DNA of 64,000 bases from Alphaproteobacteria bacterium (GTDB lineage: Bacteria > Pseudomonadota > Alphaproteobacteria > Rhodobacterales > Rhodobacteraceae): NCBI GenBank assembly GCA_030432315.1, contig JAUIHM010000002.1, positions 1 through 64,000 of the forward strand. Direction: 5' to 3'. The notes below the pieces were generated by a model that worked only from the letters and a program-made list of their open reading frames with translations, made no database searches and was not told the DNA's origin. This document shows, in pieces, positions 1 to 64,000 of the stretch. The position numbers and the translations under genes are program-made. The first letter of the stretch is position 1. Every line of letters starts with the position of its first letter.

Positions 1-1
1 C

Positions 2-532
2 GGCGTGATGAAGGTGTCCGCCGTCGCCGCCGAGCGCCAGACCGTCGAGGCGCCCGCTCGGGTGTTCCACTCCCAGGAAGAGGTCAAGGACGCGTTCAAG
101 GCCGGTGAATTCACCCACGACACCATCGTCGTCGTCCGCTTTCAGGGACCCAAGGCCAACGGCATGCCCGAACTGCACAGTCTCACCCCGGTCATGGCGG
201 TGCTGCAGGATCGGGGCCTCAGGGTTGCACTCGTCACCGATGGCCGCATGTCCGGCGCATCCGGCAAGGTGCCCTCCGCCATCCATGTCTCGCCCGAGGC
301 GCTGGACGGCGGTCCGCTTTCCCGTCTGGCGGACGGCGACATGGTCCGGGTGGACGCCGTCGCCGGAACCCTCGATGTGCTCACACCCGGCGCCCTCGAG
401 CGCCCGCCCGCCCGCGCCTCGCTCGGCGGCAATGAAACCGGACTTGGCCGCGAGCTTTTCGCCACGTTCCGCCGCGCCGTCGGCTCCGCCGAAACCGGTG
501 CGTCCAGCCTCGTATTGGAGAATGCCCGATGA
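2..532 (+). CDS. edd: Phosphogluconate dehydratase, C-terminal fragment (5' end outside window)
   Basis: Translated [24 protein letters not shown] motif typical of the IlvD/Edd C-terminus; followed directly by eda (ATGA overlap). Confidence 0.93.
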
Positions 533-1170
533 CCCCCAAAGACGCTTCCACCTTCGCCCGCAAGATCGCAGGTCTCGCTCCGGTCATTCCGGTGCTGGTC
601 GTCGAAGACGCGGCCCATGCCGTTCCGCTCGCCAATGCGCTGGTTGCCGGCGGTCTGCCGGTTCTTGAGGTGACGCTGCGCACTCCCGCTGCCCTCGAGG
701 TGATCCGCGCCATGGCCGACGTGGAAGGCGGCATTCCCGGCGCCGGAACCCTGCTGACCCCCGCCGATGTCAAGGCCGCCAAGGCGGCAGGCGCCAGATT
801 CGGGGTCTCGCCCGGCGTCACCGAGCGGCTGCTCGACGCCTGCGAGGACGCGGAACTGCCGCTGCTGGCCGGGGTCGCCACGGTGACCGAGGCGATGTGG
901 ATGTACGAGCGCGGCTATGACATGTGCAAGTTCTTCCCGGCGGAAGCCAATGGCGGCGCCAGCGTGCTGAAAGCCTGGCACGGCCCGCTGCCCCAGGTCT
1001 CCTACTGCCCGACCGGAGGCGTCACGCCGCAGAACGCCGCCGAATATCTGTCACTGCCCAACGTGATCTGTGTTGGCGGCTCGTGGATCGCAAACAGGAA
1101 CCTGATGCAGGCCGGTGCCTGGGACGAAATCGAGTCTCTTGCCCGCGCCGCGTCCGCGCTGAAAGGGTAA
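529..1170 (+). CDS. eda: 2-dehydro-3-deoxy-6-phosphogluconate aldolase
   Basis: KDPG aldolase motifs ([48 protein letters not shown]); adjacent to edd. Confidence 0.95.
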
Positions 1171-1174
1171 CGCC

Positions 1175-2788
1175 ATGACCGACGGGATCTGGGACGATCT
1201 GCACCTAGCGGGCAGGACTGCCAAGTCGCGGAAAATCACCTCGCTGTTCGCGCAGGATCCCGGCCGCTTCACCGGGTTTTCCGCCAGCCTCGGTGACATG
1301 CTGTTCGACTGGTCGAAAACCAACATTGATGCGGACACCCGCAGCCTGCTGTTGCAGCTCGCCGAAAGCCGCGGCGTGACGGCGCGCCGGGATGCGATGT
1401 TCGCCGGCGAAAAGATCAACGTGACCGAGGATCGCGCGGTGCTCCACACGGCCCTGCGCAACCGCGCCAACACCCCGGTCATGGTCGACGGCGTCGACGT
1501 GATGCCCGAGGTCAACGCGGTTCTGGACGCCATGGCCGCCTTTGCCGCCGGCCTGCGCGACGGCAGCATCACCGCCTCCGACGGTCAGCCGTTCACCGAT
1601 GTGGTCAACATCGGCATTGGCGGGTCCGACCTCGGGCCGGTGATGGCGACGCTGGCGCTCGCCCCCTATCATGACGGGCCGCGCCTGCACTTTGTCTCCA
1701 ATGTCGACGGCGCCCATGTGCACGACACTCTGGCCGGTCTCGACCCGGCGCGGACTTTGGTGATCGTCGCCTCCAAGACGTTCACCACCATCGAGACCAT
1801 GACCAACGCCACCACCGCCCGCAAATGGCTGCGCGCGGGTCTGGGCGATGCCGCGGCGGACGGTCATCTCGCCGCCGTCTCCACCGCGCTCGACAGGACC
1901 GGTGCCTTCGGCATCGACCCCGCAAGGGTGTTCGGCTTCTGGGACTGGGTCGGCGGTCGCTACTCGGTCTGGGGTGCGGTCGGCCTGCCGCTGATGATCG
2001 CCATCGGCCCGGAGCGGTTCATCGAATTTCTCGAAGGCGCTCACGAAATGGACCGCCATTTCCAGACCGCACCGCTGGCGGAAAACCTGCCGGTGCTGCT
2101 CGCGCTTGTCGGCATCTGGCACCGCGACATTTGCGGTTATGCCACCCGCGCGGTGCTGCCCTATGACCAGCGCCTGTCGCGACTGCCCGCCTACCTGCAG
2201 CAGCTGGACATGGAATCGAACGGCAAGAGCGTGTCACTCGACGGCTCCTCCCTGTCGATCGACAGCGGCCCGGTGGTCTGGGGCGAGGCCGGCACCAACG
2301 GCCAGCACGCGTTTTATCAGCTGATCCACCAGGGCACGTCGGTCATTCCCTGCGAATTTCTCGTCGCCGCCAACGGTCATGAACAGGATCTCGCCCATCA
2401 CCACGAACTTCTGCTCGCCAACTGCCTGGCCCAGAGCGAGGCACTGCTGCTCGGTCGCGACCTCGAGGCGGCGCGAAAGACCGTCAGCAATCCCGCGCTG
2501 GCGCCCCACAAGGTCTTCGCCGGCAACCGGCCCTCAACCACCCTCGTCTACAGCTCTCTCGATCCGCGAACCCTTGGCCGGATTATCGCGCTTTACGAAC
2601 ACCGGGTGTTTGTCGAAGGCACAATCTGGGGTCTCAACAGCTTCGACCAGTGGGGCGTTGAACTGGGCAAGGAACTGGCCACGGCACTGCTGCCGGTGCT
2701 GCAGACCGGCGACGGGGTGGACACGCGTGACGGTTCGACCGCGGGCCTTCTGACGAGGGTGCGGGCGCTCAGAGATCAATCTGCATAG
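1175..2788 (+). CDS. pgi: Glucose-6-phosphate isomerase
   Basis: [40 protein letters not shown] and [16 protein letters not shown] motifs. Confidence 0.97.
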
Positions 2789-3209
2789 AGCGCTCGACCA
2801 CCACCGTGCATTGCGCATGGCGCACGATCCGCGCGGCGGTGGATCCGATCAGGTAGTCGCGGAAGTCCGGCCGGTGCGATCCGAGTATGATCGCGTCGGC
2901 CTTCATCTTTTCGGCGATCCGCAGGATCTCCGCCGACGGCGACCCCTCGTCGATCATCGTGTGACCTGTTACCCCGGCCGCCGTGAGCATGCCCTTCAAA
3001 TGCGCAAGTGCCTCATCGCGGTTGGCCTTCAGCCGTTCCTGAAACGATTCCTCGCGGATGTAGCCGGAGATGTAGCTGGGCACCGGCTCGATCACCGACA
3101 GCAGCGTGATCTCGCCCTCGGCATCGATCAGCTTCTTGGCAATCTCGACGAGACGCGCGCCCACCTCTCCGTGCGACGGGTCGATGGGTACAAGGATCCT
3201 GCTGTACAT
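2769..3209 (-). CDS. Universal stress protein (UspA family)
   Basis: [14 protein letters not shown] and C-terminal [38 protein letters not shown] preceded by GGAGG. Confidence 0.9.
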
Positions 3210-3241
3210 TCTCACTCCTCCTGATTACGTCACCCCCCACA

Positions 3242-3925
3242 ATGGTACAAAAAACGCTCCATGCCAGCCCTGATTTGAATCAATCCCCCGATGTCGCGCC
3301 TGGCCTGAACGTGGTGCACATGGATGAGCATCTCATGGTGCTCGACAAACCCTCCGGCCTGCTTTCGGTTCCCGCCAAACCGCCCGGTCCCCAGGACTGT
3401 CTCGAAGCCCGCGCCAAAGCGGCCCATCCGGAGGCGCTGCTGGTCCACCGGCTCGACATGGACACCTCCGGCATCATGCTCTTCGCCCGCACCAGACTGG
3501 CCCAGCGGCATCTCGGCTGGCAGTTCGAGCGCAGGCAGCTGAAAAAGACCTACGAGGCCCGCGCCGCCGGCCACATTGCCGACGACACCGGCCGCATCGA
3601 CCTGCCGCTGATCTGCGACTGGCCCAACCGGCCGCTGCAGATGGTCTGTCACATCCGCGGCAAGCCCTCCGTCACCGATTACGCAGTGCTCGACCGCGAA
3701 CCCGGCGCCGTCACCCGCGTCGAACTCCGTCCGCAGACCGGCCGCAGCCACCAGTTGCGTGTTCATCTGCTCGCCCTCGGCCACCCGATCCTCGGCGACG
3801 GCTTCTATGCCGATCCCGCCACCAGGATCGCCGCCCCAAGGCTGCAGCTGCATGCCCGCGAGATCTCGCTGCGCCACCCTGACGGCGGCGCCTGGGTCAC
3901 CTTCACCGCCCCGACGCCATTCTAG
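3242..3925 (+). CDS. RluA-family pseudouridine synthase
   Basis: LVHRLDMDTSGIMLFAR catalytic motif; RPQTGRSHQLRVHLLALGHPILGD. Confidence 0.92.
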   Translation: MVQKTLHASPDLNQSPDVAPGLNVVHMDEHLMVLDKPSGLLSVPAKPPGPQDCLEARAKAAHPEALLVHRLDMDTSGIMLFARTRLAQRHLGWQFERRQLKKTYEARAAGHIADDTGRIDLPLICDWPNRPLQMVCHIRGKPSVTDYAVLDREPGAVTRVELRPQTGRSHQLRVHLLALGHPILGDGFYADPATRIAAPRLQLHAREISLRHPDGGAWVTFTAPTPF

Positions 3926-4824
3926 AGCCAGGCGGCGCCGCGCACGCCGGAGCTGTCACCATGGACATTCCGCACCAACCGCGTCGCGAAGCGCTTGCCG
4001 AAGACATGCGGTTTGATCAGATCCGGCACATTCCGGTAGATCCTCTCGACATTCGACAGACCGCCGCCCAGCACAATCACGTCCGGATCGAGGATGTTGA
4101 CGATCATCGCCAACGACCGCCCCAGCCGGTCCTCGAACCGCGCGAGGCTGGCCAGCGCCGATGCATCGCCCAGATCGGCCAGAGCGATGATCTCCGGCGC
4201 CGTCGGCCCGTCCCCAACAGGTGCTCCGACGCTGCGCGCGTGATCGGCAGCAAAATTCGGCCCCGACAGCCAGGCCTCCGTATGGCCGTGAACCCCACAG
4301 GAGCAGACCGGTCCCGGCCGTTCGGCGTCGAGCGGCGAGGGCAGGGGCACATGGCCCCATTCACCGCCGATGGCGTTGATCCCCTCTACCAGCCTTCCAT
4401 GCACCACCAGCCCGCCGCCGACCCCGGTGCCAAGAATCACCCCGAAGACCACTTCGCCACCCGCGCCACCGCCATCCTTCGCTTCGGACAGGGCGAAACA
4501 GTTGGCGTCATTGGCAATCTTCACCGGCCGGTCCAGCGCCGCATGCAGATCCCCGCGCAGATCCCGGCCGCTCAGCCAGGTGGAATTCCCCATCGAAACC
4601 TTGCCGGTGCCCCGGTCGACCGAGCCGGGGACACCGATGCCGACCTGTTCGATCCGCGCCCCGGCTTCGGCCTCGAGCCGTTCGGTCAGGCCGCGGATTG
4701 CCTCGATGCCGCCGTCATAATCGTGCCGCGGCGTGGGCACCCGCGCGCGCGCCCGTTCCACCCCGTCCGCGTCCAGAACCACGCCTTCGATCTTCGTCCC
4801 GCCGTAATCCAGACCCAGTCGCAT
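3922..4824 (-). CDS. ROK-family sugar kinase
   Basis: MRLGLDYGGTKIEGVVLD nucleotide-binding motif, GVPGSVD, ILGTGVGGG, CSCGVHGHTEAWLSG zinc motif. Confidence 0.9.
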   Translation of the reverse strand: MRLGLDYGGTKIEGVVLDADGVERARARVPTPRHDYDGGIEAIRGLTERLEAEAGARIEQVGIGVPGSVDRGTGKVSMGNSTWLSGRDLRGDLHAALDRPVKIANDANCFALSEAKDGGGAGGEVVFGVILGTGVGGGLVVHGRLVEGINAIGGEWGHVPLPSPLDAERPGPVCSCGVHGHTEAWLSGPNFAADHARSVGAPVGDGPTAPEIIALADLGDASALASLARFEDRLGRSLAMIVNILDPDVIVLGGGLSNVERIYRNVPDLIKPHVFGKRFATRLVRNVHGDSSGVRGAAWL

Positions 4825-4939
4825 GATGCCCTCCCGTTGGTTCCAACCGTTTTAGGCGTGCCCCGCCGGTCGCGCAACGCTCCTTTGCCTTGGCGTGCCG
4901 GCGATGCTAAACCGGCCCGTAGACATGTAGGCGGCGGGT

Positions 4940-5842
4940 ATGTTCTGGAAAATTCCGGTTTTTGGAAAAGTCAGCAAGATCGGTATCAAACCACCACGCC
5001 CGACCCCGGACCGGTCCGGGCTGACCATTGCCGCGATCGTCCGCAACGAGGCGCGTCATATCGGCGAATGGGCCCATTTCCACGACCGCGCCGGCGCATC
5101 GCGCATCATCCTCTATGACAACGGCTCAACGGACGACACCCTGGCGATCGTCCGCGACGTGCTGCCGGCCGGACAACTGGTCATCGTTCCCTGGGGCCAG
5201 ACCCTGTCCGATGCCCGCATGGGCCGCGAGATTCACAACCAGGTGCTGGCCTACGCCCATGCCGCCAGCAATTTCGGTTCCAACTGCCGCTGGATGGCGT
5301 TTATCGACATCGACGAATTTCTCGTGCCAACCCGCGCAAAGAGCCTGCCCGAGGCCCTGTCGCATCTCGACGGCGCCCGTTCCGTTTCCCTGCCCTGGCA
5401 CATGTTCGGCCGGTCGGGCCACATCACGCCGCCCGAAGGCGGCGTCCTGCGCAACTATCTTTACCGCGCGGCAGACCCGATGAGCAGCGCCCGGGGCATC
5501 CGCGCCTTCAAATGCATCGTCGATCCATGCCACCTGACCGCGCTGCGCGTGCATTCGATGGAGGTCGACGGCCGCGCCGACAGCGTCAACGACCGTGGCG
5601 AAGCGGCCAGTGTCTCCGGTCGCGAAAAACCGGATTTCTATTCCGTCGATCATATTCAGCTTAACCACTACTACACCCGTTCGGAACAGGAGCTTGCCGC
5701 GAAGATCGGCCGCGGCCCCAACCTGCGCGCCAAATCGCCTGAATATGAGCGCAAGGTTCGCCGCACGATGCTCAACATCGAGAGCGATCAGGTCGAGGAC
5801 CGCACCGCCATCAACTACCTCACCCGGATCGGCTGGGAATGA
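4940..5842 (+). CDS. Glycosyltransferase (GT92/GT2-like)
   Basis: LTIAAIVRNEARHIGEWAHFH...LYDNGSTDDT...WMAFIDIDEFL. Confidence 0.82.
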   Translation: MFWKIPVFGKVSKIGIKPPRPTPDRSGLTIAAIVRNEARHIGEWAHFHDRAGASRIILYDNGSTDDTLAIVRDVLPAGQLVIVPWGQTLSDARMGREIHNQVLAYAHAASNFGSNCRWMAFIDIDEFLVPTRAKSLPEALSHLDGARSVSLPWHMFGRSGHITPPEGGVLRNYLYRAADPMSSARGIRAFKCIVDPCHLTALRVHSMEVDGRADSVNDRGEAASVSGREKPDFYSVDHIQLNHYYTRSEQELAAKIGRGPNLRAKSPEYERKVRRTMLNIESDQVEDRTAINYLTRIGWE

Positions 5843-6678
5843 CGATGCAGGTCGAACTGATCGTCTCAACCTACAACAGCCCCAGGGCACTTGATCTCTG
5901 CCTGACCGGCGTAATGGCACAGAACACGCTGCCGGATGCCATCTGCATCGCCGATGACGGCTCCGGGCCGGAAACCGCTGCCGCGATCGCCGCGTTTCAG
6001 ACCGCCTGGCCGCATATGCCCGTCCGCCACGTCTGGCACGAGGATCGGGGGTTTGAGAAGGCCGCGATCCTCAACCGGGCGCTCGCCACCTCAACCGCCG
6101 ATTTCATCGTCTTCATCGACGGAGACGTGCTGATCCACCCCACCTTCATCGCCCGTCACCTGGCACTGGCCCGGCCGGGAAGGTTCAGCACCGGCAGCCT
6201 GATCCGCCTCAATGCCGAAACCACCGCCTTCGTCACGCCCGACATGGTCCGGTCCGGCCTTGTGTTCGAACGCGCCTGGCTGCGCGCGCACGGAACTTTC
6301 GACCGCATCGGCACCTGGCTCAAGACCATGCCGTTTCCGTTTCCGGTGATGCGCTTTCTCGATGCCGTCACCCCGGTGCAAAAAGCGCTCTGCGGCGCCA
6401 ATGCCTCGCTGTTCCGCGCCGATGCGCTGGCGGTCAACGGCTTCGACGAGGCGATCAAGTATGGCGGCAGCGACAAGGAATTCGGCATCCGACTGACCAA
6501 TGCCGGCATCCGCGGCCAGCACCTGCGCTACACCGCGCCGCTGGTCCATCTCGATCATCCGCGCGGCTACCGCGACGAAGACGAAATCCGCCGCCACAAA
6601 CAAATGATCGCCAGGGTCCGCAGCGAACGCCTCACCTGGACCCAGAACGGCATCCTGAAACAGGACCTCGCCCCGTGA
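5839..6678 (+). CDS. Glycosyltransferase family 2
   Basis: VELIVSTYNSPRALDLCL, DAICIADDGSG, FIVFIDGDVLIHP (DxD), C-terminal YGGSDKEFGIRL; ATGA overlap with the previous CDS. Confidence 0.88.
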   Translation: MTMQVELIVSTYNSPRALDLCLTGVMAQNTLPDAICIADDGSGPETAAAIAAFQTAWPHMPVRHVWHEDRGFEKAAILNRALATSTADFIVFIDGDVLIHPTFIARHLALARPGRFSTGSLIRLNAETTAFVTPDMVRSGLVFERAWLRAHGTFDRIGTWLKTMPFPFPVMRFLDAVTPVQKALCGANASLFRADALAVNGFDEAIKYGGSDKEFGIRLTNAGIRGQHLRYTAPLVHLDHPRGYRDEDEIRRHKQMIARVRSERLTWTQNGILKQDLAP

Positions 6679-7361
6679 CTGCCTCCGGACGCGGCGTCAT
6701 CTACATCGCCACCGGTGCGGCCCATGTGCAGGCCGCGCGTCTGTCCGCGGCCTCGGTGCGCGCCAGCAATCCCGGTCTCGGTCTGGCGCTGTTCACCGAC
6801 GAAGCTGCGCACTTCCGCGAATTCGACCAGGTCACGCCTATCGAGAACCCCCATGCCCGGTCGAAAGTCGACCTGTTGCAGAAGTCGCCCTATGCCGAAA
6901 CGCTCTACCTCGACACCGATACCCGGGTGGTCGGTGACCTTGCTCCGGCGTACCGCCTGCTCGAACGCTTCGACCTCGCGGTCGCCCACCGTACCCCGGA
7001 TCCCAAACGGCTGGCCTCGGCGAAGCCGACGGACACACCCCCGTCCGCCTATCCCGAACACAACGGCGGCGTGATCTTTTACCGCGCGACCCCGGCCGTG
7101 CAGACCTTTCTCGACAATTGGCGCAGCGCCTATCACCGGCTCGGCCGCACCGCCGATCAGGTGACGTTCCGCGAACAGCTCTGGGCGTCCGACATCCGTA
7201 TCGCCATCCTGCCTGTGCGCTACAACACCCGCAGCTATACCTGGCTCGATCACCTGACCTGGAAGGGCGCTCCGCCGGTGGTCCTGCACCTGAACCGCTA
7301 CCACCCGGGCAAGGGCGGCCGGCTGCGCCAGGCGCTCCGAGGTCTCGGCGGGCCGCGCTAG
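6675..7361 (+). CDS. Nucleotide-diphospho-sugar transferase-like protein
   Basis: KVDLLQKSPYAETLYLDTDTRVVGDL DxD-type motif; GTG start overlapping upstream TGA. Confidence 0.7.
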   Translation: MTASGRGVIYIATGAAHVQAARLSAASVRASNPGLGLALFTDEAAHFREFDQVTPIENPHARSKVDLLQKSPYAETLYLDTDTRVVGDLAPAYRLLERFDLAVAHRTPDPKRLASAKPTDTPPSAYPEHNGGVIFYRATPAVQTFLDNWRSAYHRLGRTADQVTFREQLWASDIRIAILPVRYNTRSYTWLDHLTWKGAPPVVLHLNRYHPGKGGRLRQALRGLGGPR

Positions 7362-8575
7362 GCGAGCACGGTTCCCGGCACCGGCTTTCCGGCGCGCTCG
7401 CATTCCGCGCGGATCAGAGCTTCCAGCCGGCCGTGCAGATACCGGTAGTCGTATTTCTCCACTGCCGTCCGCCGTGCCGCTTCGGCGAGGCTGCGTGCCC
7501 AGTCCGGCCGCTCGACGACCGAGCGCAGCGCCGCCGCATATCCCGCCGCATCGTGCTCATCCACAAGAACGCCGTTCAAACCGCTCTGGATCGCCTCGGG
7601 GATTCCGGCATGCCGGGTCGACACCACCACCGTACCCGAGGCCATCGCCTCCTGGATCGAGGTGGGCAGCCCCTCGGTATTGCCGTCCTCCGCCGTGACC
7701 GAATGCTGCAGGTAGACACCGGCGGTGCCGATCTTTCTGCGCACCTCCTCATGCGGCTGCTGCCCCAGAAACGTCACCCGCCCGTCGAGGCCGAGTTCCC
7801 GGACCCGCGCCTGGCATGCTGCCTCCAGCGGCCCCTCGCCGATGATCTCCAGCCGGTGCTGAGGATGGTCGATGGCCAGCGCCGCGAAGGCATCAATCGA
7901 CAGCAGCGGCGCCTTCTTGGCGACGATCCGGCCGACCATCAGGATCAGTTCGGGGTCGCGTTCCGGCCCCGGCGCAAACAGATCCGTGTCCACTCCGGTC
8001 GGGATTACATGGGAATTCGGATGGCTGACCCCCTGTTCCGCCAGGTTGTCGAGCAGTGACTGCGACACCGAGATCACCCCGGCCAGACGCGGCATCGCTG
8101 CCTTGTAGCGCCGGACGATCCGCGGCGAACGCAGCCGTTTCGAGGCATCGAAGCCGCGGAAATAGACGAATACCGGAATGCCTAGGTCGTCGTGGATCGG
8201 CGCCAGATTGCCGCCCAGATGCCCGAATTCCGCGACAACCGCGCTGACATGGTTCTCGCGCAGAAACGCCTCCTGCGCCCGCCACGCCCGGCCAAACGCG
8301 ACGCCGGACGAGCCGTAGCGCCAGCTCTGCACCGCCTTGCCAACCTCCCGCTCCATGAAGGCGACAAAACCGTCGGTATGTTCATCGAGCACGAATGTCG
8401 GGCGCAGCGGCGCGTGATCCGGCACCATCCGTTCACACAGAACCACGGTATTGCCGCCGAAAAGCATTGCCACATGCCGCCGCACGCCGGTTTCCGTCGC
8501 CTTGCCCAGGATCCCCGTGGCGATGGCAACGGTCGCGATCCGGTGGGCAGAGGTCGTGCCGGCCGTTGAATTCAT
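7358..8575 (-). CDS. Glycosyltransferase family 4
   Basis: LILMVGRIVAKKAPLLSIDAFAAL, HRLEIIGEGPLEAACQARVRELGLDGRVTFLG, EGLPTSIQEAMASGTVVVSTRHAGIPEAI; start trimmed to MNSTAGTTSAHRIATVAI. Confidence 0.9.
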   Translation of the reverse strand: MNSTAGTTSAHRIATVAIATGILGKATETGVRRHVAMLFGGNTVVLCERMVPDHAPLRPTFVLDEHTDGFVAFMEREVGKAVQSWRYGSSGVAFGRAWRAQEAFLRENHVSAVVAEFGHLGGNLAPIHDDLGIPVFVYFRGFDASKRLRSPRIVRRYKAAMPRLAGVISVSQSLLDNLAEQGVSHPNSHVIPTGVDTDLFAPGPERDPELILMVGRIVAKKAPLLSIDAFAALAIDHPQHRLEIIGEGPLEAACQARVRELGLDGRVTFLGQQPHEEVRRKIGTAGVYLQHSVTAEDGNTEGLPTSIQEAMASGTVVVSTRHAGIPEAIQSGLNGVLVDEHDAAGYAAALRSVVERPDWARSLAEAARRTAVEKYDYRYLHGRLEALIRAECERAGKPVPGTVLA

Positions 8576-8714
8576 GGGGGTCGGTCCTTTCAAAGCAGAT
8601 CCGTGCCGCGCCTGACGGTTCAAACCCCGTCTGAGGCACAATCGCGTGCAGATTATTTTACGCTGAACGTCCGTATTATCAATATGCTCCGGCCCATGCC
8701 CGGGGCAAGGGCGC

Positions 8715-9374
8715 TCAGGCCCAGTCGAACCGGAACTGCCCGCCAAGACCCAGCCGGGCGATCTCTGCCGACACCGTCTCGAATTCGGGGCGCAGGCTCT
8801 CGATCCGGTCATGATGGGTTTCCACCAGCACCTGGCCGACCTGGGCGTGACAGCCACTGGAGAGCATCCGGGCGATGATCCGGTATTCCGCGCCCTCCGC
8901 GTCGATCTTGGCGATGTCAACCGGGCCGATCCGGGCAATAATGTCGGCGATGTCCTCGACCGGTACCATGCGATACGCGTCCTGCGACACGTTCGGCTTT
9001 TCCGTCAGCAGCGACGAGCTTTCCGAATGCCCCAGGGGGTCATCGGCATAGTCCTGGTGCAGATAGAGTTTCATTTCGGTGTTGATGTCGAGAACACCGG
9101 CATTGTGCGGCCGTATCCTCGGGTCGCGCTGCGCTGCCGACAGGAGCAGCGCAAACACGTCCGGATTGGGTTCGAAGGCGTGGACCACCGCCCCACGGGC
9201 CGCGAACGCCGCCGCTACTTCGCCCCTGTTCGCCCCGATATCCAGTACAACCATACCGGGACGAACGGAATTTACCGTCTCGTGGAAAAGCCGGTCATGG
9301 GGGCGGATCAGGAACCCCGGGACCTTCCAGCCCCGGCGCACCAGCCATTTTCTAAGGTTGGACCTCAGCCCCAT
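8715..9374 (-). CDS. FkbM family methyltransferase
   Basis: GMVVLDIGANRGEVAAAFAARG SAM-binding motif; DIAKIDAEGAEYRIIARM. Confidence 0.88.
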   Translation of the reverse strand: MGLRSNLRKWLVRRGWKVPGFLIRPHDRLFHETVNSVRPGMVVLDIGANRGEVAAAFAARGAVVHAFEPNPDVFALLLSAAQRDPRIRPHNAGVLDINTEMKLYLHQDYADDPLGHSESSSLLTEKPNVSQDAYRMVPVEDIADIIARIGPVDIAKIDAEGAEYRIIARMLSSGCHAQVGQVLVETHHDRIESLRPEFETVSAEIARLGLGGQFRFDWA

Positions 9375-9398
9375 GCCGTTTCCCGATCCCGATAGGGA

Positions 9399-11522
9399 TC
9401 AGGCTTCCTCTTTGACTTCCTCGCCGGTTTCCTGGTTGATCGCCTTCATCGACAGGCGCACCTTGCCGCGGTCGTCGAAGCCCATCAGCTTGACCTTGAC
9501 GGTCTGGCCTTCGGAAACCACGTCCTTCGGGTGACCGACGCGCTCGTCCGACATCTGGCTGACATGCACGAGGCCGTCCCGCTTGCCGAAGAAGTTCACG
9601 AAGGCACCGAAGTCCATGATCTTGACCACCTTGCCGGTGTAGATCTTGCCGACTTCCGGTTCATCGACGATCGAACCGATCAGTTCGCGCGCCTTTTCGA
9701 TCGCGGCGGCATTAGCCGAGGCGATCTTGATCACACCATCGTCGTTGATGTCGACCTTGGCGCCCGATTCCTCGACGATGCCACGGATCACCTTGCCGCC
9801 CGACCCGATGACTTCGCGGATCTTGTCGACGGCAATCTGCAGCGTCTCGATGCGCGGTGCATGGGCGGAAAACTCGGACCGTCCGGCGGTCAGCGCCTTG
9901 CTCATTTCGCCGAGGATGTGCATCCGGCCGTCTTTCGCCTGGGCGAGGGCCTGGTCCATGATCTCATGGGTGATGCCGGCAACCTTGATGTCCATCTGCA
10001 GCGAAGTGATGCCGTTCTCGGTACCCGCGACCTTGAAGTCCATGTCGCCGAGGTGATCCTCGTCGCCGAGAATGTCGGTCAGAACCGCGAACTTCTCGCC
10101 CTCGAGGATCAGACCCATCGCCACGCCGGCCACCGGCGCCTTCAGCGGAACGCCCGCATCCATCATCGACAGGGACGAGCCACAGACCGTCGCCATCGAC
10201 GAAGAGCCGTTGGATTCGGTGATCTCCGAGACGACGCGGATGGTGTAGGGGAAATCCGTTGCCGCCGGCAGAACCGCCTGCAGCGCCCGCCATGCCAGCT
10301 TGCCGTGACCGATCTCACGGCGGCCCGGACCCGCCATGCGGCCCGCCTCACCGACGGAATACGGAGGGAAGTTGTAATGCAGCAGGAAGGTCGAGCGCGA
10401 CGAGCCGTGCAGCGCATCGATCATCTGCTCGTCGTCGCCGGTGCCCAGCGTGGTCACAAGCAGACCCTGGGTTTCGCCGCGGGTGAACAGGGCCGAACCG
10501 TGCGTGCGCGGCAGAAGGCCGACTTCCGCTTCGATCGGGCGGACGGTGAAGAGATCGCGCCCATCGATCCGGGTGCCCTTGTCCAGCACGTCGTTGCGCA
10601 CGACCGCGGATTCGAGCTTCTTGATGCAGGTGTCGAGATTCTCGTCCGCCAGTTCCTCTTCGGACAGGGCGGCGTGGATCGTGTCCCTGGCTGCAGAAAC
10701 TGCGTCCTGGCGAGCAAGTTTGTCGCGAATCGCGAAGGCGCCGCGCATTGCGTCCTCCCCGGCAGCCTTCACGCGGTCGTAGAGACCGGAATAATCCGGA
10801 GCCTGGTAGTTGAACGGCTCTTTCGCCGCGTCTTCCGCCATGTCGATGATCATGTCGATCACCGGCTGCATCTGTTCGTGGCCGAATTTGACCGCGCCCA
10901 GCATCTCGGCTTCGGACAACTCATAGGCCTCCGATTCGACCATCATCACCGCGTCCTTGGTGCCGGCAACAACCAGGTCGAGCCGCTGCTCGGGATTGTC
11001 GCGCAGCTTTTCCATGTCGTCGACGGCCGGGTTCAGCACGTAGGAGCCGTCAACGAAACCGACCCGCGCACAGCCGATCGGGCCGAGGAACGGCGCGCCG
11101 GACAGGGTCAGCGCGGCCGAGGCGGCAATCATCGCCACCACATCGGGATCGTTTTCCATGTCGTAGGACAGGACGGTACAGATCACCTGCACCTCGTTCT
11201 TGAAACCATCAACGAACAGCGGGCGGATCGGACGGTCGATCAGACGCGAGGTCAGTGTTTCCTTTTCCGTAGGCCGGGCCTCACGTTTGAAAAAGCCGCC
11301 AGGGATCTTGCCGGCGGCGTAGTATTTTTCCTGGTAGTGCACGGTCAGCGGGAAGAAATCCTGCCCCGGCTTTGCCTTCTTGGCGAAGACAACGGCGGCG
11401 AGAACGCTGGTCTCCCCGTAGGTCGCGACGACGGCACCATCGGCCTGGCGGGCGATCTTCCCCGTTTCGAGCGTGAGCGTGTCATGGCCCCACTCGATTG
11501 ATTTCTTTACGATATTGAACAT
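9399..11522 (-). CDS. pnp: Polyribonucleotide nucleotidyltransferase (PNPase)
   Basis: [12 protein letters not shown]...[28 protein letters not shown], RNase PH domains, KH and S1 domains at C-terminus; downstream of rpsO. Confidence 0.98.
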
Positions 11523-11685
11523 TTCTTTTCCTTCTGGACGGCGGGACCCCCTGGCCCTTCGCCGCAACGGTGGAGCCTTGGCTCCGTGACCCCCGTACAT
11601 TTGTTCCGGACCGTCCTCGGGGTCGGGAGGATGTCCGCAGATCGGCCGGCTGTCGGAGGGGCCGACTTCGCCCGATGTCAGAACC

Positions 11686-11720
11686 ATTGCGGCGCGTCCA
11701 GGGACTGGACGCGCCGCAAT
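11686..11720 (-). terminator. Strong hairpin in the rpsO-pnp intergenic region (terminator or RNase III processing hairpin)
   Basis: Perfect 16-bp inverted repeat ATTGCGGCGCGTCCAG-GGA-CTGGACGCGCCGCAAT immediately 3' of rpsO; no U-tract. Confidence 0.75.
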
Positions 11721-11727
11721 GAATGCG

Positions 11728-11997
11728 TCAGCGGCGGATGCCGAGACGTTCGATCAGGGCCTTGTAGCGTCCCTCATCCTTGGCGCGTGTATAGTCGAGC
11801 AGTTTACGGCGCTGTGCGACCATCTTCAGAAGCCCACGACGGGAATGGTTGTCCTTCTTGTGGGTCTGGAAGTGCTCGGTCAGCGTTGTGATCCGGCTGG
11901 ACAGGATAGCAACCTGGACTTCCGGCGAACCGGTGTCGCCTTCCTTGATTGCAAATTCCTTGATGAGCTGCTGTTTGACTTCTGGTGTAATCGACAT
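11728..11997 (-). CDS. rpsO: 30S ribosomal protein S15
   Basis: 89 aa: [71 protein letters not shown]. Confidence 0.98.
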
Positions 11998-12308
11998 CGT
12001 ATTTCCTCTTCAAAGGTTGATGAAACCGCTCCGCCAAAGGCCTGTGCCGGGATGTCGTCCAGCACGGTCAAAAACGGAACAGGCCGCGCCACGGGAAGCC
12101 CGCGGCACAGGCGCGCCTCCATAGCCGCAAATTCCTCCAAAGGAAAGACCTGATACCCTGGGCCGCAATTGCGCGTGACACGCCTGCTTCGCGGCGACCT
12201 TTACCCTGTCACGCTCGCGTAACGCTTAACCTGCGACACTTCCGCAGGAAGACATCTGCAGACCGCGCCGGTGTTGCGGCGGGTCGGGAAACATGGGGGT
12301 TCACGGGA

Positions 12309-12728
12309 ATGCAAGGATTTGAGATCAGCAGCCACTGTATCCGAACGCGGGAATGGGACGGCGACGGCGGAGCGGTGCACAGCCACACTCTGGAACTGGA
12401 AGGTGAAAACGACCGCGCCTTCCTGATGTTCGATCCCTGTCTCGATCTCGAACGGCTTGGTCAGGTGGTCGGCTATGTCACTGACGGCGGCGATGGTTCG
12501 CTTTCGATCATTGGCTGGTTTCCTCTCGACGTGTTCGAGAACTACCGCCGGCTTCTCGAAGGCTCCGACCGGATCACCGTCGAATTCGAACTGCGCGACG
12601 GTGGAACCGGCGCCGGATATCTGCGACGGCTCGCGCTGCGGCGCGGTGGCACAATCGTTGCCGCCAATTCGGTACACGGCCCGCAAGGCGTGCGCCGGTC
12701 CAAAACCGCTTCGGCCGGGTCCCGCTGA
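12309..12728 (+). CDS. Hypothetical protein (139 aa)
   Basis: Full-length ORF in the gap between rpsO and truB, opposite strand; no family recognised. Confidence 0.6.
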   Translation: MQGFEISSHCIRTREWDGDGGAVHSHTLELEGENDRAFLMFDPCLDLERLGQVVGYVTDGGDGSLSIIGWFPLDVFENYRRLLEGSDRITVEFELRDGGTGAGYLRRLALRRGGTIVAANSVHGPQGVRRSKTASAGSR

Positions 12729-12740
12729 AGGTCGTGTGCG

Positions 12741-13661
12741 TCACCGTTGCGGCTGGTCCGCAACGAATACCCGCTCGGGCCGAAAGACGCCCAGCTCAAG
12801 TCTGCCGACAGCAAGCGGCTGTCCGTCATGGCTTACCCAGACCGTCGCCGCCGGTTCCCGTACCAGGGAAGGCAGCGTCACGCTGTTGCCGTTGCGCAGC
12901 CGTGCCGCATCCCCGGAGCCGACGGCGTACTCCGGCAGCGCCGCAAGACCCACGGTCAGCGGCAGCAGCCATCCGGTCAGGTCGTCGCCCCTGGCTGCCC
13001 GTTCCAGCACCTCCCAGGTCATCGCCCCGTCGAGCGTGAACGGCCCCGACCACAGCCGCCGCAGCGTCAGCACATGCGCGCCGCACCCCAGCGCCGCCCC
13101 AAGGTCCCTGGCAATCGAGCGCACGTAGCCCCCCTTGCCACAGGTCATCTCGAACACCGCCGTATCCGCATCGGGACAGTCAATCAGTTCCAGCCGCGCC
13201 ACATGCAGCTGACGTGGTGCGATCTCAACCACTTCGCCGTCGCGCACCCGGGCATAGGCCCGCCGCCCGTCGATCTTCACCGCCGACACCTGCGGCGGCA
13301 CCTGCTCGATGTCACCGGTAAACTTGGGCAGGGCGGCCAGTATCGCCGCCCGGTCGGGGCGCAGGCCGCTGGTTTCCAGCACGTCACCTTCCGCGTCATC
13401 GGTGCCGGTGGTCACGCCCCAGCGCACCGTGAACCGGTAGGCCTTGTCCGCATCGGTGACGTAGGGCACGGTCTTGGTCGCCTCGCCGAACGCCAGCGCC
13501 AGCAGCCCGGTCGCCGCCGGATCGAGCGTGCCCGCATGGCCTGCCTTCTGCGCGTCGTACACCCATTTCGCCTTGGCCACTGCCGCCGCTGACGACACCC
13601 CTGCCGGCTTGTCGAGGATCAGCCAGCCATGTACCGGCCGCCCGCGTTTGCGTCTCGCCAT
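12741..13661 (-). CDS. truB: tRNA pseudouridine(55) synthase
   Basis: GWLILDKPAGVSSA..., KAGHAGTLDPAATGLL catalytic Asp motif; CGKGGYVRSIARDLG. Confidence 0.97.
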   Translation of the reverse strand: MARRKRGRPVHGWLILDKPAGVSSAAAVAKAKWVYDAQKAGHAGTLDPAATGLLALAFGEATKTVPYVTDADKAYRFTVRWGVTTGTDDAEGDVLETSGLRPDRAAILAALPKFTGDIEQVPPQVSAVKIDGRRAYARVRDGEVVEIAPRQLHVARLELIDCPDADTAVFEMTCGKGGYVRSIARDLGAALGCGAHVLTLRRLWSGPFTLDGAMTWEVLERAARGDDLTGWLLPLTVGLAALPEYAVGSGDAARLRNGNSVTLPSLVREPAATVWVSHDGQPLAVGRLELGVFRPERVFVADQPQR

Positions 13662-13686
13662 GGTCGAAGTCTCCTGAAAGGCAGGC

Positions 13687-14094
13687 TCAGTCGTCGTGAT
13701 CGCGGTCGAGATCGCGGCGCACCGCCTCAGATGCCAGAAGCGCGCGGGTCCGGTCCATCTGATCGAAACTGTGATCGGCGAGGAAACTCAGCTCCGGCGA
13801 AAACTTCAGATCGATCTCTCTGGTCACCTGACGCCGGATTTCATGCCGGTTCCGCGTCAGCGCCTTCAGCACCACGTCGGTGTTCACCCCACCGAGCGGC
13901 AGCACGAAAACCGTCGCCTGGCGCAGGTCGTTGGAACAGCGCACTTCGGAAACGGTGATTGACACGTGGGCGAGATCCGGATCATGGAGGTCGCCGCGCG
14001 CAAATGTGTCCGACAGGGCCCGTCGAATGACCTCCGCAACCCGGAGTTGTCGTTGGGTCGGCGCCACGCCGGCTGGATTCTTTGACTTTGCCAT
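13687..14094 (-). CDS. rbfA: 30S ribosome-binding factor A
   Basis: QRQLRVAEVIRRALSD..., VSITVSEVRCSNDLRQATVFV, next to truB. Confidence 0.94.
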   Translation of the reverse strand: MAKSKNPAGVAPTQRQLRVAEVIRRALSDTFARGDLHDPDLAHVSITVSEVRCSNDLRQATVFVLPLGGVNTDVVLKALTRNRHEIRRQVTREIDLKFSPELSFLADHSFDQMDRTRALLASEAVRRDLDRDHDD

Positions 14095-14153
14095 GCGGGT
14101 CACATCCTATCGTGCGCGGTCGGAGTCAATAGCGGAACGGAGAGAAGACCGTC

Positions 14154-14993
14154 ATGGACAACCAGGTTGGAATAGCCGTCACCGGCGCGTCGGGCCGAAT
14201 GGGTCAAATGCTCATCAGGGCCGTGCTGGATGAGCCGAACGCGAAGCTGACCGGTGTCACCGAACGTCCGGGCCATGCCTGGACCGGCCGTGATCTCGGC
14301 GAAGCGATGGGCGGGGCACCGCTGGGTGTGACGGTCTCCGACGATCCGCTCGAGGTGTTCGCCCGCTCGCACGCGGTGCTCGATTTCACTTCCCCCGCCG
14401 CCACCGTGTTTCACGCCGAGCTTGCCGCCCAAGCCCGTCTGACCCACGTTGTCGGCACCACCGGCCTGGAACGCGAAGACCTTGAAAAACTCGCCGCCGC
14501 CGCCCGGCACGCGGTGATCGTCCGTGCCGGCAACATGAGCCTTGGCGTCAACCTTCTGACGGTGCTGACGCGGCGGGTGGCGGAGGCGCTGGGCACCGAC
14601 TTCGACATCGAAGTGGTCGAAATGCACCACCGCCACAAGGTCGACGCGCCCTCCGGCACCGCCCTGATGCTGGGTGAGGCGGCAGCGGCGGGCCGCAGGA
14701 TCAACCTTGCCGACCATTCCGAGCGCGGCCGCGACGGCGTCACCGGTGCCCGGGCCGAAGGCGCCATCGGCTTTGCCAGCCTGCGCGGTGGCGACGTGAT
14801 CGGCGAGCACGAGGTGATATTTGCCGGGATGGGCGAACGCATCTCGCTCAAACATGTCGCCACCGACCGGATGCTGTTCGCCCGCGGAGCCCTGCGCGCC
14901 GCCCTCTGGGGACAGAACCGCGCACCGGGCCAGTACAGCATGCTCGACGTGCTCGGCCTCAACGAAGAAGCCGTCGGCATCCCGGACCGCTAG
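14154..14993 (+). CDS. dapB: 4-hydroxy-tetrahydrodipicolinate reductase
   Basis: [40 protein letters not shown]. Confidence 0.97.
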
Positions 14994-15036
14994 ACGGCGC
15001 CGGCGCCGATTGCGGCATCAGACCGGAAGGAAGACC

Positions 15037-15837
15037 ATGCGGATAACCTGTCTGAACGGCTGGGGCGGCAAACTGTTCGACACGCTCCGGCCCTGGTTGG
15101 CGAACGCGCCGCCCGACGTGCTGTGCCTCCAGGAAGTGATTCACAGCCCGCAGACCGACCGGGACTGGCTGACCTACCGCGACGGCGACCACGTCCTGCC
15201 GCAGCGGGCAAATTTCTTTCGTGAGGTCTGCGCCGCCCTGCCGGACCACACCGCCATATTCTGTCCCGCCGCCCAGGGCGTGCTCTGGGATGGTGACAAA
15301 CCGGTGCCGTCTCAATGGGGACTCGCGACCTTCGTCCACCGCGCCCTGCCGGTGATCGGCCAGGTGCAGGGCTTCGTGCACGGCTGCTGGTCCGCCGACG
15401 GCTACGGCGAGCATCCGCGGCCGCGCTCCGCCCATGCGGTGCGCGTCCACGACCGTGACCGGAACCGCCCGGTCTGCATCACCCACATGCACGGCCTGCG
15501 CGATCTGCGGGGCAAGATGGACACTCCGGAGCGCACCGCCCAGGCGCGGCGTCTGCTCGCCCTCTCGCGCCAGGCCTCGCATCAGGACGACCTGGCGGTG
15601 ATCTGCGGCGATTTCAACGTCGAACCCGGCAGCGAAACCCTCGCCATTCTCGCCGCCGCCGGCATGACCGAGCTGGTGACCGACCGCGGCTTCGCCGGAA
15701 CCCGGACCTCGCACTACCCCAAACCGGGCCGGTTCGCCGATTACATGCTCGTCAGCCGACCCGACTGCGTGCGCGCCTTCGACGTGGTCCGCGATCCGGA
15801 AGTGTCGGATCACTGCCCGCTGGTGCTTGACCTCTGA
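15037..15837 (+). CDS. Endonuclease/exonuclease/phosphatase family protein
   Basis: MRITCLNGWGGKLF, PDVLCLQEV, ICGDFNVEPGSE, VSDHCPLVLDL motifs. Confidence 0.88.
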   Translation: MRITCLNGWGGKLFDTLRPWLANAPPDVLCLQEVIHSPQTDRDWLTYRDGDHVLPQRANFFREVCAALPDHTAIFCPAAQGVLWDGDKPVPSQWGLATFVHRALPVIGQVQGFVHGCWSADGYGEHPRPRSAHAVRVHDRDRNRPVCITHMHGLRDLRGKMDTPERTAQARRLLALSRQASHQDDLAVICGDFNVEPGSETLAILAAAGMTELVTDRGFAGTRTSHYPKPGRFADYMLVSRPDCVRAFDVVRDPEVSDHCPLVLDL

Positions 15838-15939
15838 CCCTCCGCCCCCTTTAAATATGATCTGGCGCATATGGCCTTCCCCGGGGCGACGGGTTAGATT
15901 TGCCTCAGACCGAAGCTTTCCCCGATTGGCGCCTGACCC

Positions 15940-17175
15940 ATGCTCCTGACCGGCACACCCCAAGACGGGCCAAGATGGCTCGACCGTTCGACCCCGCCGC
16001 ATATCGTCACCCTGATCCTGATGACCGGGCTGGCGACGCTGAACATGAACATTATTCTGCCGTCGCTTCCCAATCTGGCACTGCATTTCGACCGGGATTA
16101 TGCGGTGGTTCAGCTTGCGGTTTCGGCCTATCTCGCCATGACGGCGCTGTTGCAGCTGGTGATCGGGCCGCTGTCCGACCGCTACGGCCGCCGGCCGGTG
16201 TCTCTGGTCTGCGCGGTGATCTTCCTGTTTGCCACGCTCGGCTGCATCTGGGCGCCGAACTTCGAGGCTTTCCTCGTCTTCCGCCTGCTGCAAACCGCCA
16301 TTGCCTCGTCGATCGCCATCAGCCGCGCCATTGTCCGTGACATGGTGCCGCCTGAACAGGCGGCGAGCAAAATCGCCTACGTGACCATGGGCATGGCCGT
16401 GGCGCCGATGATCGGCCCGGTGATCGGCGGGTTTCTCGAACTCTGGTTCGGCTGGCACGCCGTGTTCTGGATGATCTTTGTCTTCGGTCTGCTGGTCACA
16501 TGGATGCTCTGGGCCGATCTCGGCGAAACCAATCTGACCCCCAGCACCAGTTTTCGCGACCAGTTCCGCGCCTATCCCGAGCTTGCATCCTCGCGACGGT
16601 TCTGGGGCTATTCGGGCACCGCGGCCTGTGCCACCGGCGGCTTCTTCGCCTTTCTTGGCGGTGGCCCCTGGGTCGCTTCACACGTTCTCGGCCTGACCTC
16701 GGCCGAACTCGGATTCTGGTTCGGCACCATCGCCGTGGGCTACATGGCCGGGAACTACATTTCCGGGCGGTTCGCCTCGCAGATCGGCATGAACCGGATG
16801 ATGGTGATCGGCTCGCTGATCGCCATCTGCAGCCCGGTTCTCAACATCCTGCTGTTCTGGACCGGCATGGTCAGCGCCCCCGGCTTCTTCGGCTGCATGC
16901 TGCTGATCGGCCTCGGCAACGGCATTTCCCTGCCGAGCGCCAATGCCGGCATCGTCTCCGTCCGCCCCCATCTCGCCGGCAGTGCCTCCGGCCTCGGTGG
17001 CGCAATGATGATCGGCGGAGGCGCGGCCCTCTCTGCTGTCGCCGGGGCTCTGCTGCGACCGGAAACCGGCGCCTGGCCAATGCTGATCATCATGCTTCTC
17101 AGTCTGATCGCCAGCTTTCTCTTCGCCCTCGACGTGGTCCGCGTCGCCCGCCGCAAGGGAGATCTCGTCCGTTGA
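15940..17175 (+). CDS. MFS transporter, Bcr/CflA-like multidrug efflux
   Basis: 12-TM hydrophobic profile; IGPLSDRYGRRPVSLVCAVIF MFS motif A. Confidence 0.88.
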   Translation: MLLTGTPQDGPRWLDRSTPPHIVTLILMTGLATLNMNIILPSLPNLALHFDRDYAVVQLAVSAYLAMTALLQLVIGPLSDRYGRRPVSLVCAVIFLFATLGCIWAPNFEAFLVFRLLQTAIASSIAISRAIVRDMVPPEQAASKIAYVTMGMAVAPMIGPVIGGFLELWFGWHAVFWMIFVFGLLVTWMLWADLGETNLTPSTSFRDQFRAYPELASSRRFWGYSGTAACATGGFFAFLGGGPWVASHVLGLTSAELGFWFGTIAVGYMAGNYISGRFASQIGMNRMMVIGSLIAICSPVLNILLFWTGMVSAPGFFGCMLLIGLGNGISLPSANAGIVSVRPHLAGSASGLGGAMMIGGGAALSAVAGALLRPETGAWPMLIIMLLSLIASFLFALDVVRVARRKGDLVR

Positions 17176-17213
17176 CCAGTCTGACAACCACGGAGGGATC
17201 CTTCGGCGAAAGC

Positions 17214-18110
17214 ATGCGCGGCGCGGTTTTCATGACGCTGAGCATGATCGGCTTCTCCTGCAATGACGCGATGTTCAAACTGCTGGCCGGAAAGGTGCCG
17301 CTGTTCCAGGGGATGTTCCTGCGCGGTCTGATCATCTGCGCCGTGCTGGGCACTCTGGCGGCGATGCGCGGCGAACTGAAAACACCAATCTCACCGCGGG
17401 ACAGGCGGCTGCTCGGTCTGCGCAGCATTGGCGAGCTGTTCGCCGGGATCTGTTTTCTGACCGCGATTTTTCACACGTCCCTCGCCAATACCACGGCAAT
17501 TCTGCAAAGCATCCCGCTGGTGATGACGCTGGCCGCCGCCTTTCTGCTGGGCGAGCCGGTCGGCTGGCGCCGCTATCTCGCGATTTTCGTCGGCCTTGTT
17601 GGCGTTCTCATCATCATTCGCCCAGGGTCGGAAGGGTTCAACAGCTTCTCGCTGCTGGCGGTCGTGGCCGTGGCTTTTGTGACCCTGCGTGACCTGACCA
17701 CGCGGCTGGCCTCCCCGAACATTCCGGCACTGCTCGTCAGCCTGATCACCGTCAGCTCCGTCACCGCCTGCACCGGCATCTTCAGCCTGTTCATCGACTG
17801 GGCGCCGGTCGGTCCCCGCGAATGGATGGCGATCTGCGCCAGCGCCACCTTTCTGATCCTCGGATTTCATTTCGGCGTGCACGCCATGCGCGTCGGCGAG
17901 ATTTCGGTCGTCGCTCCGTTCCGCTATTCGATCCTGATCTGGGCGACGCTGCTCGGCTGGGGGATCTATGGCGAGACCCCCGACATCTGGATGGTGGTGG
18001 GCGGGGCCCTGATCGTGGCGACCGGCCTCTATTCGTTCCACCGCGAACGGTTGCGGGCGCGCCATCCGATGACCACGCCGCCTGTGGCAACGATGCAGCA
18101 CCGCATCTGA
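17214..18110 (+). CDS. DMT/EamA family transporter
   Basis: Two EamA-like repeats (MIGFSCNDAMFKLLAGKVPLFQGMFLRG; AFLLGEPVGWRRYLAIFVGLVGVLIIIRPG). A TTG at 17172 is an alternative start overlapping the MFS stop codon. Confidence 0.87.
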   Translation: MRGAVFMTLSMIGFSCNDAMFKLLAGKVPLFQGMFLRGLIICAVLGTLAAMRGELKTPISPRDRRLLGLRSIGELFAGICFLTAIFHTSLANTTAILQSIPLVMTLAAAFLLGEPVGWRRYLAIFVGLVGVLIIIRPGSEGFNSFSLLAVVAVAFVTLRDLTTRLASPNIPALLVSLITVSSVTACTGIFSLFIDWAPVGPREWMAICASATFLILGFHFGVHAMRVGEISVVAPFRYSILIWATLLGWGIYGETPDIWMVVGGALIVATGLYSFHRERLRARHPMTTPPVATMQHRI

Positions 18111-18188
18111 ACCGCGCCGCCGAAATTGCGGCACCCGCCGGAATATTGGATAAGCCCGGATCGTTGTTCCGTGGTCCGGTGAGTTCCG

Positions 18189-19148
18189 ATGCGTTTCCGA
18201 CTGCTGTTTGCGTTTCTGTCGAGCCAAATTCCCGCTGCGGCGGCAGCCATCGAACCGGGTGACATCGAAAAGGTGTTCGGCAGACCGGTGCGCGAACACG
18301 CCGATGCGGCGCTGGCGGTGCTCGGCTTCGCCGCCGTCCCCAGCGAAACCGCCAGCGCCCTCTTTCTCAACTCCGGCGAGGGAACCGGCGACGCATATGA
18401 CTTTCAGGCGGCGCAGCTTGGCGGCGGCTTCATGTGGAGCGAGGATTTCCGGCTCTACCTCGAAGGCTACATCGGCTGGAACCGCTACGATCCGGTGCTG
18501 CTCGTCACCGAAGGCGCGGAGCAGTCGAAACTCGTCACCAAATGGACCGGCGCAGCCGCCACCGGCGGTATCGGCTGGAGCTTTCCTCTGACCGAAGATC
18601 TCGATCTGCGGCCGATGGTGCACGTCACGCTCGGCCGGGTTCAGAGCGACAGCTCCGTCGTCGCCCAGTACGTGAGCAGGCGTCTCGGGGCCGACGATGT
18701 CGATTTCCTCTCCGATGGCGGCATCACCGCCGGCGGTTTGGGCGGTTCGCTGACGCTTCAGTACAAAAGACGCTGGGAAAACGACTACGAGGCCGACCTG
18801 ACCCTGCGGTACACCCGCATCCATCTCGAAACCATCGCCGGCAACCGCGATCTCGACGCCTCCGCCGTGGCCGAAACCGCCGGTCTCTGGTCGCGGCTGC
18901 GGGTTCCGACCGGCACACGCGCCTTCGACCGGCCCGTGCGCACCGTGGCGGAGTTTTCCGCTTCCTGGATGCCCGGCGATCAGGGCGAGGCGCTCAGATC
19001 CACCTGGCTCGCCCAGGTCGGATTCGGCGCGGAGATCGACCTCGAAGAAACCCCGGTTCCCTGGATCACCACCACCCGCCTCGTCGGCCGCTACACCCGC
19101 GGCGACCGGCTGGAAGGCTGGTCCCTCGGTCTCGCCGCCAGCTTCTGA
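18189..19148 (+). CDS. Putative outer-membrane beta-barrel (solitary autotransporter-barrel-like) protein
   Basis: N-terminal signal-like segment, alternating amphipathic strands, terminal Phe (GWSLGLAASF). Confidence 0.55.
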   Translation: MRFRLLFAFLSSQIPAAAAAIEPGDIEKVFGRPVREHADAALAVLGFAAVPSETASALFLNSGEGTGDAYDFQAAQLGGGFMWSEDFRLYLEGYIGWNRYDPVLLVTEGAEQSKLVTKWTGAAATGGIGWSFPLTEDLDLRPMVHVTLGRVQSDSSVVAQYVSRRLGADDVDFLSDGGITAGGLGGSLTLQYKRRWENDYEADLTLRYTRIHLETIAGNRDLDASAVAETAGLWSRLRVPTGTRAFDRPVRTVAEFSASWMPGDQGEALRSTWLAQVGFGAEIDLEETPVPWITTTRLVGRYTRGDRLEGWSLGLAASF

Positions 19149-19201
19149 CGGCGCATTGGCGGCGAACCCGCCGTATCAATTCATCCGCCGGTCCCGGTGC
19201 C

Positions 19202-19232
19202 TTAACAGGCCTCTAACGATTTCAGGGTTAAC
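19202..19232 (+). promoter_or_regulatory. Candidate CtrA-type site upstream of the MCP gene
   Basis: TTAA-CAGGCCT-CTAAC (TTAA-N7-TTAA with one mismatch), followed by GGTTAAC at 19226-19232. Confidence 0.35.
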
Positions 19233-19262
19233 ACGGCCCATGATTTCAGGGAGCCGAACCCC

Positions 19263-20684
19263 ATGCCGCAAACATTGACACCGCAGGTTTCCGCGCCGAC
19301 AGATTCCGAAAGAATGGATCAGCACCTGAGCGAACTGGCCCGGACGGCTGTCAGTCTCGGCGCCGAAATCGTCGACATCGCGGAATTTCTCGACGAGGTC
19401 GATGCCCAGTCCGCCGTACAGACCGCATCCCTGCAGGACGTGCAGCAGGGCGCTTCACGGGTGTTCGACGCCAATTCCTCGGTCCAGGACGCGGTCGCCA
19501 CTGTTGTCGCCAATACCGAAGCCACCATGAGCCAGGTCGAAAATTCGGTCTCCCACGTCCGGTGCGCCGGGCAGCGGTCGCTGGACGTCGCCCGCTGGGT
19601 CACGGACCTGACCGAGCGGATGTCGGCGGTGTCGAAAACCATTTCCGCCATCGAGGCCGACATGGCCGATATCGCCCGCATTTCGGCGCAGGTGAACATA
19701 CTGGCCATAAACGCGAAAATCGAGGCCGCCCGCGCCGGGGCTTCCGGGCGCGGCTTTGCCGTGGTCGCCGCCGCCATCAGCGATCTGAGCAAACAGACCG
19801 ACTCCGCCGCCGGCAGCATCACCGGCAACATCGCCAGCCTCACCAAGTGGATCAAGACCGTGCAGACGGAATCCGCCACCGTCGGGTCCGAAGCCGACGG
19901 GGTGATACAGGATTCCGAGCAATCGGACGCGGCCCTGACCGAAATTGCCGGCCGGGTGCGCAGCACCCTTGTCGAAGCCCGCCGCATCTCCGGCGAGGCG
20001 GCGCAGGTCGGCGAGGTGACCGCCGCCTTCGCCCCGGCCTTTGCCAGGATCGGCACCGGCAATGCGCAGATCGCGTCGGGCATCGGCGACGTCCGCCAGC
20101 GGGTCCACAGCCTGGTCGACCGCAGCGAATCGATGGTCCAGTCCAGCGTCGCCTGCGGCGCCTCCACCCAGGACTCGCGGTTCATTGACCGGGTATGCGC
20201 CGATGCCGCGAAAATCGGCGCGATTTTCAGCAAGGCGCTTCAGTCGGGCCGCATTTCGCCGATCGCCCTGTTCTCGCACGAATACCGGCCGATCCCCGAC
20301 ACCTCGCCGGAACAGCTGCTGGCGCCGTTCACCGGCTTCACCGACCAGGTGCTGCCGCACATTCAGGAAGCGGCCCTCGACTTCGATCCTTCGGTCGTGT
20401 TCTGCGCCGCGGTGAATACCGACGGCTACCTGCCGACCCACAACCTGAAGTTTTCCCATCCCCAGGGCAGTGATCCGGACTGGAACATGTCCAACTGCCG
20501 CAACCGGCGCATGTTCAACGACCGGGTCGGGCTGAAGGCCGGGCGCAACACCGAACCGTTCCTGCTGCAGATCTACCGCCGCGCCATGGGCAACGGCGAG
20601 TTCGTGCTGATGAAGGACCTCTCGGCGCCGATCATGGTGGACGGCCGCCACTGGGGCGGCCTCCGTCTGGCCTACCGCTTCTGA
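19263..20684 (+). CDS. Methyl-accepting chemotaxis-type receptor, apparently cytosolic, with C-terminal sensor-like domain
   Basis: MCP hairpin signature ISAQVNILAINAKIEAARAGASGRGFAVVAAAISDLSKQT; no TM segment seen; C-terminal RRMFNDRVGLKAGRNTEPFLLQIYRR...GRHWGGLRLAY. Confidence 0.85.
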   Translation: MPQTLTPQVSAPTDSERMDQHLSELARTAVSLGAEIVDIAEFLDEVDAQSAVQTASLQDVQQGASRVFDANSSVQDAVATVVANTEATMSQVENSVSHVRCAGQRSLDVARWVTDLTERMSAVSKTISAIEADMADIARISAQVNILAINAKIEAARAGASGRGFAVVAAAISDLSKQTDSAAGSITGNIASLTKWIKTVQTESATVGSEADGVIQDSEQSDAALTEIAGRVRSTLVEARRISGEAAQVGEVTAAFAPAFARIGTGNAQIASGIGDVRQRVHSLVDRSESMVQSSVACGASTQDSRFIDRVCADAAKIGAIFSKALQSGRISPIALFSHEYRPIPDTSPEQLLAPFTGFTDQVLPHIQEAALDFDPSVVFCAAVNTDGYLPTHNLKFSHPQGSDPDWNMSNCRNRRMFNDRVGLKAGRNTEPFLLQIYRRAMGNGEFVLMKDLSAPIMVDGRHWGGLRLAYRF

Positions 20685-20692
20685 TCCGCCGC

Positions 20693-21226
20693 TCAGGCGG
20701 GAACGATCCGGTCATAGGCGTCCCTGAGCCGGACCCAGCCGTCCCAGAACGGCTCGGGCGCGGTGCCCTCAGCGCGCGCTTCCAGAATCTCCAGGTGCAT
20801 GTGCCAGCCGGCGCCGATCATCAGCGTCGTTGCCCGGTCCGGCAGACCGCTGTGCACCACCGTCAGCAGAACCCTGCCGCCGGCCGGTTTCAGATCGAAA
20901 CTGACCAGGCCGTGTTCCCCCCAGGTGAACGCCAGCCGCCGCGGCGGATCAACCTCGGTGATCCGGCTCTGCATACTCTGCTCCGCTGCGAATCCCGGCG
21001 GCCGCGCACCTGGCGGATCGGTCAGCTCGTCATTGCGCCATGTCAGCTCGAACGGTGCCCCGACCTCGAGTGTCATCTCTCCCGCCGCCAGCCAGCGGCG
21101 GCGCATCCCGCCCTCGGTCAGGTAGGCCCAGATCCGCTCAACCGGACCCGGCAGCAGCCGCTGGATTTCCAGCGTGTCCCGGGCAGTGAATTTGCCAAGC
21201 CTGTCAGGTGTCATGATGTCGGTCAT
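20693..21226 (-). CDS. SRPBCC/AHSA1 domain protein
   Basis: LEIQRLLPGPVERIWAYLTEGGMRRRWLAAGEM...RLAFTWGEHGLVSFDLKPAGGRVLLTVVHSGLP. Confidence 0.85.
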   Translation of the reverse strand: MTDIMTPDRLGKFTARDTLEIQRLLPGPVERIWAYLTEGGMRRRWLAAGEMTLEVGAPFELTWRNDELTDPPGARPPGFAAEQSMQSRITEVDPPRRLAFTWGEHGLVSFDLKPAGGRVLLTVVHSGLPDRATTLMIGAGWHMHLEILEARAEGTAPEPFWDGWVRLRDAYDRIVPA

Positions 21227-21609
21227 CTTCCATCTCCTTCCGGGTTTGATTTGGCCGCATCCGATGCGGCGTCTGCGTCCTGCGTGGACAGAAGCCGCTC
21301 CAGATCGTCCAGACGTTCGGTCCAGAAACGTCCGTAGATCTCGATCCAGTCACGGAGCGGCTCCAGCCCCTCCGGTCTGGCGCGATAAAAGACCCTGCGG
21401 CCCTCCGGCCTGTCCGCGACCAGACCGGCCTGTTTCAGCAGCTTGAGATGCTGGGAAACCGCGCCCTGGGTGACGCCGCTGCCCTCGGTGAGTTCAGCGA
21501 CCGTGATCTCGGCGCTGCGGCTGATCCGTTCCAGAACCGCGCGGCGGGTTGGATCGGCAATCGCCCGCAATACGGTGCCCAAGCTGTCTGTCGTGTCCAT
21601 GGGGATCAA
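21223..21609 (-). CDS. ArsR-family transcriptional regulator
   Basis: LRAIADPTRRAVLERISRSAEITVAELTEGSGVTQGAVSQHLKLLKQAGLVADRPEGRRVFYRA; 4-nt overlap with the SRPBCC gene. Confidence 0.93.
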   Translation of the reverse strand: MIPMDTTDSLGTVLRAIADPTRRAVLERISRSAEITVAELTEGSGVTQGAVSQHLKLLKQAGLVADRPEGRRVFYRARPEGLEPLRDWIEIYGRFWTERLDDLERLLSTQDADAASDAAKSNPEGDGR

Positions 21610-21673
21610 TTAGCAAACTCTAATTGATTAGTCAATTCTAATGTTACTCGACGCTTGAGCCGGACCCGCAGGC

Positions 21674-22360
21674 TCAACTCCGGCTTGCCACCCAGCCGCG
21701 AAAGGTGAACCCGGCATAAAACAGTTCGATGTCCTGAAATCCGGCATCCCGCAAAACCGCGACGTCCTGATCCGGCGAGAGGACCGGCAGCCGGTCGCGG
21801 ATCGCCGGAATGCTTTTTTGTGCCTGTTCCGCCGGCACGCCGTTTGAAACCGAAAACGCTGCGTTGCGGGCGAGCCACCGCTCTCCGGCCCCGTTGGCTT
21901 TCGCAAAGCTGTGATGGGCAACCACGAACGGCGCGCCCGGCCTGAGCCGCCGGTGCACCTCCCGCACGGTGCGAAGCCGTTCCTCCGCCGGCAGGAAATG
22001 CAGGGTCAGAAGACAGGCCGCGCCATCGAACGGCCCCTCGGGCGCATCGTCAACATACCCTTCGTGCAGCGTCACCTGGGACAGCAGCGGCCCCAGGGTG
22101 TCCCGCGCCTGGGCGAGCATCTCCGGCGACGGATCGATCCCGTCAAACCGCCAGCCTGGATGCTGCCCGGCGAAGGCGCGCAGTTCCAGCCCTCCGCCGG
22201 CACCGAGCACCATGACACGCCCGTCCGCCGGCACCTTTTCCGCCAGCAGCAACCCCGCCATCCGGTGCAGGTCGCGCAGTCCCGGAACCAGCCGCGCGGT
22301 CCGTTCCGCATAGTCGGAAACCATGTCCGGATCGGAAAAGGCCGTCTTTGCTGTCTCCAT
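21674..22360 (-). CDS. Class I SAM-dependent methyltransferase
   Basis: VMVLGAGGGLELRAFA, WRFDGIDPSPEMLAQARDTLG, GPFDGAACLLTLHFL. Confidence 0.87.
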   Translation of the reverse strand: METAKTAFSDPDMVSDYAERTARLVPGLRDLHRMAGLLLAEKVPADGRVMVLGAGGGLELRAFAGQHPGWRFDGIDPSPEMLAQARDTLGPLLSQVTLHEGYVDDAPEGPFDGAACLLTLHFLPAEERLRTVREVHRRLRPGAPFVVAHHSFAKANGAGERWLARNAAFSVSNGVPAEQAQKSIPAIRDRLPVLSPDQDVAVLRDAGFQDIELFYAGFTFRGWVASRS

Positions 22361-22404
22361 GCCTGCCTCTCCGGCGCGCGCATTCCCGCATCGGCGGGAG
22401 CGGT

Positions 22405-23589
22405 TCAGATCCCGACGGCGAGGATCGCCTTGGCCAGCTTCTCCATGCCGTCAGCCGGGAGACCGGCGATGTTGATGCGCCCCGCGCCGACCATGTAGAT
22501 CCCGTGATCCTCGCGCAGCGCCGTCACCTTTTCCACCGTTCCGCCCAACTGGGTGAACATGCCGCGATGCACCGCGATGTAGTCGAACCGGTCCGAATTG
22601 GACTCGCGCCGCAACGCCTCCGCCAGCGCCTTGCGCAGCGTCAGCATGTTGGTGCGCATGTCCTCCAGTTCCGACAGCCACTCGGCCTTCAGCGCCGGAT
22701 CGTGCAGAATGATCGACACCACCTTGGCGCCGTGATCCGGCGGAAACGAGAAGTTCAGCCGGTTGAGCGCGCCGAGATTGCCCTGGGCAATCGCTGCCGC
22801 CGCCGCATCCGGACAGACCACGAAGGCGGCACCGACCCGGTCGCGGTAAAGCCCGAGGTTCTTGGAACAGCTCGCCGCCACCATCACTTCCGGCAAACGT
22901 CCGGCCAGATGCCTCAGCCCGGCCACGTCCTCGTCAACCCCGTCGCCAAACCCCTGATAGGCAAGGTCGACCAGCGGCACCACGCCCGAGTCCTCCAGCA
23001 GATCCGTCACCGCCGCCCATTGCGCATGGCTCAGATTGGCGCCGGTCGGATTGTGGCAGCAGCCGTGCAGGATCACCACGTCGCCGCGCGCCGCGCCCTT
23101 GAGGTCGGCGATCATGCCATCGAAATCGACCGCGCCCGCCGCTGCGTCGTAATAGCGGTGCGTCGCCACCATTAGCCCGAGATACTTGACGATCGCCGGA
23201 TGGTTCGGCCAGGTCGGATCGGACATCCAGACCTTCGCCCCCGGCCGCGCCCGCCTGACCAGTTCCAGCAGCTGCCGCACCGCCCCGGTTCCGCCCGGGG
23301 TCTGCGCCCCGCCGATCCGCTCCGCCGGCACCGCATCGCCGAAAATCAGCCCCGCCATGCCTGACACGAACGTCCGGTCGCCGGTCACGTCGAGATAGGT
23401 CTTGGTGGTCTGTTCCTGCCAAAGCCGCTGTTCGGCGGCCTTGACCGCCCGCAGGACCGGCGTATTGCCGTCCGCGTCCTTGTAAACCCCGATCCCGAGA
23501 TCGACCTTGTCGCTGCGCGGATCGGCGGCGAACTTGCCGATCAGTTCGATGATCTTGTCCGGTGCCGGCGCGGTAAGGGTCTCAAACAT
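22405..23589 (-). CDS. Aromatic amino acid/aspartate aminotransferase
   Basis: MFETLTAPAPDKIIELIGKFAADPRSDKVDLGIGVYKD, LHGCCHNPTGANL, SCSKNLGLYRDRVGA (PLP Lys). Confidence 0.95.
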   Translation of the reverse strand: MFETLTAPAPDKIIELIGKFAADPRSDKVDLGIGVYKDADGNTPVLRAVKAAEQRLWQEQTTKTYLDVTGDRTFVSGMAGLIFGDAVPAERIGGAQTPGGTGAVRQLLELVRRARPGAKVWMSDPTWPNHPAIVKYLGLMVATHRYYDAAAGAVDFDGMIADLKGAARGDVVILHGCCHNPTGANLSHAQWAAVTDLLEDSGVVPLVDLAYQGFGDGVDEDVAGLRHLAGRLPEVMVAASCSKNLGLYRDRVGAAFVVCPDAAAAAIAQGNLGALNRLNFSFPPDHGAKVVSIILHDPALKAEWLSELEDMRTNMLTLRKALAEALRRESNSDRFDYIAVHRGMFTQLGGTVEKVTALREDHGIYMVGAGRINIAGLPADGMEKLAKAILAVGI

Positions 23590-23604
23590 GGGTCTCTCCT
23601 GAAT

Positions 23605-24162
23605 TCAGTTCCCGATTATTTCTCGGTCGCGGGTCAGAACGCGGCTCGCTTCAGTGCGGCGTACAGGCACGAATCCGGCCTTCTGGTAAAGGGGCAAAGC
23701 GCGCGGATGATCCAGCGAATTGGTGTTGACCGTCACCCGTTCCACTCCGGGCCGGTCCCAGGCCACATGCAGCGCCGTCTGCAACAGATACCGCCCCAGA
23801 CCCCGTCCCTGCGCTTCCGGCACCAGGCCGAAATAACTCAGGTCGCACACGCCCTCACTGCGTCCGTCCAGCAGGAAGAACCCGTGCGGCCAACCGGCCC
23901 GCAGCAGGGTGTAGAGCACCACATCCGGGTGCTTCAGGAACCGGTCGAGGTCTTTCGGATCGCGCCTGTGCTGGTCGGTCCATTCATAGGCCGCCCCCAC
24001 CGCATCGTAGAGGCTCAGGAAGTACCACGCCGGCGGCGCGTCGGCGGCGACCAGCGCCGACACCGGCCCGGCGGGCAGGGACGGGCGCGGAAACGCCGGC
24101 CGTTCCGTCATCTCCAGCCAGGTGACCACATAGTCTACCCGTTCCCCGGCACGCAGGTTCAT
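23605..24162 (-). CDS. GNAT family N-acetyltransferase
   Basis: LSYFGLVPEAQGRGLGRYLLQTAL acetyl-CoA binding motif; VNTNSLDHPRALPLYQKAGFVPVR. Confidence 0.9.
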   Translation of the reverse strand: MNLRAGERVDYVVTWLEMTERPAFPRPSLPAGPVSALVAADAPPAWYFLSLYDAVGAAYEWTDQHRRDPKDLDRFLKHPDVVLYTLLRAGWPHGFFLLDGRSEGVCDLSYFGLVPEAQGRGLGRYLLQTALHVAWDRPGVERVTVNTNSLDHPRALPLYQKAGFVPVRRTEASRVLTRDREIIGN

Positions 24163-25010
24163 CCCGTCTCAACCCCCAGGTCCGGATAGGCCCCCCATTC
24201 AACCCAGGACCCGTCATAAAGCGCATGGCTCCGGTTGCCCAGCATCTCAAGCGCCAGGCTCAGGATCGCCGCCGTCACCCCGGAACCGCAGGTGGTGACG
24301 GCCGGACGCGAGACGTCGACCCCGGCCTTCTCGAACACCGCCTTCAGTTGCGCGGGCGGCAAGAGCGTACCGTCGGGGTTCAGCAGGCTGGCATAATGCA
24401 CGTTGAACGACCCCGGAATATGCCCCGACCGCAGACCGGGGCGCGGCTCTGCGACCTCGCCGCGAAACCGCTCCGGCGCACGGGCGTCGATGATCTGCGC
24501 ATCGCGCAGCTTCGCCGTCGCCGCCACCTGGGTCACGTCCCGCACCAGCCCCGCATCGCGCCGGGCGGTGAAATGCCGCGCCCGGGTGATCGGCTCGATG
24601 TCCTCAAGCGGCCGGCCCTCCGCCTGCCATTTCGGCAGACCGCCGTCGAGAACCGCAACGTCCTTCACCCCGTAGAGCCGGAACAGCCACCAGACCCGCG
24701 CAGCGGAAAACAGCCCGGCGCCGTCGTACACCACCACCTGGTGCCCGTCGCCGATGCCCATCGCCCGCACCCGGCTGATGAACTTCTCCACCGGCGGCGC
24801 CATGTGCGGCAGGTTCGAGCGCGTGTCGGAAATCTCGTCGATGTCGAAGAACACCGCCCCCGGAATATGGCCCGCGTCGTATTCGGCGCGGGCGTCGCGA
24901 CCCGTGTCCGGCATGTGCCAGCTGGCGTCGAGAATGCGCAGGTCCGGAGCATCCAGATGCTCCGCCAGCCAGCCGGTCGAAACCACATGCTGCGGATCGC
25001 TTCTGTTCAT
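24159..25010 (-). CDS. sseA: 3-mercaptopyruvate sulfurtransferase
   Basis: Tandem rhodanese domains; active-site-like TTCGSGVTAAILSLALEMLG; MNRSDPQHVVSTGWLAEHL start. Confidence 0.92.
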   Translation of the reverse strand: MNRSDPQHVVSTGWLAEHLDAPDLRILDASWHMPDTGRDARAEYDAGHIPGAVFFDIDEISDTRSNLPHMAPPVEKFISRVRAMGIGDGHQVVVYDGAGLFSAARVWWLFRLYGVKDVAVLDGGLPKWQAEGRPLEDIEPITRARHFTARRDAGLVRDVTQVAATAKLRDAQIIDARAPERFRGEVAEPRPGLRSGHIPGSFNVHYASLLNPDGTLLPPAQLKAVFEKAGVDVSRPAVTTCGSGVTAAILSLALEMLGNRSHALYDGSWVEWGAYPDLGVETG

Positions 25011-25092
25011 TCGCCCTCCCCCCGGCTGCGCCTTTTCGCTGCCCTCCGCATAGCCCTGAACGGCGAACGGAGCAAGAGACGAGGCCGGACCG

Positions 25093-25995
25093 CTACCTCC
25101 GGGCAAGCATCCCGAACATCAGATCGAACACCAGCCGCACCCGGCGGCTGCTGTTCAGCTCGCGGTGCGTGGTCAGCCACATCGGAATCTCCATCGGCGC
25201 GAGGTCGGGCAGCACCCGCTCCACACCCGGCTCCGCATCCCCCACCGCCTCGGGAAACATGCCGATGCCGACACCCTCGCGCACCAGCCGCCACTGCACG
25301 ATGTGATTGGCGCACAGCACCGGAAAATTCCGCGCCTTCACCTCCAGCCCCATCCTGTTCAGCCCGTCCATCATCACCGGCGTCCGGTCAAAACCGATGA
25401 ACTCGGCATCTCGCAGATCCTCGACCCGCTCCGGTCGGCCAACCCGGGTGAAATACGCCTCCGAGGCATAGAACCGCGCGTGATCGTCCCGCACCTTGCG
25501 GGCAATCAGATCCGGCTGGGTCGGACGGAAACTGCGGATCGCTATATCCGCCTCACGCCGGCGCAGGTCCACCGCCGCGTTCGAGGCCACAACCTCCACC
25601 TCGATCCCCGGCGCCTCCCGCCGGAGCCGCGCGACGATCGGCGGCAGCAGATAGGCCGAATAGATCTCGCTGGCGGTGATGCAGATGCTGCCCTCGACAC
25701 TCTGGGTCTGTCCCCCGGCGCTCAGCGACACCCGGCCCGCCGCATCCCCCATTGCCCGTACGTGATCAAGGAGTTCAAGCCCGCCCGGGGTCAGCGTCAG
25801 CCCGCGTCCCACCCGCTCGAACAGCACGACGCCCAGTTCCTCCTCCAGCGCCGAAACCTGTCGCCCGAGTGTCGGCTGCGCCATCCCGAGCGCCCGCGCC
25901 GCCGCCGACAGCGAGCCTTCCTCCGCCGTCACCAGAAACGCACGCGCCCGGTTCCAGTCAAACTGCACTGCCCGCCAATCCATGCGAAAACGCAT
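25093..25995 (-). CDS. LysR-family transcriptional regulator
   Basis: N-terminal HTH: RAFLVTAEEGSLSAAARALGMAQPTLGRQVSALEEELGVVLFERVGRGLTLTPGG. Confidence 0.94.
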   Translation of the reverse strand: MRFRMDWRAVQFDWNRARAFLVTAEEGSLSAAARALGMAQPTLGRQVSALEEELGVVLFERVGRGLTLTPGGLELLDHVRAMGDAAGRVSLSAGGQTQSVEGSICITASEIYSAYLLPPIVARLRREAPGIEVEVVASNAAVDLRRREADIAIRSFRPTQPDLIARKVRDDHARFYASEAYFTRVGRPERVEDLRDAEFIGFDRTPVMMDGLNRMGLEVKARNFPVLCANHIVQWRLVREGVGIGMFPEAVGDAEPGVERVLPDLAPMEIPMWLTTHRELNSSRRVRLVFDLMFGMLARR

Positions 25996-26081
25996 ATCAT
26001 CTGTCAGCTTTCAGTCAATTCCATCGAATCGTGCAGAGCCCTATCTGGACACCAACGCAACGTCCAACCCGGAGACACCCC

Positions 26082-27053
26082 ATGCAGGCCGCCATCTATG
26101 AGACCTACGGACCCGCCAGCGTCGTCGAACTGCGCGACATCCCCCGCCCTGAACCTGCGGAGGGCGAACTGCTGATCCGCGTCGAAGCTTCCGCCGTCAG
26201 CACCGCCGACTGGCGCCTGCGCGCCGGTGCCTTTCCCCGCGGCATGTGGCTCCCGGGCCGCCTCTTCGCCGGGCTGTTCCGCCCGCGCCGGAAAATCCTC
26301 GGCACCGATTTCGCCGGCCGCGTCGAAGCCACCGGCGCCGCCGTCCAGAATTTCCGGACCGGCGACAGCGTGTTCGGCTTTTCCGGCAGCGGCGGCCACG
26401 CCCAGTTCCTCACCGTCGCCGCCGACGGCCCGGTCGCCCTGAAACCGCTGAACCTGACGCCGCAGGAAGCCGCCGCCGTACCCTTCGGCGCAGTGTCCGC
26501 GCTCGTATTCCTGCGCGATGTCGCGAAAATCCGGCCAGGCGAGAAAATCCTCATCAACGGCGCTTCCGGCGGTGTCGGCATCTTCGCGGTGCAGCTCGCC
26601 AAACATTTCGGCGCCGAAGTCACCGCCGTCGCCAGCAGGCCCAATCATGCCATGCTCCAGGACCTCGGTGCCGATCACCTGATCGACTACAAAACTGAGG
26701 ATTTCAGCCACTCGGGCCAGACCTGGGACGTGATCCTCGACACCGTCGGCGCCACCAACTGGACCCAGGCCCGCGCCGCGCTCACGCCCGAAGGCCGGTA
26801 CGTGCCGTTGGAATTCGGTCTCGGCAGCATCTTCCGCGCGCTGTTCGTCAACCTTCGAGGGGGCCGCAAATTCCGCATTGCCGTCTCCGGCGACAAACCC
26901 GAGGATGTCCGCCTGATCGCCGAACTGCTCGCCTCCCGCAAGCTGCGCCCGGTGATCGACAGCGTGCATCCGCTCGCGCGGATCCGCGACGCGCATCTGC
27001 GGGTCGAAACGCGCCACAAGACCGGAGCGGTGGTGGTCGCCGTCGCCGCCTGA
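26082..27053 (+). CDS. MDR-family NAD(P)-dependent oxidoreductase (quinone-oxidoreductase-like)
   Basis: MQAAIYETYGPASVVELRDIPRPEP, ILGTDFAGRVEATG, KILINGASGGVGIFAVQLAKHFGAEVTAV. Confidence 0.92.
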   Translation: MQAAIYETYGPASVVELRDIPRPEPAEGELLIRVEASAVSTADWRLRAGAFPRGMWLPGRLFAGLFRPRRKILGTDFAGRVEATGAAVQNFRTGDSVFGFSGSGGHAQFLTVAADGPVALKPLNLTPQEAAAVPFGAVSALVFLRDVAKIRPGEKILINGASGGVGIFAVQLAKHFGAEVTAVASRPNHAMLQDLGADHLIDYKTEDFSHSGQTWDVILDTVGATNWTQARAALTPEGRYVPLEFGLGSIFRALFVNLRGGRKFRIAVSGDKPEDVRLIAELLASRKLRPVIDSVHPLARIRDAHLRVETRHKTGAVVVAVAA

Positions 27054-27075
27054 ACCGGCCGGCCGGGCAGGGGGC

Positions 27076-27918
27076 TCAGGCCGCGGGCGGAAACGACAGA
27101 TCCGTCACCGTCACGTCGAAGAACGGAAAATACTCTTCCGTGCCGAAAAAGTTCCCCGCCTCGACCCGCGTCGCGAGGCGAAAGCCGCCGAATTCCCGAT
27201 GCTGCGACAGGGTGCCGCCGAACGGCTGTTCCTGCCAGACCTTGGCCGGATTGGCGTTGCTCCAGCGCGGGAACACCACCCGAACCGCGCGGCCCTGCGC
27301 ATCCACGCTCACCCGCACGCTCTGGCTCAGACCGTCGCGGGAGACCGTGACCTCGGCGGTCTGCCCGTCCACCTCCGACCAGACCACCCCCGGGCCGGGC
27401 AGCAGCGCCGCCGGGGTCCAGAACACCGCCTCGGCAATGCACCGTCCCCAGGCGGCGCGTCGGTGGTCCGCACCGCCGTTCATCCGCGCAACCGGCACAA
27501 GCCCCGCCAGCCAGAACCGCGTCCATTGCCCGCTGTCCGATCCGGAAAGACGCACCCGCCCGCCACGCGCCCGCATCTGCCAGATGAATCCCGCGGGCGC
27601 CGCAAGGACCTGGCGCGCCTCCATTTCGAAATACCGGTGCGCTGCCTTTGTGCCCATGCCAAACCGTCCCGACATGACGATCTCCGCCACGTTAAGCAGC
27701 GGCGTGCCGGGCCGGATCGCATTTTCGAAATAGCGTCGCGCCGCGTCGGGCAGGTCCGCCACCATGCCCGGATCGAACACCGCCGGATTGTTTGGCTGCA
27801 GGGCCAGCAGCCGGTCCCGCTCCCGCCGGTCCCGCCAGAGATCAAGGAACCGCCGGGCCGCGAGCCAGGCCGCAACCGCCAGCACCGCCAGAAGAATGAC
27901 CGCCAGGACCGATCCCAA
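27076..27918 (-). CDS. Conserved protein resembling the DUF6544/DUF6920 family
   Basis: N-terminal TM segment; LPDAARRYFENAIRPGTPL...WGRCIAEAVFWTPAALLP pattern; family assignment from memory only. Confidence 0.65.
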   Translation of the reverse strand: MGSVLAVILLAVLAVAAWLAARRFLDLWRDRRERDRLLALQPNNPAVFDPGMVADLPDAARRYFENAIRPGTPLLNVAEIVMSGRFGMGTKAAHRYFEMEARQVLAAPAGFIWQMRARGGRVRLSGSDSGQWTRFWLAGLVPVARMNGGADHRRAAWGRCIAEAVFWTPAALLPGPGVVWSEVDGQTAEVTVSRDGLSQSVRVSVDAQGRAVRVVFPRWSNANPAKVWQEQPFGGTLSQHREFGGFRLATRVEAGNFFGTEEYFPFFDVTVTDLSFPPAA

Positions 27919-27953
27919 TCCTCACCCTCATCGTCTTGCGCCGACGGACCGGC

Positions 27954-28355
27954 TCACCCCGGCAGATTCAGGCTCATCTGCCACGAGACCCCGAAGCGGT
28001 CGCAAACCCAGCCGAACCGGTCGCTGAACCCGTAATCGTCCAGCGGCATCATCACCTGACCGCCATCAGCCAGACGCGCGAATGCCGCATCCACCGCATC
28101 TCCATCGTCAAATTCGACAAACAGCGACATCGATGGAGTAAAGCTGAACGCATGGCTGACCGGACTGTCAATCACCGTCAGCGACAGATCCATCAGCCGC
28201 GCCCGCGCCATCTTCACCAGCCCCGCCGCCCCGGCCTCGCCTTCGCCGTAGGCCTCAAGCACCTCGACCCTGAAATCCGGAAACACCGACCCGTAGAGAT
28301 CCAGCGCCTCCCGCGCCTCGCCCTGAAACATCAGATGTATCGAAACCCTGCTCAT
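27954..28355 (-). CDS. VOC (PhnB-like) family protein
   Basis: MSRVSIHLMFQGEAREALDLYGSVFPDF...GGQVMMPLDDYGFSDRFGWVCDRFGVSWQM. Confidence 0.9.
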   Translation of the reverse strand: MSRVSIHLMFQGEAREALDLYGSVFPDFRVEVLEAYGEGEAGAAGLVKMARARLMDLSLTVIDSPVSHAFSFTPSMSLFVEFDDGDAVDAAFARLADGGQVMMPLDDYGFSDRFGWVCDRFGVSWQMSLNLPG

Positions 28356-28494
28356 GGCCCGCAGAAAACCAGACTTCCCCGCGCCTGACCAGCCCGGATT
28401 TTGCACGGCCACTTGTACCGAAGACACGCCGCGAAAATCCGCTCAGACCGTCGCATGTGACGCCGGCCCCGCGCCCGCAGCAGCAACATCCTTC

Positions 28495-28998
28495 TCAAAC
28501 GTCGTCGGGCATGAACCCCAGATCGGTCGGGTCCGGTGTCATGCCAAAACCGGTCAGGATCGCATGCGCCTGACCCCGGTGATGGGTCTGATGGTTGAAG
28601 AAATGCGTCACCAGAATCCATTTCGGTTTCGTCAGGTCGCGTCTGCTCCCGCCCGAATACCAGGTCAGGTCGCCCGCAAGATCGGATTCGGTCAGCCGCG
28701 CCGCCCAGTCGGAAATCCGGCTATCGGCCTCAAGGCGTGCCGCCTTCAGTCCTTCCCAGTCGAGCCGGGTTTCGCCGTCCGCCGGTCCGGTCTTTGGCTT
28801 CTCCCAACCGTCAAACCGCGCCATCCAGACCGAGTCGCCCCAGAGAACATGCGCGAGCGTGCCATGCAGCGACCGGAAGAACGCCCCCCGATCCTCCCGC
28901 CGCTGCGCATCCGTCAGCCGGTCGGCTTCGCGGTACAGCGAACGGTTCTGCCAGGCATTGTAGCGCGCCATCAGACGCGGATGGTCCGGGTCGATCAT
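28495..28998 (-). CDS. DinB family protein
   Basis: LMARYNAWQNRSLYREADRLTDAQRREDRGAFFRSLHGTLAHVLWGDSVWMARF...THFFNHQTHHRGQAHAILT. Confidence 0.93.
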   Translation of the reverse strand: MIDPDHPRLMARYNAWQNRSLYREADRLTDAQRREDRGAFFRSLHGTLAHVLWGDSVWMARFDGWEKPKTGPADGETRLDWEGLKAARLEADSRISDWAARLTESDLAGDLTWYSGGSRRDLTKPKWILVTHFFNHQTHHRGQAHAILTGFGMTPDPTDLGFMPDDV

Positions 28999-29096
28999 CT
29001 GGACTCTCCACACCCCCGCGCGATGATGCCACGCGTGCCGACTCCTGTCGATCTTCCGCACGCCAACCGCCAAAGGACATCGCGGCGGGAAGCCCC

Positions 29097-29185
29097 GTTA
29101 ACCTTTTCGCGGCGCGCGGGAATCGTCGGTATCGAATGGGTATCGTCCGGGTATCGAAAGGGTATCCGGCCGCCGCATGGTTAAC
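29097..29185. repeat. Dispersed intergenic element, copy A: four 11-bp GGGTATC repeats bounded by inverted GTTAACC/GGTTAAC
   Basis: GTTAACC(29097-29103)...CGGTATCGAAT|GGGTATCGTCC|GGGTATCGAAA|GGGTATCCGGC(29127-29170)...GGTTAAC(29179-29185). Matches copy B at 51766-51855. Confidence 0.85.
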
Positions 29186-29188
29186 GGC

Positions 29189-31249
29189 TCAGCCCGGACT
29201 GTTGATAATGTCGAGAAAAGCCGCGCCAAACCGGTCGGCCTTCTGCGCCCCGACCCCGGGAATCCGCTCCAGCGCCCCTAGATCCTGTGGTCGCATTTCG
29301 GCAATCCGTCTGAGTGTCACGGCGTTGCAGGACAGCGGTTTGCCGGTCCCCGACGATCCCTTCGCCAGTTCCTTTTGCGCTGCCTCCAGCCGGTCGAACA
29401 CCGACGCGGCTTCCCGTCCCGCGATTTTGCGCCGCGCCGGGTGCGGCAGTTCCGCCGTGTCATCCCCCTGAATTGCCTCAAGAAACTGTCGCCCATAGCG
29501 CTCCAGCTTTACCGCTCCAACCCCGGAGATCCCCCGCATCTCGTCGAGACTTGCAGGCCGTTTCACCGCCATTTCCATCAGCGTCCGGTCGTTGAAAATG
29601 ATATAGCCCGGCACGTTCGCCGCCTCCGCCAGCCCCCGCCGCACCGCCTTCAGCGCCGCAAGAAGCCCCTCATCCTCCTCCGGCACCAGCGCCACCACCC
29701 GGGCCTGCGACGGTTTCGCCCTCTGAATGGTATCTTCCCGCAACATAAGGGGTCTTTCACCCCGCAGCACCGGCCGCGCCGATTCGTTCAACCTCAACGC
29801 CCCATGCCGCGACGGGTCCGGCCGCAACAGATCATGCCCCATCAGCTGCAGAAAAATCCCCTGCCATTCCTGCTTCGACCGCTCCTTGCCGACGCCAAAC
29901 GTCGGCAACCGGTCATGCCCCCGCTGCCTGACACGCTCATTCGCATCCCCGCGCAGCACGGAAATGAGATGCTCCGTGCCAAAATACTCTCCGGTCCGCA
30001 GCACCGCCGAAAACGCCTTCTGCGCCGCCTCCGTCCCGTCGAACAGCTTCGGCGGATTGCGGCACAGATCGCAGTTGCCGCAGGGCTCGGTGTGGGAATC
30101 GCCAAAGTAATTCAACAGCACATGCCGCCGACACTCCGCCGCCTCGGCCAGACCGAGCAGGGCATTCAACCGCCGGTGATCGGCCTCCTTGCGGTCCATC
30201 GGTGCTGCGCCCTCGTCGATCTGCGAGCGCCGCAGCCTGATGTCTTCCGCGCCGTACAGCGTCAGCGTCGCCGCCGGTGCCCCGTCGCGCCCGGCCCGCC
30301 CGATCTCCTGGTAATACGCCTCCACCGATTTCGACAGGTCCGCATGGGCGACAAACCGGATGTCCGGCTTGTCCACTCCCATGCCGAACGCAATCGTCGC
30401 ACAGACGATCAGCCCGTCCTCGCGCTGGAACCGTGCCTCGGCCCGCTGCCGCTCGGAGCTTTCAAGCCCGGCGTGATAGGCGATCGCGTTGTGACCGGAG
30501 TCATTCAGCCCCTTGGCCAGGGTTTCGGTCTTCGCCCGGCTGGCGCAATAGACGATACCGGACAAACCTTTGTGTTGATTTGCAAATTCCAGGATCTGCT
30601 CTCGCGGTTTGTTTTTCGGCCGGAACGAAATGAACAGGTTGGGCCGGTCGAATCCGTGCAGGAACACCTCCGGCTTTCGCTCCGGAAACAGCTGCTCAAT
30701 GATCTGCGCCCGCGTCTCCGCATCGGCCGTCGCCGTCAGTGCAACTGTCTGTACCGGCCCGATGTCGCGCCGCAATCCGCCGATCCGCAGGTAATCCGGC
30801 CGGAAATCATGTCCCCACTGACTGACACAATGTGCCTCGTCCACCGCCAGCAGACTGACGTTCGAATTGCGCAACAGTGACGTCGTATACCCCGAGCCGA
30901 GCCGTTCCGGCGCCATGTAGAGAAGCTTCAGCGTTCCCGCCCGAAGCTTGTGCAGGATCGCGTCGACCTCGTCGCCATCGGTCTGCGAGGTCAGTGCGCC
31001 CGCCTCGACGCCGTTTTCCCTCAAGGCGCGCACCTGGTCCCGCATCAGCGCGATCAGCGGCGAAATCACCACCGTCACCCCGTCCCGGGTCAGGGCAGGC
31101 AATTGATAACACAGGGACTTTCCCCCTCCGGTCGGCATGATCGCCAGCACGTCTCGGCCGGCCTCTACTGACGCAACAATCGCCTCCTGACCCGGTCTGA
31201 AATCGGAAAAACCGAAGATCCGACTGAGATAGTCCCGTGCCTGTTTCAT
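29189..31249 (-). CDS. recQ: ATP-dependent DNA helicase RecQ
   Basis: FRPGQEAIVASVEAGRDVLAIMPTGGGKSLCYQLPA, DEAHCVSQWGHDFRPDYLRIG, RQC zinc Cys and HRDC region; start trimmed to MKQARDYLSRIFG. Confidence 0.96.
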   Translation of the reverse strand: MKQARDYLSRIFGFSDFRPGQEAIVASVEAGRDVLAIMPTGGGKSLCYQLPALTRDGVTVVISPLIALMRDQVRALRENGVEAGALTSQTDGDEVDAILHKLRAGTLKLLYMAPERLGSGYTTSLLRNSNVSLLAVDEAHCVSQWGHDFRPDYLRIGGLRRDIGPVQTVALTATADAETRAQIIEQLFPERKPEVFLHGFDRPNLFISFRPKNKPREQILEFANQHKGLSGIVYCASRAKTETLAKGLNDSGHNAIAYHAGLESSERQRAEARFQREDGLIVCATIAFGMGVDKPDIRFVAHADLSKSVEAYYQEIGRAGRDGAPAATLTLYGAEDIRLRRSQIDEGAAPMDRKEADHRRLNALLGLAEAAECRRHVLLNYFGDSHTEPCGNCDLCRNPPKLFDGTEAAQKAFSAVLRTGEYFGTEHLISVLRGDANERVRQRGHDRLPTFGVGKERSKQEWQGIFLQLMGHDLLRPDPSRHGALRLNESARPVLRGERPLMLREDTIQRAKPSQARVVALVPEEDEGLLAALKAVRRGLAEAANVPGYIIFNDRTLMEMAVKRPASLDEMRGISGVGAVKLERYGRQFLEAIQGDDTAELPHPARRKIAGREAASVFDRLEAAQKELAKGSSGTGKPLSCNAVTLRRIAEMRPQDLGALERIPGVGAQKADRFGAAFLDIINSPG

Positions 31250-31818
31250 GCCGTCCCGTATCGAAAAATGTGAACCCGTGTATTGCCGTAGGCCCGTCGG
31301 TCGAGCATCATCATCCCCGCAGGTGGCACCGGCGGCCGTGACTCTTCCCAGACCACCAGCGCCCCCCCGGCAATCCATCCGCCGCTGATCGCTGCCGTCA
31401 GCGCCCGCTCCCCCAGACCTTTGCTGTAGGGTGGATCGAGCAGCACCAGATCGGCCCCCGGTCCGCTGGCCGCTCCGAGGCAAAGCGCGTCAGCCGCAAT
31501 CACCGACGCGCGGTCCCCGACCCCGAGCGACGCGACGTTCGCCCGCAGAAGTGCAAGGGAATTCCGGTCATTTTCAACGAAAACAGCGCTTTGTGCCCCC
31601 CGCGACAGCGCTTCCAGTCCCAGGGCTCCGGTCCCGGCAAACAGATCCAGCACCAACGCCCCTTCCGGCACCGCAGGTTCCGCGTATCCGCCGTGCCGCA
31701 GCAGATTGAACAGGCTCTCCCGCACCCGGTCCGTGGTTGGACGCAGCGAGTCCGGCCTCTCTCCGGTTCCCGGTCCCTTCAGGGGCCGCCCGCGCAGTTC
31801 ACCGCCGACAATCCGCAT
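31246..31818 (-). CDS. rsmD: 16S rRNA (guanine(966)-N(2))-methyltransferase
   Basis: MRIVGGELRGRPLKGP...RPTTDRVRESLFNLL...VLDLFAGTGALGLEALSRGA...LVLLDPPYSKG. Confidence 0.95.
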   Translation of the reverse strand: MRIVGGELRGRPLKGPGTGERPDSLRPTTDRVRESLFNLLRHGGYAEPAVPEGALVLDLFAGTGALGLEALSRGAQSAVFVENDRNSLALLRANVASLGVGDRASVIAADALCLGAASGPGADLVLLDPPYSKGLGERALTAAISGGWIAGGALVVWEESRPPVPPAGMMMLDRRAYGNTRVHIFRYGTA

Positions 31819-33044
31819 CAGGCCAGCGTTTTCAGATCGGTCGACGGGTCGGCAACCTGTTCCGCGACCGGGGATTTCCCCGCCTCAATCCAGCGCTTTC
31901 CGGTCATGTAGGCCCTCGGATCGTTCATCGCATCCACTGCCAACAGCCGTTCACCCGCGTAATACCATACCGACTGCGAGTGATCCCGCGCCCCGGGCCG
32001 CGTCACCGTCCGGTCATAGCCGGTGTTGAGCCCGGCAATCTGCAGCTTGACGTCGTACTGGTCAGACCAGAACCACGGTTTGGCCTCATAGGCGACGTCT
32101 CCGCCCAGCATCGCCTCCGCCACCGCTTCAGCCTGGTCAATCGCGTTCGGCACGCTCTCCAGACGGATCCAGTGACCGTGATAGGGAAAATTCGCACAGT
32201 CGCCGGCCGCGAATATACTGGCATCGATGGTGCGTCCCGCGGCATCGACGTGGATTCCGTTGTCAACCTCCAGACCGGCCGCCGCCGCGAGTTCCACTTC
32301 GGGGACCACGCCAATGCCGACGAGACAGAGGTCGGCGGGCAATATCTCCCCGTCTGCCAGACGCGCCCCGGTCACCACGCCGTCATCACCCTCAAGCCCT
32401 TTGAGAACCGCGTTTTCGCGAATTTCGACGCCATGCGCCGTGTGCAGGTCGCGGAAAAACGCCGCCGTCGCCGGTGAGGCAACCCGCGCCAGCAGACGCG
32501 GCGCCGCCTCCAGCACCGTTACCGCCACGCCCTTTTCGGTCAGCACCGCAGCTGCCTCGAGGCCGATGTATCCGCCGCCGACGACCACCGCCCGCGACGC
32601 ACCCGCCGCCAGTCGTTCCGCCAGTGCGTCCGCATCGCGCATCGACCGCATTGTCAGCACGTTTCCGAGCGATCCGCCAATCTCCGACGGCAACAGCCTC
32701 GGCCGCGCCCCGGTGGTGATCGCCAGCAAATCCCAGGGCAGCGTGCCGCCGTCCGCCAGCCGCACGGTCCTGGCCGCCCGGTCAATTGCCGCGACGGTGC
32801 ATCCGGTCCGCACATCGATCCGGTTTTCCACGTAGAACGACTCCGGCCGCAGATGCAGCCGTTCCCGGCTCAGGTCGCCCTTGAGATACGCCTTCGACAG
32901 CGGCGGGCGCTGATACGGCTGCCATTCCTCCGCGCCCAGAAGCGTCAGCGGACCGCTATGCCCCAGCGCGCGCAGCTTCGCCACCAGCGCCGCCCCGGCC
33001 TGACCCGCACCGATCACAACAATACGCGCAGTGCGCAGATCCAT
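31818..33044 (-). CDS. FAD-dependent NAD(P)H oxidoreductase (ferredoxin/rubredoxin reductase type)
   Basis: IVVIGAGQAGAALVAKLR, RPPLSKAYLKGDL, VVVGGGYIGLEAAAVLTEKGVAVTVLE, DASIFAAGDCANFP. Confidence 0.92.
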   Translation of the reverse strand: MDLRTARIVVIGAGQAGAALVAKLRALGHSGPLTLLGAEEWQPYQRPPLSKAYLKGDLSRERLHLRPESFYVENRIDVRTGCTVAAIDRAARTVRLADGGTLPWDLLAITTGARPRLLPSEIGGSLGNVLTMRSMRDADALAERLAAGASRAVVVGGGYIGLEAAAVLTEKGVAVTVLEAAPRLLARVASPATAAFFRDLHTAHGVEIRENAVLKGLEGDDGVVTGARLADGEILPADLCLVGIGVVPEVELAAAAGLEVDNGIHVDAAGRTIDASIFAAGDCANFPYHGHWIRLESVPNAIDQAEAVAEAMLGGDVAYEAKPWFWSDQYDVKLQIAGLNTGYDRTVTRPGARDHSQSVWYYAGERLLAVDAMNDPRAYMTGKRWIEAGKSPVAEQVADPSTDLKTLA

Positions 33045-33154
33045 TCCGTTCTCGCTCCAAAACCGCCGAAACGCCGTTGCACCCCGAATACATGCAGCCC
33101 AGGGCAGGGAGCAACCGCTGTTTGACCGGCAGAGCCGTCAGTCCGAACCGCTCA

Positions 33155-33460
33155 TCAACTGACCGATTCTGCGAACGCGTCCATTTTCCGCGCCAGCGTG
33201 AAATCCAGTTCCGTCAGCCCGCCTGCATCATGAGTGGTCAGCGTGACCTCCACCCGGCCGTAGACGTTGAACCATTCCGGGTGGTGGTTCAGCTTTTCGG
33301 CCCGGATTGCCACCATGGTCATGAAACCGAACGCCGCGACAAAATCGCCAAACCGGTAGGTTTTCGACATCCGGTCCATGCCGGCCCCGAGCGTCCAACC
33401 CGTCACCGCGAGCGGACCGAACCTTTCGGCGATCTCCGCCTCAGTCAGTTTCGCGGGCAT
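33155..33460 (-). CDS. 4a-hydroxytetrahydrobiopterin dehydratase (PCD family)
   Basis: [52 protein letters not shown]. Confidence 0.93.
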
Positions 33461-34646
33461 GGTGGGCTTCCGTGTCGTTTCTGAACGGACCGTATTCCGT
33501 CATGATCTCTATTTCCCGGTCGTGCTGTCCGGCCTCGGCGCGCAGGTACTTCGCCACCGCGTTGGAAAACGCGTCATTGGCAAACCAGTGCAGCGAATGC
33601 GTCGTCACCGGCAGATAGCCGCGCGCCAGCTTGTGTTCGCCCTGTGCCCCGGCCTCGACCCGCGCAAGACCTCTGCCGATCGCCGCGTCAATCGCCTGGT
33701 AGTAACAGAGCTCAAAATGCAGGCAGGGATGATCCTCGACGCAGCCCCAGTAGCGGCCAAAAAGCGCGTCGCGTCCGATGAAATTCAGCGCCCCGGCCAC
33801 ATGTCGCCCGTCGCGTTCCGCCAGAACCAGCAGAACGTCGTTGCGCATCGTCGCATGCACCTCATCGAAAAACGCCCGGCTCAGGTACGGCGTGCCCCAT
33901 TTGCGCGCGCCGGTGTCCTGATAGAACTGCCAGAACGCGTCCCAGTGCTCCGGCGCGATGGCGTCACCGGTCAGCGCCAGTATCTCGCCGCCAAACCCCT
34001 GCGCCCGCTCCCGTTCCTTGCGGATCATCTTGCGCTTGCGCGAATTCAGGCTGGCGAGAAAATCGTCAAATGTCCGGTACCCCCGGTTCTCCCAGTGAAA
34101 CTGCCGCGTCGACCGTTCCAGCAGACCGACAGACCCGCCCCAGTCGCGCTCTTCCTCGGTGCAGAATGTCACATGCAGGCCGGACACGCCGTTCTGTGTC
34201 GCGAGTTGCAGCGCACCTTCGAGAAGCGCCGACCGGGCCACCTGTTCCTCTCCTGGGCGGCAGAGAAATCTCGGGCCGGTGGCCGGGGTGAAAGGCACGG
34301 CGGCCTGCAGCTTGGGATAATAGTCTCCGCCCGCCCGTTCATAGGCATGGGCCCAGTCGAAATCGAAAATATATTCGCCCTGGCTGTGTCCCTTGGCATA
34401 GAGCGGCATCACGCCGATCACCTCTCCGCCCTGCTTGGCCACCAGATGCCTCGGCAGCCAACCGGTGCCGGACCCGACGCTGCCGGAGGTTTCGAGCGCC
34501 AGCAGAAACCGGTGGGTGACAAAGGGATTGCGCGGCGGCGACGTCAGCGCGTCGGCGCAGGCATCCCACACCCCGGCTTCAATCAGGCCGATTGAACCCA
34601 AAACCGAGACTTCAATGGTGTCGCTTCCGTCCAAACCCGCCTCCAC
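33441..34646 (-). CDS. GNAT/peptidogalycan-biosynthesis-like N-acetyltransferase (DUF482 type)
   Basis: [29 protein letters not shown]...[29 protein letters not shown]. Confidence 0.85.
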
Positions 34647-34773
34647 TGCCTCAGTTTGGTGCCATTGTGCGCCGGGTCAAGGGGATGCGTTGCACTGCAC
34701 AAAAAAGTTTGCGCGGATGTTCCCGGGGGCCAACCCGGTCCTGCCCGCATTTCCGGCAGACCGGAGTTCGGGG

Positions 34774-35538
34774 TCAGGGCCGGAAACCCTCGAAAGTGAT
34801 GTTGTCCGCAACCTGCCGTGCCCGGGCGGCGTCTTTGGCGGAACGGATTGTCCAGCAAAGGATCGGCACACCCGCCTGCCGCAGGGCAAGGACCGCCGGG
34901 TTGTCGAGATCGCGCCGGTCATGCGAAACGAATGACGCCCCGAGTCGCGAAAATTCCGTCAGCGCGGCAAGTTCGGCGCGCCGCCGCGCGGCAATCCGAA
35001 GCGAATAGCCGTTGGCGGCGCAGGAGGTCAGCCCCCAGGGCACGCCGGGATCGAGCTCGGCAAACTGCGCGACCGTGTCCGGATTGAAGCCCATCACCGC
35101 GACCTTGCCTGCGTAGGTCCTCAGACTTCCGGCCACATCCGCCACCAGCCGCGCAGCGGACGACCGGAACGTGGCGTCGTGATCCTTGAGTTCGACCAGC
35201 AAAGGCACCCGCCCGGCCACCACGTCCAGCACCTCAGCGAAACTGGAAATCGTATCCGTGCCCTGCAGATAGGGAATCGCGCGCAGATCCGTCGCGCTGA
35301 ATTCGACAACCTTTCCCCGTCGGCCGGTCAAACGCCGAAGCGTCGGGTCGTGAAACACCACTGCCGTTCCACAGGCCGCCTCGACCACGTCAAGCTCGAT
35401 GCCGTAACCGGCCTCGATTGCGGCCAGAAACGCGCTGCGTGAATTCTCGACGATGCCGGCGGAGGAATCGTGCAGACCGCGATGGGCGATCGGCGTATCG
35501 ACGAACGCCCGGTCGAGGTCAGGCGATCTCAAAGACAC
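34774..35538 (-). CDS. Glycerophosphodiester phosphodiesterase
   Basis: IAHRGLHDSSAGIVENSRSAFLAAIEAGYGIELDVVEAACGTAVVFHDPTLRRLTGRRG; GTG start chosen at VSLRSPDLD. Confidence 0.92.
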   Translation of the reverse strand: MSLRSPDLDRAFVDTPIAHRGLHDSSAGIVENSRSAFLAAIEAGYGIELDVVEAACGTAVVFHDPTLRRLTGRRGKVVEFSATDLRAIPYLQGTDTISSFAEVLDVVAGRVPLLVELKDHDATFRSSAARLVADVAGSLRTYAGKVAVMGFNPDTVAQFAELDPGVPWGLTSCAANGYSLRIAARRRAELAALTEFSRLGASFVSHDRRDLDNPAVLALRQAGVPILCWTIRSAKDAARARQVADNITFEGFRP

Positions 35539-35983
35539 CTTCCACCTCCACCGCCACCCCGAGCGGCAGCGATGCGGATCCCACCGCCGCGCGCGCATGG
35601 CGTCCGGCATCGCCAAACACCTCGACGAACAGGTCGGAGGCGCCGTTGATAACCTGAGGGTGCTCGGTAAACTCGGGCGTACAGGCGACGAAGCCCGTCA
35701 GCTTGACGACCCGCACCAGCCGAGACAGGTCGCCACCACAGGCCGCCTTCAACTGGGCAATCAGCGAAACGGCGCTGGCCCGCGCCGCGGCCCTGCCTTC
35801 GTCGACACTGAACCCGTCTCCCAGCCGGCCCCTGATCGGCCCCTGTTCCGACTGGCTGATCTGCCCGGAGATGAACACGAGCGCGCCACTCTGAACATAG
35901 GGCAGGTAATTGGCCACACCGGCCGGTGGCGTCGGCAGGGTGATGCCAAGCCCGGTCAGCCGGTCTTCTGCGGAACGTGTCAT
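35519..35983 (-). CDS. RidA family protein
   Basis: MTRSAEDRLTGLGITLPTPPAGVANYLPYVQSGALVFISGQ...RHARAAVGSASLPLGVAVEVEGVFEI. Confidence 0.93.
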   Translation of the reverse strand: MTRSAEDRLTGLGITLPTPPAGVANYLPYVQSGALVFISGQISQSEQGPIRGRLGDGFSVDEGRAAARASAVSLIAQLKAACGGDLSRLVRVVKLTGFVACTPEFTEHPQVINGASDLFVEVFGDAGRHARAAVGSASLPLGVAVEVEGVFEIA

Positions 35984-36148
35984 TCTGTCCTCCCTCTTTG
36001 CCGGACGACTTATCCACGCTCCGGCCCGGAATGAAACCGGAAACTGTCCAGAGCCGCACGGAAGCAATTCCCGCCTCCCGGGCAGGGCAGGGCACATGAC
36101 AGTGTCGCGATGCGGTACAATTCTCAATTGTAACCCACCGGCGGACTG

Positions 36149-36919
36149 GTGTACCTCTTGTGCTCGCTAACGCGACAAAGGGGAATTCTTCTGGCCTTCA
36201 GGTTGGGTACATCAGCGCTGGTCGCGGTCCTTCTGGGCGGATGTGTCGCATCGCCCGATCCCAACAGCCTCTCGTTCGACCCGCTGGAGGAGCGCAACCG
36301 CAAGTCCCACAGCGTCAACAAGAGCTTTGACCGCGCAGCATTCGGTCCGATGGCCCGTGCCTATGGCGAAGGGCTGCCCCCGCCGGTCCGGCGCGGTGTC
36401 ACCAACCTTCAGCAGAACTGGTCGCAGCCGTCCTACGTTCTGCATTATTCCCTGCAGGGAAAGCCGGAACTGGCGGGCCGGTCGCTGATGCGCTTCGGCG
36501 TCAATACCCTGTTCGGGTTCGGCGGCCTGCTGGATGTCGGCGCCGAGTTGGGCATGGAGAACCGCGAAACCAATTTCGACGAAACCTTCAAGGTCTATGG
36601 CGTGCCCGAGGGCGCCTATGTCGAGGTGCCGCTCGGCGGTCCGGGAACCCAGCGCGACTGGACCGGCTGGGTGCTCGACAGCCTGACGGATCCCGTACTG
36701 CTGGTAACAACCACCGCGGGCGGCTATGCCCTTGTCGGCATTGCCGGACTTGATATCCTGAATGACAGGTACGAACTCGATACCGTGCTCGACGAACTCT
36801 ACAACAATTCCGCCGACAGCTATACTGCGCAGCGGATCACCTATCTGCAGAACATGCGGGCACGTCTGAACGACGGCACCGGCGTCGAGGCCCTGGAGGA
36901 CATTTATGTGGACTACTGA
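36149..36919 (+). CDS. mlaA: MlaA/VacJ-family lipoprotein
   Basis: Lipobox-like VAVLLGGC; MRFGVNTLFGFGGLLDVGAELGMENRETNFDETFKVYGVPEGAYVEVPLGGPGTQRD. Confidence 0.92.
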   Translation: MYLLCSLTRQRGILLAFRLGTSALVAVLLGGCVASPDPNSLSFDPLEERNRKSHSVNKSFDRAAFGPMARAYGEGLPPPVRRGVTNLQQNWSQPSYVLHYSLQGKPELAGRSLMRFGVNTLFGFGGLLDVGAELGMENRETNFDETFKVYGVPEGAYVEVPLGGPGTQRDWTGWVLDSLTDPVLLVTTTAGGYALVGIAGLDILNDRYELDTVLDELYNNSADSYTAQRITYLQNMRARLNDGTGVEALEDIYVDY

Positions 36920-37526
36920 CACCCCCCTTATGAAACGCCGAACCTTTGTCGCCGGGATGCTTGCCGGAGCGGCCGTGCTGCTGCTGCCCCGCTTCGCCGC
37001 GGCCAGTCCGGTTTCGGAGGCCCAGGAACTGGTCGTGACCATTTCCGGCGAACTGGGACGGCTGGTCAATTCCGGCAAGAGCGGCAACGCCCTCTACCGG
37101 GACTTCGAGCGGCTCCTCGGCAGCTACGCCGACATGCCCGCAATTGGCGCGAGCGTGCTGGGCCAGCCCTGGCGCGGCGCATCCGCGGCGCAGAAATCCG
37201 CGTTCATTTCCGCATTCCAGAGCTATCTTGCGACCAAATACGGCCGTCAGTTCGGTGATTTCGCCGGCACCAGCATCACCGTCACAGGCGGCCGCGATGC
37301 CGGCCGCGCCGGGGTGCTCGTCAATACCGTTGCCACCCGTCCGGGCCGCGACAGCGTATCCGTCGACTGGCAGGTCAGCGACCGCAGCGGCAAACCGAAA
37401 GCGGTCAACCTGATCATCGAGGGGGTCTCGATGCTTGCCAACGAACGGGCGGAAGTCGGCGCCATGCTGGACGCCCAGGGCGGAAGCATCGACGGTCTGG
37501 TGGCCGAACTCAAACGCCGCAGCTGA
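36906..37526 (+). CDS. mlaC: MlaC/Ttg2D-like phospholipid-binding protein
   Basis: MlaC-like domain (KSAFISAFQSYLATKYGRQFGDFAG...VLVNTVATRPGRDSVSVDWQVSDRSGKPKAVNLIIEGVSMLANERAEV); directly after mlaA. Confidence 0.87.
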   Translation: MWTTDTPLMKRRTFVAGMLAGAAVLLLPRFAAASPVSEAQELVVTISGELGRLVNSGKSGNALYRDFERLLGSYADMPAIGASVLGQPWRGASAAQKSAFISAFQSYLATKYGRQFGDFAGTSITVTGGRDAGRAGVLVNTVATRPGRDSVSVDWQVSDRSGKPKAVNLIIEGVSMLANERAEVGAMLDAQGGSIDGLVAELKRRS

Positions 37527-37554
37527 CCGGTCTGGCCGCCTGTCGCGCCCTGCG

Positions 37555-39588
37555 TCAGTTCCGGCCGAAAATTCCGCTGACCACGTTGCGGAAAACCGTC
37601 TGTACCGCGTCGCCGACGCTCCCGGCCACCTCGGCCGGGTTGACGCCCGCCACCGCGGGCTGCTGCACCGGCCGTTCGGGCGCGCGCATCGGCAACGGCC
37701 TGACCGGCAGGTCCTGACCGATCCGCACCATTGCCTCGTGCCAAAGCTCCGCCGGCAAACCGCCGCCTGTCACCCCGGTCAGCGGGGTGTTGTCGTCGTA
37801 ACCCATCCAGACCCCGGTGACGTAATCGGCGGTAAAGCCGATAAACCACGCGTCCCGCGCCGCCGAGGTGGTGCCGGTCTTGCCCGCCGCCGGTCGCCCG
37901 TCAAGCCTGGCCCGGCCGCCGGTGCCACTGTCGATCACCTGGGCCATCATCCAGATCAGTTCGCCCGACGCCCGGTCGTCGAGCACCCGAACCGGGGCCT
38001 CCCGGTCGCCGCCCAGCAGTTTGGTCCCGTCCGACTTCATCCGCAACTCGCGCATCCCGTAGGGAATCGACCGCATTCCGGAGTTGAGAATCCCCGCATA
38101 GGCGCCGGTCATCTCCAGCAGCGTCGCCTCCGACGATCCGAGCGCCAGCGCCGGACCGTCGGCAATCGGCGATGCCACCCCGAGATCCTCGGCCAGCGCC
38201 TTGACGCGGGCCCGGCCGGTCGCCTCGGACACCCGAACGGCGGAGGTGTTGATCGATTCCTTGAACGCCTCGGTCAGGGTGATCTCGCCCTTGAAATTGC
38301 GGGTGTAGTTCTTTGGTGACCACGGACCCGACCCGGGTACGTTGATCGTCAGAGGAGCGTCGAGCACCATGTCATACGGGCTGGCCCCGGCCTGCAGAGC
38401 CGCACCGTAAACGAATGTTTTGAACAGGGAACCCGTCTGCCGTTTGGCCTGGGTTGCCCGGTTGAACTGCCCGGCGGCGCCGTCGAGATCGCGCCCGCCG
38501 ATCATTGCCCGCACCGCGCCGTCCGGCGACATCACCACCATCGCCGCCTGGGCCTTCGACCCCGGTTTGACCTTGTTTTCAAAGATGTACTGCAGCGCCT
38601 CTTCCGCCGCCCGCTGTACCTCCGGATCAAACGTCGTCAGAACGGTGATGTCTTCTGTGGTGTCGCGTGTCAGCCACCCCGGAGCCGAGGACATCACCCA
38701 GTCGGCGAAATCCCCGCCGGCCCGCGCCGCTGCCGCTTTCGACAGCACTGCCGGCGAGCGGCGCGCCTCCGCGGCCTGCTCCGCGGTGATGTAGCCCTGC
38801 TGTTCCATCAGGTTGACAATCGTCGCCGCCCGGTTCTGCGCCCGGGCGAGGTTGTTGGTCGGCGCGAACGTCGAGGGCGCCCGCAGCAGCCCCGCCAGCA
38901 TGGCCGCCTCCGCGGGGGTAACGGTCGCGGCGGACTTTCCGAAATAGCGTTCCGATGCCGCCTGAAACCCGGTCGCTCCGGCGCCCAGATAGGCCCGGTT
39001 GAGGTAGATCGTCAGGATCTCGTTCTTGGTGAACTTGGCTTCCAGCGCCAGTGCTGCCGGAATCTCCTTGATCTTGCGCTCAAGGGTCCGCTCGTTGTCA
39101 AAAAACAGCAGTTTGGCAACCTGCTGCGTCAGCGAGGATCCCCCCTGAACGGTGCCGCCGGCACGAATGTTGATTACCATTGCCCGGGCAAGTCCGATCG
39201 GATCCAGACCGAAGTGCCTGAAAAAGCGCCGGTCCTCGGTGGCAACCACTGCATCGACAAGGTAGGGCGACGCGTCCTCGGCCTGAATCACCCCAAGCTG
39301 GTCGCCGCGCCAGGCAAAAACATTGCCGGATCTGTCGGCCAGCGTCACCGATCCCCGGTCGCGCCCGTCCAGAAGTTCATCGAATTCCGGAAGCTGGGAA
39401 TAGTAATAAAGCGTTCCAGCGCCGACCGCGAGGCCGACGACAATCGCCGTGCGAATGCCAATCCACCACAATGCTCTGAAAATGCTCAGAAACAAGGTTC
39501 TGACCAGGCGTTCGACGCGCCCGACCTTCGGCTTCTTCGCCCGCGCCCTGCGAGGCGCGGCAGGCGTTTTCCGGTTTTTTTGTGCCAT
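37555..39588 (-). CDS. Penicillin-binding protein 1A family (transglycosylase/transpeptidase)
   Basis: ATEDRRFFRHFGLDPIGLARA, GGSSLTQQVAKLLFF, RQTGSLFKTFVYGAAL, AGKTGTTSAARDAWFIGFTADYVTGVW. Confidence 0.95.
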   Translation of the reverse strand: MAQKNRKTPAAPRRARAKKPKVGRVERLVRTLFLSIFRALWWIGIRTAIVVGLAVGAGTLYYYSQLPEFDELLDGRDRGSVTLADRSGNVFAWRGDQLGVIQAEDASPYLVDAVVATEDRRFFRHFGLDPIGLARAMVINIRAGGTVQGGSSLTQQVAKLLFFDNERTLERKIKEIPAALALEAKFTKNEILTIYLNRAYLGAGATGFQAASERYFGKSAATVTPAEAAMLAGLLRAPSTFAPTNNLARAQNRAATIVNLMEQQGYITAEQAAEARRSPAVLSKAAAARAGGDFADWVMSSAPGWLTRDTTEDITVLTTFDPEVQRAAEEALQYIFENKVKPGSKAQAAMVVMSPDGAVRAMIGGRDLDGAAGQFNRATQAKRQTGSLFKTFVYGAALQAGASPYDMVLDAPLTINVPGSGPWSPKNYTRNFKGEITLTEAFKESINTSAVRVSEATGRARVKALAEDLGVASPIADGPALALGSSEATLLEMTGAYAGILNSGMRSIPYGMRELRMKSDGTKLLGGDREAPVRVLDDRASGELIWMMAQVIDSGTGGRARLDGRPAAGKTGTTSAARDAWFIGFTADYVTGVWMGYDDNTPLTGVTGGGLPAELWHEAMVRIGQDLPVRPLPMRAPERPVQQPAVAGVNPAEVAGSVGDAVQTVFRNVVSGIFGRN

Positions 39589-39822
39589 GTTCCCTGGCTG
39601 TCTGCTCGCTGATTGATCCCGACATTACCAGGAACCGGGCGAACTGGCCAGATGATAGATTATCACGTCCGTGGCAGAGAAATTAACTTTTGGTGAATAT
39701 TTGTGCAAAAGTTCGCCACCGCCGCTTCTTTAGGCTTAATTCGGACTGATTTTTGCCCACAATCGCAGGTGGCAGAAGATAATATTTATACATAACAGAC
39801 GCTTGAATAAACTCTCCACGAT

Positions 39823-39840
39823 TTGGCACGATTCCTGCAT
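39823..39840 (+). promoter_or_regulatory. Sigma54 (RpoN)-type -24/-12 promoter upstream of glnK-amtB
   Basis: TTGGCACGATTCCTGCAT; GG (39825-39826) and GC (39837-39838) separated by exactly 10 nt. Confidence 0.85.
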
Positions 39841-39870
39841 CCAACCTGATAGCGCCTCTTGCGTGAATAA

Positions 39871-40230
<360 letters not shown>

Positions 40231-40265
40231 CCGAACCCCGTCGAACCAACCCAAGGAACCAATCA

Positions 40266-41600
40266 ATGAGACTGCTGACCAAGTTGCCATGGATGGCGGC
40301 GGCTCTCGCCGCCGGTCCTGCCTTTGCCCAGGAGGCAACGACTGAAGCCGCCCCTGCCGAGGCGGTCGTCGAGGTCGTTTCGAACATCAGCGCCGGCGAC
40401 ACCGCCTGGATGCTGACCTCCACCCTGCTGGTCCTGTTCATGATCCTTCCAGGACTGGCGCTGTTCTACGGCGGCCTCGTCCGGTCCAAGAACATGCTCT
40501 CGGTGCTGATGCAGTGCACCGTCATCACGTCCCTCGTCATGGTGATCTACGTCCTCTACGGCTACTCGATGTCGTTCGGCGGCGGCGAGGGCGCCTACTG
40601 GGGCGGTCTGTCGAAAATGTTCCTCGCCGGCGTCACCGCGGAGTCGGAATCCGGTACGATCCCCGAACTCGTGTTTGTCGCCTTTCAGATGACCTTCGCC
40701 TGCATCACCCCGGCGCTGATCGTCGGCGGTTTTGCCGAACGCATCAAGTTCCGGGCCGTGGTCCTGTTCGTCATTCTCTGGGTGACCATCGTCTATTTCC
40801 CGATTGCCCACATGGCCTGGGATGCCGCCGGCCTCTACTTCAACTGGGGTGCGTACGACTTCGCCGGCGGTACGGTGGTCCACATCAACGCCGGCATCGC
40901 GGCGCTGGTCGGCTCGATCATGGTCGGCCCCCGCATCGGCTACCGCAAGGACGTGATGGCGCCGCATTCGATGACCCTGACCATGGTCGGTGCATCGGTC
41001 CTCTGGGTCGGCTGGTTCGGCTTCAACGCCGGCTCGGCGCTCGGGGCCAACGGCCTCGCCGGTCTGGCGATGATGAACACCCTGGTCGCAACGGCCGGCG
41101 CGGTCGTCGCCTGGGCGCTGCTCGAAGCGATGCTGCGCGGCAAGGCGTCGATGCTCGGCGCCGCGTCCGGCATGGTCGCGGGCCTTGTCGCCGTTACCCC
41201 GGCGGCGGGTTTTGTCGGCCCGGTCGGGGCGATCTGCCTCGGCGTGATCGCATCGGCCTGCTGCTACTTCTTCGTTCAGGTGGTGAAGGAGAAGTTCGGC
41301 TATGACGACAGCCTGGACGTCTTTGGCGTGCACGGCATCGGCGGCATCGCCGGTGCGGTCCTCACTGGCGTGTTCGCCTCCACGGCCCTCGGCGGCGGCG
41401 GCTATCCGGAGGGCGTGACGATGGCCGGCCAGGTGGTCATCCAGTGCAAGGCGATCGGTGTGACCATCCTCTGGTGTGGCGTGGTCTCCGCGATCCTCTA
41501 CAAACTCGTCGACCTCATCGTCGGTCTGCGCGTTGCCCCAGAAACCGAACGGGAGGGACTCGATCTCGCCGTACACGGCGAGCGGGCCTACGCACACTGA
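40266..41600 (+). CDS. amtB: Ammonium transporter, copy 1
   Basis: Signal-like N-terminus; ALFYGGLVRSKNMLSVLMQC; GGTVVHINAGIAALV; FGVHGIGGIAGA. Confidence 0.96.
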   Translation: MRLLTKLPWMAAALAAGPAFAQEATTEAAPAEAVVEVVSNISAGDTAWMLTSTLLVLFMILPGLALFYGGLVRSKNMLSVLMQCTVITSLVMVIYVLYGYSMSFGGGEGAYWGGLSKMFLAGVTAESESGTIPELVFVAFQMTFACITPALIVGGFAERIKFRAVVLFVILWVTIVYFPIAHMAWDAAGLYFNWGAYDFAGGTVVHINAGIAALVGSIMVGPRIGYRKDVMAPHSMTLTMVGASVLWVGWFGFNAGSALGANGLAGLAMMNTLVATAGAVVAWALLEAMLRGKASMLGAASGMVAGLVAVTPAAGFVGPVGAICLGVIASACCYFFVQVVKEKFGYDDSLDVFGVHGIGGIAGAVLTGVFASTALGGGGYPEGVTMAGQVVIQCKAIGVTILWCGVVSAILYKLVDLIVGLRVAPETEREGLDLAVHGERAYAH

Positions 41601-41613
41601 CACCGGTCAAACC

Positions 41614-41642
41614 CGGACGCCGGCGGTCACCGCCGGCGTCCG
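41614..41642 (+). terminator. Perfect hairpin between amtB copy 1 and glnK copy 2
   Basis: CGGACGCCGGCGG-TCA-CCGCCGGCGTCCG, 13-bp stem, no U-tract; processing or attenuation element possible. Confidence 0.55.
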
Positions 41643-41720
41643 ACACATTTGGGCGCGGTCCGCTCCGTCACGACAGGCGGCCGCCCGCGTCCACAAGGCA
41701 GAGCAAAAAGGAAATTGCCG

Positions 41721-42059
41721 ATGAAGCTGATCATAGCCGTGATCAAGCCCTTCAAGCTGGAGGAGGTCCGCGAAGCGCTTACCTCCATCGGCGTGCAGGG
41801 CATGATGGTATCCGAGGTCAAGGGCTACGGGCGTCAGTCCGGTCATACCGAAATCTATCGCGGCGCCGAATACGTCGTGAACTTCGTGCCGAAGATCAAA
41901 CTCGAACTCGTGGTCTCCGACGCGATTGCCGCCGAGGTGCTCGAAACGCTCTCAACCACTGCCAGAACGGGCAAGATCGGGGACGGCAAGCTGTTCGTCA
42001 TGGACGTGGAGCAGGCGCTTCGGGTCAGAACCGGAGAGACCGGTGAAGAGGCGCTCTGA
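41721..42059 (+). CDS. glnK: P-II family nitrogen regulatory protein, copy 2
   Basis: [56 protein letters not shown] count 11 differences from copy 1 over 112 aa. Confidence 0.96.
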   Translation: MKLIIAVIKPFKLEEVREALTSIGVQGMMVSEVKGYGRQSGHTEIYRGAEYVVNFVPKIKLELVVSDAIAAEVLETLSTTARTGKIGDGKLFVMDVEQALRVRTGETGEEAL

Positions 42060-42111
42060 TGAAAATGAGCCGAAACAACAGGAAATGGACGGAAAGAAGG
42101 TAAACTGCCAC

Positions 42112-43476
42112 ATGAACAAGTATCTTAAATTATCAGGTCTGGCGGCGCTCGCGCTTGCTGTCACTGCCGTTCCCGGGCTCGCCCAGGAAGCCGCGGCCGT
42201 CGTCGAGGAAGTCGTCGAGGATGTCACGCCGCCGATGGGCGAAGTCGGTTACATCTTCACCACCTTCATGTTCCTCGTCACCGGCTTTCTCGTCATGTGG
42301 ATGGCCGCCGGGTTCTCGATGCTCGAAGCCGGCCTCGTCCGCTCCAAGAACGTCACCATGCAGCTGATGAAAAACATCGCGCTGTTCGCCCTTGCTGCGA
42401 TCTTCTACTATCTGATCGGCTACAATCTGATGTATCCGGGCGACAACTGGATCGTACCGGATTACATCGGCGCCATCGGCGTGGCGGTGCTGGACGGTGT
42501 CGGTCTCGACGGTTCCGAACCGGACCTGACCTATGCGTCGGTCGGCTCGGACTTCTTCTTCCAGCTGATGTTCTGCGCCACCACCGCCTCGATCGTCTCC
42601 GGCGCCCTTGCCGAACGCATCAAGCTCTGGCCGTTCCTCGTGTTCATCGTCATCCTGACCGGTGTGATCTACCCGATCCAGGCAAGCTGGAAATGGGGCG
42701 GCGGTTTTCTTGACAGCCAGTTTGGATTCCTCGACTTCGCCGGCTCGACGGTCGTGCATTCCGCCGGGGGCTGGGCGGCCCTTGCCGGTGCACTCGTGCT
42801 CGGTCCGCGGATCGGCAAATACCCCAAGGGCGGCGGCGTGCATCCGTTCCCGGGTTCCAACCTCGCCCTTGCCACGCTCGGCATGTTCATCCTCTGGCTC
42901 GGCTGGTTCGGTTTCAACGGCGGTTCGCAGCTTTACATGGATACGGCCGGCAACGTCGCCGACATCAGCCGGATCTTCGCCAACACCAATGCCGCGGCTG
43001 CGGGTGGCGTGATTGCGGCCCTCTTGGTCACCCAGATCCTCTACAAGAAGCCCGACCTGACCATGGTCATCAACGGCGCGCTCGCCGGTCTGGTTGCCAT
43101 CACCGCCGAGCCACTGACCCCGACGCTCGGCCAGGCGACGCTGATCGGCGCCGTCGGCGGCATCCTCGTCGTCTTCGCCGTGCCCTTCCTCGACAAGCTG
43201 AAGATCGACGACGTTGTCGGTGCGATCCCGGTCCACCTGGTCTGCGGCATCTGGGGCACACTGGCGGTCTGCCTGACCAACCCGGACGCGACGCTCTTCG
43301 GCCAGCTGATCTCGATCATCATCGTCGGCGTCTTCGTGTTCTCCGTCAGCCTGGTTCTCTGGCTGCTGCTGAAGGCGTTCGTCGGTATCCGCGTCTCCGA
43401 GGAAGCGGAAATCAGCGGTCTCGATGTCGAGGAACTCGGCATGGAAGCCTATCCGGAGTTCCAGACCTCCAGCTGA
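42112..43476 (+). CDS. amtB: Ammonium transporter, copy 2 (divergent)
   Basis: MNKYLKLSGLAALALAVTAVPGLAQE signal; AGFSMLEAGLVRSKNVTMQLMKNIALF; GSTVVHSAGGWAALAGALVLGPRIGKYPKGG. Confidence 0.94.
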   Translation: MNKYLKLSGLAALALAVTAVPGLAQEAAAVVEEVVEDVTPPMGEVGYIFTTFMFLVTGFLVMWMAAGFSMLEAGLVRSKNVTMQLMKNIALFALAAIFYYLIGYNLMYPGDNWIVPDYIGAIGVAVLDGVGLDGSEPDLTYASVGSDFFFQLMFCATTASIVSGALAERIKLWPFLVFIVILTGVIYPIQASWKWGGGFLDSQFGFLDFAGSTVVHSAGGWAALAGALVLGPRIGKYPKGGGVHPFPGSNLALATLGMFILWLGWFGFNGGSQLYMDTAGNVADISRIFANTNAAAAGGVIAALLVTQILYKKPDLTMVINGALAGLVAITAEPLTPTLGQATLIGAVGGILVVFAVPFLDKLKIDDVVGAIPVHLVCGIWGTLAVCLTNPDATLFGQLISIIIVGVFVFSVSLVLWLLLKAFVGIRVSEEAEISGLDVEELGMEAYPEFQTSS

Positions 43477-43516
43477 TACGGCTGAACCGGGGCTGCGGCC
43501 CCGCAAGAAACCCATT

Positions 43517-43550
43517 GACCCGGATGCCTGCATCCGGGTCTTTTCGTTTT
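43517..43550 (+). terminator. Rho-independent terminator after amtB copy 2
   Basis: GACCCGGATGC-CT-GCATCCGGGTC followed by TTTTCGTTTT. Confidence 0.88.
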
Positions 43551-43578
43551 CAGCAACCCGAAACATCCCGGTAGGCCA

Positions 43579-44079
43579 ATGACATTCCAGCGCGACTATT
43601 CCGATCTCCGCCAGCGCCTAGTCGCCGTCAGCGAAGGCGAGACCGACCCGATTTCCCTGATGGCGACGGCCGCCTGTGAGATCTATCACCACCTCGACGG
43701 CGTGGACTGGGCCGGGTTCTACCGCGTCACCGCGCCCGGCCTGCTCAAGATCGGCCCCTATCAGGGACCGCACGGCTGTCTGGTCATACCATTCGAACGG
43801 GGCGTCTGCGGTGCCGCCGCCCGTACCGGCGAGATCCAGATCGTCGCCGATGTCGACCTTTTCCCCGGCCATATCGCCTGCTCCGCGTCAACCCGGTCCG
43901 AGATAGTCGTCCCGGTCACCGGTCCGGACGGCGCACTCCTTGCCGTGCTCGACCTCGACAGCAACACGCCGAACGCCTTCGATGAATCCGATGCCGCGGC
44001 GCTCGATGCCATCTGCCGTGAAATTTTCACGACCGCGCCGCAACCGGGCTTGCGAGTACCGGGAGGTCCGTCAGAGTAG
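43579..44079 (+). CDS. msrC: GAF-domain free methionine-(R)-sulfoxide reductase (fRMsr)
   Basis: GVDWAGFYRV...GPYQGPHGCLVIPFERGVCGAAARTGEIQIVADVDLFPGHIACSASTRSEIVVPV. Confidence 0.92.
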   Translation: MTFQRDYSDLRQRLVAVSEGETDPISLMATAACEIYHHLDGVDWAGFYRVTAPGLLKIGPYQGPHGCLVIPFERGVCGAAARTGEIQIVADVDLFPGHIACSASTRSEIVVPVTGPDGALLAVLDLDSNTPNAFDESDAAALDAICREIFTTAPQPGLRVPGGPSE

Positions 44080-44083
44080 CGCC

Positions 44084-45883
44084 ATGAAAAACACCGTCCC
44101 TTCCTGGCCCGCCGTTGCCGCCGATCTGATCGCCGTTGCCGCCCGTCGTGCCCCCGCCGACATGGTCATCCGCAACTGCCAATGGGTCAATGTCCACAGC
44201 CGCGAGGTCCTTCCCGGCGCCGACATCGCCATCAAATCCGGCCGCTTTGCCTCCTGCGGCCCCGACGCATCCGCCGTGATCGGCCCGGACACCCGGGTTA
44301 TCGATGCCGGTGGCCGATACCTGATCCCCGGCCTCTGCGACGGGCACATGCACATCGAGAGCGGCATGCTCACCGTCACCCGCTTCGCCGAAGCGGTCAT
44401 TCCACACGGCACCACCAGCATGTTCGTGGACCCGCACGAGGTTGCCAATGTGCTCGGCCTGCAGGGCGTGCGCCACATGCACGACGAGGCATGGCAACAG
44501 CCGGTCAATGTCTTCGTGCAGATGCCCTCCTGCTGCCCCTCCGCTCCCGGACTCGAAACCCCCGGTGCCGAAATCTCGCCCGAGGACGTTGCCGAGGCGA
44601 TGTCCTGGCCAAACATCATCGGCCTTGGCGAGATGATGAACTATCCCGGAGTCATCCACGGCGATGCGAAAATGCTGGCGGAAATCGCCGCCACCCAGAA
44701 CGCCGGCAAGACCGTCGGCGGCCACTATGCCGACCCTGATCTGACCGATTTTCCCGCCTATGCCGCCGGTGGCCCCGCCGACGACCACGAAGGCACCTCG
44801 GAGTCCGACGCGGTGATGCGCGTCCGCCAGGGCATGCGGGCGATGCTGCGGCTCGGCTCCGCCTGGTACGACGTCGAAGCCCAGATCACCGCTGTCACTG
44901 AAAAAGGTCTCGATCCGCGCAACTTCATTCTCTGCACCGACGACTGCCACTCCGCCACACTCGTCAACGACGGCCACATGAACCGCGTCGTCAGACACGC
45001 CATCGCCTGCGGCCTCGACCCGCTGATCGCCCTGCAGATGGCAACGATCAACACCGCAACCCATTTCGGGCTTGAGCGTGAAATCGGTTCGATCACCCCG
45101 GGCCGCCGCGCCGACTGCATCCTGACCTCCGATCTCACCGGACTGCCGATCGAAACCGTGGTCGCCCGGGGCAGGGTGGTCGCGGAAAACGGCACCTGCA
45201 CCGCCGACTTTGCCGACTACCGCTGGCCCGACAGCAGCCGACGCACCGTGAAAATGAAATCCGACCTCACGGCCGCGGCCTTCGAGATCCGCGCGCCGGA
45301 GGGCCGCAACCAGGTCCGCGCCCGGGTGATCGGCGTGATCGAAAACCAGGCCCCGACCAAAGCCCTGACCGAAGACCTCCCCGTCATCGACGGCCTCGTC
45401 CAGCCCGACCCCGCCTCCGGCACCTGCCAGATCGCCCTTGTCGAACGCCACCGGGCCACCGGCGCCGTCGTCAACGCCTTCGTTTCGGGCTTCGGCTACA
45501 ACGTCAACTGCGCCGTCGCCTCCACCGTCGCCCATGACAGTCACCACATGATCGTCGTCGGCACCTCCCGTGCTGACATGGCCCTTGCCGCCAACCGCCT
45601 GCGCGAGGTCGGCGGCGGCATCACCGTCTGGCGCGACGGCGCGGAACTGGCCCTTGTCGAACTTCCGGTCGCCGGCCTCATGTCCGATGCGCCCGCAGCC
45701 GAGGTCGCCGCCAGGGCCACGGAAATGGTCGAGGCGATGAAGGCCTGCGGCTGCAGCCTCAACAACGCCTTCATGCAGCATTCCCTGCTCGCCCTGGTTG
45801 TGATACCGGAACTGCGCATATCGGACATCGGCCTGATCGACGTCACCCGCTTTGAACAGACCGACCTGCTGGTCGACGAATAG
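44084..45883 (+). CDS. ade: Adenine deaminase
   Basis: IPGLCDGHMHIESGMLTVTRFAEAVIPHGTTSMFVDPHEVANVLG; FILCTDDCHSATLVNDGHMN. Confidence 0.95.
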   Translation: MKNTVPSWPAVAADLIAVAARRAPADMVIRNCQWVNVHSREVLPGADIAIKSGRFASCGPDASAVIGPDTRVIDAGGRYLIPGLCDGHMHIESGMLTVTRFAEAVIPHGTTSMFVDPHEVANVLGLQGVRHMHDEAWQQPVNVFVQMPSCCPSAPGLETPGAEISPEDVAEAMSWPNIIGLGEMMNYPGVIHGDAKMLAEIAATQNAGKTVGGHYADPDLTDFPAYAAGGPADDHEGTSESDAVMRVRQGMRAMLRLGSAWYDVEAQITAVTEKGLDPRNFILCTDDCHSATLVNDGHMNRVVRHAIACGLDPLIALQMATINTATHFGLEREIGSITPGRRADCILTSDLTGLPIETVVARGRVVAENGTCTADFADYRWPDSSRRTVKMKSDLTAAAFEIRAPEGRNQVRARVIGVIENQAPTKALTEDLPVIDGLVQPDPASGTCQIALVERHRATGAVVNAFVSGFGYNVNCAVASTVAHDSHHMIVVGTSRADMALAANRLREVGGGITVWRDGAELALVELPVAGLMSDAPAAEVAARATEMVEAMKACGCSLNNAFMQHSLLALVVIPELRISDIGLIDVTRFEQTDLLVDE

Positions 45884-45891
45884 GACTTCCC

Positions 45892-47382
45892 ATGCAAAAC
45901 CGACGCCCTCTTTCGGAACTGGCGGTTGTTTCGCCTCCCGATGAACCGGAAGTGAGCTTCCGCGATGCCGATGCCGCTTACGACGAACTCAAACGCCGCT
46001 ATGACATCGCCACCGAATTTCTGCGCGGCCACTTTGCACGGGTAATGGGCGGCGCGGCAGCGAAAAGCCGCTACCGCGCCTTCTACCCGTCAATCAGCCT
46101 GTCCACCGGCAGTTTCGCCGCCATCGACAGCCGCCTCAGCTTCGGCCACGTCGTCGAACCCGGCCTCTACGGCGCCACAATCACCCGCCCCGACCTGTTC
46201 GAAGGCTATCTCAAACAGCAGATCGGCCTGTTGATTCAGAATCACGGCGTTCCGGTTCGCATCGGTTCGTCCGACACCGCCATTCCGCTGCATTTCGCCA
46301 TGGAAGAGGGCGCCCATGTGGAGGTCTCGATCTCCGAAACCCTGCACCGCCCGCTGCGCGACATTTTCGACGTGCCCGACCTCAATGCCACCGACGACCA
46401 CATCGTCAACGGCCAGCAGCGCGTACCCGCCTCGGAAATCCGCCCGCTGGCCCCGTTCACCGCGCAGCGCGTCGACTACTCCCTCGCCCGTCTGGCGCAT
46501 TACACGGCCACCAGTCCGGCGCACTTCCAGAACCACGTGCTGTTCACCAACTATCAGTTCTACATGGACGAATTCGTCGCCTTCGCCAAAGAGGCCCTGG
46601 CCGACCCGAATTCCGGCTATGAGGCGCTGATCGAGCCTGGCAACGTCATCACCACCCGCGACGGCACCACCGGAACCGCCGGTCTCGTCAACCCGCAGAT
46701 GCCGACCTGGCACCTGGTGCGCCCGAACCATTCCGGCATCACCATGACCAACATCGGCGTCGGCCCGTCCAACGCCAAGACCATCACCGACCACATCGCC
46801 GTCCTGCGGCCGCATGTCTGGCTGATGCTCGGCCACTGCGCCGGCCTGCGCAACTCACAGTCGCTGGGCGATTACGTGCTGGCCCATGCCTACATGCGCG
46901 AAGACCATGTGCTCGACGACGACCTGCCGATCTGGGTGCCGATCCCGGCGCTTGCCGAGGTGCAGCAGGCGCTCGAAGGCGCGGTGGGGGAAATCACCGG
47001 CGGCACCGGTTTTGAGGTCAAGCGCATCATGCGCACCGGCACCGTCGCCACCATTGACAACCGCAACTGGGAACTGCGCGACCAGTCCGGCCCGGTGCAG
47101 CGCCTCTCCCAGGCCCGCGCCATTGCCCTCGACATGGAAAGCGCCACCATCGCCGCCAACGGCTTCCGCTTCCGCGTCCCCTACGGTACGCTGCTCTGCG
47201 TGTCCGACAAACCGCTGCACGGCGAACTGAAACTTCCCGGCATGGCGACGTCTTTCTACAAGCGCCAGGTGGCCCAGCATCTGCGCATCGGCGTCCGGGC
47301 GATGGAGAAGCTGCGCGAAATGCCGCTCGAAAAACTGCACTCCCGCAAACTCCGGAGTTTCGACGAAACCGCGTTTCTCTGA
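45892..47382 (+). CDS. amn: AMP nucleosidase
   Basis: Full-length match in character to AMP nucleosidase (LENHVLFTNYQFYMDEFVAF-type segment, GVGPSNAKTITDHIAVLRPHVWLMLGHCAGLRNSQSLGDYVLAHAYMREDHVLDDDLP). Confidence 0.95.
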   Translation: MQNRRPLSELAVVSPPDEPEVSFRDADAAYDELKRRYDIATEFLRGHFARVMGGAAAKSRYRAFYPSISLSTGSFAAIDSRLSFGHVVEPGLYGATITRPDLFEGYLKQQIGLLIQNHGVPVRIGSSDTAIPLHFAMEEGAHVEVSISETLHRPLRDIFDVPDLNATDDHIVNGQQRVPASEIRPLAPFTAQRVDYSLARLAHYTATSPAHFQNHVLFTNYQFYMDEFVAFAKEALADPNSGYEALIEPGNVITTRDGTTGTAGLVNPQMPTWHLVRPNHSGITMTNIGVGPSNAKTITDHIAVLRPHVWLMLGHCAGLRNSQSLGDYVLAHAYMREDHVLDDDLPIWVPIPALAEVQQALEGAVGEITGGTGFEVKRIMRTGTVATIDNRNWELRDQSGPVQRLSQARAIALDMESATIAANGFRFRVPYGTLLCVSDKPLHGELKLPGMATSFYKRQVAQHLRIGVRAMEKLREMPLEKLHSRKLRSFDETAFL

Positions 47383-47567
47383 CCCGTCCGGGGACCGCGT
47401 TACACGCACCTGTGCAGATCGCCCACAGGTTGCAGAAAATGTAATAAAACATGACAAAAGGTGCATTGAGGAATTGAGTTTCTCTCGTCAAAGCGGTTAA
47501 GTGCGACGGTTCCGGCAGGGTCCCACCCGCCGGCCGATTTATTGAACAGGACGACAGGGAGACAACA

Positions 47568-47858
47568 GTGACTCAAAAACCAATGACAAAGACCCAGCTG
47601 GTCGCGGCCCTCGCAGAGGCCACGGATCTCGACAAGGCCTCCGCCAACCGCGCGCTCGAAGCCCTCACCGACATCGTGACCCAGACGGTCGCCGAAGGCG
47701 GAGCCGTCACCCTGCCGGGTCTGGGGAAATTTGCCTGCCGTGCCCGTCCGGAACGCATGGTGCGGAATCCTTCGACCGGCGAACAGATTCAGAAGCCGGC
47801 GGACCGCGTTGCCAAGGTCACCATCGCCAAGGCCCTCAAAGACGTCATCAACGCCTGA
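47568..47858 (+). CDS. hup: HU-family DNA-binding protein
   Basis: MTKTQLVAALAEATDLDKASANRALEALTDIVTQTVAEGGAVTLPGLGKFACRARPERMVRNPSTGEQIQKPA. Confidence 0.95.
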   Translation: MTQKPMTKTQLVAALAEATDLDKASANRALEALTDIVTQTVAEGGAVTLPGLGKFACRARPERMVRNPSTGEQIQKPADRVAKVTIAKALKDVINA

Positions 47859-47887
47859 GACGCGCCCCTCTGCGTCAGACCTGGAAC

Positions 47888-47917
47888 CGGCTGCATCAAG
47901 GTGCGGCCGTTTTTCTT
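47888..47917 (+). terminator. Putative Rho-independent terminator of the HU gene
   Basis: CGGCTGCA-TCAAGG-TGCGGCCG (one G-U pair) followed by TTTTTCTT. Confidence 0.65.
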
Positions 47918-47988
47918 GCCGAGCCCTTTCCCGGCAACGGCCTGAAATGCGGCCCGCTACCGATCCAAGGCAGCCGGTCCGCCCGGAG

Positions 47989-48504
47989 TCAGTTCCAGAG
48001 AATGCCCGATTTGGATTTGTCCTGCCACGGACCGACCACCACGTTCTGTTCACGAAGGTCCGCCCGCGCCGATTTGCTGCCCGCCAGCGCCCGGTCGATC
48101 AGCACCCGCGTATCCTCGCGCCGCCCCGATCCCGCCGCGCTCGCCATCACGTCGCGCATCGGCATGAAACCGTAGGCCTGGGCCGGCATGTCCGCCGCGT
48201 CATAGGTCATCTGCCCGAGCCCGACATAATGCCGGATCGTTCCGTTGCGCAGCAGCCGTTCCTCGAAAAACGCGCAGGCGATCAGGCAGGTATCGGCGAG
48301 ATCGCGGATCGTCTCCGGTCCCGCCTGCTCATCCATCGCCTGGGAAATTCGGATCGTCAGCATGTCCACATGCAGGGAACTGTTGAGGAACCTTGCGAAG
48401 GTCAGCGACAGATAGGCTTCGAGATCGTGGGTCAGGGGAATTCCGGCGGTCTCGATACCGGACTTCACAAAGTCGGATGCAATCGCAAGCGTGGATGAAT
48501 TCAT
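47989..48504 (-). CDS. Hypothetical protein
   Basis: ATG-started 171-aa frame MNSSTLAIASDFVKSGIETAGIPLTHDLEAYLSLTFARFLNSS...; no family recognised. Confidence 0.65.
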   Translation of the reverse strand: MNSSTLAIASDFVKSGIETAGIPLTHDLEAYLSLTFARFLNSSLHVDMLTIRISQAMDEQAGPETIRDLADTCLIACAFFEERLLRNGTIRHYVGLGQMTYDAADMPAQAYGFMPMRDVMASAAGSGRREDTRVLIDRALAGSKSARADLREQNVVVGPWQDKSKSGILWN

Positions 48505-48920
48505 GACTCTACCTCTCAAGAGATGCCATCAGTTCCGCTGTAATTCCCCTTCAGGCATCAGTGTCACTCAACCCGGATACGTTTCCCCATGCGACGCGGT
48601 CTGGCCCGCGCCATTCCAAAATCTACGACGGATTTGTTGCAAAAAACTTTAGGATGCTGCGAAGGACGCTGCCGGCGGAAAATGCTCTTCCCGCAAACTG
48701 CCTCATGCGATCTCAAAGACCCCACGAGGCCCAATGTTTCCAAGCCTGGTAACACCGTGGCAGCTACTCCGGTAATCTCCTGAAAATGCTAGCATGGAGT
48801 TTTTCATTCTCCAAACATTTCAATGTCATCCGGCGTTCACGTTTTTCGTCAGTGCTGTCAGGAAAGGCACACAAAAGCACAAAGCGCCCGCGCCGTTGGC
48901 GATTGAAAACCGCGATCCGG

Positions 48921-50342
48921 CTATCCAACTGACCGTCGGGCCTGGTCCAGATCGGCACGAAACCGGGCGGTCTCCTCGGCCTGACGGGTCCGGTCCGGCA
49001 GACGGAGGATGTAGCTGGGATGCACCGTCACCAGCACCTTCATGCCGTCCGGCGTCTGCTCGATGCCGCCCCGGCGCCGGAGAATGCCATCACGCGTTCC
49101 CGTCAGGCTCTCCAGCGCCGTCCCGCCCATTGCCACGATCAGACCGGGGTTTACCCGGCCGCGTTCGAGGTCGAGCCACCACTTGCAGTGCTGAATCTCA
49201 CCGCGGTCGGGTGAGCGGTGCAGCCTGCGCTTGCCGCGCGGTGCAAACTTGAAATGCTTCACCGCGTTGGTGACGTAAACCGTCGTGCGGTCAATGCCGA
49301 CATCCGCCAGCACCCGGTCGAAAAGCTGGCCGGCCGGTCCCACGAACGGCCGCCCGGTCAGGTCCTCCTGATCCCCGGGCTGCTCGCCGACAAACATCAG
49401 CCGCGCATCGAGCGGGCCTTCCCCCGCCACCGGCTGTGTCGCATTTTCCCAAAGCGGGCACCGGCGGCACCCCTGAAGCTCAACCCGGAACCGGTCCTGA
49501 CTTTCAAACCGCAGTGCCTGATCCGCATGGACCCGCCGCAGGACTTTCGCCGCCCGCGCCGGCGCCATGGTCGGGGCCGCCGCCGCCATGTCGCGCGCCC
49601 GCGTCCCGGCGGATGCAAGCATCTCCGGTATCAGCGCCGCCTCGGGCATGTTCTTCCAGTATTTTCGCGGCATCTCCGCCTGCATCGCTTTCACCTTCAC
49701 CCGCGCCGGATTGAAGATGGAGCGAAAATAGGTCCGCCAAAGCTCCTCGGTCGCGTCCTGCGGCAGCGGCGGTTTTGCCTTTCCCGGCGCAAACCGGAGT
49801 TTCCCGTCGAAATGAACCGTCAGATCCGGGGTGAAGATCGACCAGTCCATGTCGCCGAACCGTTTGGCAAAAAACGGTGCGGTGGGCTCAACAATGAAAT
49901 TGTCCGGCTCGAACCATGCCGCAAACCGGCGGCGCGTGGCATCCGGGTCCCCCACTTCGCGAAACCGCAGGAACGCCGTCATCTTGTGTCTGTCGCGGCC
50001 AACTTCCTTGGCCATCGCATTCAGCCGCGCCACCCGCGGATCGCCCCGGTCGGACAGCAGCCCCCTGTCGCGCTGCAACGCCCAGAGCATCGCGTAAACC
50101 CGCGCGAACCGCTCCGGATCACGGTGCCACAGCACCAGGTTCGCCAGCGATAAAAACGCCTTCGGAACCGTCACCGCCCCCGCGCCCTGCGGCAGCGGTT
50201 CACCGGCGCCAAACAGATCCGCTTCCGGTTGGCCGTGGTGCCAGACAATGTTCTCCGGGGCGACTCCGGCGGAAATCAACGCCCGCGCGCGGTCGCGCCA
50301 GGCTTCCGCAGTGCCTGTTACCGGAAGCGTTACCCGATACAT
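48921..50342 (-). CDS. DUF4130-UdgX-like uracil-DNA glycosylase fusion
   Basis: N-terminal SAM-linked domain (DUF4130/TIGR03915 type); C-terminal family 4-like UDG: CRRCPLWENATQPVAGEGPLDARLMFVGEQPGDQEDLTGRPFVGPAGQLFDRVLADVGI, then HFKFAPRGKRRLHRSPDRGEI R-loop typical of UdgX. Confidence 0.93.
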   Translation of the reverse strand: MYRVTLPVTGTAEAWRDRARALISAGVAPENIVWHHGQPEADLFGAGEPLPQGAGAVTVPKAFLSLANLVLWHRDPERFARVYAMLWALQRDRGLLSDRGDPRVARLNAMAKEVGRDRHKMTAFLRFREVGDPDATRRRFAAWFEPDNFIVEPTAPFFAKRFGDMDWSIFTPDLTVHFDGKLRFAPGKAKPPLPQDATEELWRTYFRSIFNPARVKVKAMQAEMPRKYWKNMPEAALIPEMLASAGTRARDMAAAAPTMAPARAAKVLRRVHADQALRFESQDRFRVELQGCRRCPLWENATQPVAGEGPLDARLMFVGEQPGDQEDLTGRPFVGPAGQLFDRVLADVGIDRTTVYVTNAVKHFKFAPRGKRRLHRSPDRGEIQHCKWWLDLERGRVNPGLIVAMGGTALESLTGTRDGILRRRGGIEQTPDGMKVLVTVHPSYILRLPDRTRQAEETARFRADLDQARRSVG

Positions 50343-51577
50343 CAGAACAGCGACATCTGCACCGGCGCCGGCGCGAACCGCGCCCGCAGATCCGCCGCAT
50401 CTGCAAGCCTGCGGGGCGACCAGTCCAGCAGAGACATGAACGGCCGCGCGTTCTTCAGATTTGCGCCCATCCGCAGCAGATCCGCATAACGCAGATCGCG
50501 GTGCCGCCGGGTCTGCAAAATCCGCTCCACCGTCCGGGTACCGAAACCCGGCACCCGCAGCAGCATTTCCCGATCCGCGCGATTCACCTCGACCGGGAAC
50601 CTGTGCCGGTTCGCCAGCGCCCAGGCCAGCTTCGGATCGATGCCGAGATCGAGATTGCCGTCCGGTCTGTCGCCGGTGATTTCGCCAACGTCAAACCCGT
50701 AAAACCGCATCAGCCAATCCGCCTGATACAGCCGGTGTTCACGCATCAGCGGCGGTTTCACCAGCGGCAACACCTTTGACGCATCCGGGATCGGAGAAAA
50801 CGCCGAATAATACACCCGCTTCAGCCGGTAGCTGGAATAAAGCCGGGTGGAACTCTGCAGGATCGTTGCGTCGCTCGCGCCGTCCGCCCCGACAATCATC
50901 TGCGTCGACTGCCCGGCCGGGGCAAACCGCGGCGGGCGTCTGCCGGTAAATGACTTCTCCTTCTGCGCCTCCTTCAGCACCCGCACATCTGCCATGGATC
51001 TGCGGATCTGGTCCGGGTTTTTCTCCGGCGCATATGCCTTCACTGCCCTGTCGGTCGGCAGTTCGACGTTGATCGACAACCGGTCAGCATAAAGGCCGGC
51101 CTCTTCGATCAGTTTGGGATCCGCATCGGGGATCGTCTTGAGGTGGATATAGCCGCGAAACCGGTGCTCCTGGCGCAGTGTCCGCGCAATCCGCACCATG
51201 TCCGCCATCGTGTCATCCGGCGTCCGGATGATTCCCGACGACAGGAACAGCCCTTCAATATAGTTGCGGCGGTAGAACTCCAGCGTCAGCGTCACCACCT
51301 CTTCCGGGGTAAACCGTGCCCGCTCCACGTTTGAACTGACCCGGTTGATGCAGTAGGCGCAGTCGTAGATGCAGAAATTGGTCATCAGGATCTTGAGCAG
51401 GCTGATGCACCGCCCGTCCGGCGCATAGGCATGACAGATGCCGGACCCGGTGACCGATCCCAGCCCCCTGCCGTCACGGCTGTCCCGTTTCGTCCCGCCG
51501 CTCGACGCGCAGGAGGCATCGTATTTTGCCGCATCCGACAGGATCGCCAGCTTCTGTTCGAGGGTCTGCCGTTTCAT
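50342..51577 (-). CDS. Putative DNA modification/repair radical SAM protein (UDG-linked)
   Basis: LKILMTNFCIYDCAYCINR (CxxxCxxC) radical SAM motif; C-terminal helix-hairpin-helix RVPGFGTRTVERILQTRRHRDL; TGATG overlap with the UDG gene. Confidence 0.93.
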   Translation of the reverse strand: MKRQTLEQKLAILSDAAKYDASCASSGGTKRDSRDGRGLGSVTGSGICHAYAPDGRCISLLKILMTNFCIYDCAYCINRVSSNVERARFTPEEVVTLTLEFYRRNYIEGLFLSSGIIRTPDDTMADMVRIARTLRQEHRFRGYIHLKTIPDADPKLIEEAGLYADRLSINVELPTDRAVKAYAPEKNPDQIRRSMADVRVLKEAQKEKSFTGRRPPRFAPAGQSTQMIVGADGASDATILQSSTRLYSSYRLKRVYYSAFSPIPDASKVLPLVKPPLMREHRLYQADWLMRFYGFDVGEITGDRPDGNLDLGIDPKLAWALANRHRFPVEVNRADREMLLRVPGFGTRTVERILQTRRHRDLRYADLLRMGANLKNARPFMSLLDWSPRRLADAADLRARFAPAPVQMSLF

Positions 51578-51765
51578 ATGTTCACTTTATGTTCCTGAAC
51601 CGGAACTGGCAAGCCAAAGAGGTGCTCACGTTCGCGTGGGCGGTTCCGGCCGCGCCGGGCAGGGCCTGCAACCCGCCCGGTTACCCGCTGCCACGGTCCC
51701 GGGGATGCAGCCCCCCAGGGCCTTCGCAGGGCGGTCCGCATTCAGGCGGCCTGACCCGCGGCGGC

Positions 51766-51855
51766 GTTAACCTTTGCGCGCATGCGCCAGAAACGTCGGT
51801 ATCGGTAGGGTATCAAAAGGGTACCGGTTGGGTATCCGGTCGCCGCATGGTTAAT
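51766..51855. repeat. Dispersed intergenic element, copy B: four 11-bp GGGTATC repeats bounded by inverted GTTAACC/GGTTAAT
   Basis: GTTAACC(51766-51772)...CGGTATCGGTA|GGGTATCAAAA|GGGTACCGGTT|GGGTATCCGGT(51797-51840)CGCCGCATGGTTAAT. Right arm nearly identical to copy A. Confidence 0.85.
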
Positions 51856-51880
51856 GGACCGCACCTGGCCCGCCGCCGAA

Positions 51881-51918
51881 AACGAAAAGACCCCGCCGAA
51901 CGGTGTCGGCGGGGTCTT
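51881..51918 (-). terminator. Rho-independent terminator downstream of the Bax inhibitor-1 gene
   Basis: On minus strand: AAGACCCCGCCGA-CACCGT-TCGGCGGGGTCTT followed by TTCGTTTT. Confidence 0.88.
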
Positions 51919-51967
51919 GGTCAGTGCGTTTCCCGTTGGAGCATCGTGCCCCTCAGAGGGTCTCCAA

Positions 51968-52747
51968 TCAGTTGCGGTTGCCCATGAACTGCAGCAGGAA
52001 CATGAACATGTTGATGAAGTCGAGATAGAGGCTCAGCGCACCCATGATCGCCGACTTGCCCAGCCATTCCTGGTCGCCGGAGGCTGCCATCTGCACATAG
52101 GTCGACTTGATCCGCTGCGTGTCATAGGCGGTCAGACCGGCAAAAACCAGCACACCGATCGCCGAGATCGCGAACGACAGGGCCGAAGACGCGATGAAGA
52201 TGTTCAGCACCATCGCCACGATCAGGCCGATGACACCCATCATCAGGAACGTGCCCATGGCGCTCAGATCTTTCTTGGTCGTGTAGCCGTACAGGCTCAG
52301 ACCGGCGAAAGCGATTGCGGTGACCAGGAAGGTCGTGACAATCGAAGCTCCTGTAAACACGAGGAAAATAGAGCTGATCGACAGCCCCATCACGGCGGCA
52401 AACGCGTAGAACGCGGTCTGTGCCGCTGCTGCGGACATGCGGTTGATGCCGGCGCTCAGGCCGAACACGAACAGCAGCGGCGCAAACATGATGACCCATT
52501 TCAGCGGCGACAGATAGAGTGTCTCACCCAGACTGGTCAGATACATGCCGGACGCGATTTCGGCGCTGGCACCGGTCGGGTCGGTTGTCACCGCCAGTCC
52601 CGAAATGGCCCACGCCGCGAGCGCAGTGATCAGCATGCCTACGGACATCGTGCCGTAGACCTTGTTCATATGGGCGCGCAGACCTTCATCGATTGCGACC
52701 GAACGAACGCCGGCGCCAGTCCGACGAACAGTCTCGAATTCCGCCAT
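51968..52747 (-). CDS. Bax inhibitor-1/YccA family membrane protein
   Basis: GLRAHMNKVYGTMSVGMLITALAAW...; about 7 TM; ASSALSFAISAIGVLVFAGLTAYDTQRIKS. Confidence 0.94.
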   Translation of the reverse strand: MAEFETVRRTGAGVRSVAIDEGLRAHMNKVYGTMSVGMLITALAAWAISGLAVTTDPTGASAEIASGMYLTSLGETLYLSPLKWVIMFAPLLFVFGLSAGINRMSAAAAQTAFYAFAAVMGLSISSIFLVFTGASIVTTFLVTAIAFAGLSLYGYTTKKDLSAMGTFLMMGVIGLIVAMVLNIFIASSALSFAISAIGVLVFAGLTAYDTQRIKSTYVQMAASGDQEWLGKSAIMGALSLYLDFINMFMFLLQFMGNRN

Positions 52748-52915
52748 TTTATTCCTCCACCTGTGATATCGTCCGGAAAGCCAACTTCCCGGGGCTCAAG
52801 GGATAATTGGTGATAATTTCCACCATTTCAACGGTGCAAATGCCCGGATCGTCCGGTAATTCAACCAAATCCAACCAATCCGGCAGATTTTTCCCTGCAG
52901 GCGTGGCCGAACCGC

Positions 52916-55453
52916 CTATTCCTGCGCGCGCAGCACATGCGCGGGACGCACTGCGAGGGGGCGCAGGGAGAACGCCAGACCGGCCAGCAGACTGGCAACC
53001 GCCCCGCCACTGACGATTGAGAGCGCCGAGACCGCATCGAACCGGTAGCTGGCATCCATCACCGATGTCGTCACCCACCATCCGGCGAGCGTTCCCACGC
53101 CGAGCGCAACAAGCCCGGCGGCCATTCCGACAATCGCGGACCGCAACGCGAAACTTGACAGGATCAGCCCGCGCCTGGCGCCGAGCGTCTTGAGGATCGC
53201 CGCTTCAAATACCCGTCGTTTCTGACCTGCGGCGGCGGCGCCAATCAGAACGAAACCGCCGGTGAGCAGCGCTGCCGACGCGCCCCAGCGGGTGGCGGAA
53301 GCAATACCGGACAATGCCGACGACACCCGGTCGATGGCATCGCGCACCCGAATGGCGGTAATGTTGGGGAAGGCTTCTGCAAGATCGCGGATTAACGGCG
53401 TTTCCGCTTCTTCGTCTGCGTAGACCGTTGCGATAAGCGTGTGAGGCGCACCGGCAAGCGCCGCCGGGTTTACGCTCATCAGAAAGTTGATCCCCATGTT
53501 TTCGAACCGGACCTCGCGAAAGTTCGCGATCTCCGCGGTCAGATCACGGCCCAAAACATTCAGGGTGATCGTATCACCGATTTTCAGGCCCATTTCCGCC
53601 GCCTCTTCGGCGGCAAAACTCATCAAAGGCGGTCCGGAATAATCGTCCGGCCACCATGATCCTTCCGTGATTTCCGCGTCTGCGGGCGGTGTGGCGGAGT
53701 AGGTTACCCCCCGGTCGCCCTGAAGCGCCCAGTGACTGCCGATCGCTTCTCGGGCCGGCGTGCCGTTGATCCTGGTGATGATCCCGCGCAGCATCGGGGC
53801 GGTCTCGACCTTTTCCACTCCGGTTTGACCGTCCGTAATCTCCATAAAACCATCGAGTTGGCCGCTCTGGATATCGACCACGAAATATGCCGGTGCGCGG
53901 TCGGGCAGATCGCTCCGGATCAGCCCGCGCAGGTTTGAGTCGATCTGGCCGATGGCGGCAAGGACGGTCAGCCCGAGCCCGAGCGAAAGCACGACCGATG
54001 CGGTCTCGCCGCCGGGTCCGCCGAGAGCCGCGAACGCCCACCGGACCGCCGGTCTCCCCCGGACAGCCCCTCCGCGGGCGGCGCGGCGGGCAAGCCGCCG
54101 CAGCCCCTGGGCAGCAAGCATGAGGAACAGAAGGGACAACAGGATGCCGCCGCAGGTGAAGAGCGCCAGCCGGGTCGCTCCCGACAGCATCGTGGCCGAG
54201 GCGATCAGCAGCGCCGTCAGAAGCATGGTCAGAAGGATGTAGGAGAGTCTCGGCCTTTGCCGCGATCCGCCTGTCTCATGGCGGTAGAGGCTGGCGGCCC
54301 GAACGTCACGTGCCAGGGCGAGTGGCCAGACGGAAAAGATCAGCGCCGTGAGTGAGCCGTAGAGGGCGGCTTCCAGAACCGGAGCGGCGTAAACCGCAAA
54401 CTCCACCGGGATCGGCAGCCTGTCAGCGATGTACGGTCCTGCCAGCACTGGAACTCCGACCCCGAGCACCAGTCCGAGAGCAATTCCTGCCAGCGCCAGA
54501 ACTGCGATCTGGATCAGGTAGATAGCGAAGATTGTACCGCCGTCCGCTCCGAGGGTCTTGAGGGTGGCGATGGTTTCGGTTTTCCCGTCGAGGTAGGAAC
54601 TGACCGCCGAAGAGACCCCGACCCCGCCAACGGCAAGCCCGGCGAGACCGAGCAGGACAAGAAATGCGCCAAGGCGGTCGACGAAGCGGCTGATGCCGGG
54701 AGTGCCGTTGCGGCGGTCGCGCCACTGCAGCCCGGTATCGGCAAAGAGCTCGCGCGCGTCGACACGCAACGCATCGAGATCCGCGTCAGGCGCGAGCCGC
54801 AGCCGGTAGGACGACGAAAAGAGCGAGCCCTCCGAGAGCAGCCCGCTGTCCGTCAGGTCATTCAGTAAAACGATGACCCGTGGACCGAGGCCAAATCCAC
54901 CGGCAGCCGCATCCGGCTCGAGATCGATTTGGCCGCGAAGCTGGAATTCACTGGTTCCAAGCGTCAGTCTGTCGCCGATAATCAGTCCAAGACGGTCAAC
55001 CAGCGCCTTTTCCGCAACCAGGCCGGGCGTTCCATCGGCTGCGGACAATGCCTCGTCCAGCGACATGCCGTTGGAGAGTTCGACGGACCCGTAAAGCGGA
55101 TAGAGGCTGTCCACCGCCTTGACCTGAACCAGCGCGCGGTCCGCATCCCCGCCGGCCCTGGGACGGGCGATCATCGAGCGGAAGTCGACAATCTCCGAAA
55201 CCTGCTCTGCAGCGCCTGCCATCCAGTCGCGTTCAGCCGCATCGGCAAAGCGGTAGGTGAACTGCAGTTCCGCATCGCCGCCGAGGATGACGGATGCTTC
55301 GTCGGTGAGACCGGTTTCGATGGCCTTTCGCATGGTGCCGACACCTGCAATGGCGGCGACGCCGAGAACCAGACAGATCAGAAAGACATGGAATCCGGCG
55401 AGGCCGCCGCGCAGTTCACGCGTTGCGATCCAAAGCGCGGCCCGGGTGGTCAT
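52916..55453 (-). CDS. FtsX-like ABC transporter permease (YbbP type)
   Basis: 845 aa with multiple TM helices; C-terminal FEAAILKTLGARRGLILSSFALRSAIVGMAAGLVALGVG; pairs with the downstream ATPase. Confidence 0.92.
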   Translation of the reverse strand: MTTRAALWIATRELRGGLAGFHVFLICLVLGVAAIAGVGTMRKAIETGLTDEASVILGGDAELQFTYRFADAAERDWMAGAAEQVSEIVDFRSMIARPRAGGDADRALVQVKAVDSLYPLYGSVELSNGMSLDEALSAADGTPGLVAEKALVDRLGLIIGDRLTLGTSEFQLRGQIDLEPDAAAGGFGLGPRVIVLLNDLTDSGLLSEGSLFSSSYRLRLAPDADLDALRVDARELFADTGLQWRDRRNGTPGISRFVDRLGAFLVLLGLAGLAVGGVGVSSAVSSYLDGKTETIATLKTLGADGGTIFAIYLIQIAVLALAGIALGLVLGVGVPVLAGPYIADRLPIPVEFAVYAAPVLEAALYGSLTALIFSVWPLALARDVRAASLYRHETGGSRQRPRLSYILLTMLLTALLIASATMLSGATRLALFTCGGILLSLLFLMLAAQGLRRLARRAARGGAVRGRPAVRWAFAALGGPGGETASVVLSLGLGLTVLAAIGQIDSNLRGLIRSDLPDRAPAYFVVDIQSGQLDGFMEITDGQTGVEKVETAPMLRGIITRINGTPAREAIGSHWALQGDRGVTYSATPPADAEITEGSWWPDDYSGPPLMSFAAEEAAEMGLKIGDTITLNVLGRDLTAEIANFREVRFENMGINFLMSVNPAALAGAPHTLIATVYADEEAETPLIRDLAEAFPNITAIRVRDAIDRVSSALSGIASATRWGASAALLTGGFVLIGAAAAGQKRRVFEAAILKTLGARRGLILSSFALRSAIVGMAAGLVALGVGTLAGWWVTTSVMDASYRFDAVSALSIVSGGAVASLLAGLAFSLRPLAVRPAHVLRAQE

Positions 55454-56139
55454 TCCGCCGCTCTGGCAGTGGTTTCCAGCACTCCATCCCGCAACCGGAC
55501 GACCCGGTCGCAGCGCGCGGCGAGTTCGGGCGCATGGGTAACCATCACAAGCGTGGCGCCATGCCGCTCCCGCAACCCGAAGATCAGGTCGATGATGGCT
55601 TCGCCGGTTGTCCCGTCGAGGTTGCCGGTGGGCTCATCGGCGAGCAGTATCTTCGGCCGCACCACGGCGGCGCGGGCCAGTGCGACCCGCTGCTGCTCGC
55701 CCCCCGAAAGCTGCGCCGGGTAATGGTCCAGACGGCTTCCAAGGCCGACTGCGCGCAGTTCCGCCTCTGCCCTCTCCAGGGCATCTGCCTTGCCGGAGAG
55801 TTCCAGCGGGGTCGCGACATTCTCAAGCGCCGTCATCGAAGGCAGGAGATGGAAGGACTGAAAAACGACGGCCATGTTGTCGCGTCGAAAACGCGCAAGG
55901 GAATCCTCGTCCATGTTGGTCAGATTCTGACCGAGCGCAGTGACCGTTCCCCCCGTGGCCCATTCCAGCCCGCCCATCAGCATCAGCAGTGAGGACTTGC
56001 CGGATCCCGAAGGGCCGACGAGACCCAGGGTTTCACCCTCTGCCACGGCAAGACTGATGCCTTTCAGAATGTTGACCGGACCCGCATTGCCCCTGAGTGT
56101 AAGAGAGACATCGTTCAGGGAAATAACGGGAGACTGCAT
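55450..56139 (-). CDS. ABC transporter ATP-binding protein (YbbA/LolD type)
   Basis: GLVGPSGSGKSSLLMLMGGLE Walker A; LSGGEQQRVALARA signature; ILLADEPTGNLD Walker B. Confidence 0.95.
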   Translation of the reverse strand: MQSPVISLNDVSLTLRGNAGPVNILKGISLAVAEGETLGLVGPSGSGKSSLLMLMGGLEWATGGTVTALGQNLTNMDEDSLARFRRDNMAVVFQSFHLLPSMTALENVATPLELSGKADALERAEAELRAVGLGSRLDHYPAQLSGGEQQRVALARAAVVRPKILLADEPTGNLDGTTGEAIIDLIFGLRERHGATLVMVTHAPELAARCDRVVRLRDGVLETTARAAE

Positions 56140-56835
56140 ATGCGACGAACCCTGCGGAAATTGCTCACAGTCTGGTCATATGGGGTGGCGGCGAGGTTGT
56201 GCAATGCGGCCGGGTTGATGCTGACGGTCGTTTTCCTCGGCACACCGGCGATGGCGGAGGTGCGCATCCTGGCATTTGGCGATTCGCTGACACAGGGATA
56301 CGGCCTGCCCGAGGAAGAGGGTTTCGTGCCGGTGTTGCAGGCCTGGCTGCGGGCAAACGGAGCGGATGACGTGGTTGTGATCAACGGCGGCGTCTCCGGA
56401 GACACCACCGCAGGTGGCCTGAGCCGGATTGGATGGGCGCTTGGCGACGACGTGGACGGCGTGATCGTGGCGCTGGGCGGAAACGACCTGCTGCGCGGGC
56501 TGAGCCCGGCGGAAATGCGGCGCAACCTTGACGGCATCCTGACGGAAATCGACCGCAAAGGTCTGCCGGTCCTGCTGGCGGGGCTGCCGGCGCCGGTCAA
56601 CTACGGCAAGGATTACGCCCGCGAGTTCAGGCAACTCTATGTTGATCTGGCGGCAGAACACGGTGCCATCCTTTACCCGTCGTTCCTCGCGGGGATGGGG
56701 AAGGGGCGGAACATGTTCCAGGTCATGCGTCTCATGCAGTCTGACGGAATTCACCCGAACGCGAAAGGCGTTCAGGCAAATGTCGAAGCGATCGGACCTG
56801 CCGTCCTTGAGCTCGTTGAAATGGCCCGGCGATGA
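56140..56835 (+). CDS. tesA: SGNH arylesterase/thioesterase I (TesA type)
   Basis: RILAFGDSLTQGYGLPEEEGFVPVL block I; VALGGNDLLRGL; SDGIHPNAKG; divergent from the YbbA/YbbP-like genes as in other proteobacteria. Confidence 0.93.
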   Translation: MRRTLRKLLTVWSYGVAARLCNAAGLMLTVVFLGTPAMAEVRILAFGDSLTQGYGLPEEEGFVPVLQAWLRANGADDVVVINGGVSGDTTAGGLSRIGWALGDDVDGVIVALGGNDLLRGLSPAEMRRNLDGILTEIDRKGLPVLLAGLPAPVNYGKDYAREFRQLYVDLAAEHGAILYPSFLAGMGKGRNMFQVMRLMQSDGIHPNAKGVQANVEAIGPAVLELVEMARR

Positions 56836-57051
56836 TCAGGACGCGCGCCGGTTTTTCAGCAGGCGGGCCTGTTGCGCGATGTCTCCGCGCGAGATTCCGA
56901 TGTCGTCGAGGATTTCCTGCGACAGGGTCTCGATCTGACGGCGTTCGCGGTAATCCCGGTCAAGCGCCAGGATGAATTCGACGACCCGGTGGAAAAACCT
57001 GCGGGGTTCAACGATCCGAGTGCGCGGGGACGCGTAGGAGAGATGGGACAT
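56836..57051 (-). CDS. DUF1127 domain small protein
   Basis: C-terminal DRDYRERRQIETLSQEILDDIGISRGDIAQQARLLKN. Confidence 0.85.
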   Translation of the reverse strand: MSHLSYASPRTRIVEPRRFFHRVVEFILALDRDYRERRQIETLSQEILDDIGISRGDIAQQARLLKNRRAS

Positions 57052-57166
57052 GACCTTGCCTTTTTCGATGTGTCACGGCGGGTAATTTTTCATGCCTTCA
57101 CTTTATCAGAGCTTGATTTCCCAACAAAAATGAATATTTTTGGTTGATACCATCACGGAAATTGAT

Positions 57167-58039
57167 ATGCCGAGAAATCTGGACATTACATCGCTGCGAT
57201 CATTTGTAGGTGTGGCAGACACCGGCGGTGTCACAAAAGCCGCGAACATGCTCAACCTGACGCAGTCGGCGGTCTCAATGCAGCTGAAACGACTCGAGGA
57301 TACTCTCGGGCAGTCGCTTTTTGACCGCACGGGACGGACCCTCGAACTCACCAGTGCCGGAGAACAGTTGCTGGGTTACGCGCGCCGTCTGGTTGAAATC
57401 AACGATGAGGCCTGGGGGCGGATGACAAATGCCGGGTTCGAAGGCGAGGTCAACCTCGGCGTCCCCCATGATCTCATCTATCCGTTCATTCCAAGGATCC
57501 TGCAGCAGTTTGCCGCCGAATATCCCCGCATTCGCGTGAATCTCCACTCCCTCTATACAAGCATTCTCAAAGTGCAGTTTGACCGGGGAGAAATGGATCT
57601 GATCCTGTGCACCGAAGAGAGTGTCGACAGGGGCGGCGAAACCCTGAACAGTTCAAATCTCGTCTGGATTGGCGCCGAGGGAGGAAGTGCCTGGCGACGG
57701 CGCCCCGTGCGTCTGGCGACGGTCACCCACTGCCTGTTCCGCAGGCCGGCGATCGAGGCACTGGAAGCTTCGGGTCTGGCCTGGGAGAGCGCCGTCGAAT
57801 CGATCTCGGAGACTGCGGTCGAGGCAAGCGTCACCGCGGATCTCGCCATCAATGCACAGCTGTCCGGGGCGGTGCCGCGGAACTGCGAAGTGATCCGCCA
57901 TGGCGGCGCCCTGCCGCAGCTGCCGGTCTATCTGATAAATCTTTACGTCGGTCAGGGGCCGCGCAGGGAGATTGCCGAGCGGCTGGCGGTGTTCGTCCGT
58001 CAGGCCTACCGCGTCTCCGATGCCGTTGCGGCAGAATGA
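57167..58039 (+). CDS. LysR-family transcriptional regulator
   Basis: LDITSLRSFVGVADTGGVTKAANMLNLTQSAVSMQLKRLEDTLGQSLFDRTGRTLELTSAGEQLLGYARRLV. Confidence 0.94.
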   Translation: MPRNLDITSLRSFVGVADTGGVTKAANMLNLTQSAVSMQLKRLEDTLGQSLFDRTGRTLELTSAGEQLLGYARRLVEINDEAWGRMTNAGFEGEVNLGVPHDLIYPFIPRILQQFAAEYPRIRVNLHSLYTSILKVQFDRGEMDLILCTEESVDRGGETLNSSNLVWIGAEGGSAWRRRPVRLATVTHCLFRRPAIEALEASGLAWESAVESISETAVEASVTADLAINAQLSGAVPRNCEVIRHGGALPQLPVYLINLYVGQGPRREIAERLAVFVRQAYRVSDAVAAE

Positions 58040-58063
58040 CTGCCGCCGGCTCCGGGCTTCAGG

Positions 58064-59047
58064 TCAGGCCGTATCCGCGTCTACGGTGACCACGATCTTG
58101 CCGGTCGCCTGACGGTTGCGCAACAGATCGAGGCCTGCCTCTGCCTCGGCCAAAGGGAGAGTCCGGCTGACGTGCGTCGCGATCAGGCCCTGGTCATACC
58201 AGTCGAACAGCCGCTCAAAACTCTGTCGCAGAATATCAGGTGCAAGCCTTGCATAGGCACCCCAATAAAGCCCGTGCACCGTCAGGTTCTTTACCAGAAG
58301 GATGTTCGCCGGAATCTGGGGCACCGTGCCGCTGGCGAAACCGACCGGAAGCAGCCTTGCCATTGGATTGCAGCAGCGCAGGGCAGCTTCAAAACTCTTC
58401 CCCCCAACCGGGTCATACACCACGTCGGCTCCGCCAAGAGATTTTACCGCCTGCCGAATGTCAGACTCCGAATCCAGAACGTGATGTGCACCCGCCGCTG
58501 CAGCCAACGCTTTTTTTTCCGGGCCGCGGGCAACGGCGATAACGTTTGCCCCCAGTATCCGGCCGATCTCCACGGCTGTAAGGCCCACTCCGCCGGATGC
58601 CCCGAGCACCAGCAGGGTTTCCCCTGATTGAAGTTGCGCCCGCACGTCCAGCGCAACATGACTGGTTCCATACGCGACAAGAAAGCCGGCGACCTCAGCG
58701 TCAGGCATGCGCGCCGGGGCGGGAACGCATCCGGCGGCGTCAACACAGACGTATTCCGACAGTCCCCCGTGTCCCGCAATGCAGGCAACTCTCTTGCCGG
58801 TCATGGCGTCGTCGGCGTTGCGTCCGGTTTCGACAATCGTGCCGCAGACCTCGATGCCGGGCGCGAACGGCATCGCATGTTTTTCCTGATACTTCCCGGC
58901 AACCATCAGGGTATCGGCAAAATTGAGACCGCAGGCATGGACCCTGACGAGAACCTCGGTCGCTGCGGGAACCGGCCGGGGAACCCGCGTCGGCACAAGT
59001 TTTCCCCCGGGCACCTGCACCTGCATCGTCAGCATGGTTGGGGTCAT
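58064..59047 (-). CDS. NADPH:quinone oxidoreductase (MDR superfamily)
   Basis: VRVHACGLNFADTLMVAGKYQEKHAMPFAPGIEVCGTIVETG; LVLGASGGVGLTAVEIGRILGANVIAVARG. Confidence 0.94.
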   Translation of the reverse strand: MTPTMLTMQVQVPGGKLVPTRVPRPVPAATEVLVRVHACGLNFADTLMVAGKYQEKHAMPFAPGIEVCGTIVETGRNADDAMTGKRVACIAGHGGLSEYVCVDAAGCVPAPARMPDAEVAGFLVAYGTSHVALDVRAQLQSGETLLVLGASGGVGLTAVEIGRILGANVIAVARGPEKKALAAAAGAHHVLDSESDIRQAVKSLGGADVVYDPVGGKSFEAALRCCNPMARLLPVGFASGTVPQIPANILLVKNLTVHGLYWGAYARLAPDILRQSFERLFDWYDQGLIATHVSRTLPLAEAEAGLDLLRNRQATGKIVVTVDADTA

Positions 59048-59237
59048 GTGTAACCTTTCCTCAGGCCGCCGGTTTGACAGGCCGTGTCCCTGCGTCCATT
59101 ACCGTTGCCCTGCGCCCACACTTGCGCCCTGACACTTGGGAATTCGGGAGCATTTCGTGCCGTGGATTGCCTTTTCTCCGCCTGGGCCGTAAGGGCTGGC
59201 GCAACATACCCACAAAGATCTCTCAAGGACAGCCAAG

Positions 59238-61055
59238 ATGGACCTCCGGAACATCGCAATCATTGCGCATGTCGACCATGGAAAAACCACGCTCGTGGAC
59301 GAACTGCTCAAGCAGTCGGGTACTTTCCGTGACAATCAGGCGCTCACTGAACGGGCGATGGATTCGAACGATCTTGAGCGCGAGCGCGGCATCACGATTC
59401 TTGCCAAGGTGACGTCTGTCGAATGGGACGGACGCAGAATAAACATTGTCGATACCCCTGGTCACGCGGACTTCGGCGGCGAGGTCGAGCGTATCCTGAG
59501 CATGGTCGATGGTGTGGTGCTGCTGGTGGATGCCGCGGAAGGCCCCATGCCGCAGACCAAGTTCGTGACCTCGAAAGCCCTTGCTCTGGGGCTCAAACCG
59601 ATTGTTCTGCTCAACAAGGTCGACAAGCCGGACGCCGAACCTGATCGCGCGCTCAACGAGGTGTTTGACCTGTTTGTCTCGCTGGATGCCAACGAAGAGC
59701 AGCTGGATTTTCCGGTCCTCTACGCATCGGGCCGCAGCGGTTGGGCAGACGAGGAACTCGACGGTCCAAGGAAGGACCTCTCGGCGCTCTACAACCTGAT
59801 CCTGAAACACGTCCAGCCGCCGAGGCAGAAGGAAAAGGTCGATCAGCCGTTCTCCATGCTGTCGACGACTCTCGCCGCCGACCCGTTCCTGGGCCGCCTG
59901 CTGACCGGCCGGATCGAGACCGGGTTTGCCACGACGGGCATGAGCGTCAAGGCGATCGACAGAAACGGGAATGAGGTCGAGCGGTTCCGGATTTCCAAGA
60001 TTCTGGCCTTTCGTGGTCTGTCGCGCCAGGCGATCGACCGGGCCGAAGCGGGCGACATCGTGAGCCTTGCCGGCATGTCGGCGGCGACGGTTTCCGACAC
60101 CATCTGCGACACCTCGATCATCGAGCCGATTGCGGCTCAGCCGATCGACCCGCCGACAATTTCGGTTACATTCGGGATCAATGACAGCCCATTGGCCGGC
60201 CGTGAGGGCGACAAGGTACAAAGTCGTGTCATTCGGGACCGGCTTCTGCGCGAAGCCGAGTCGAACGTGGCAATCCGTGTGACCGATACCGAAGGCGGCG
60301 ATGCGTTCGACGTGGCCGGTCGGGGCGAACTTCAGATTGGCGTGCTGATCGAGAACATGCGTCGCGAAGGATTTGAGCTCTCAATCGCCCGGCCCCGGGT
60401 TCTGTTCCGGGACGAAAACGGCCAGAAGATGGAACCGATCGAGGAAGTCACTATCGATGTCGACGAGGAATACGCCGGCGTCGTGGTTGAAAAACTCTCC
60501 GTCCGTCGCGGCGATCTCGTCGACATGCGTACCGGAACCGGCGGCAAGACGCGCATCATTGCCCACGTCCCGTCGCGGGGGCTCATCGGCTATTACGGCG
60601 AGTTTCTGACGGATACGAGGGGCACGGGGGTGCTCAACCGCGTGTTTCATGACTGGTCGCCGATGCGCGGCACCATGCCCGGCCGCCGCAACGGCGTGCT
60701 CGTTTCCATGGAGGACGGCGCATCCGTCGCCTACGCGATCTTCAACCTCGAGGATCGCGGCAAGTTCTTCATCGGCTCGGGGGAGCAGGTCTACACCGGG
60801 ATGATCCTCGGAGAGCACAGCCGAAACAACGATCTGGAGGTCAACCCGATCAAGGGAAAGAAGCTCTCCAATGTTCGGGCGTCCGGCAAGGATGAGGCCG
60901 TCGTGCTGACCACGCCCACCCGAATGACCCTGGAGCAGGCAATCTCCTACATCGATGACGATGAACTCGTCGAGGTGACCCCGAAATCGATCCGTCTGCG
61001 CAAGAAATTCCTGCTGTCGCATGAGCGCAAACGTCAGGCACGGTCCGCGTCGTGA
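59238..61055 (+). CDS. typA: Translational GTPase TypA/BipA
   Basis: [86 protein letters not shown]. Confidence 0.97.
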
Positions 61056-61103
61056 GTTTTCTGACCCGGCCGGAGGTTTGGTTGTACCAGGATGCGGGCG
61101 TTA

Positions 61104-61160
61104 TTGCAATTTGCAAAAACCTTTGCAATTCGTAAGCACACTGTATCTCCGGTTTTGCAA
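61104..61160. promoter_or_regulatory. Cluster of four TTGCAA palindromes upstream of the XRE gene
   Basis: TTGCAA at 61104-61109, 61111-61116, 61123-61128 and 61155-61160; includes TTTGCAAA-AACC-TTTGCAAT. Confidence 0.6.
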
Positions 61161-61264
61161 ATGTGCGTGAACTCACGCTATGATTGTATTGGGTCGACCC
61201 TGAAAATGCGCTAAATTACCTCTGATTGAAACACAATCGTCCGTAACAGCCTCAGTTAGAGTGT

Positions 61265-61282
61265 TTGGCACGAAACCTGCAT
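61265..61282 (+). promoter_or_regulatory. Sigma54 (RpoN)-type promoter upstream of the XRE regulator
   Basis: TTGGCACGAAACCTGCAT; GG (61267-61268)-N10-GC (61279-61280); nearly identical to the glnK promoter. Confidence 0.8.
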
Positions 61283-61315
61283 GTAGTTATGGACAGCAGA
61301 GGCATAAGCGGAGCA

Positions 61316-61705
61316 ATGAGTATGAAGCACCCGGTTGACGTCCATGTAGGAAAAAGAGTTCGCCATCGCCGTTGGATGGTTGGCATGACACAGCAGCAGC
61401 TCGGCGACATCGTTGGGATCAAGTTCCAGCAGATCCAGAAATATGAAACCGGCATGAACCGGATCAGTGCTTCCCGGCTTTGGGACATTGCGCAGGCGCT
61501 GGACGTAAGCATCAGCTTCTTCTTTGAGGGCTTCGAGAACGATGAAGTCCATGCGGATGCTCCGGCGGTTTCGGCGGACAGCCAGAAGGGAGACCTGCTG
61601 GCCGACAAGGAAGCGCTGGAACTGGTTCGGTCCTACTACGCAATTCCGGAAAACCAGCGGCGGCGCCTGTTCGATCTTGCACGGGTTCTCAGCGACGTGG
61701 CATGA
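61316..61705 (+). CDS. Small XRE-family helix-turn-helix regulator
   Basis: VGKRVRHRRWMVGMTQQQLGDIVGIKFQQIQKYETGMNRISASRLWDIAQALDVSISFFFEGF; the ORF start at 61265 overlaps the putative promoter, so the downstream ATG is preferred. Confidence 0.92.
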   Translation: MSMKHPVDVHVGKRVRHRRWMVGMTQQQLGDIVGIKFQQIQKYETGMNRISASRLWDIAQALDVSISFFFEGFENDEVHADAPAVSADSQKGDLLADKEALELVRSYYAIPENQRRRLFDLARVLSDVA

Positions 61706-61782
61706 TCCCCACCGGGATCATGTAACTTTATGAGGGTCTGCCGCCCGGATTTGACCAGTCGGTTGACTGGGAGGCGTGACGG

Positions 61783-62586
61783 ATGAACCTGAACGAGGCT
61801 GACAGGCTGACGGCCTGGAAGATTGCAAACAGGCTGGCCGACGCGGCTGGAGAGTGCTGTCTGCGCTACTTTCGGTCCGCAGGACTGACGTCGGACAACA
61901 AGTCCGCCGAAGGATTTGATCCGGTTACGGTAGCGGATCGTTCCGCGGAGGAAGCTGTTCGACGCATCCTGTCGCAGGAGCGGCCATCGGACGGCATTCT
62001 CGGCGAGGAGTACGGAACAACCGTCGGCAGCAGCGGCTGGAACTGGGTGGTTGATCCGGTTGACGGAACCCGTGCCTTCATCATCGGAGCCCCGACCTGG
62101 GGCGTTCTAGTCGCGCTGAACCTTGGCGATGCTCCGGTCCTCGGCCTGATAGATCAGCCTTTTACCGGAGAACGGTTTATCGGCGGTTTCGGCCGGGCGG
62201 AACTGCATCGTGACGGCTCCGTAACCGCACTGAGGGTCCGGAACTGCAGCAGTCTCGACAGTGCAGTTCTGATGACGACATTTCCCGAGGTCGGCACGGC
62301 AGATGAACGCGCCGCGTTTGAGCGGGTGCGTGACCGGGTAAAACTGACACGCTACGGGATGGACTGCTACGCCTATGCGCTTGTGGCGCTCGGACAGGTT
62401 GATCTGGTGATCGAGGCGGGTCTGAAACCCTACGACATTCAGGGGCCGCAGGCCGTCATCGAGGCGGCCGGAGGCAGGGTGACGGACTGGCAGGGAGGAC
62501 CGGCGCACAACGGTGGCCGGATTCTGGCCGCCGGCGACCCCGCGATCCATTCCGCGGCACTCAGGCTGCTGAATCCAGGGACCTAG
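61783..62586 (+). CDS. Inositol monophosphatase family protein (possible histidinol-phosphatase)
   Basis: ILGEEYGTTVGSSGWNWVVDPVDGTRAFIIGAPTWG; C-terminal GLKPYDIQGPQAVIEAAGGRVTDWQGG. Confidence 0.92.
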   Translation: MNLNEADRLTAWKIANRLADAAGECCLRYFRSAGLTSDNKSAEGFDPVTVADRSAEEAVRRILSQERPSDGILGEEYGTTVGSSGWNWVVDPVDGTRAFIIGAPTWGVLVALNLGDAPVLGLIDQPFTGERFIGGFGRAELHRDGSVTALRVRNCSSLDSAVLMTTFPEVGTADERAAFERVRDRVKLTRYGMDCYAYALVALGQVDLVIEAGLKPYDIQGPQAVIEAAGGRVTDWQGGPAHNGGRILAAGDPAIHSAALRLLNPGT

Positions 62587-63548
62587 GCGGAACGTATCTC
62601 GTTCCCTGTTTCGGGTGTCCGGGTACCGAGAAAAGTATCGATCTCGGACCAGACAAGGTCTTGAATGCCCTGGTTCTCCATAAGTATTTCATGGCGTCCG
62701 TTTTGGCATTCCACCAGCCTGCCGAGTGGCAGGTCGCTGACCCGCGCGCGGATCATCTCTGCTGACACCACCGACTCTTCGGTCCCCAGAAACACCAGCA
62801 GGGGCAACCCGCGCAGTGGTGCAGGATCGAGGCGCGCCATCTCCGTCAGCGCCGCACGCGTCCACTGGATGCTCGCACCCCCAACCGACAGTTCCGGGTG
62901 AGCGGCGATCTGCGACGCCGCCCATTCGTAATTCGCCCTGTCCGACGTGAGCGCGTTGCCGTCGAAGCCAACTTCGGCATAGGTCGACTTCGCCTTCGTG
63001 CCCGGTGTCAGTCGGCCACCGAAGCCAAAAGCGCTCGCGACAAGCGTAAACTGTCTGGCAAAGTGCTGAGGGATCCGCGCCATGTTCAGCGACCACATCG
63101 GGGCGGTCATGATCGCGGCGCGAAATCCGCCGCTTTCTTTCAGGGTCCTGGTTCCGATGCATCCGCCCATTGAGTGCGCCAGCATGTACCGGGGATGAGG
63201 AAGTTCCAGCCCCGACGCCACCTCCAGCGCTGCCTGAACGTCGTACTGATACGCCTGAAAATCGTCGACATGTCCCAGAAGGGGGGCATTCGGGAAGCGG
63301 TCCGACAGCCCCTGTCCGCGCCAGTCGATGACCACCACCGCCAGGTTCCTCTGAACCAGTTCCGAAACCACCCGGCCATATTTTTCAGCGTATTCGGTCC
63401 GTCCCGGGAAAATGAAAACGGTTCCGCCGTCCCCGCCACTCCAGGCCGCGACCCTGACCCGAACTCCATCGGCGGCCCTGATCCAGTACGCCTGCACCCC
63501 TTCCGGCGCGGAAGCCGCATCGGCAAAAAATGGCGCGGGTCGTGTCAC
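62583..63548 (-). CDS. Alpha/beta hydrolase, lysophospholipase type
   Basis: FIFPGRTEYAEKYGRVVSELVQRNLAVVVIDWRGQGLSDR; YMLAHSMGGCIGTRTL nucleophile elbow. Confidence 0.92.
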   Translation of the reverse strand: MTRPAPFFADAASAPEGVQAYWIRAADGVRVRVAAWSGGDGGTVFIFPGRTEYAEKYGRVVSELVQRNLAVVVIDWRGQGLSDRFPNAPLLGHVDDFQAYQYDVQAALEVASGLELPHPRYMLAHSMGGCIGTRTLKESGGFRAAIMTAPMWSLNMARIPQHFARQFTLVASAFGFGGRLTPGTKAKSTYAEVGFDGNALTSDRANYEWAASQIAAHPELSVGGASIQWTRAALTEMARLDPAPLRGLPLLVFLGTEESVVSAEMIRARVSDLPLGRLVECQNGRHEILMENQGIQDLVWSEIDTFLGTRTPETGNEIRSA

Positions 63549-63835
63549 GCAAGCAGACTGCCCAGTTTCATGGCAAGCCCCATGTCACCCTCCACGGTCA
63601 GTTGACCGCTCATGAACGCAGTCGTGGGGTTGATCTCTCCTTCGAGCAGACCGCGAAACGTCTCGACACTTGCGGTCAGCGTGCAGTCTGCATCGGCATC
63701 GCTGGCGCGGGCGCCATCGGCGTCGATCAGAATCGAACCTTCGTCAACGAGGACAAACTTGACTGATCCGTCGATCTGCTCACCGTCAAGTTTCTCATTC
63801 AGTGCCTTGACAGCCGCGGAAATAATTTCGCTCAT
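63545..63835 (-). CDS. SCP2 sterol-binding domain protein
   Basis: VKFVLVDEGSILIDADGARASDADADCTLTASVETFRGLLEGEINPTTAFMSGQLTVEGDMGLAMKLGSLL. Confidence 0.92.
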   Translation of the reverse strand: MSEIISAAVKALNEKLDGEQIDGSVKFVLVDEGSILIDADGARASDADADCTLTASVETFRGLLEGEINPTTAFMSGQLTVEGDMGLAMKLGSLLA

Positions 63836-63893
63836 GGTATCCTCAACCGGTGTTTTGGTTCGAATTCGGCCAACTCAAACCTGTCTAGGATCA

Positions 63894-64000
63894 ATGGATA
63901 TGTTCCGAAAGCCAGTTCTGGCAAGCTTGTTGGCGATCCTGATGCTGAACGGAGCACCCGTCGTCGCCCGCGCCCAGGCGCCCGACGCGGGATCGCAGGA
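63894..64000 (+). CDS. Partial CDS, secreted protein N-terminus (runs off window)
   Basis: Open frame MDMFRKPVLASLLAILMLNGAPVVARAQAPDAGSQ with signal peptide character. Confidence 0.5.
   Translation, partial: MDMFRKPVLASLLAILMLNGAPVVARAQAPDAGSQ

Follow-up and report, generated by a model that had tools for sequence, protein, structure and literature searches.

As a rule, repeats scattered through bacterial genomes are palindromic and owe their spread to transposases, and most polar signals of the chromosome are octamers; those of the KOPS/AIMS type also lie within genes. In plasmid iterons and the 11-bp repeats of ParR/parC systems, direct repeats at helical spacing load an oligomer. REP sequences are palindromic, carry a GT(A/G)G head and have a cognate Y1 transposase (PMC2817692). 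The tandem sites of the OmpR/PhoB family are composed of 7-bp direct repeats separated by 4-bp spacers, with tri- and tetra-sites also being bound (PMC4832192), and CtrA recognizes TTAA-N7-TTAAC, with the half-site TTAACCAT (PMC3692519). KOPS are short and polar, and point from the origin towards the terminus (PMC2680272; PMC5993296). The rut criteria of RhoTermPredict demand cytosines every 11-13 nt and an excess of C over G (PMC6407284).

The window analysed here (the whole stretch of 64,000 nucleotides) contains two copies, A and B, of an intergenic element that resembles each of these systems in part (Table 1). With REPs and BIMEs it shares short, dispersed, intergenic and lineage-specific repeats in tens to hundreds per genome, but it is made of direct repeats of fixed polarity, with neither a conserved hairpin nor compensatory changes. 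Tandem sites of the OmpR/PhoB (Pho box) type show the same head-to-tail 7+4 spacing and may likewise comprise four motifs, whereas the known ones are promoter sites and the element has exactly four units in about 87 copies, mostly behind genes and bracketed by GTTAAC. Seven PF00486 domains were detected in the genome of the window, none of them linked to elements, and other oligomerising DNA binders could occupy the array as well. An orientation tied to the replication strand recalls KOPS/AIMS; these, however, are octamers and far more numerous, while the element forms 44-bp intergenic arrays of lineage-specific sequence. In many copies the right arm reads GTTAACCAT on the minus strand and thus contains the CtrA half-site, yet the left arms are mostly GTTAACCTTT, other copies carry TTAACCACG or TTAACCGGT, and congeners are devoid of elements. 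The full CtrA site is absent, since the arms are single TTAA sites 82-92 bp apart without 11-bp TTAA pairs. Iterons and parC have direct repeats at helical spacing in common with the element, which is, by contrast, dispersed in the chromosome and gave no BLAST match to plasmids or phages, leaving a plasmid or phage origin unsupported. A relation to the MraZ box, which consists of GGG-type direct repeats upstream of mraZ, was rejected because no GGGTA array is present at that position. A literature search for the repeat retrieved no description.

Table 1. Positions of the two element copies and neighbouring features in the window.
Feature	Position	Strand	Basis or remark
Copy A, whole element	29097-29185	+	sequence read directly
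Copy A, left arm GTTAACC	29097..29103	+	left TTAA at -30/-31 from core in most copies
Copy A, left gap	29104..29126	+	conserved only as CCTTT...GAAA-CG composition; without conserved hairpin
Copy A, unit 1 CGGTATCGAAT	29127..29137	+	sequence and alignment
Copy A, unit 2 GGGTATCGTCC	29138..29148	+	sequence and alignment
Copy A, unit 3 GGGTATCGAAA	29149..29159	+	sequence and alignment
Copy A, unit 4 GGGTATCCGGC	29160..29170	+	sequence and alignment
Copy A, CGCCGC motif 3' of array	29171..29176	+	GCC in 83-84/86 copies
Copy A, right arm GGTTAAC	29179..29185	+	3 bp from recQ stop, which begins at 29189
Copy B, whole element	51766-51855	+	second family member in window
Copy B, left arm GTTAACC	51766..51772	+	sequence
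Copy B, four 11-bp units CGGTATCGGTA GGGTATCAAAA GGGTACCGGTT GGGTATCCGGT	51797..51840	+	sequence and register
Copy B, CGCCGC motif and right arm GGTTAAT	51841..51855	+	sequence
recQ	29189..31249	-	Pfam DEAD, Helicase_C, RQC, HRDC, RecQ_Zn_bind; stop adjoins right end of copy A; start position from home-made gene caller
DinB-family gene, left of copy A	28495..28998	-	Pfam DinB and home-made gene caller
Intrinsic terminator of minus-strand gene, between gene and copy B	51886..51918 (approximate)	-	sequence; home-made detector

The layout of copy A given in the earlier note (GTTAACC, a gap, four 11-bp units in register and an inverted arm) matched the sequence, as did its end 3 bp short of recQ. 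The claim that the copy fills the gap between the DinB-family gene and recQ applies to the recQ side only, as about 98 bp remain on the DinB side. For the genome-wide survey, a sequence-only profile made from 21 copies was searched against the genome of the window, a draft of 3.37 Mb in 189 contigs that is 86.6% complete and whose replichores could not be ordered. At a threshold of E ≤ 1e-8, 87 copies were obtained, A and B among them, which corresponds to a density of one in about 39 kb; besides these, just two further matches, weak or fragmentary, were seen. Within the window, the two-unit pattern (up to two mismatches) gave six matches against 0.29 expected, a number reached in no shuffle. 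The dispersed family that no gene annotation explains is confirmed. The earlier note would have given up the idea if only the two copies existed, or if a known family or homologous flanks accounted for the conservation; apart from the copy number, Rfam gave no match in the window, and in congeners the flanks of the recQ locus are not homologous, the sequence behind recQ being completely different in all congeners examined. Two contig ends (C104:64423 and C138:45193) carry one element with identical flanks and probably represent an assembly repeat.

Copies were fetched with about 2 kb on each side, and 86 of them were aligned. All 86 hold four units in 11-bp register and follow a strict scheme of 7-bp direct repeat plus 4-bp spacer (86/86). 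Units 2-4 read GGGTAYS followed by four bases, with GGGTA in 83-86 of the 86 copies at every position, and unit 1 mostly starts with CGGTA or AGGTA. The spacers are drawn from a small vocabulary (GAAA, GGTA, GGTT, ATCC, GGAA and a few others). Most copies are flanked by GTTAAC sites, whose TTAA positions are discrete and correlated between left and right: -30/-31 and +51 to +53 in class I (52 copies), -26 to -29 and +62 or more in class II (18 copies), and -15 and +66/67 in class III (three copies), with two copies bearing both a class I and a class III pair. The distance from TTAA to TTAA is 82-84 bp in nearly all class I, 81-82 bp in class III and 90-92 bp in class II copies. Both arms are missing in about six copies. 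Two armless, core-only copies, L266:2001-2043 (C58) and L272:2001-2048 (C188), share the spacer series GGTA-GAAA-GGTA and lie directly behind recF and a lutC-like gene.

The earlier note had preferred a protein-binding array to an RNA hairpin because the unit is not self-complementary. This reason is valid for DNA; in RNA, GGUAUC can pair with itself through G.U, but the columns show no covariation. RNAalifold proposed 18 pairs with zero compensatory changes, and a covariation test of all column pairs returned only effects of arm position and alternating spacer words; the apparent covariation of left and right arm was discarded, as it reflects the correlated arm positions. When the halves of the left gap were swapped between class I copies, they folded as well as the true combinations, so that no conserved hairpin is indicated, and a pairing advantage of matched halves was absent on either strand in this class. 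The folding energy of the plus-strand core is mildly low, which is attributed to the G.U pairing of GGUAUC with itself. The preference as such was upheld by the fixed four-unit 11-bp register and the lack of pairing covariation, with binding itself remaining an inference.

The orientation of the copies follows the strand asymmetry of the chromosome. In element orientation, GC skew over the 1.5-kb flanks is negative for 82 of 86 copies, the GGGTATC strand being the C-rich one, so that the bias runs against the composition of this G-rich unit. The polarity is independent of the direction of the right-hand gene (49/50 copies one way, 31/33 the other way). Skew is mostly uniform over tens of kilobases along whole contigs, with the copies following it, and where its sign changes (C176, C184, C130 and C183) the orientation of the copies changes with it. 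Once gene direction is corrected for, 31 of 36 copies agree in a 20-kb context (P 1e-5). The exceptions comprise an armless copy, a contig-end duplicate, one copy at near-zero skew and two beside a switch point. A KOPS-like motif, GGGNAGGG, was dismissed, as its 91:30 bias is of the kind that G-skew alone gives. Several skew switches of the origin type (minus to plus) are found in C176, C184, C130, C183 and at the end of C85, and no clear terminus-type switch was recognized among the contigs read. At C176:1-4200 (L253), where GC skew changes sign, two plus copies together with two minus copies enclose two genes, one ccrM-like (DNA methyltransferase) and one rnhB-like.

We interpret the element as an oriented four-site protein-binding array that is kept by selection and serves as a polar chromosomal or gene-end signal, and assign this reading a probability of roughly 0.42. 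Copy number, register, geometry, position, polarity, absence of covariation and relatives with other units are observations, while proteins, fork direction, function and coevolution are inferred. Four head-to-tail half-sites on double-stranded DNA (7-bp GGGTAYS plus 4-bp spacer, 11-bp step) would take up four subunits of a single sequence-specific DNA-binding protein, always in the same direction. Bracketing of the array would come from a second protein, probably a dimer, for which the two GTTAAC palindromes (spaced about 82-84 or 90-92 bp) may serve as binding sites. Such a directional complex would sit in intergenic DNA, preferably just behind the stop of a gene reading towards the right end, and keep a fixed polarity relative to chromosomal strand asymmetry. 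It may thereby form a polar boundary or signal whose right end would be met first by replication forks and co-directional transcription. Possible roles are insulation or termination of transcription where genes end, or guidance of a protein that handles the chromosome. The repeat unit is envisaged to evolve together with its binding protein, such that each lineage would acquire its own unit while the GTTAAC architecture persists. No binding protein was identified, and no element was found at an obvious regulator gene.

The age of the family bears on both this array and its main rival. Pairwise identity in the free columns has a mean of 0.44 and a maximum of 0.79, close to the column-shuffled control; because these columns are almost as diverged as shuffled copies, the family must be old and without a young burst, and near-identical young copies were not detected. 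Its age, together with the invariant core and the near absence of decayed copies (87 good matches, two weak or fragmentary), speaks for purifying selection on individual copies, although this is an inference and not a proof. The rival that we take most seriously, even if we consider it rather unlikely, is a REP- or MITE-like mobile repeat, old and non-autonomous, that would have spread through single-strand-DNA (lagging-strand) transposition at TTAA sites. It predicts dispersed intergenic copies, a 3' bias arising from survival and an orientation tied to replication, and the copies are indeed dispersed, intergenic and lineage-specific, with TTAA at both ends. Their link to strand asymmetry is expected for targeting of the lagging-strand template (PMC6006769), and several genes have their ends inside an arm (at distances of 5 on the right and 25 on the left), as would be seen if copies had inserted there. 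Mobility fails to account, however, for the lack of young and almost all decayed copies or of a conserved hairpin, and no match to Y1_Tnp (PF01797) was obtained in the assembly, a result that is not final given its 86.6% completeness. Nor do fixed ends explain why the class III core is shifted by 15 bp at an about equal TTAA distance; because the core shifts while this distance is kept, two sites at a set spacing are a better interpretation of the arms than the ends of a transposon.

With genes called by a home-made codon-usage script and terminators by a home-made detector, both of them simple, 85 of 86 copies were classified as intergenic, and the sole exception starts at the recF stop codon. 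A facing 3' end lies within 25 nt of the arm on the right side in 34/49 cases compared with 11/41 on the left (Fisher P 1e-4). When intergenic length is taken into account, convergent gaps show an enrichment of copies and divergent ones a depletion, but the difference is not significant when scaled to the number of gaps. A 3'-UTR RNA element could underlie this arrangement if the C-rich strand (GATACCC every 11 nt) were transcribed behind the stop and served in Rho utilisation or as a different kind of RNA-protein terminator. Stops lie next to the right end, and for about half of the copies the 3' position and the cytosine spacing are in keeping with the RhoTermPredict rut criteria (PMC6407284). 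Moreover, in 42 genes with an element directly behind the stop, no intrinsic terminator intervenes between stop and element and only three follow the element, as opposed to 23 of 115 at other 3' ends. We nevertheless judge this explanation improbable: Rho does not require the invariant G, A and T letters, 19 copies lie between two genes that both read the G-rich strand, the strand polarity is independent of gene direction, and Rho is general whereas the element sequence is lineage-specific. The 12 of 86 copies in divergent gaps count against it as well and make for a poor fit to any pure 3'-end role. Copies in minus orientation at a greater distance from the stop, copy B being one, are mostly preceded by an intrinsic terminator in four of five cases.

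Guidance of segregation through KOPS/AIMS-like sites, with the house-keeping translocase FtsK as their reader, would conform to the fixed polarity along the chromosome (82/86; 31/36), but is very unlikely, as 44-bp arrays at about one per 39 kb replace 8-bp motifs, the G-rich unit occupies the C-rich strand, and FtsK is conserved while congeners have no motif. FtsK, CtrA or Rho alone are unlikely readers because their targets would be common to congeners. Chance, an assembly artefact or simple tandem-repeat slippage, for which the single 11-bp arrays with GGTATC in other phyla might speak, is refuted by 87 copies with variable spacers and fixed length and by the pattern read backwards (one match against 243 for the true one).

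The proposal to look for the literal unit in related Rhodobacteraceae led to nothing: no copies of the GGGTATC family were found in ten congeners or in 396 other Rhodobacteraceae (about one per genus), because the unit sequence is lineage-specific. An order-wide search yielded four weak matches, at least three of which have an 11-bp array, built from another unit, between TTAA arms; weak single matches from a class-wide search were set aside as near chance level. In 200 kb each of two other Rhodobacteraceae genera, G829 contained three elements with the unit GGTATGGGTYN and G880 two with GGTATCGCRTC. The two TTAA-bracketed elements in each of these genomes score on period 11 only, and arrays of period 8, 10, 13, 14, 16 or 17 were absent from the DNA examined. 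One locus in G843 has TGTGCATNNNN units and a shared GCGCCGCA-GGGTTAA end, and one in G989 is related to the G829 type, whereas the congeners G005, G004, G006 and G010 had no such elements in 60-280 kb. The architecture is therefore wider than the unit sequence and patchy in distribution, with the other-genus families resting on five copies and two single loci. In those five copies the GC-skew polarity is of opposite sign, so that a polarity sign general across genera has not been shown.

An undescribed class of polar chromosomal elements in Rhodobacteraceae may tentatively be proposed, consisting of GTTAAC brackets around an 11-bp array whose unit is uniform per genome and replaced between genera. 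A fast-evolving DNA-binding protein and its roughly 40-90 sites would then evolve jointly, in the manner of an arms race or as part of a new system for chromosome organisation or gene ends. The family is neither a transposase-spread palindrome nor an octamer but an oriented four-site array, apparently kept intact copy by copy, that follows chromosomal strand asymmetry, lies at gene ends and has its site sequence swapped between genera. If confirmed, it would be a new kind of chromosome-wide site system.

Most matches of the three-unit pattern in other phyla proved to be simple 11-bp tandem repeats and were excluded. A Caldilineaceae MAG (JAJDTL01) harbours at least 13 dispersed repeats with three GGGTATC units that follow one another at 11-bp intervals within a longer conserved sequence (L082, L085, L092, L097, L102, L103, L106, L109, L116, L128, L131, L137 and L139); these were not counted, since they are longer dispersed repeats with homologous flanks and without TTAA arms. 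Bacteroidota possess 11-bp GGTATC arrays in several copies with variable spacers, located in Pedobacter cryoconitis (L071, L079, L091), Algoriphagus (L083, L133, L140) and Chitinophaga (L072, L090), those of Pedobacter being arranged as inverted arrays. The congener G004 carries a different, palindrome-rich dispersed repeat of about 90 bp (L298:16421-16540, with relatives in L289, L290, L294 and L295), present in six copies in 220 kb.
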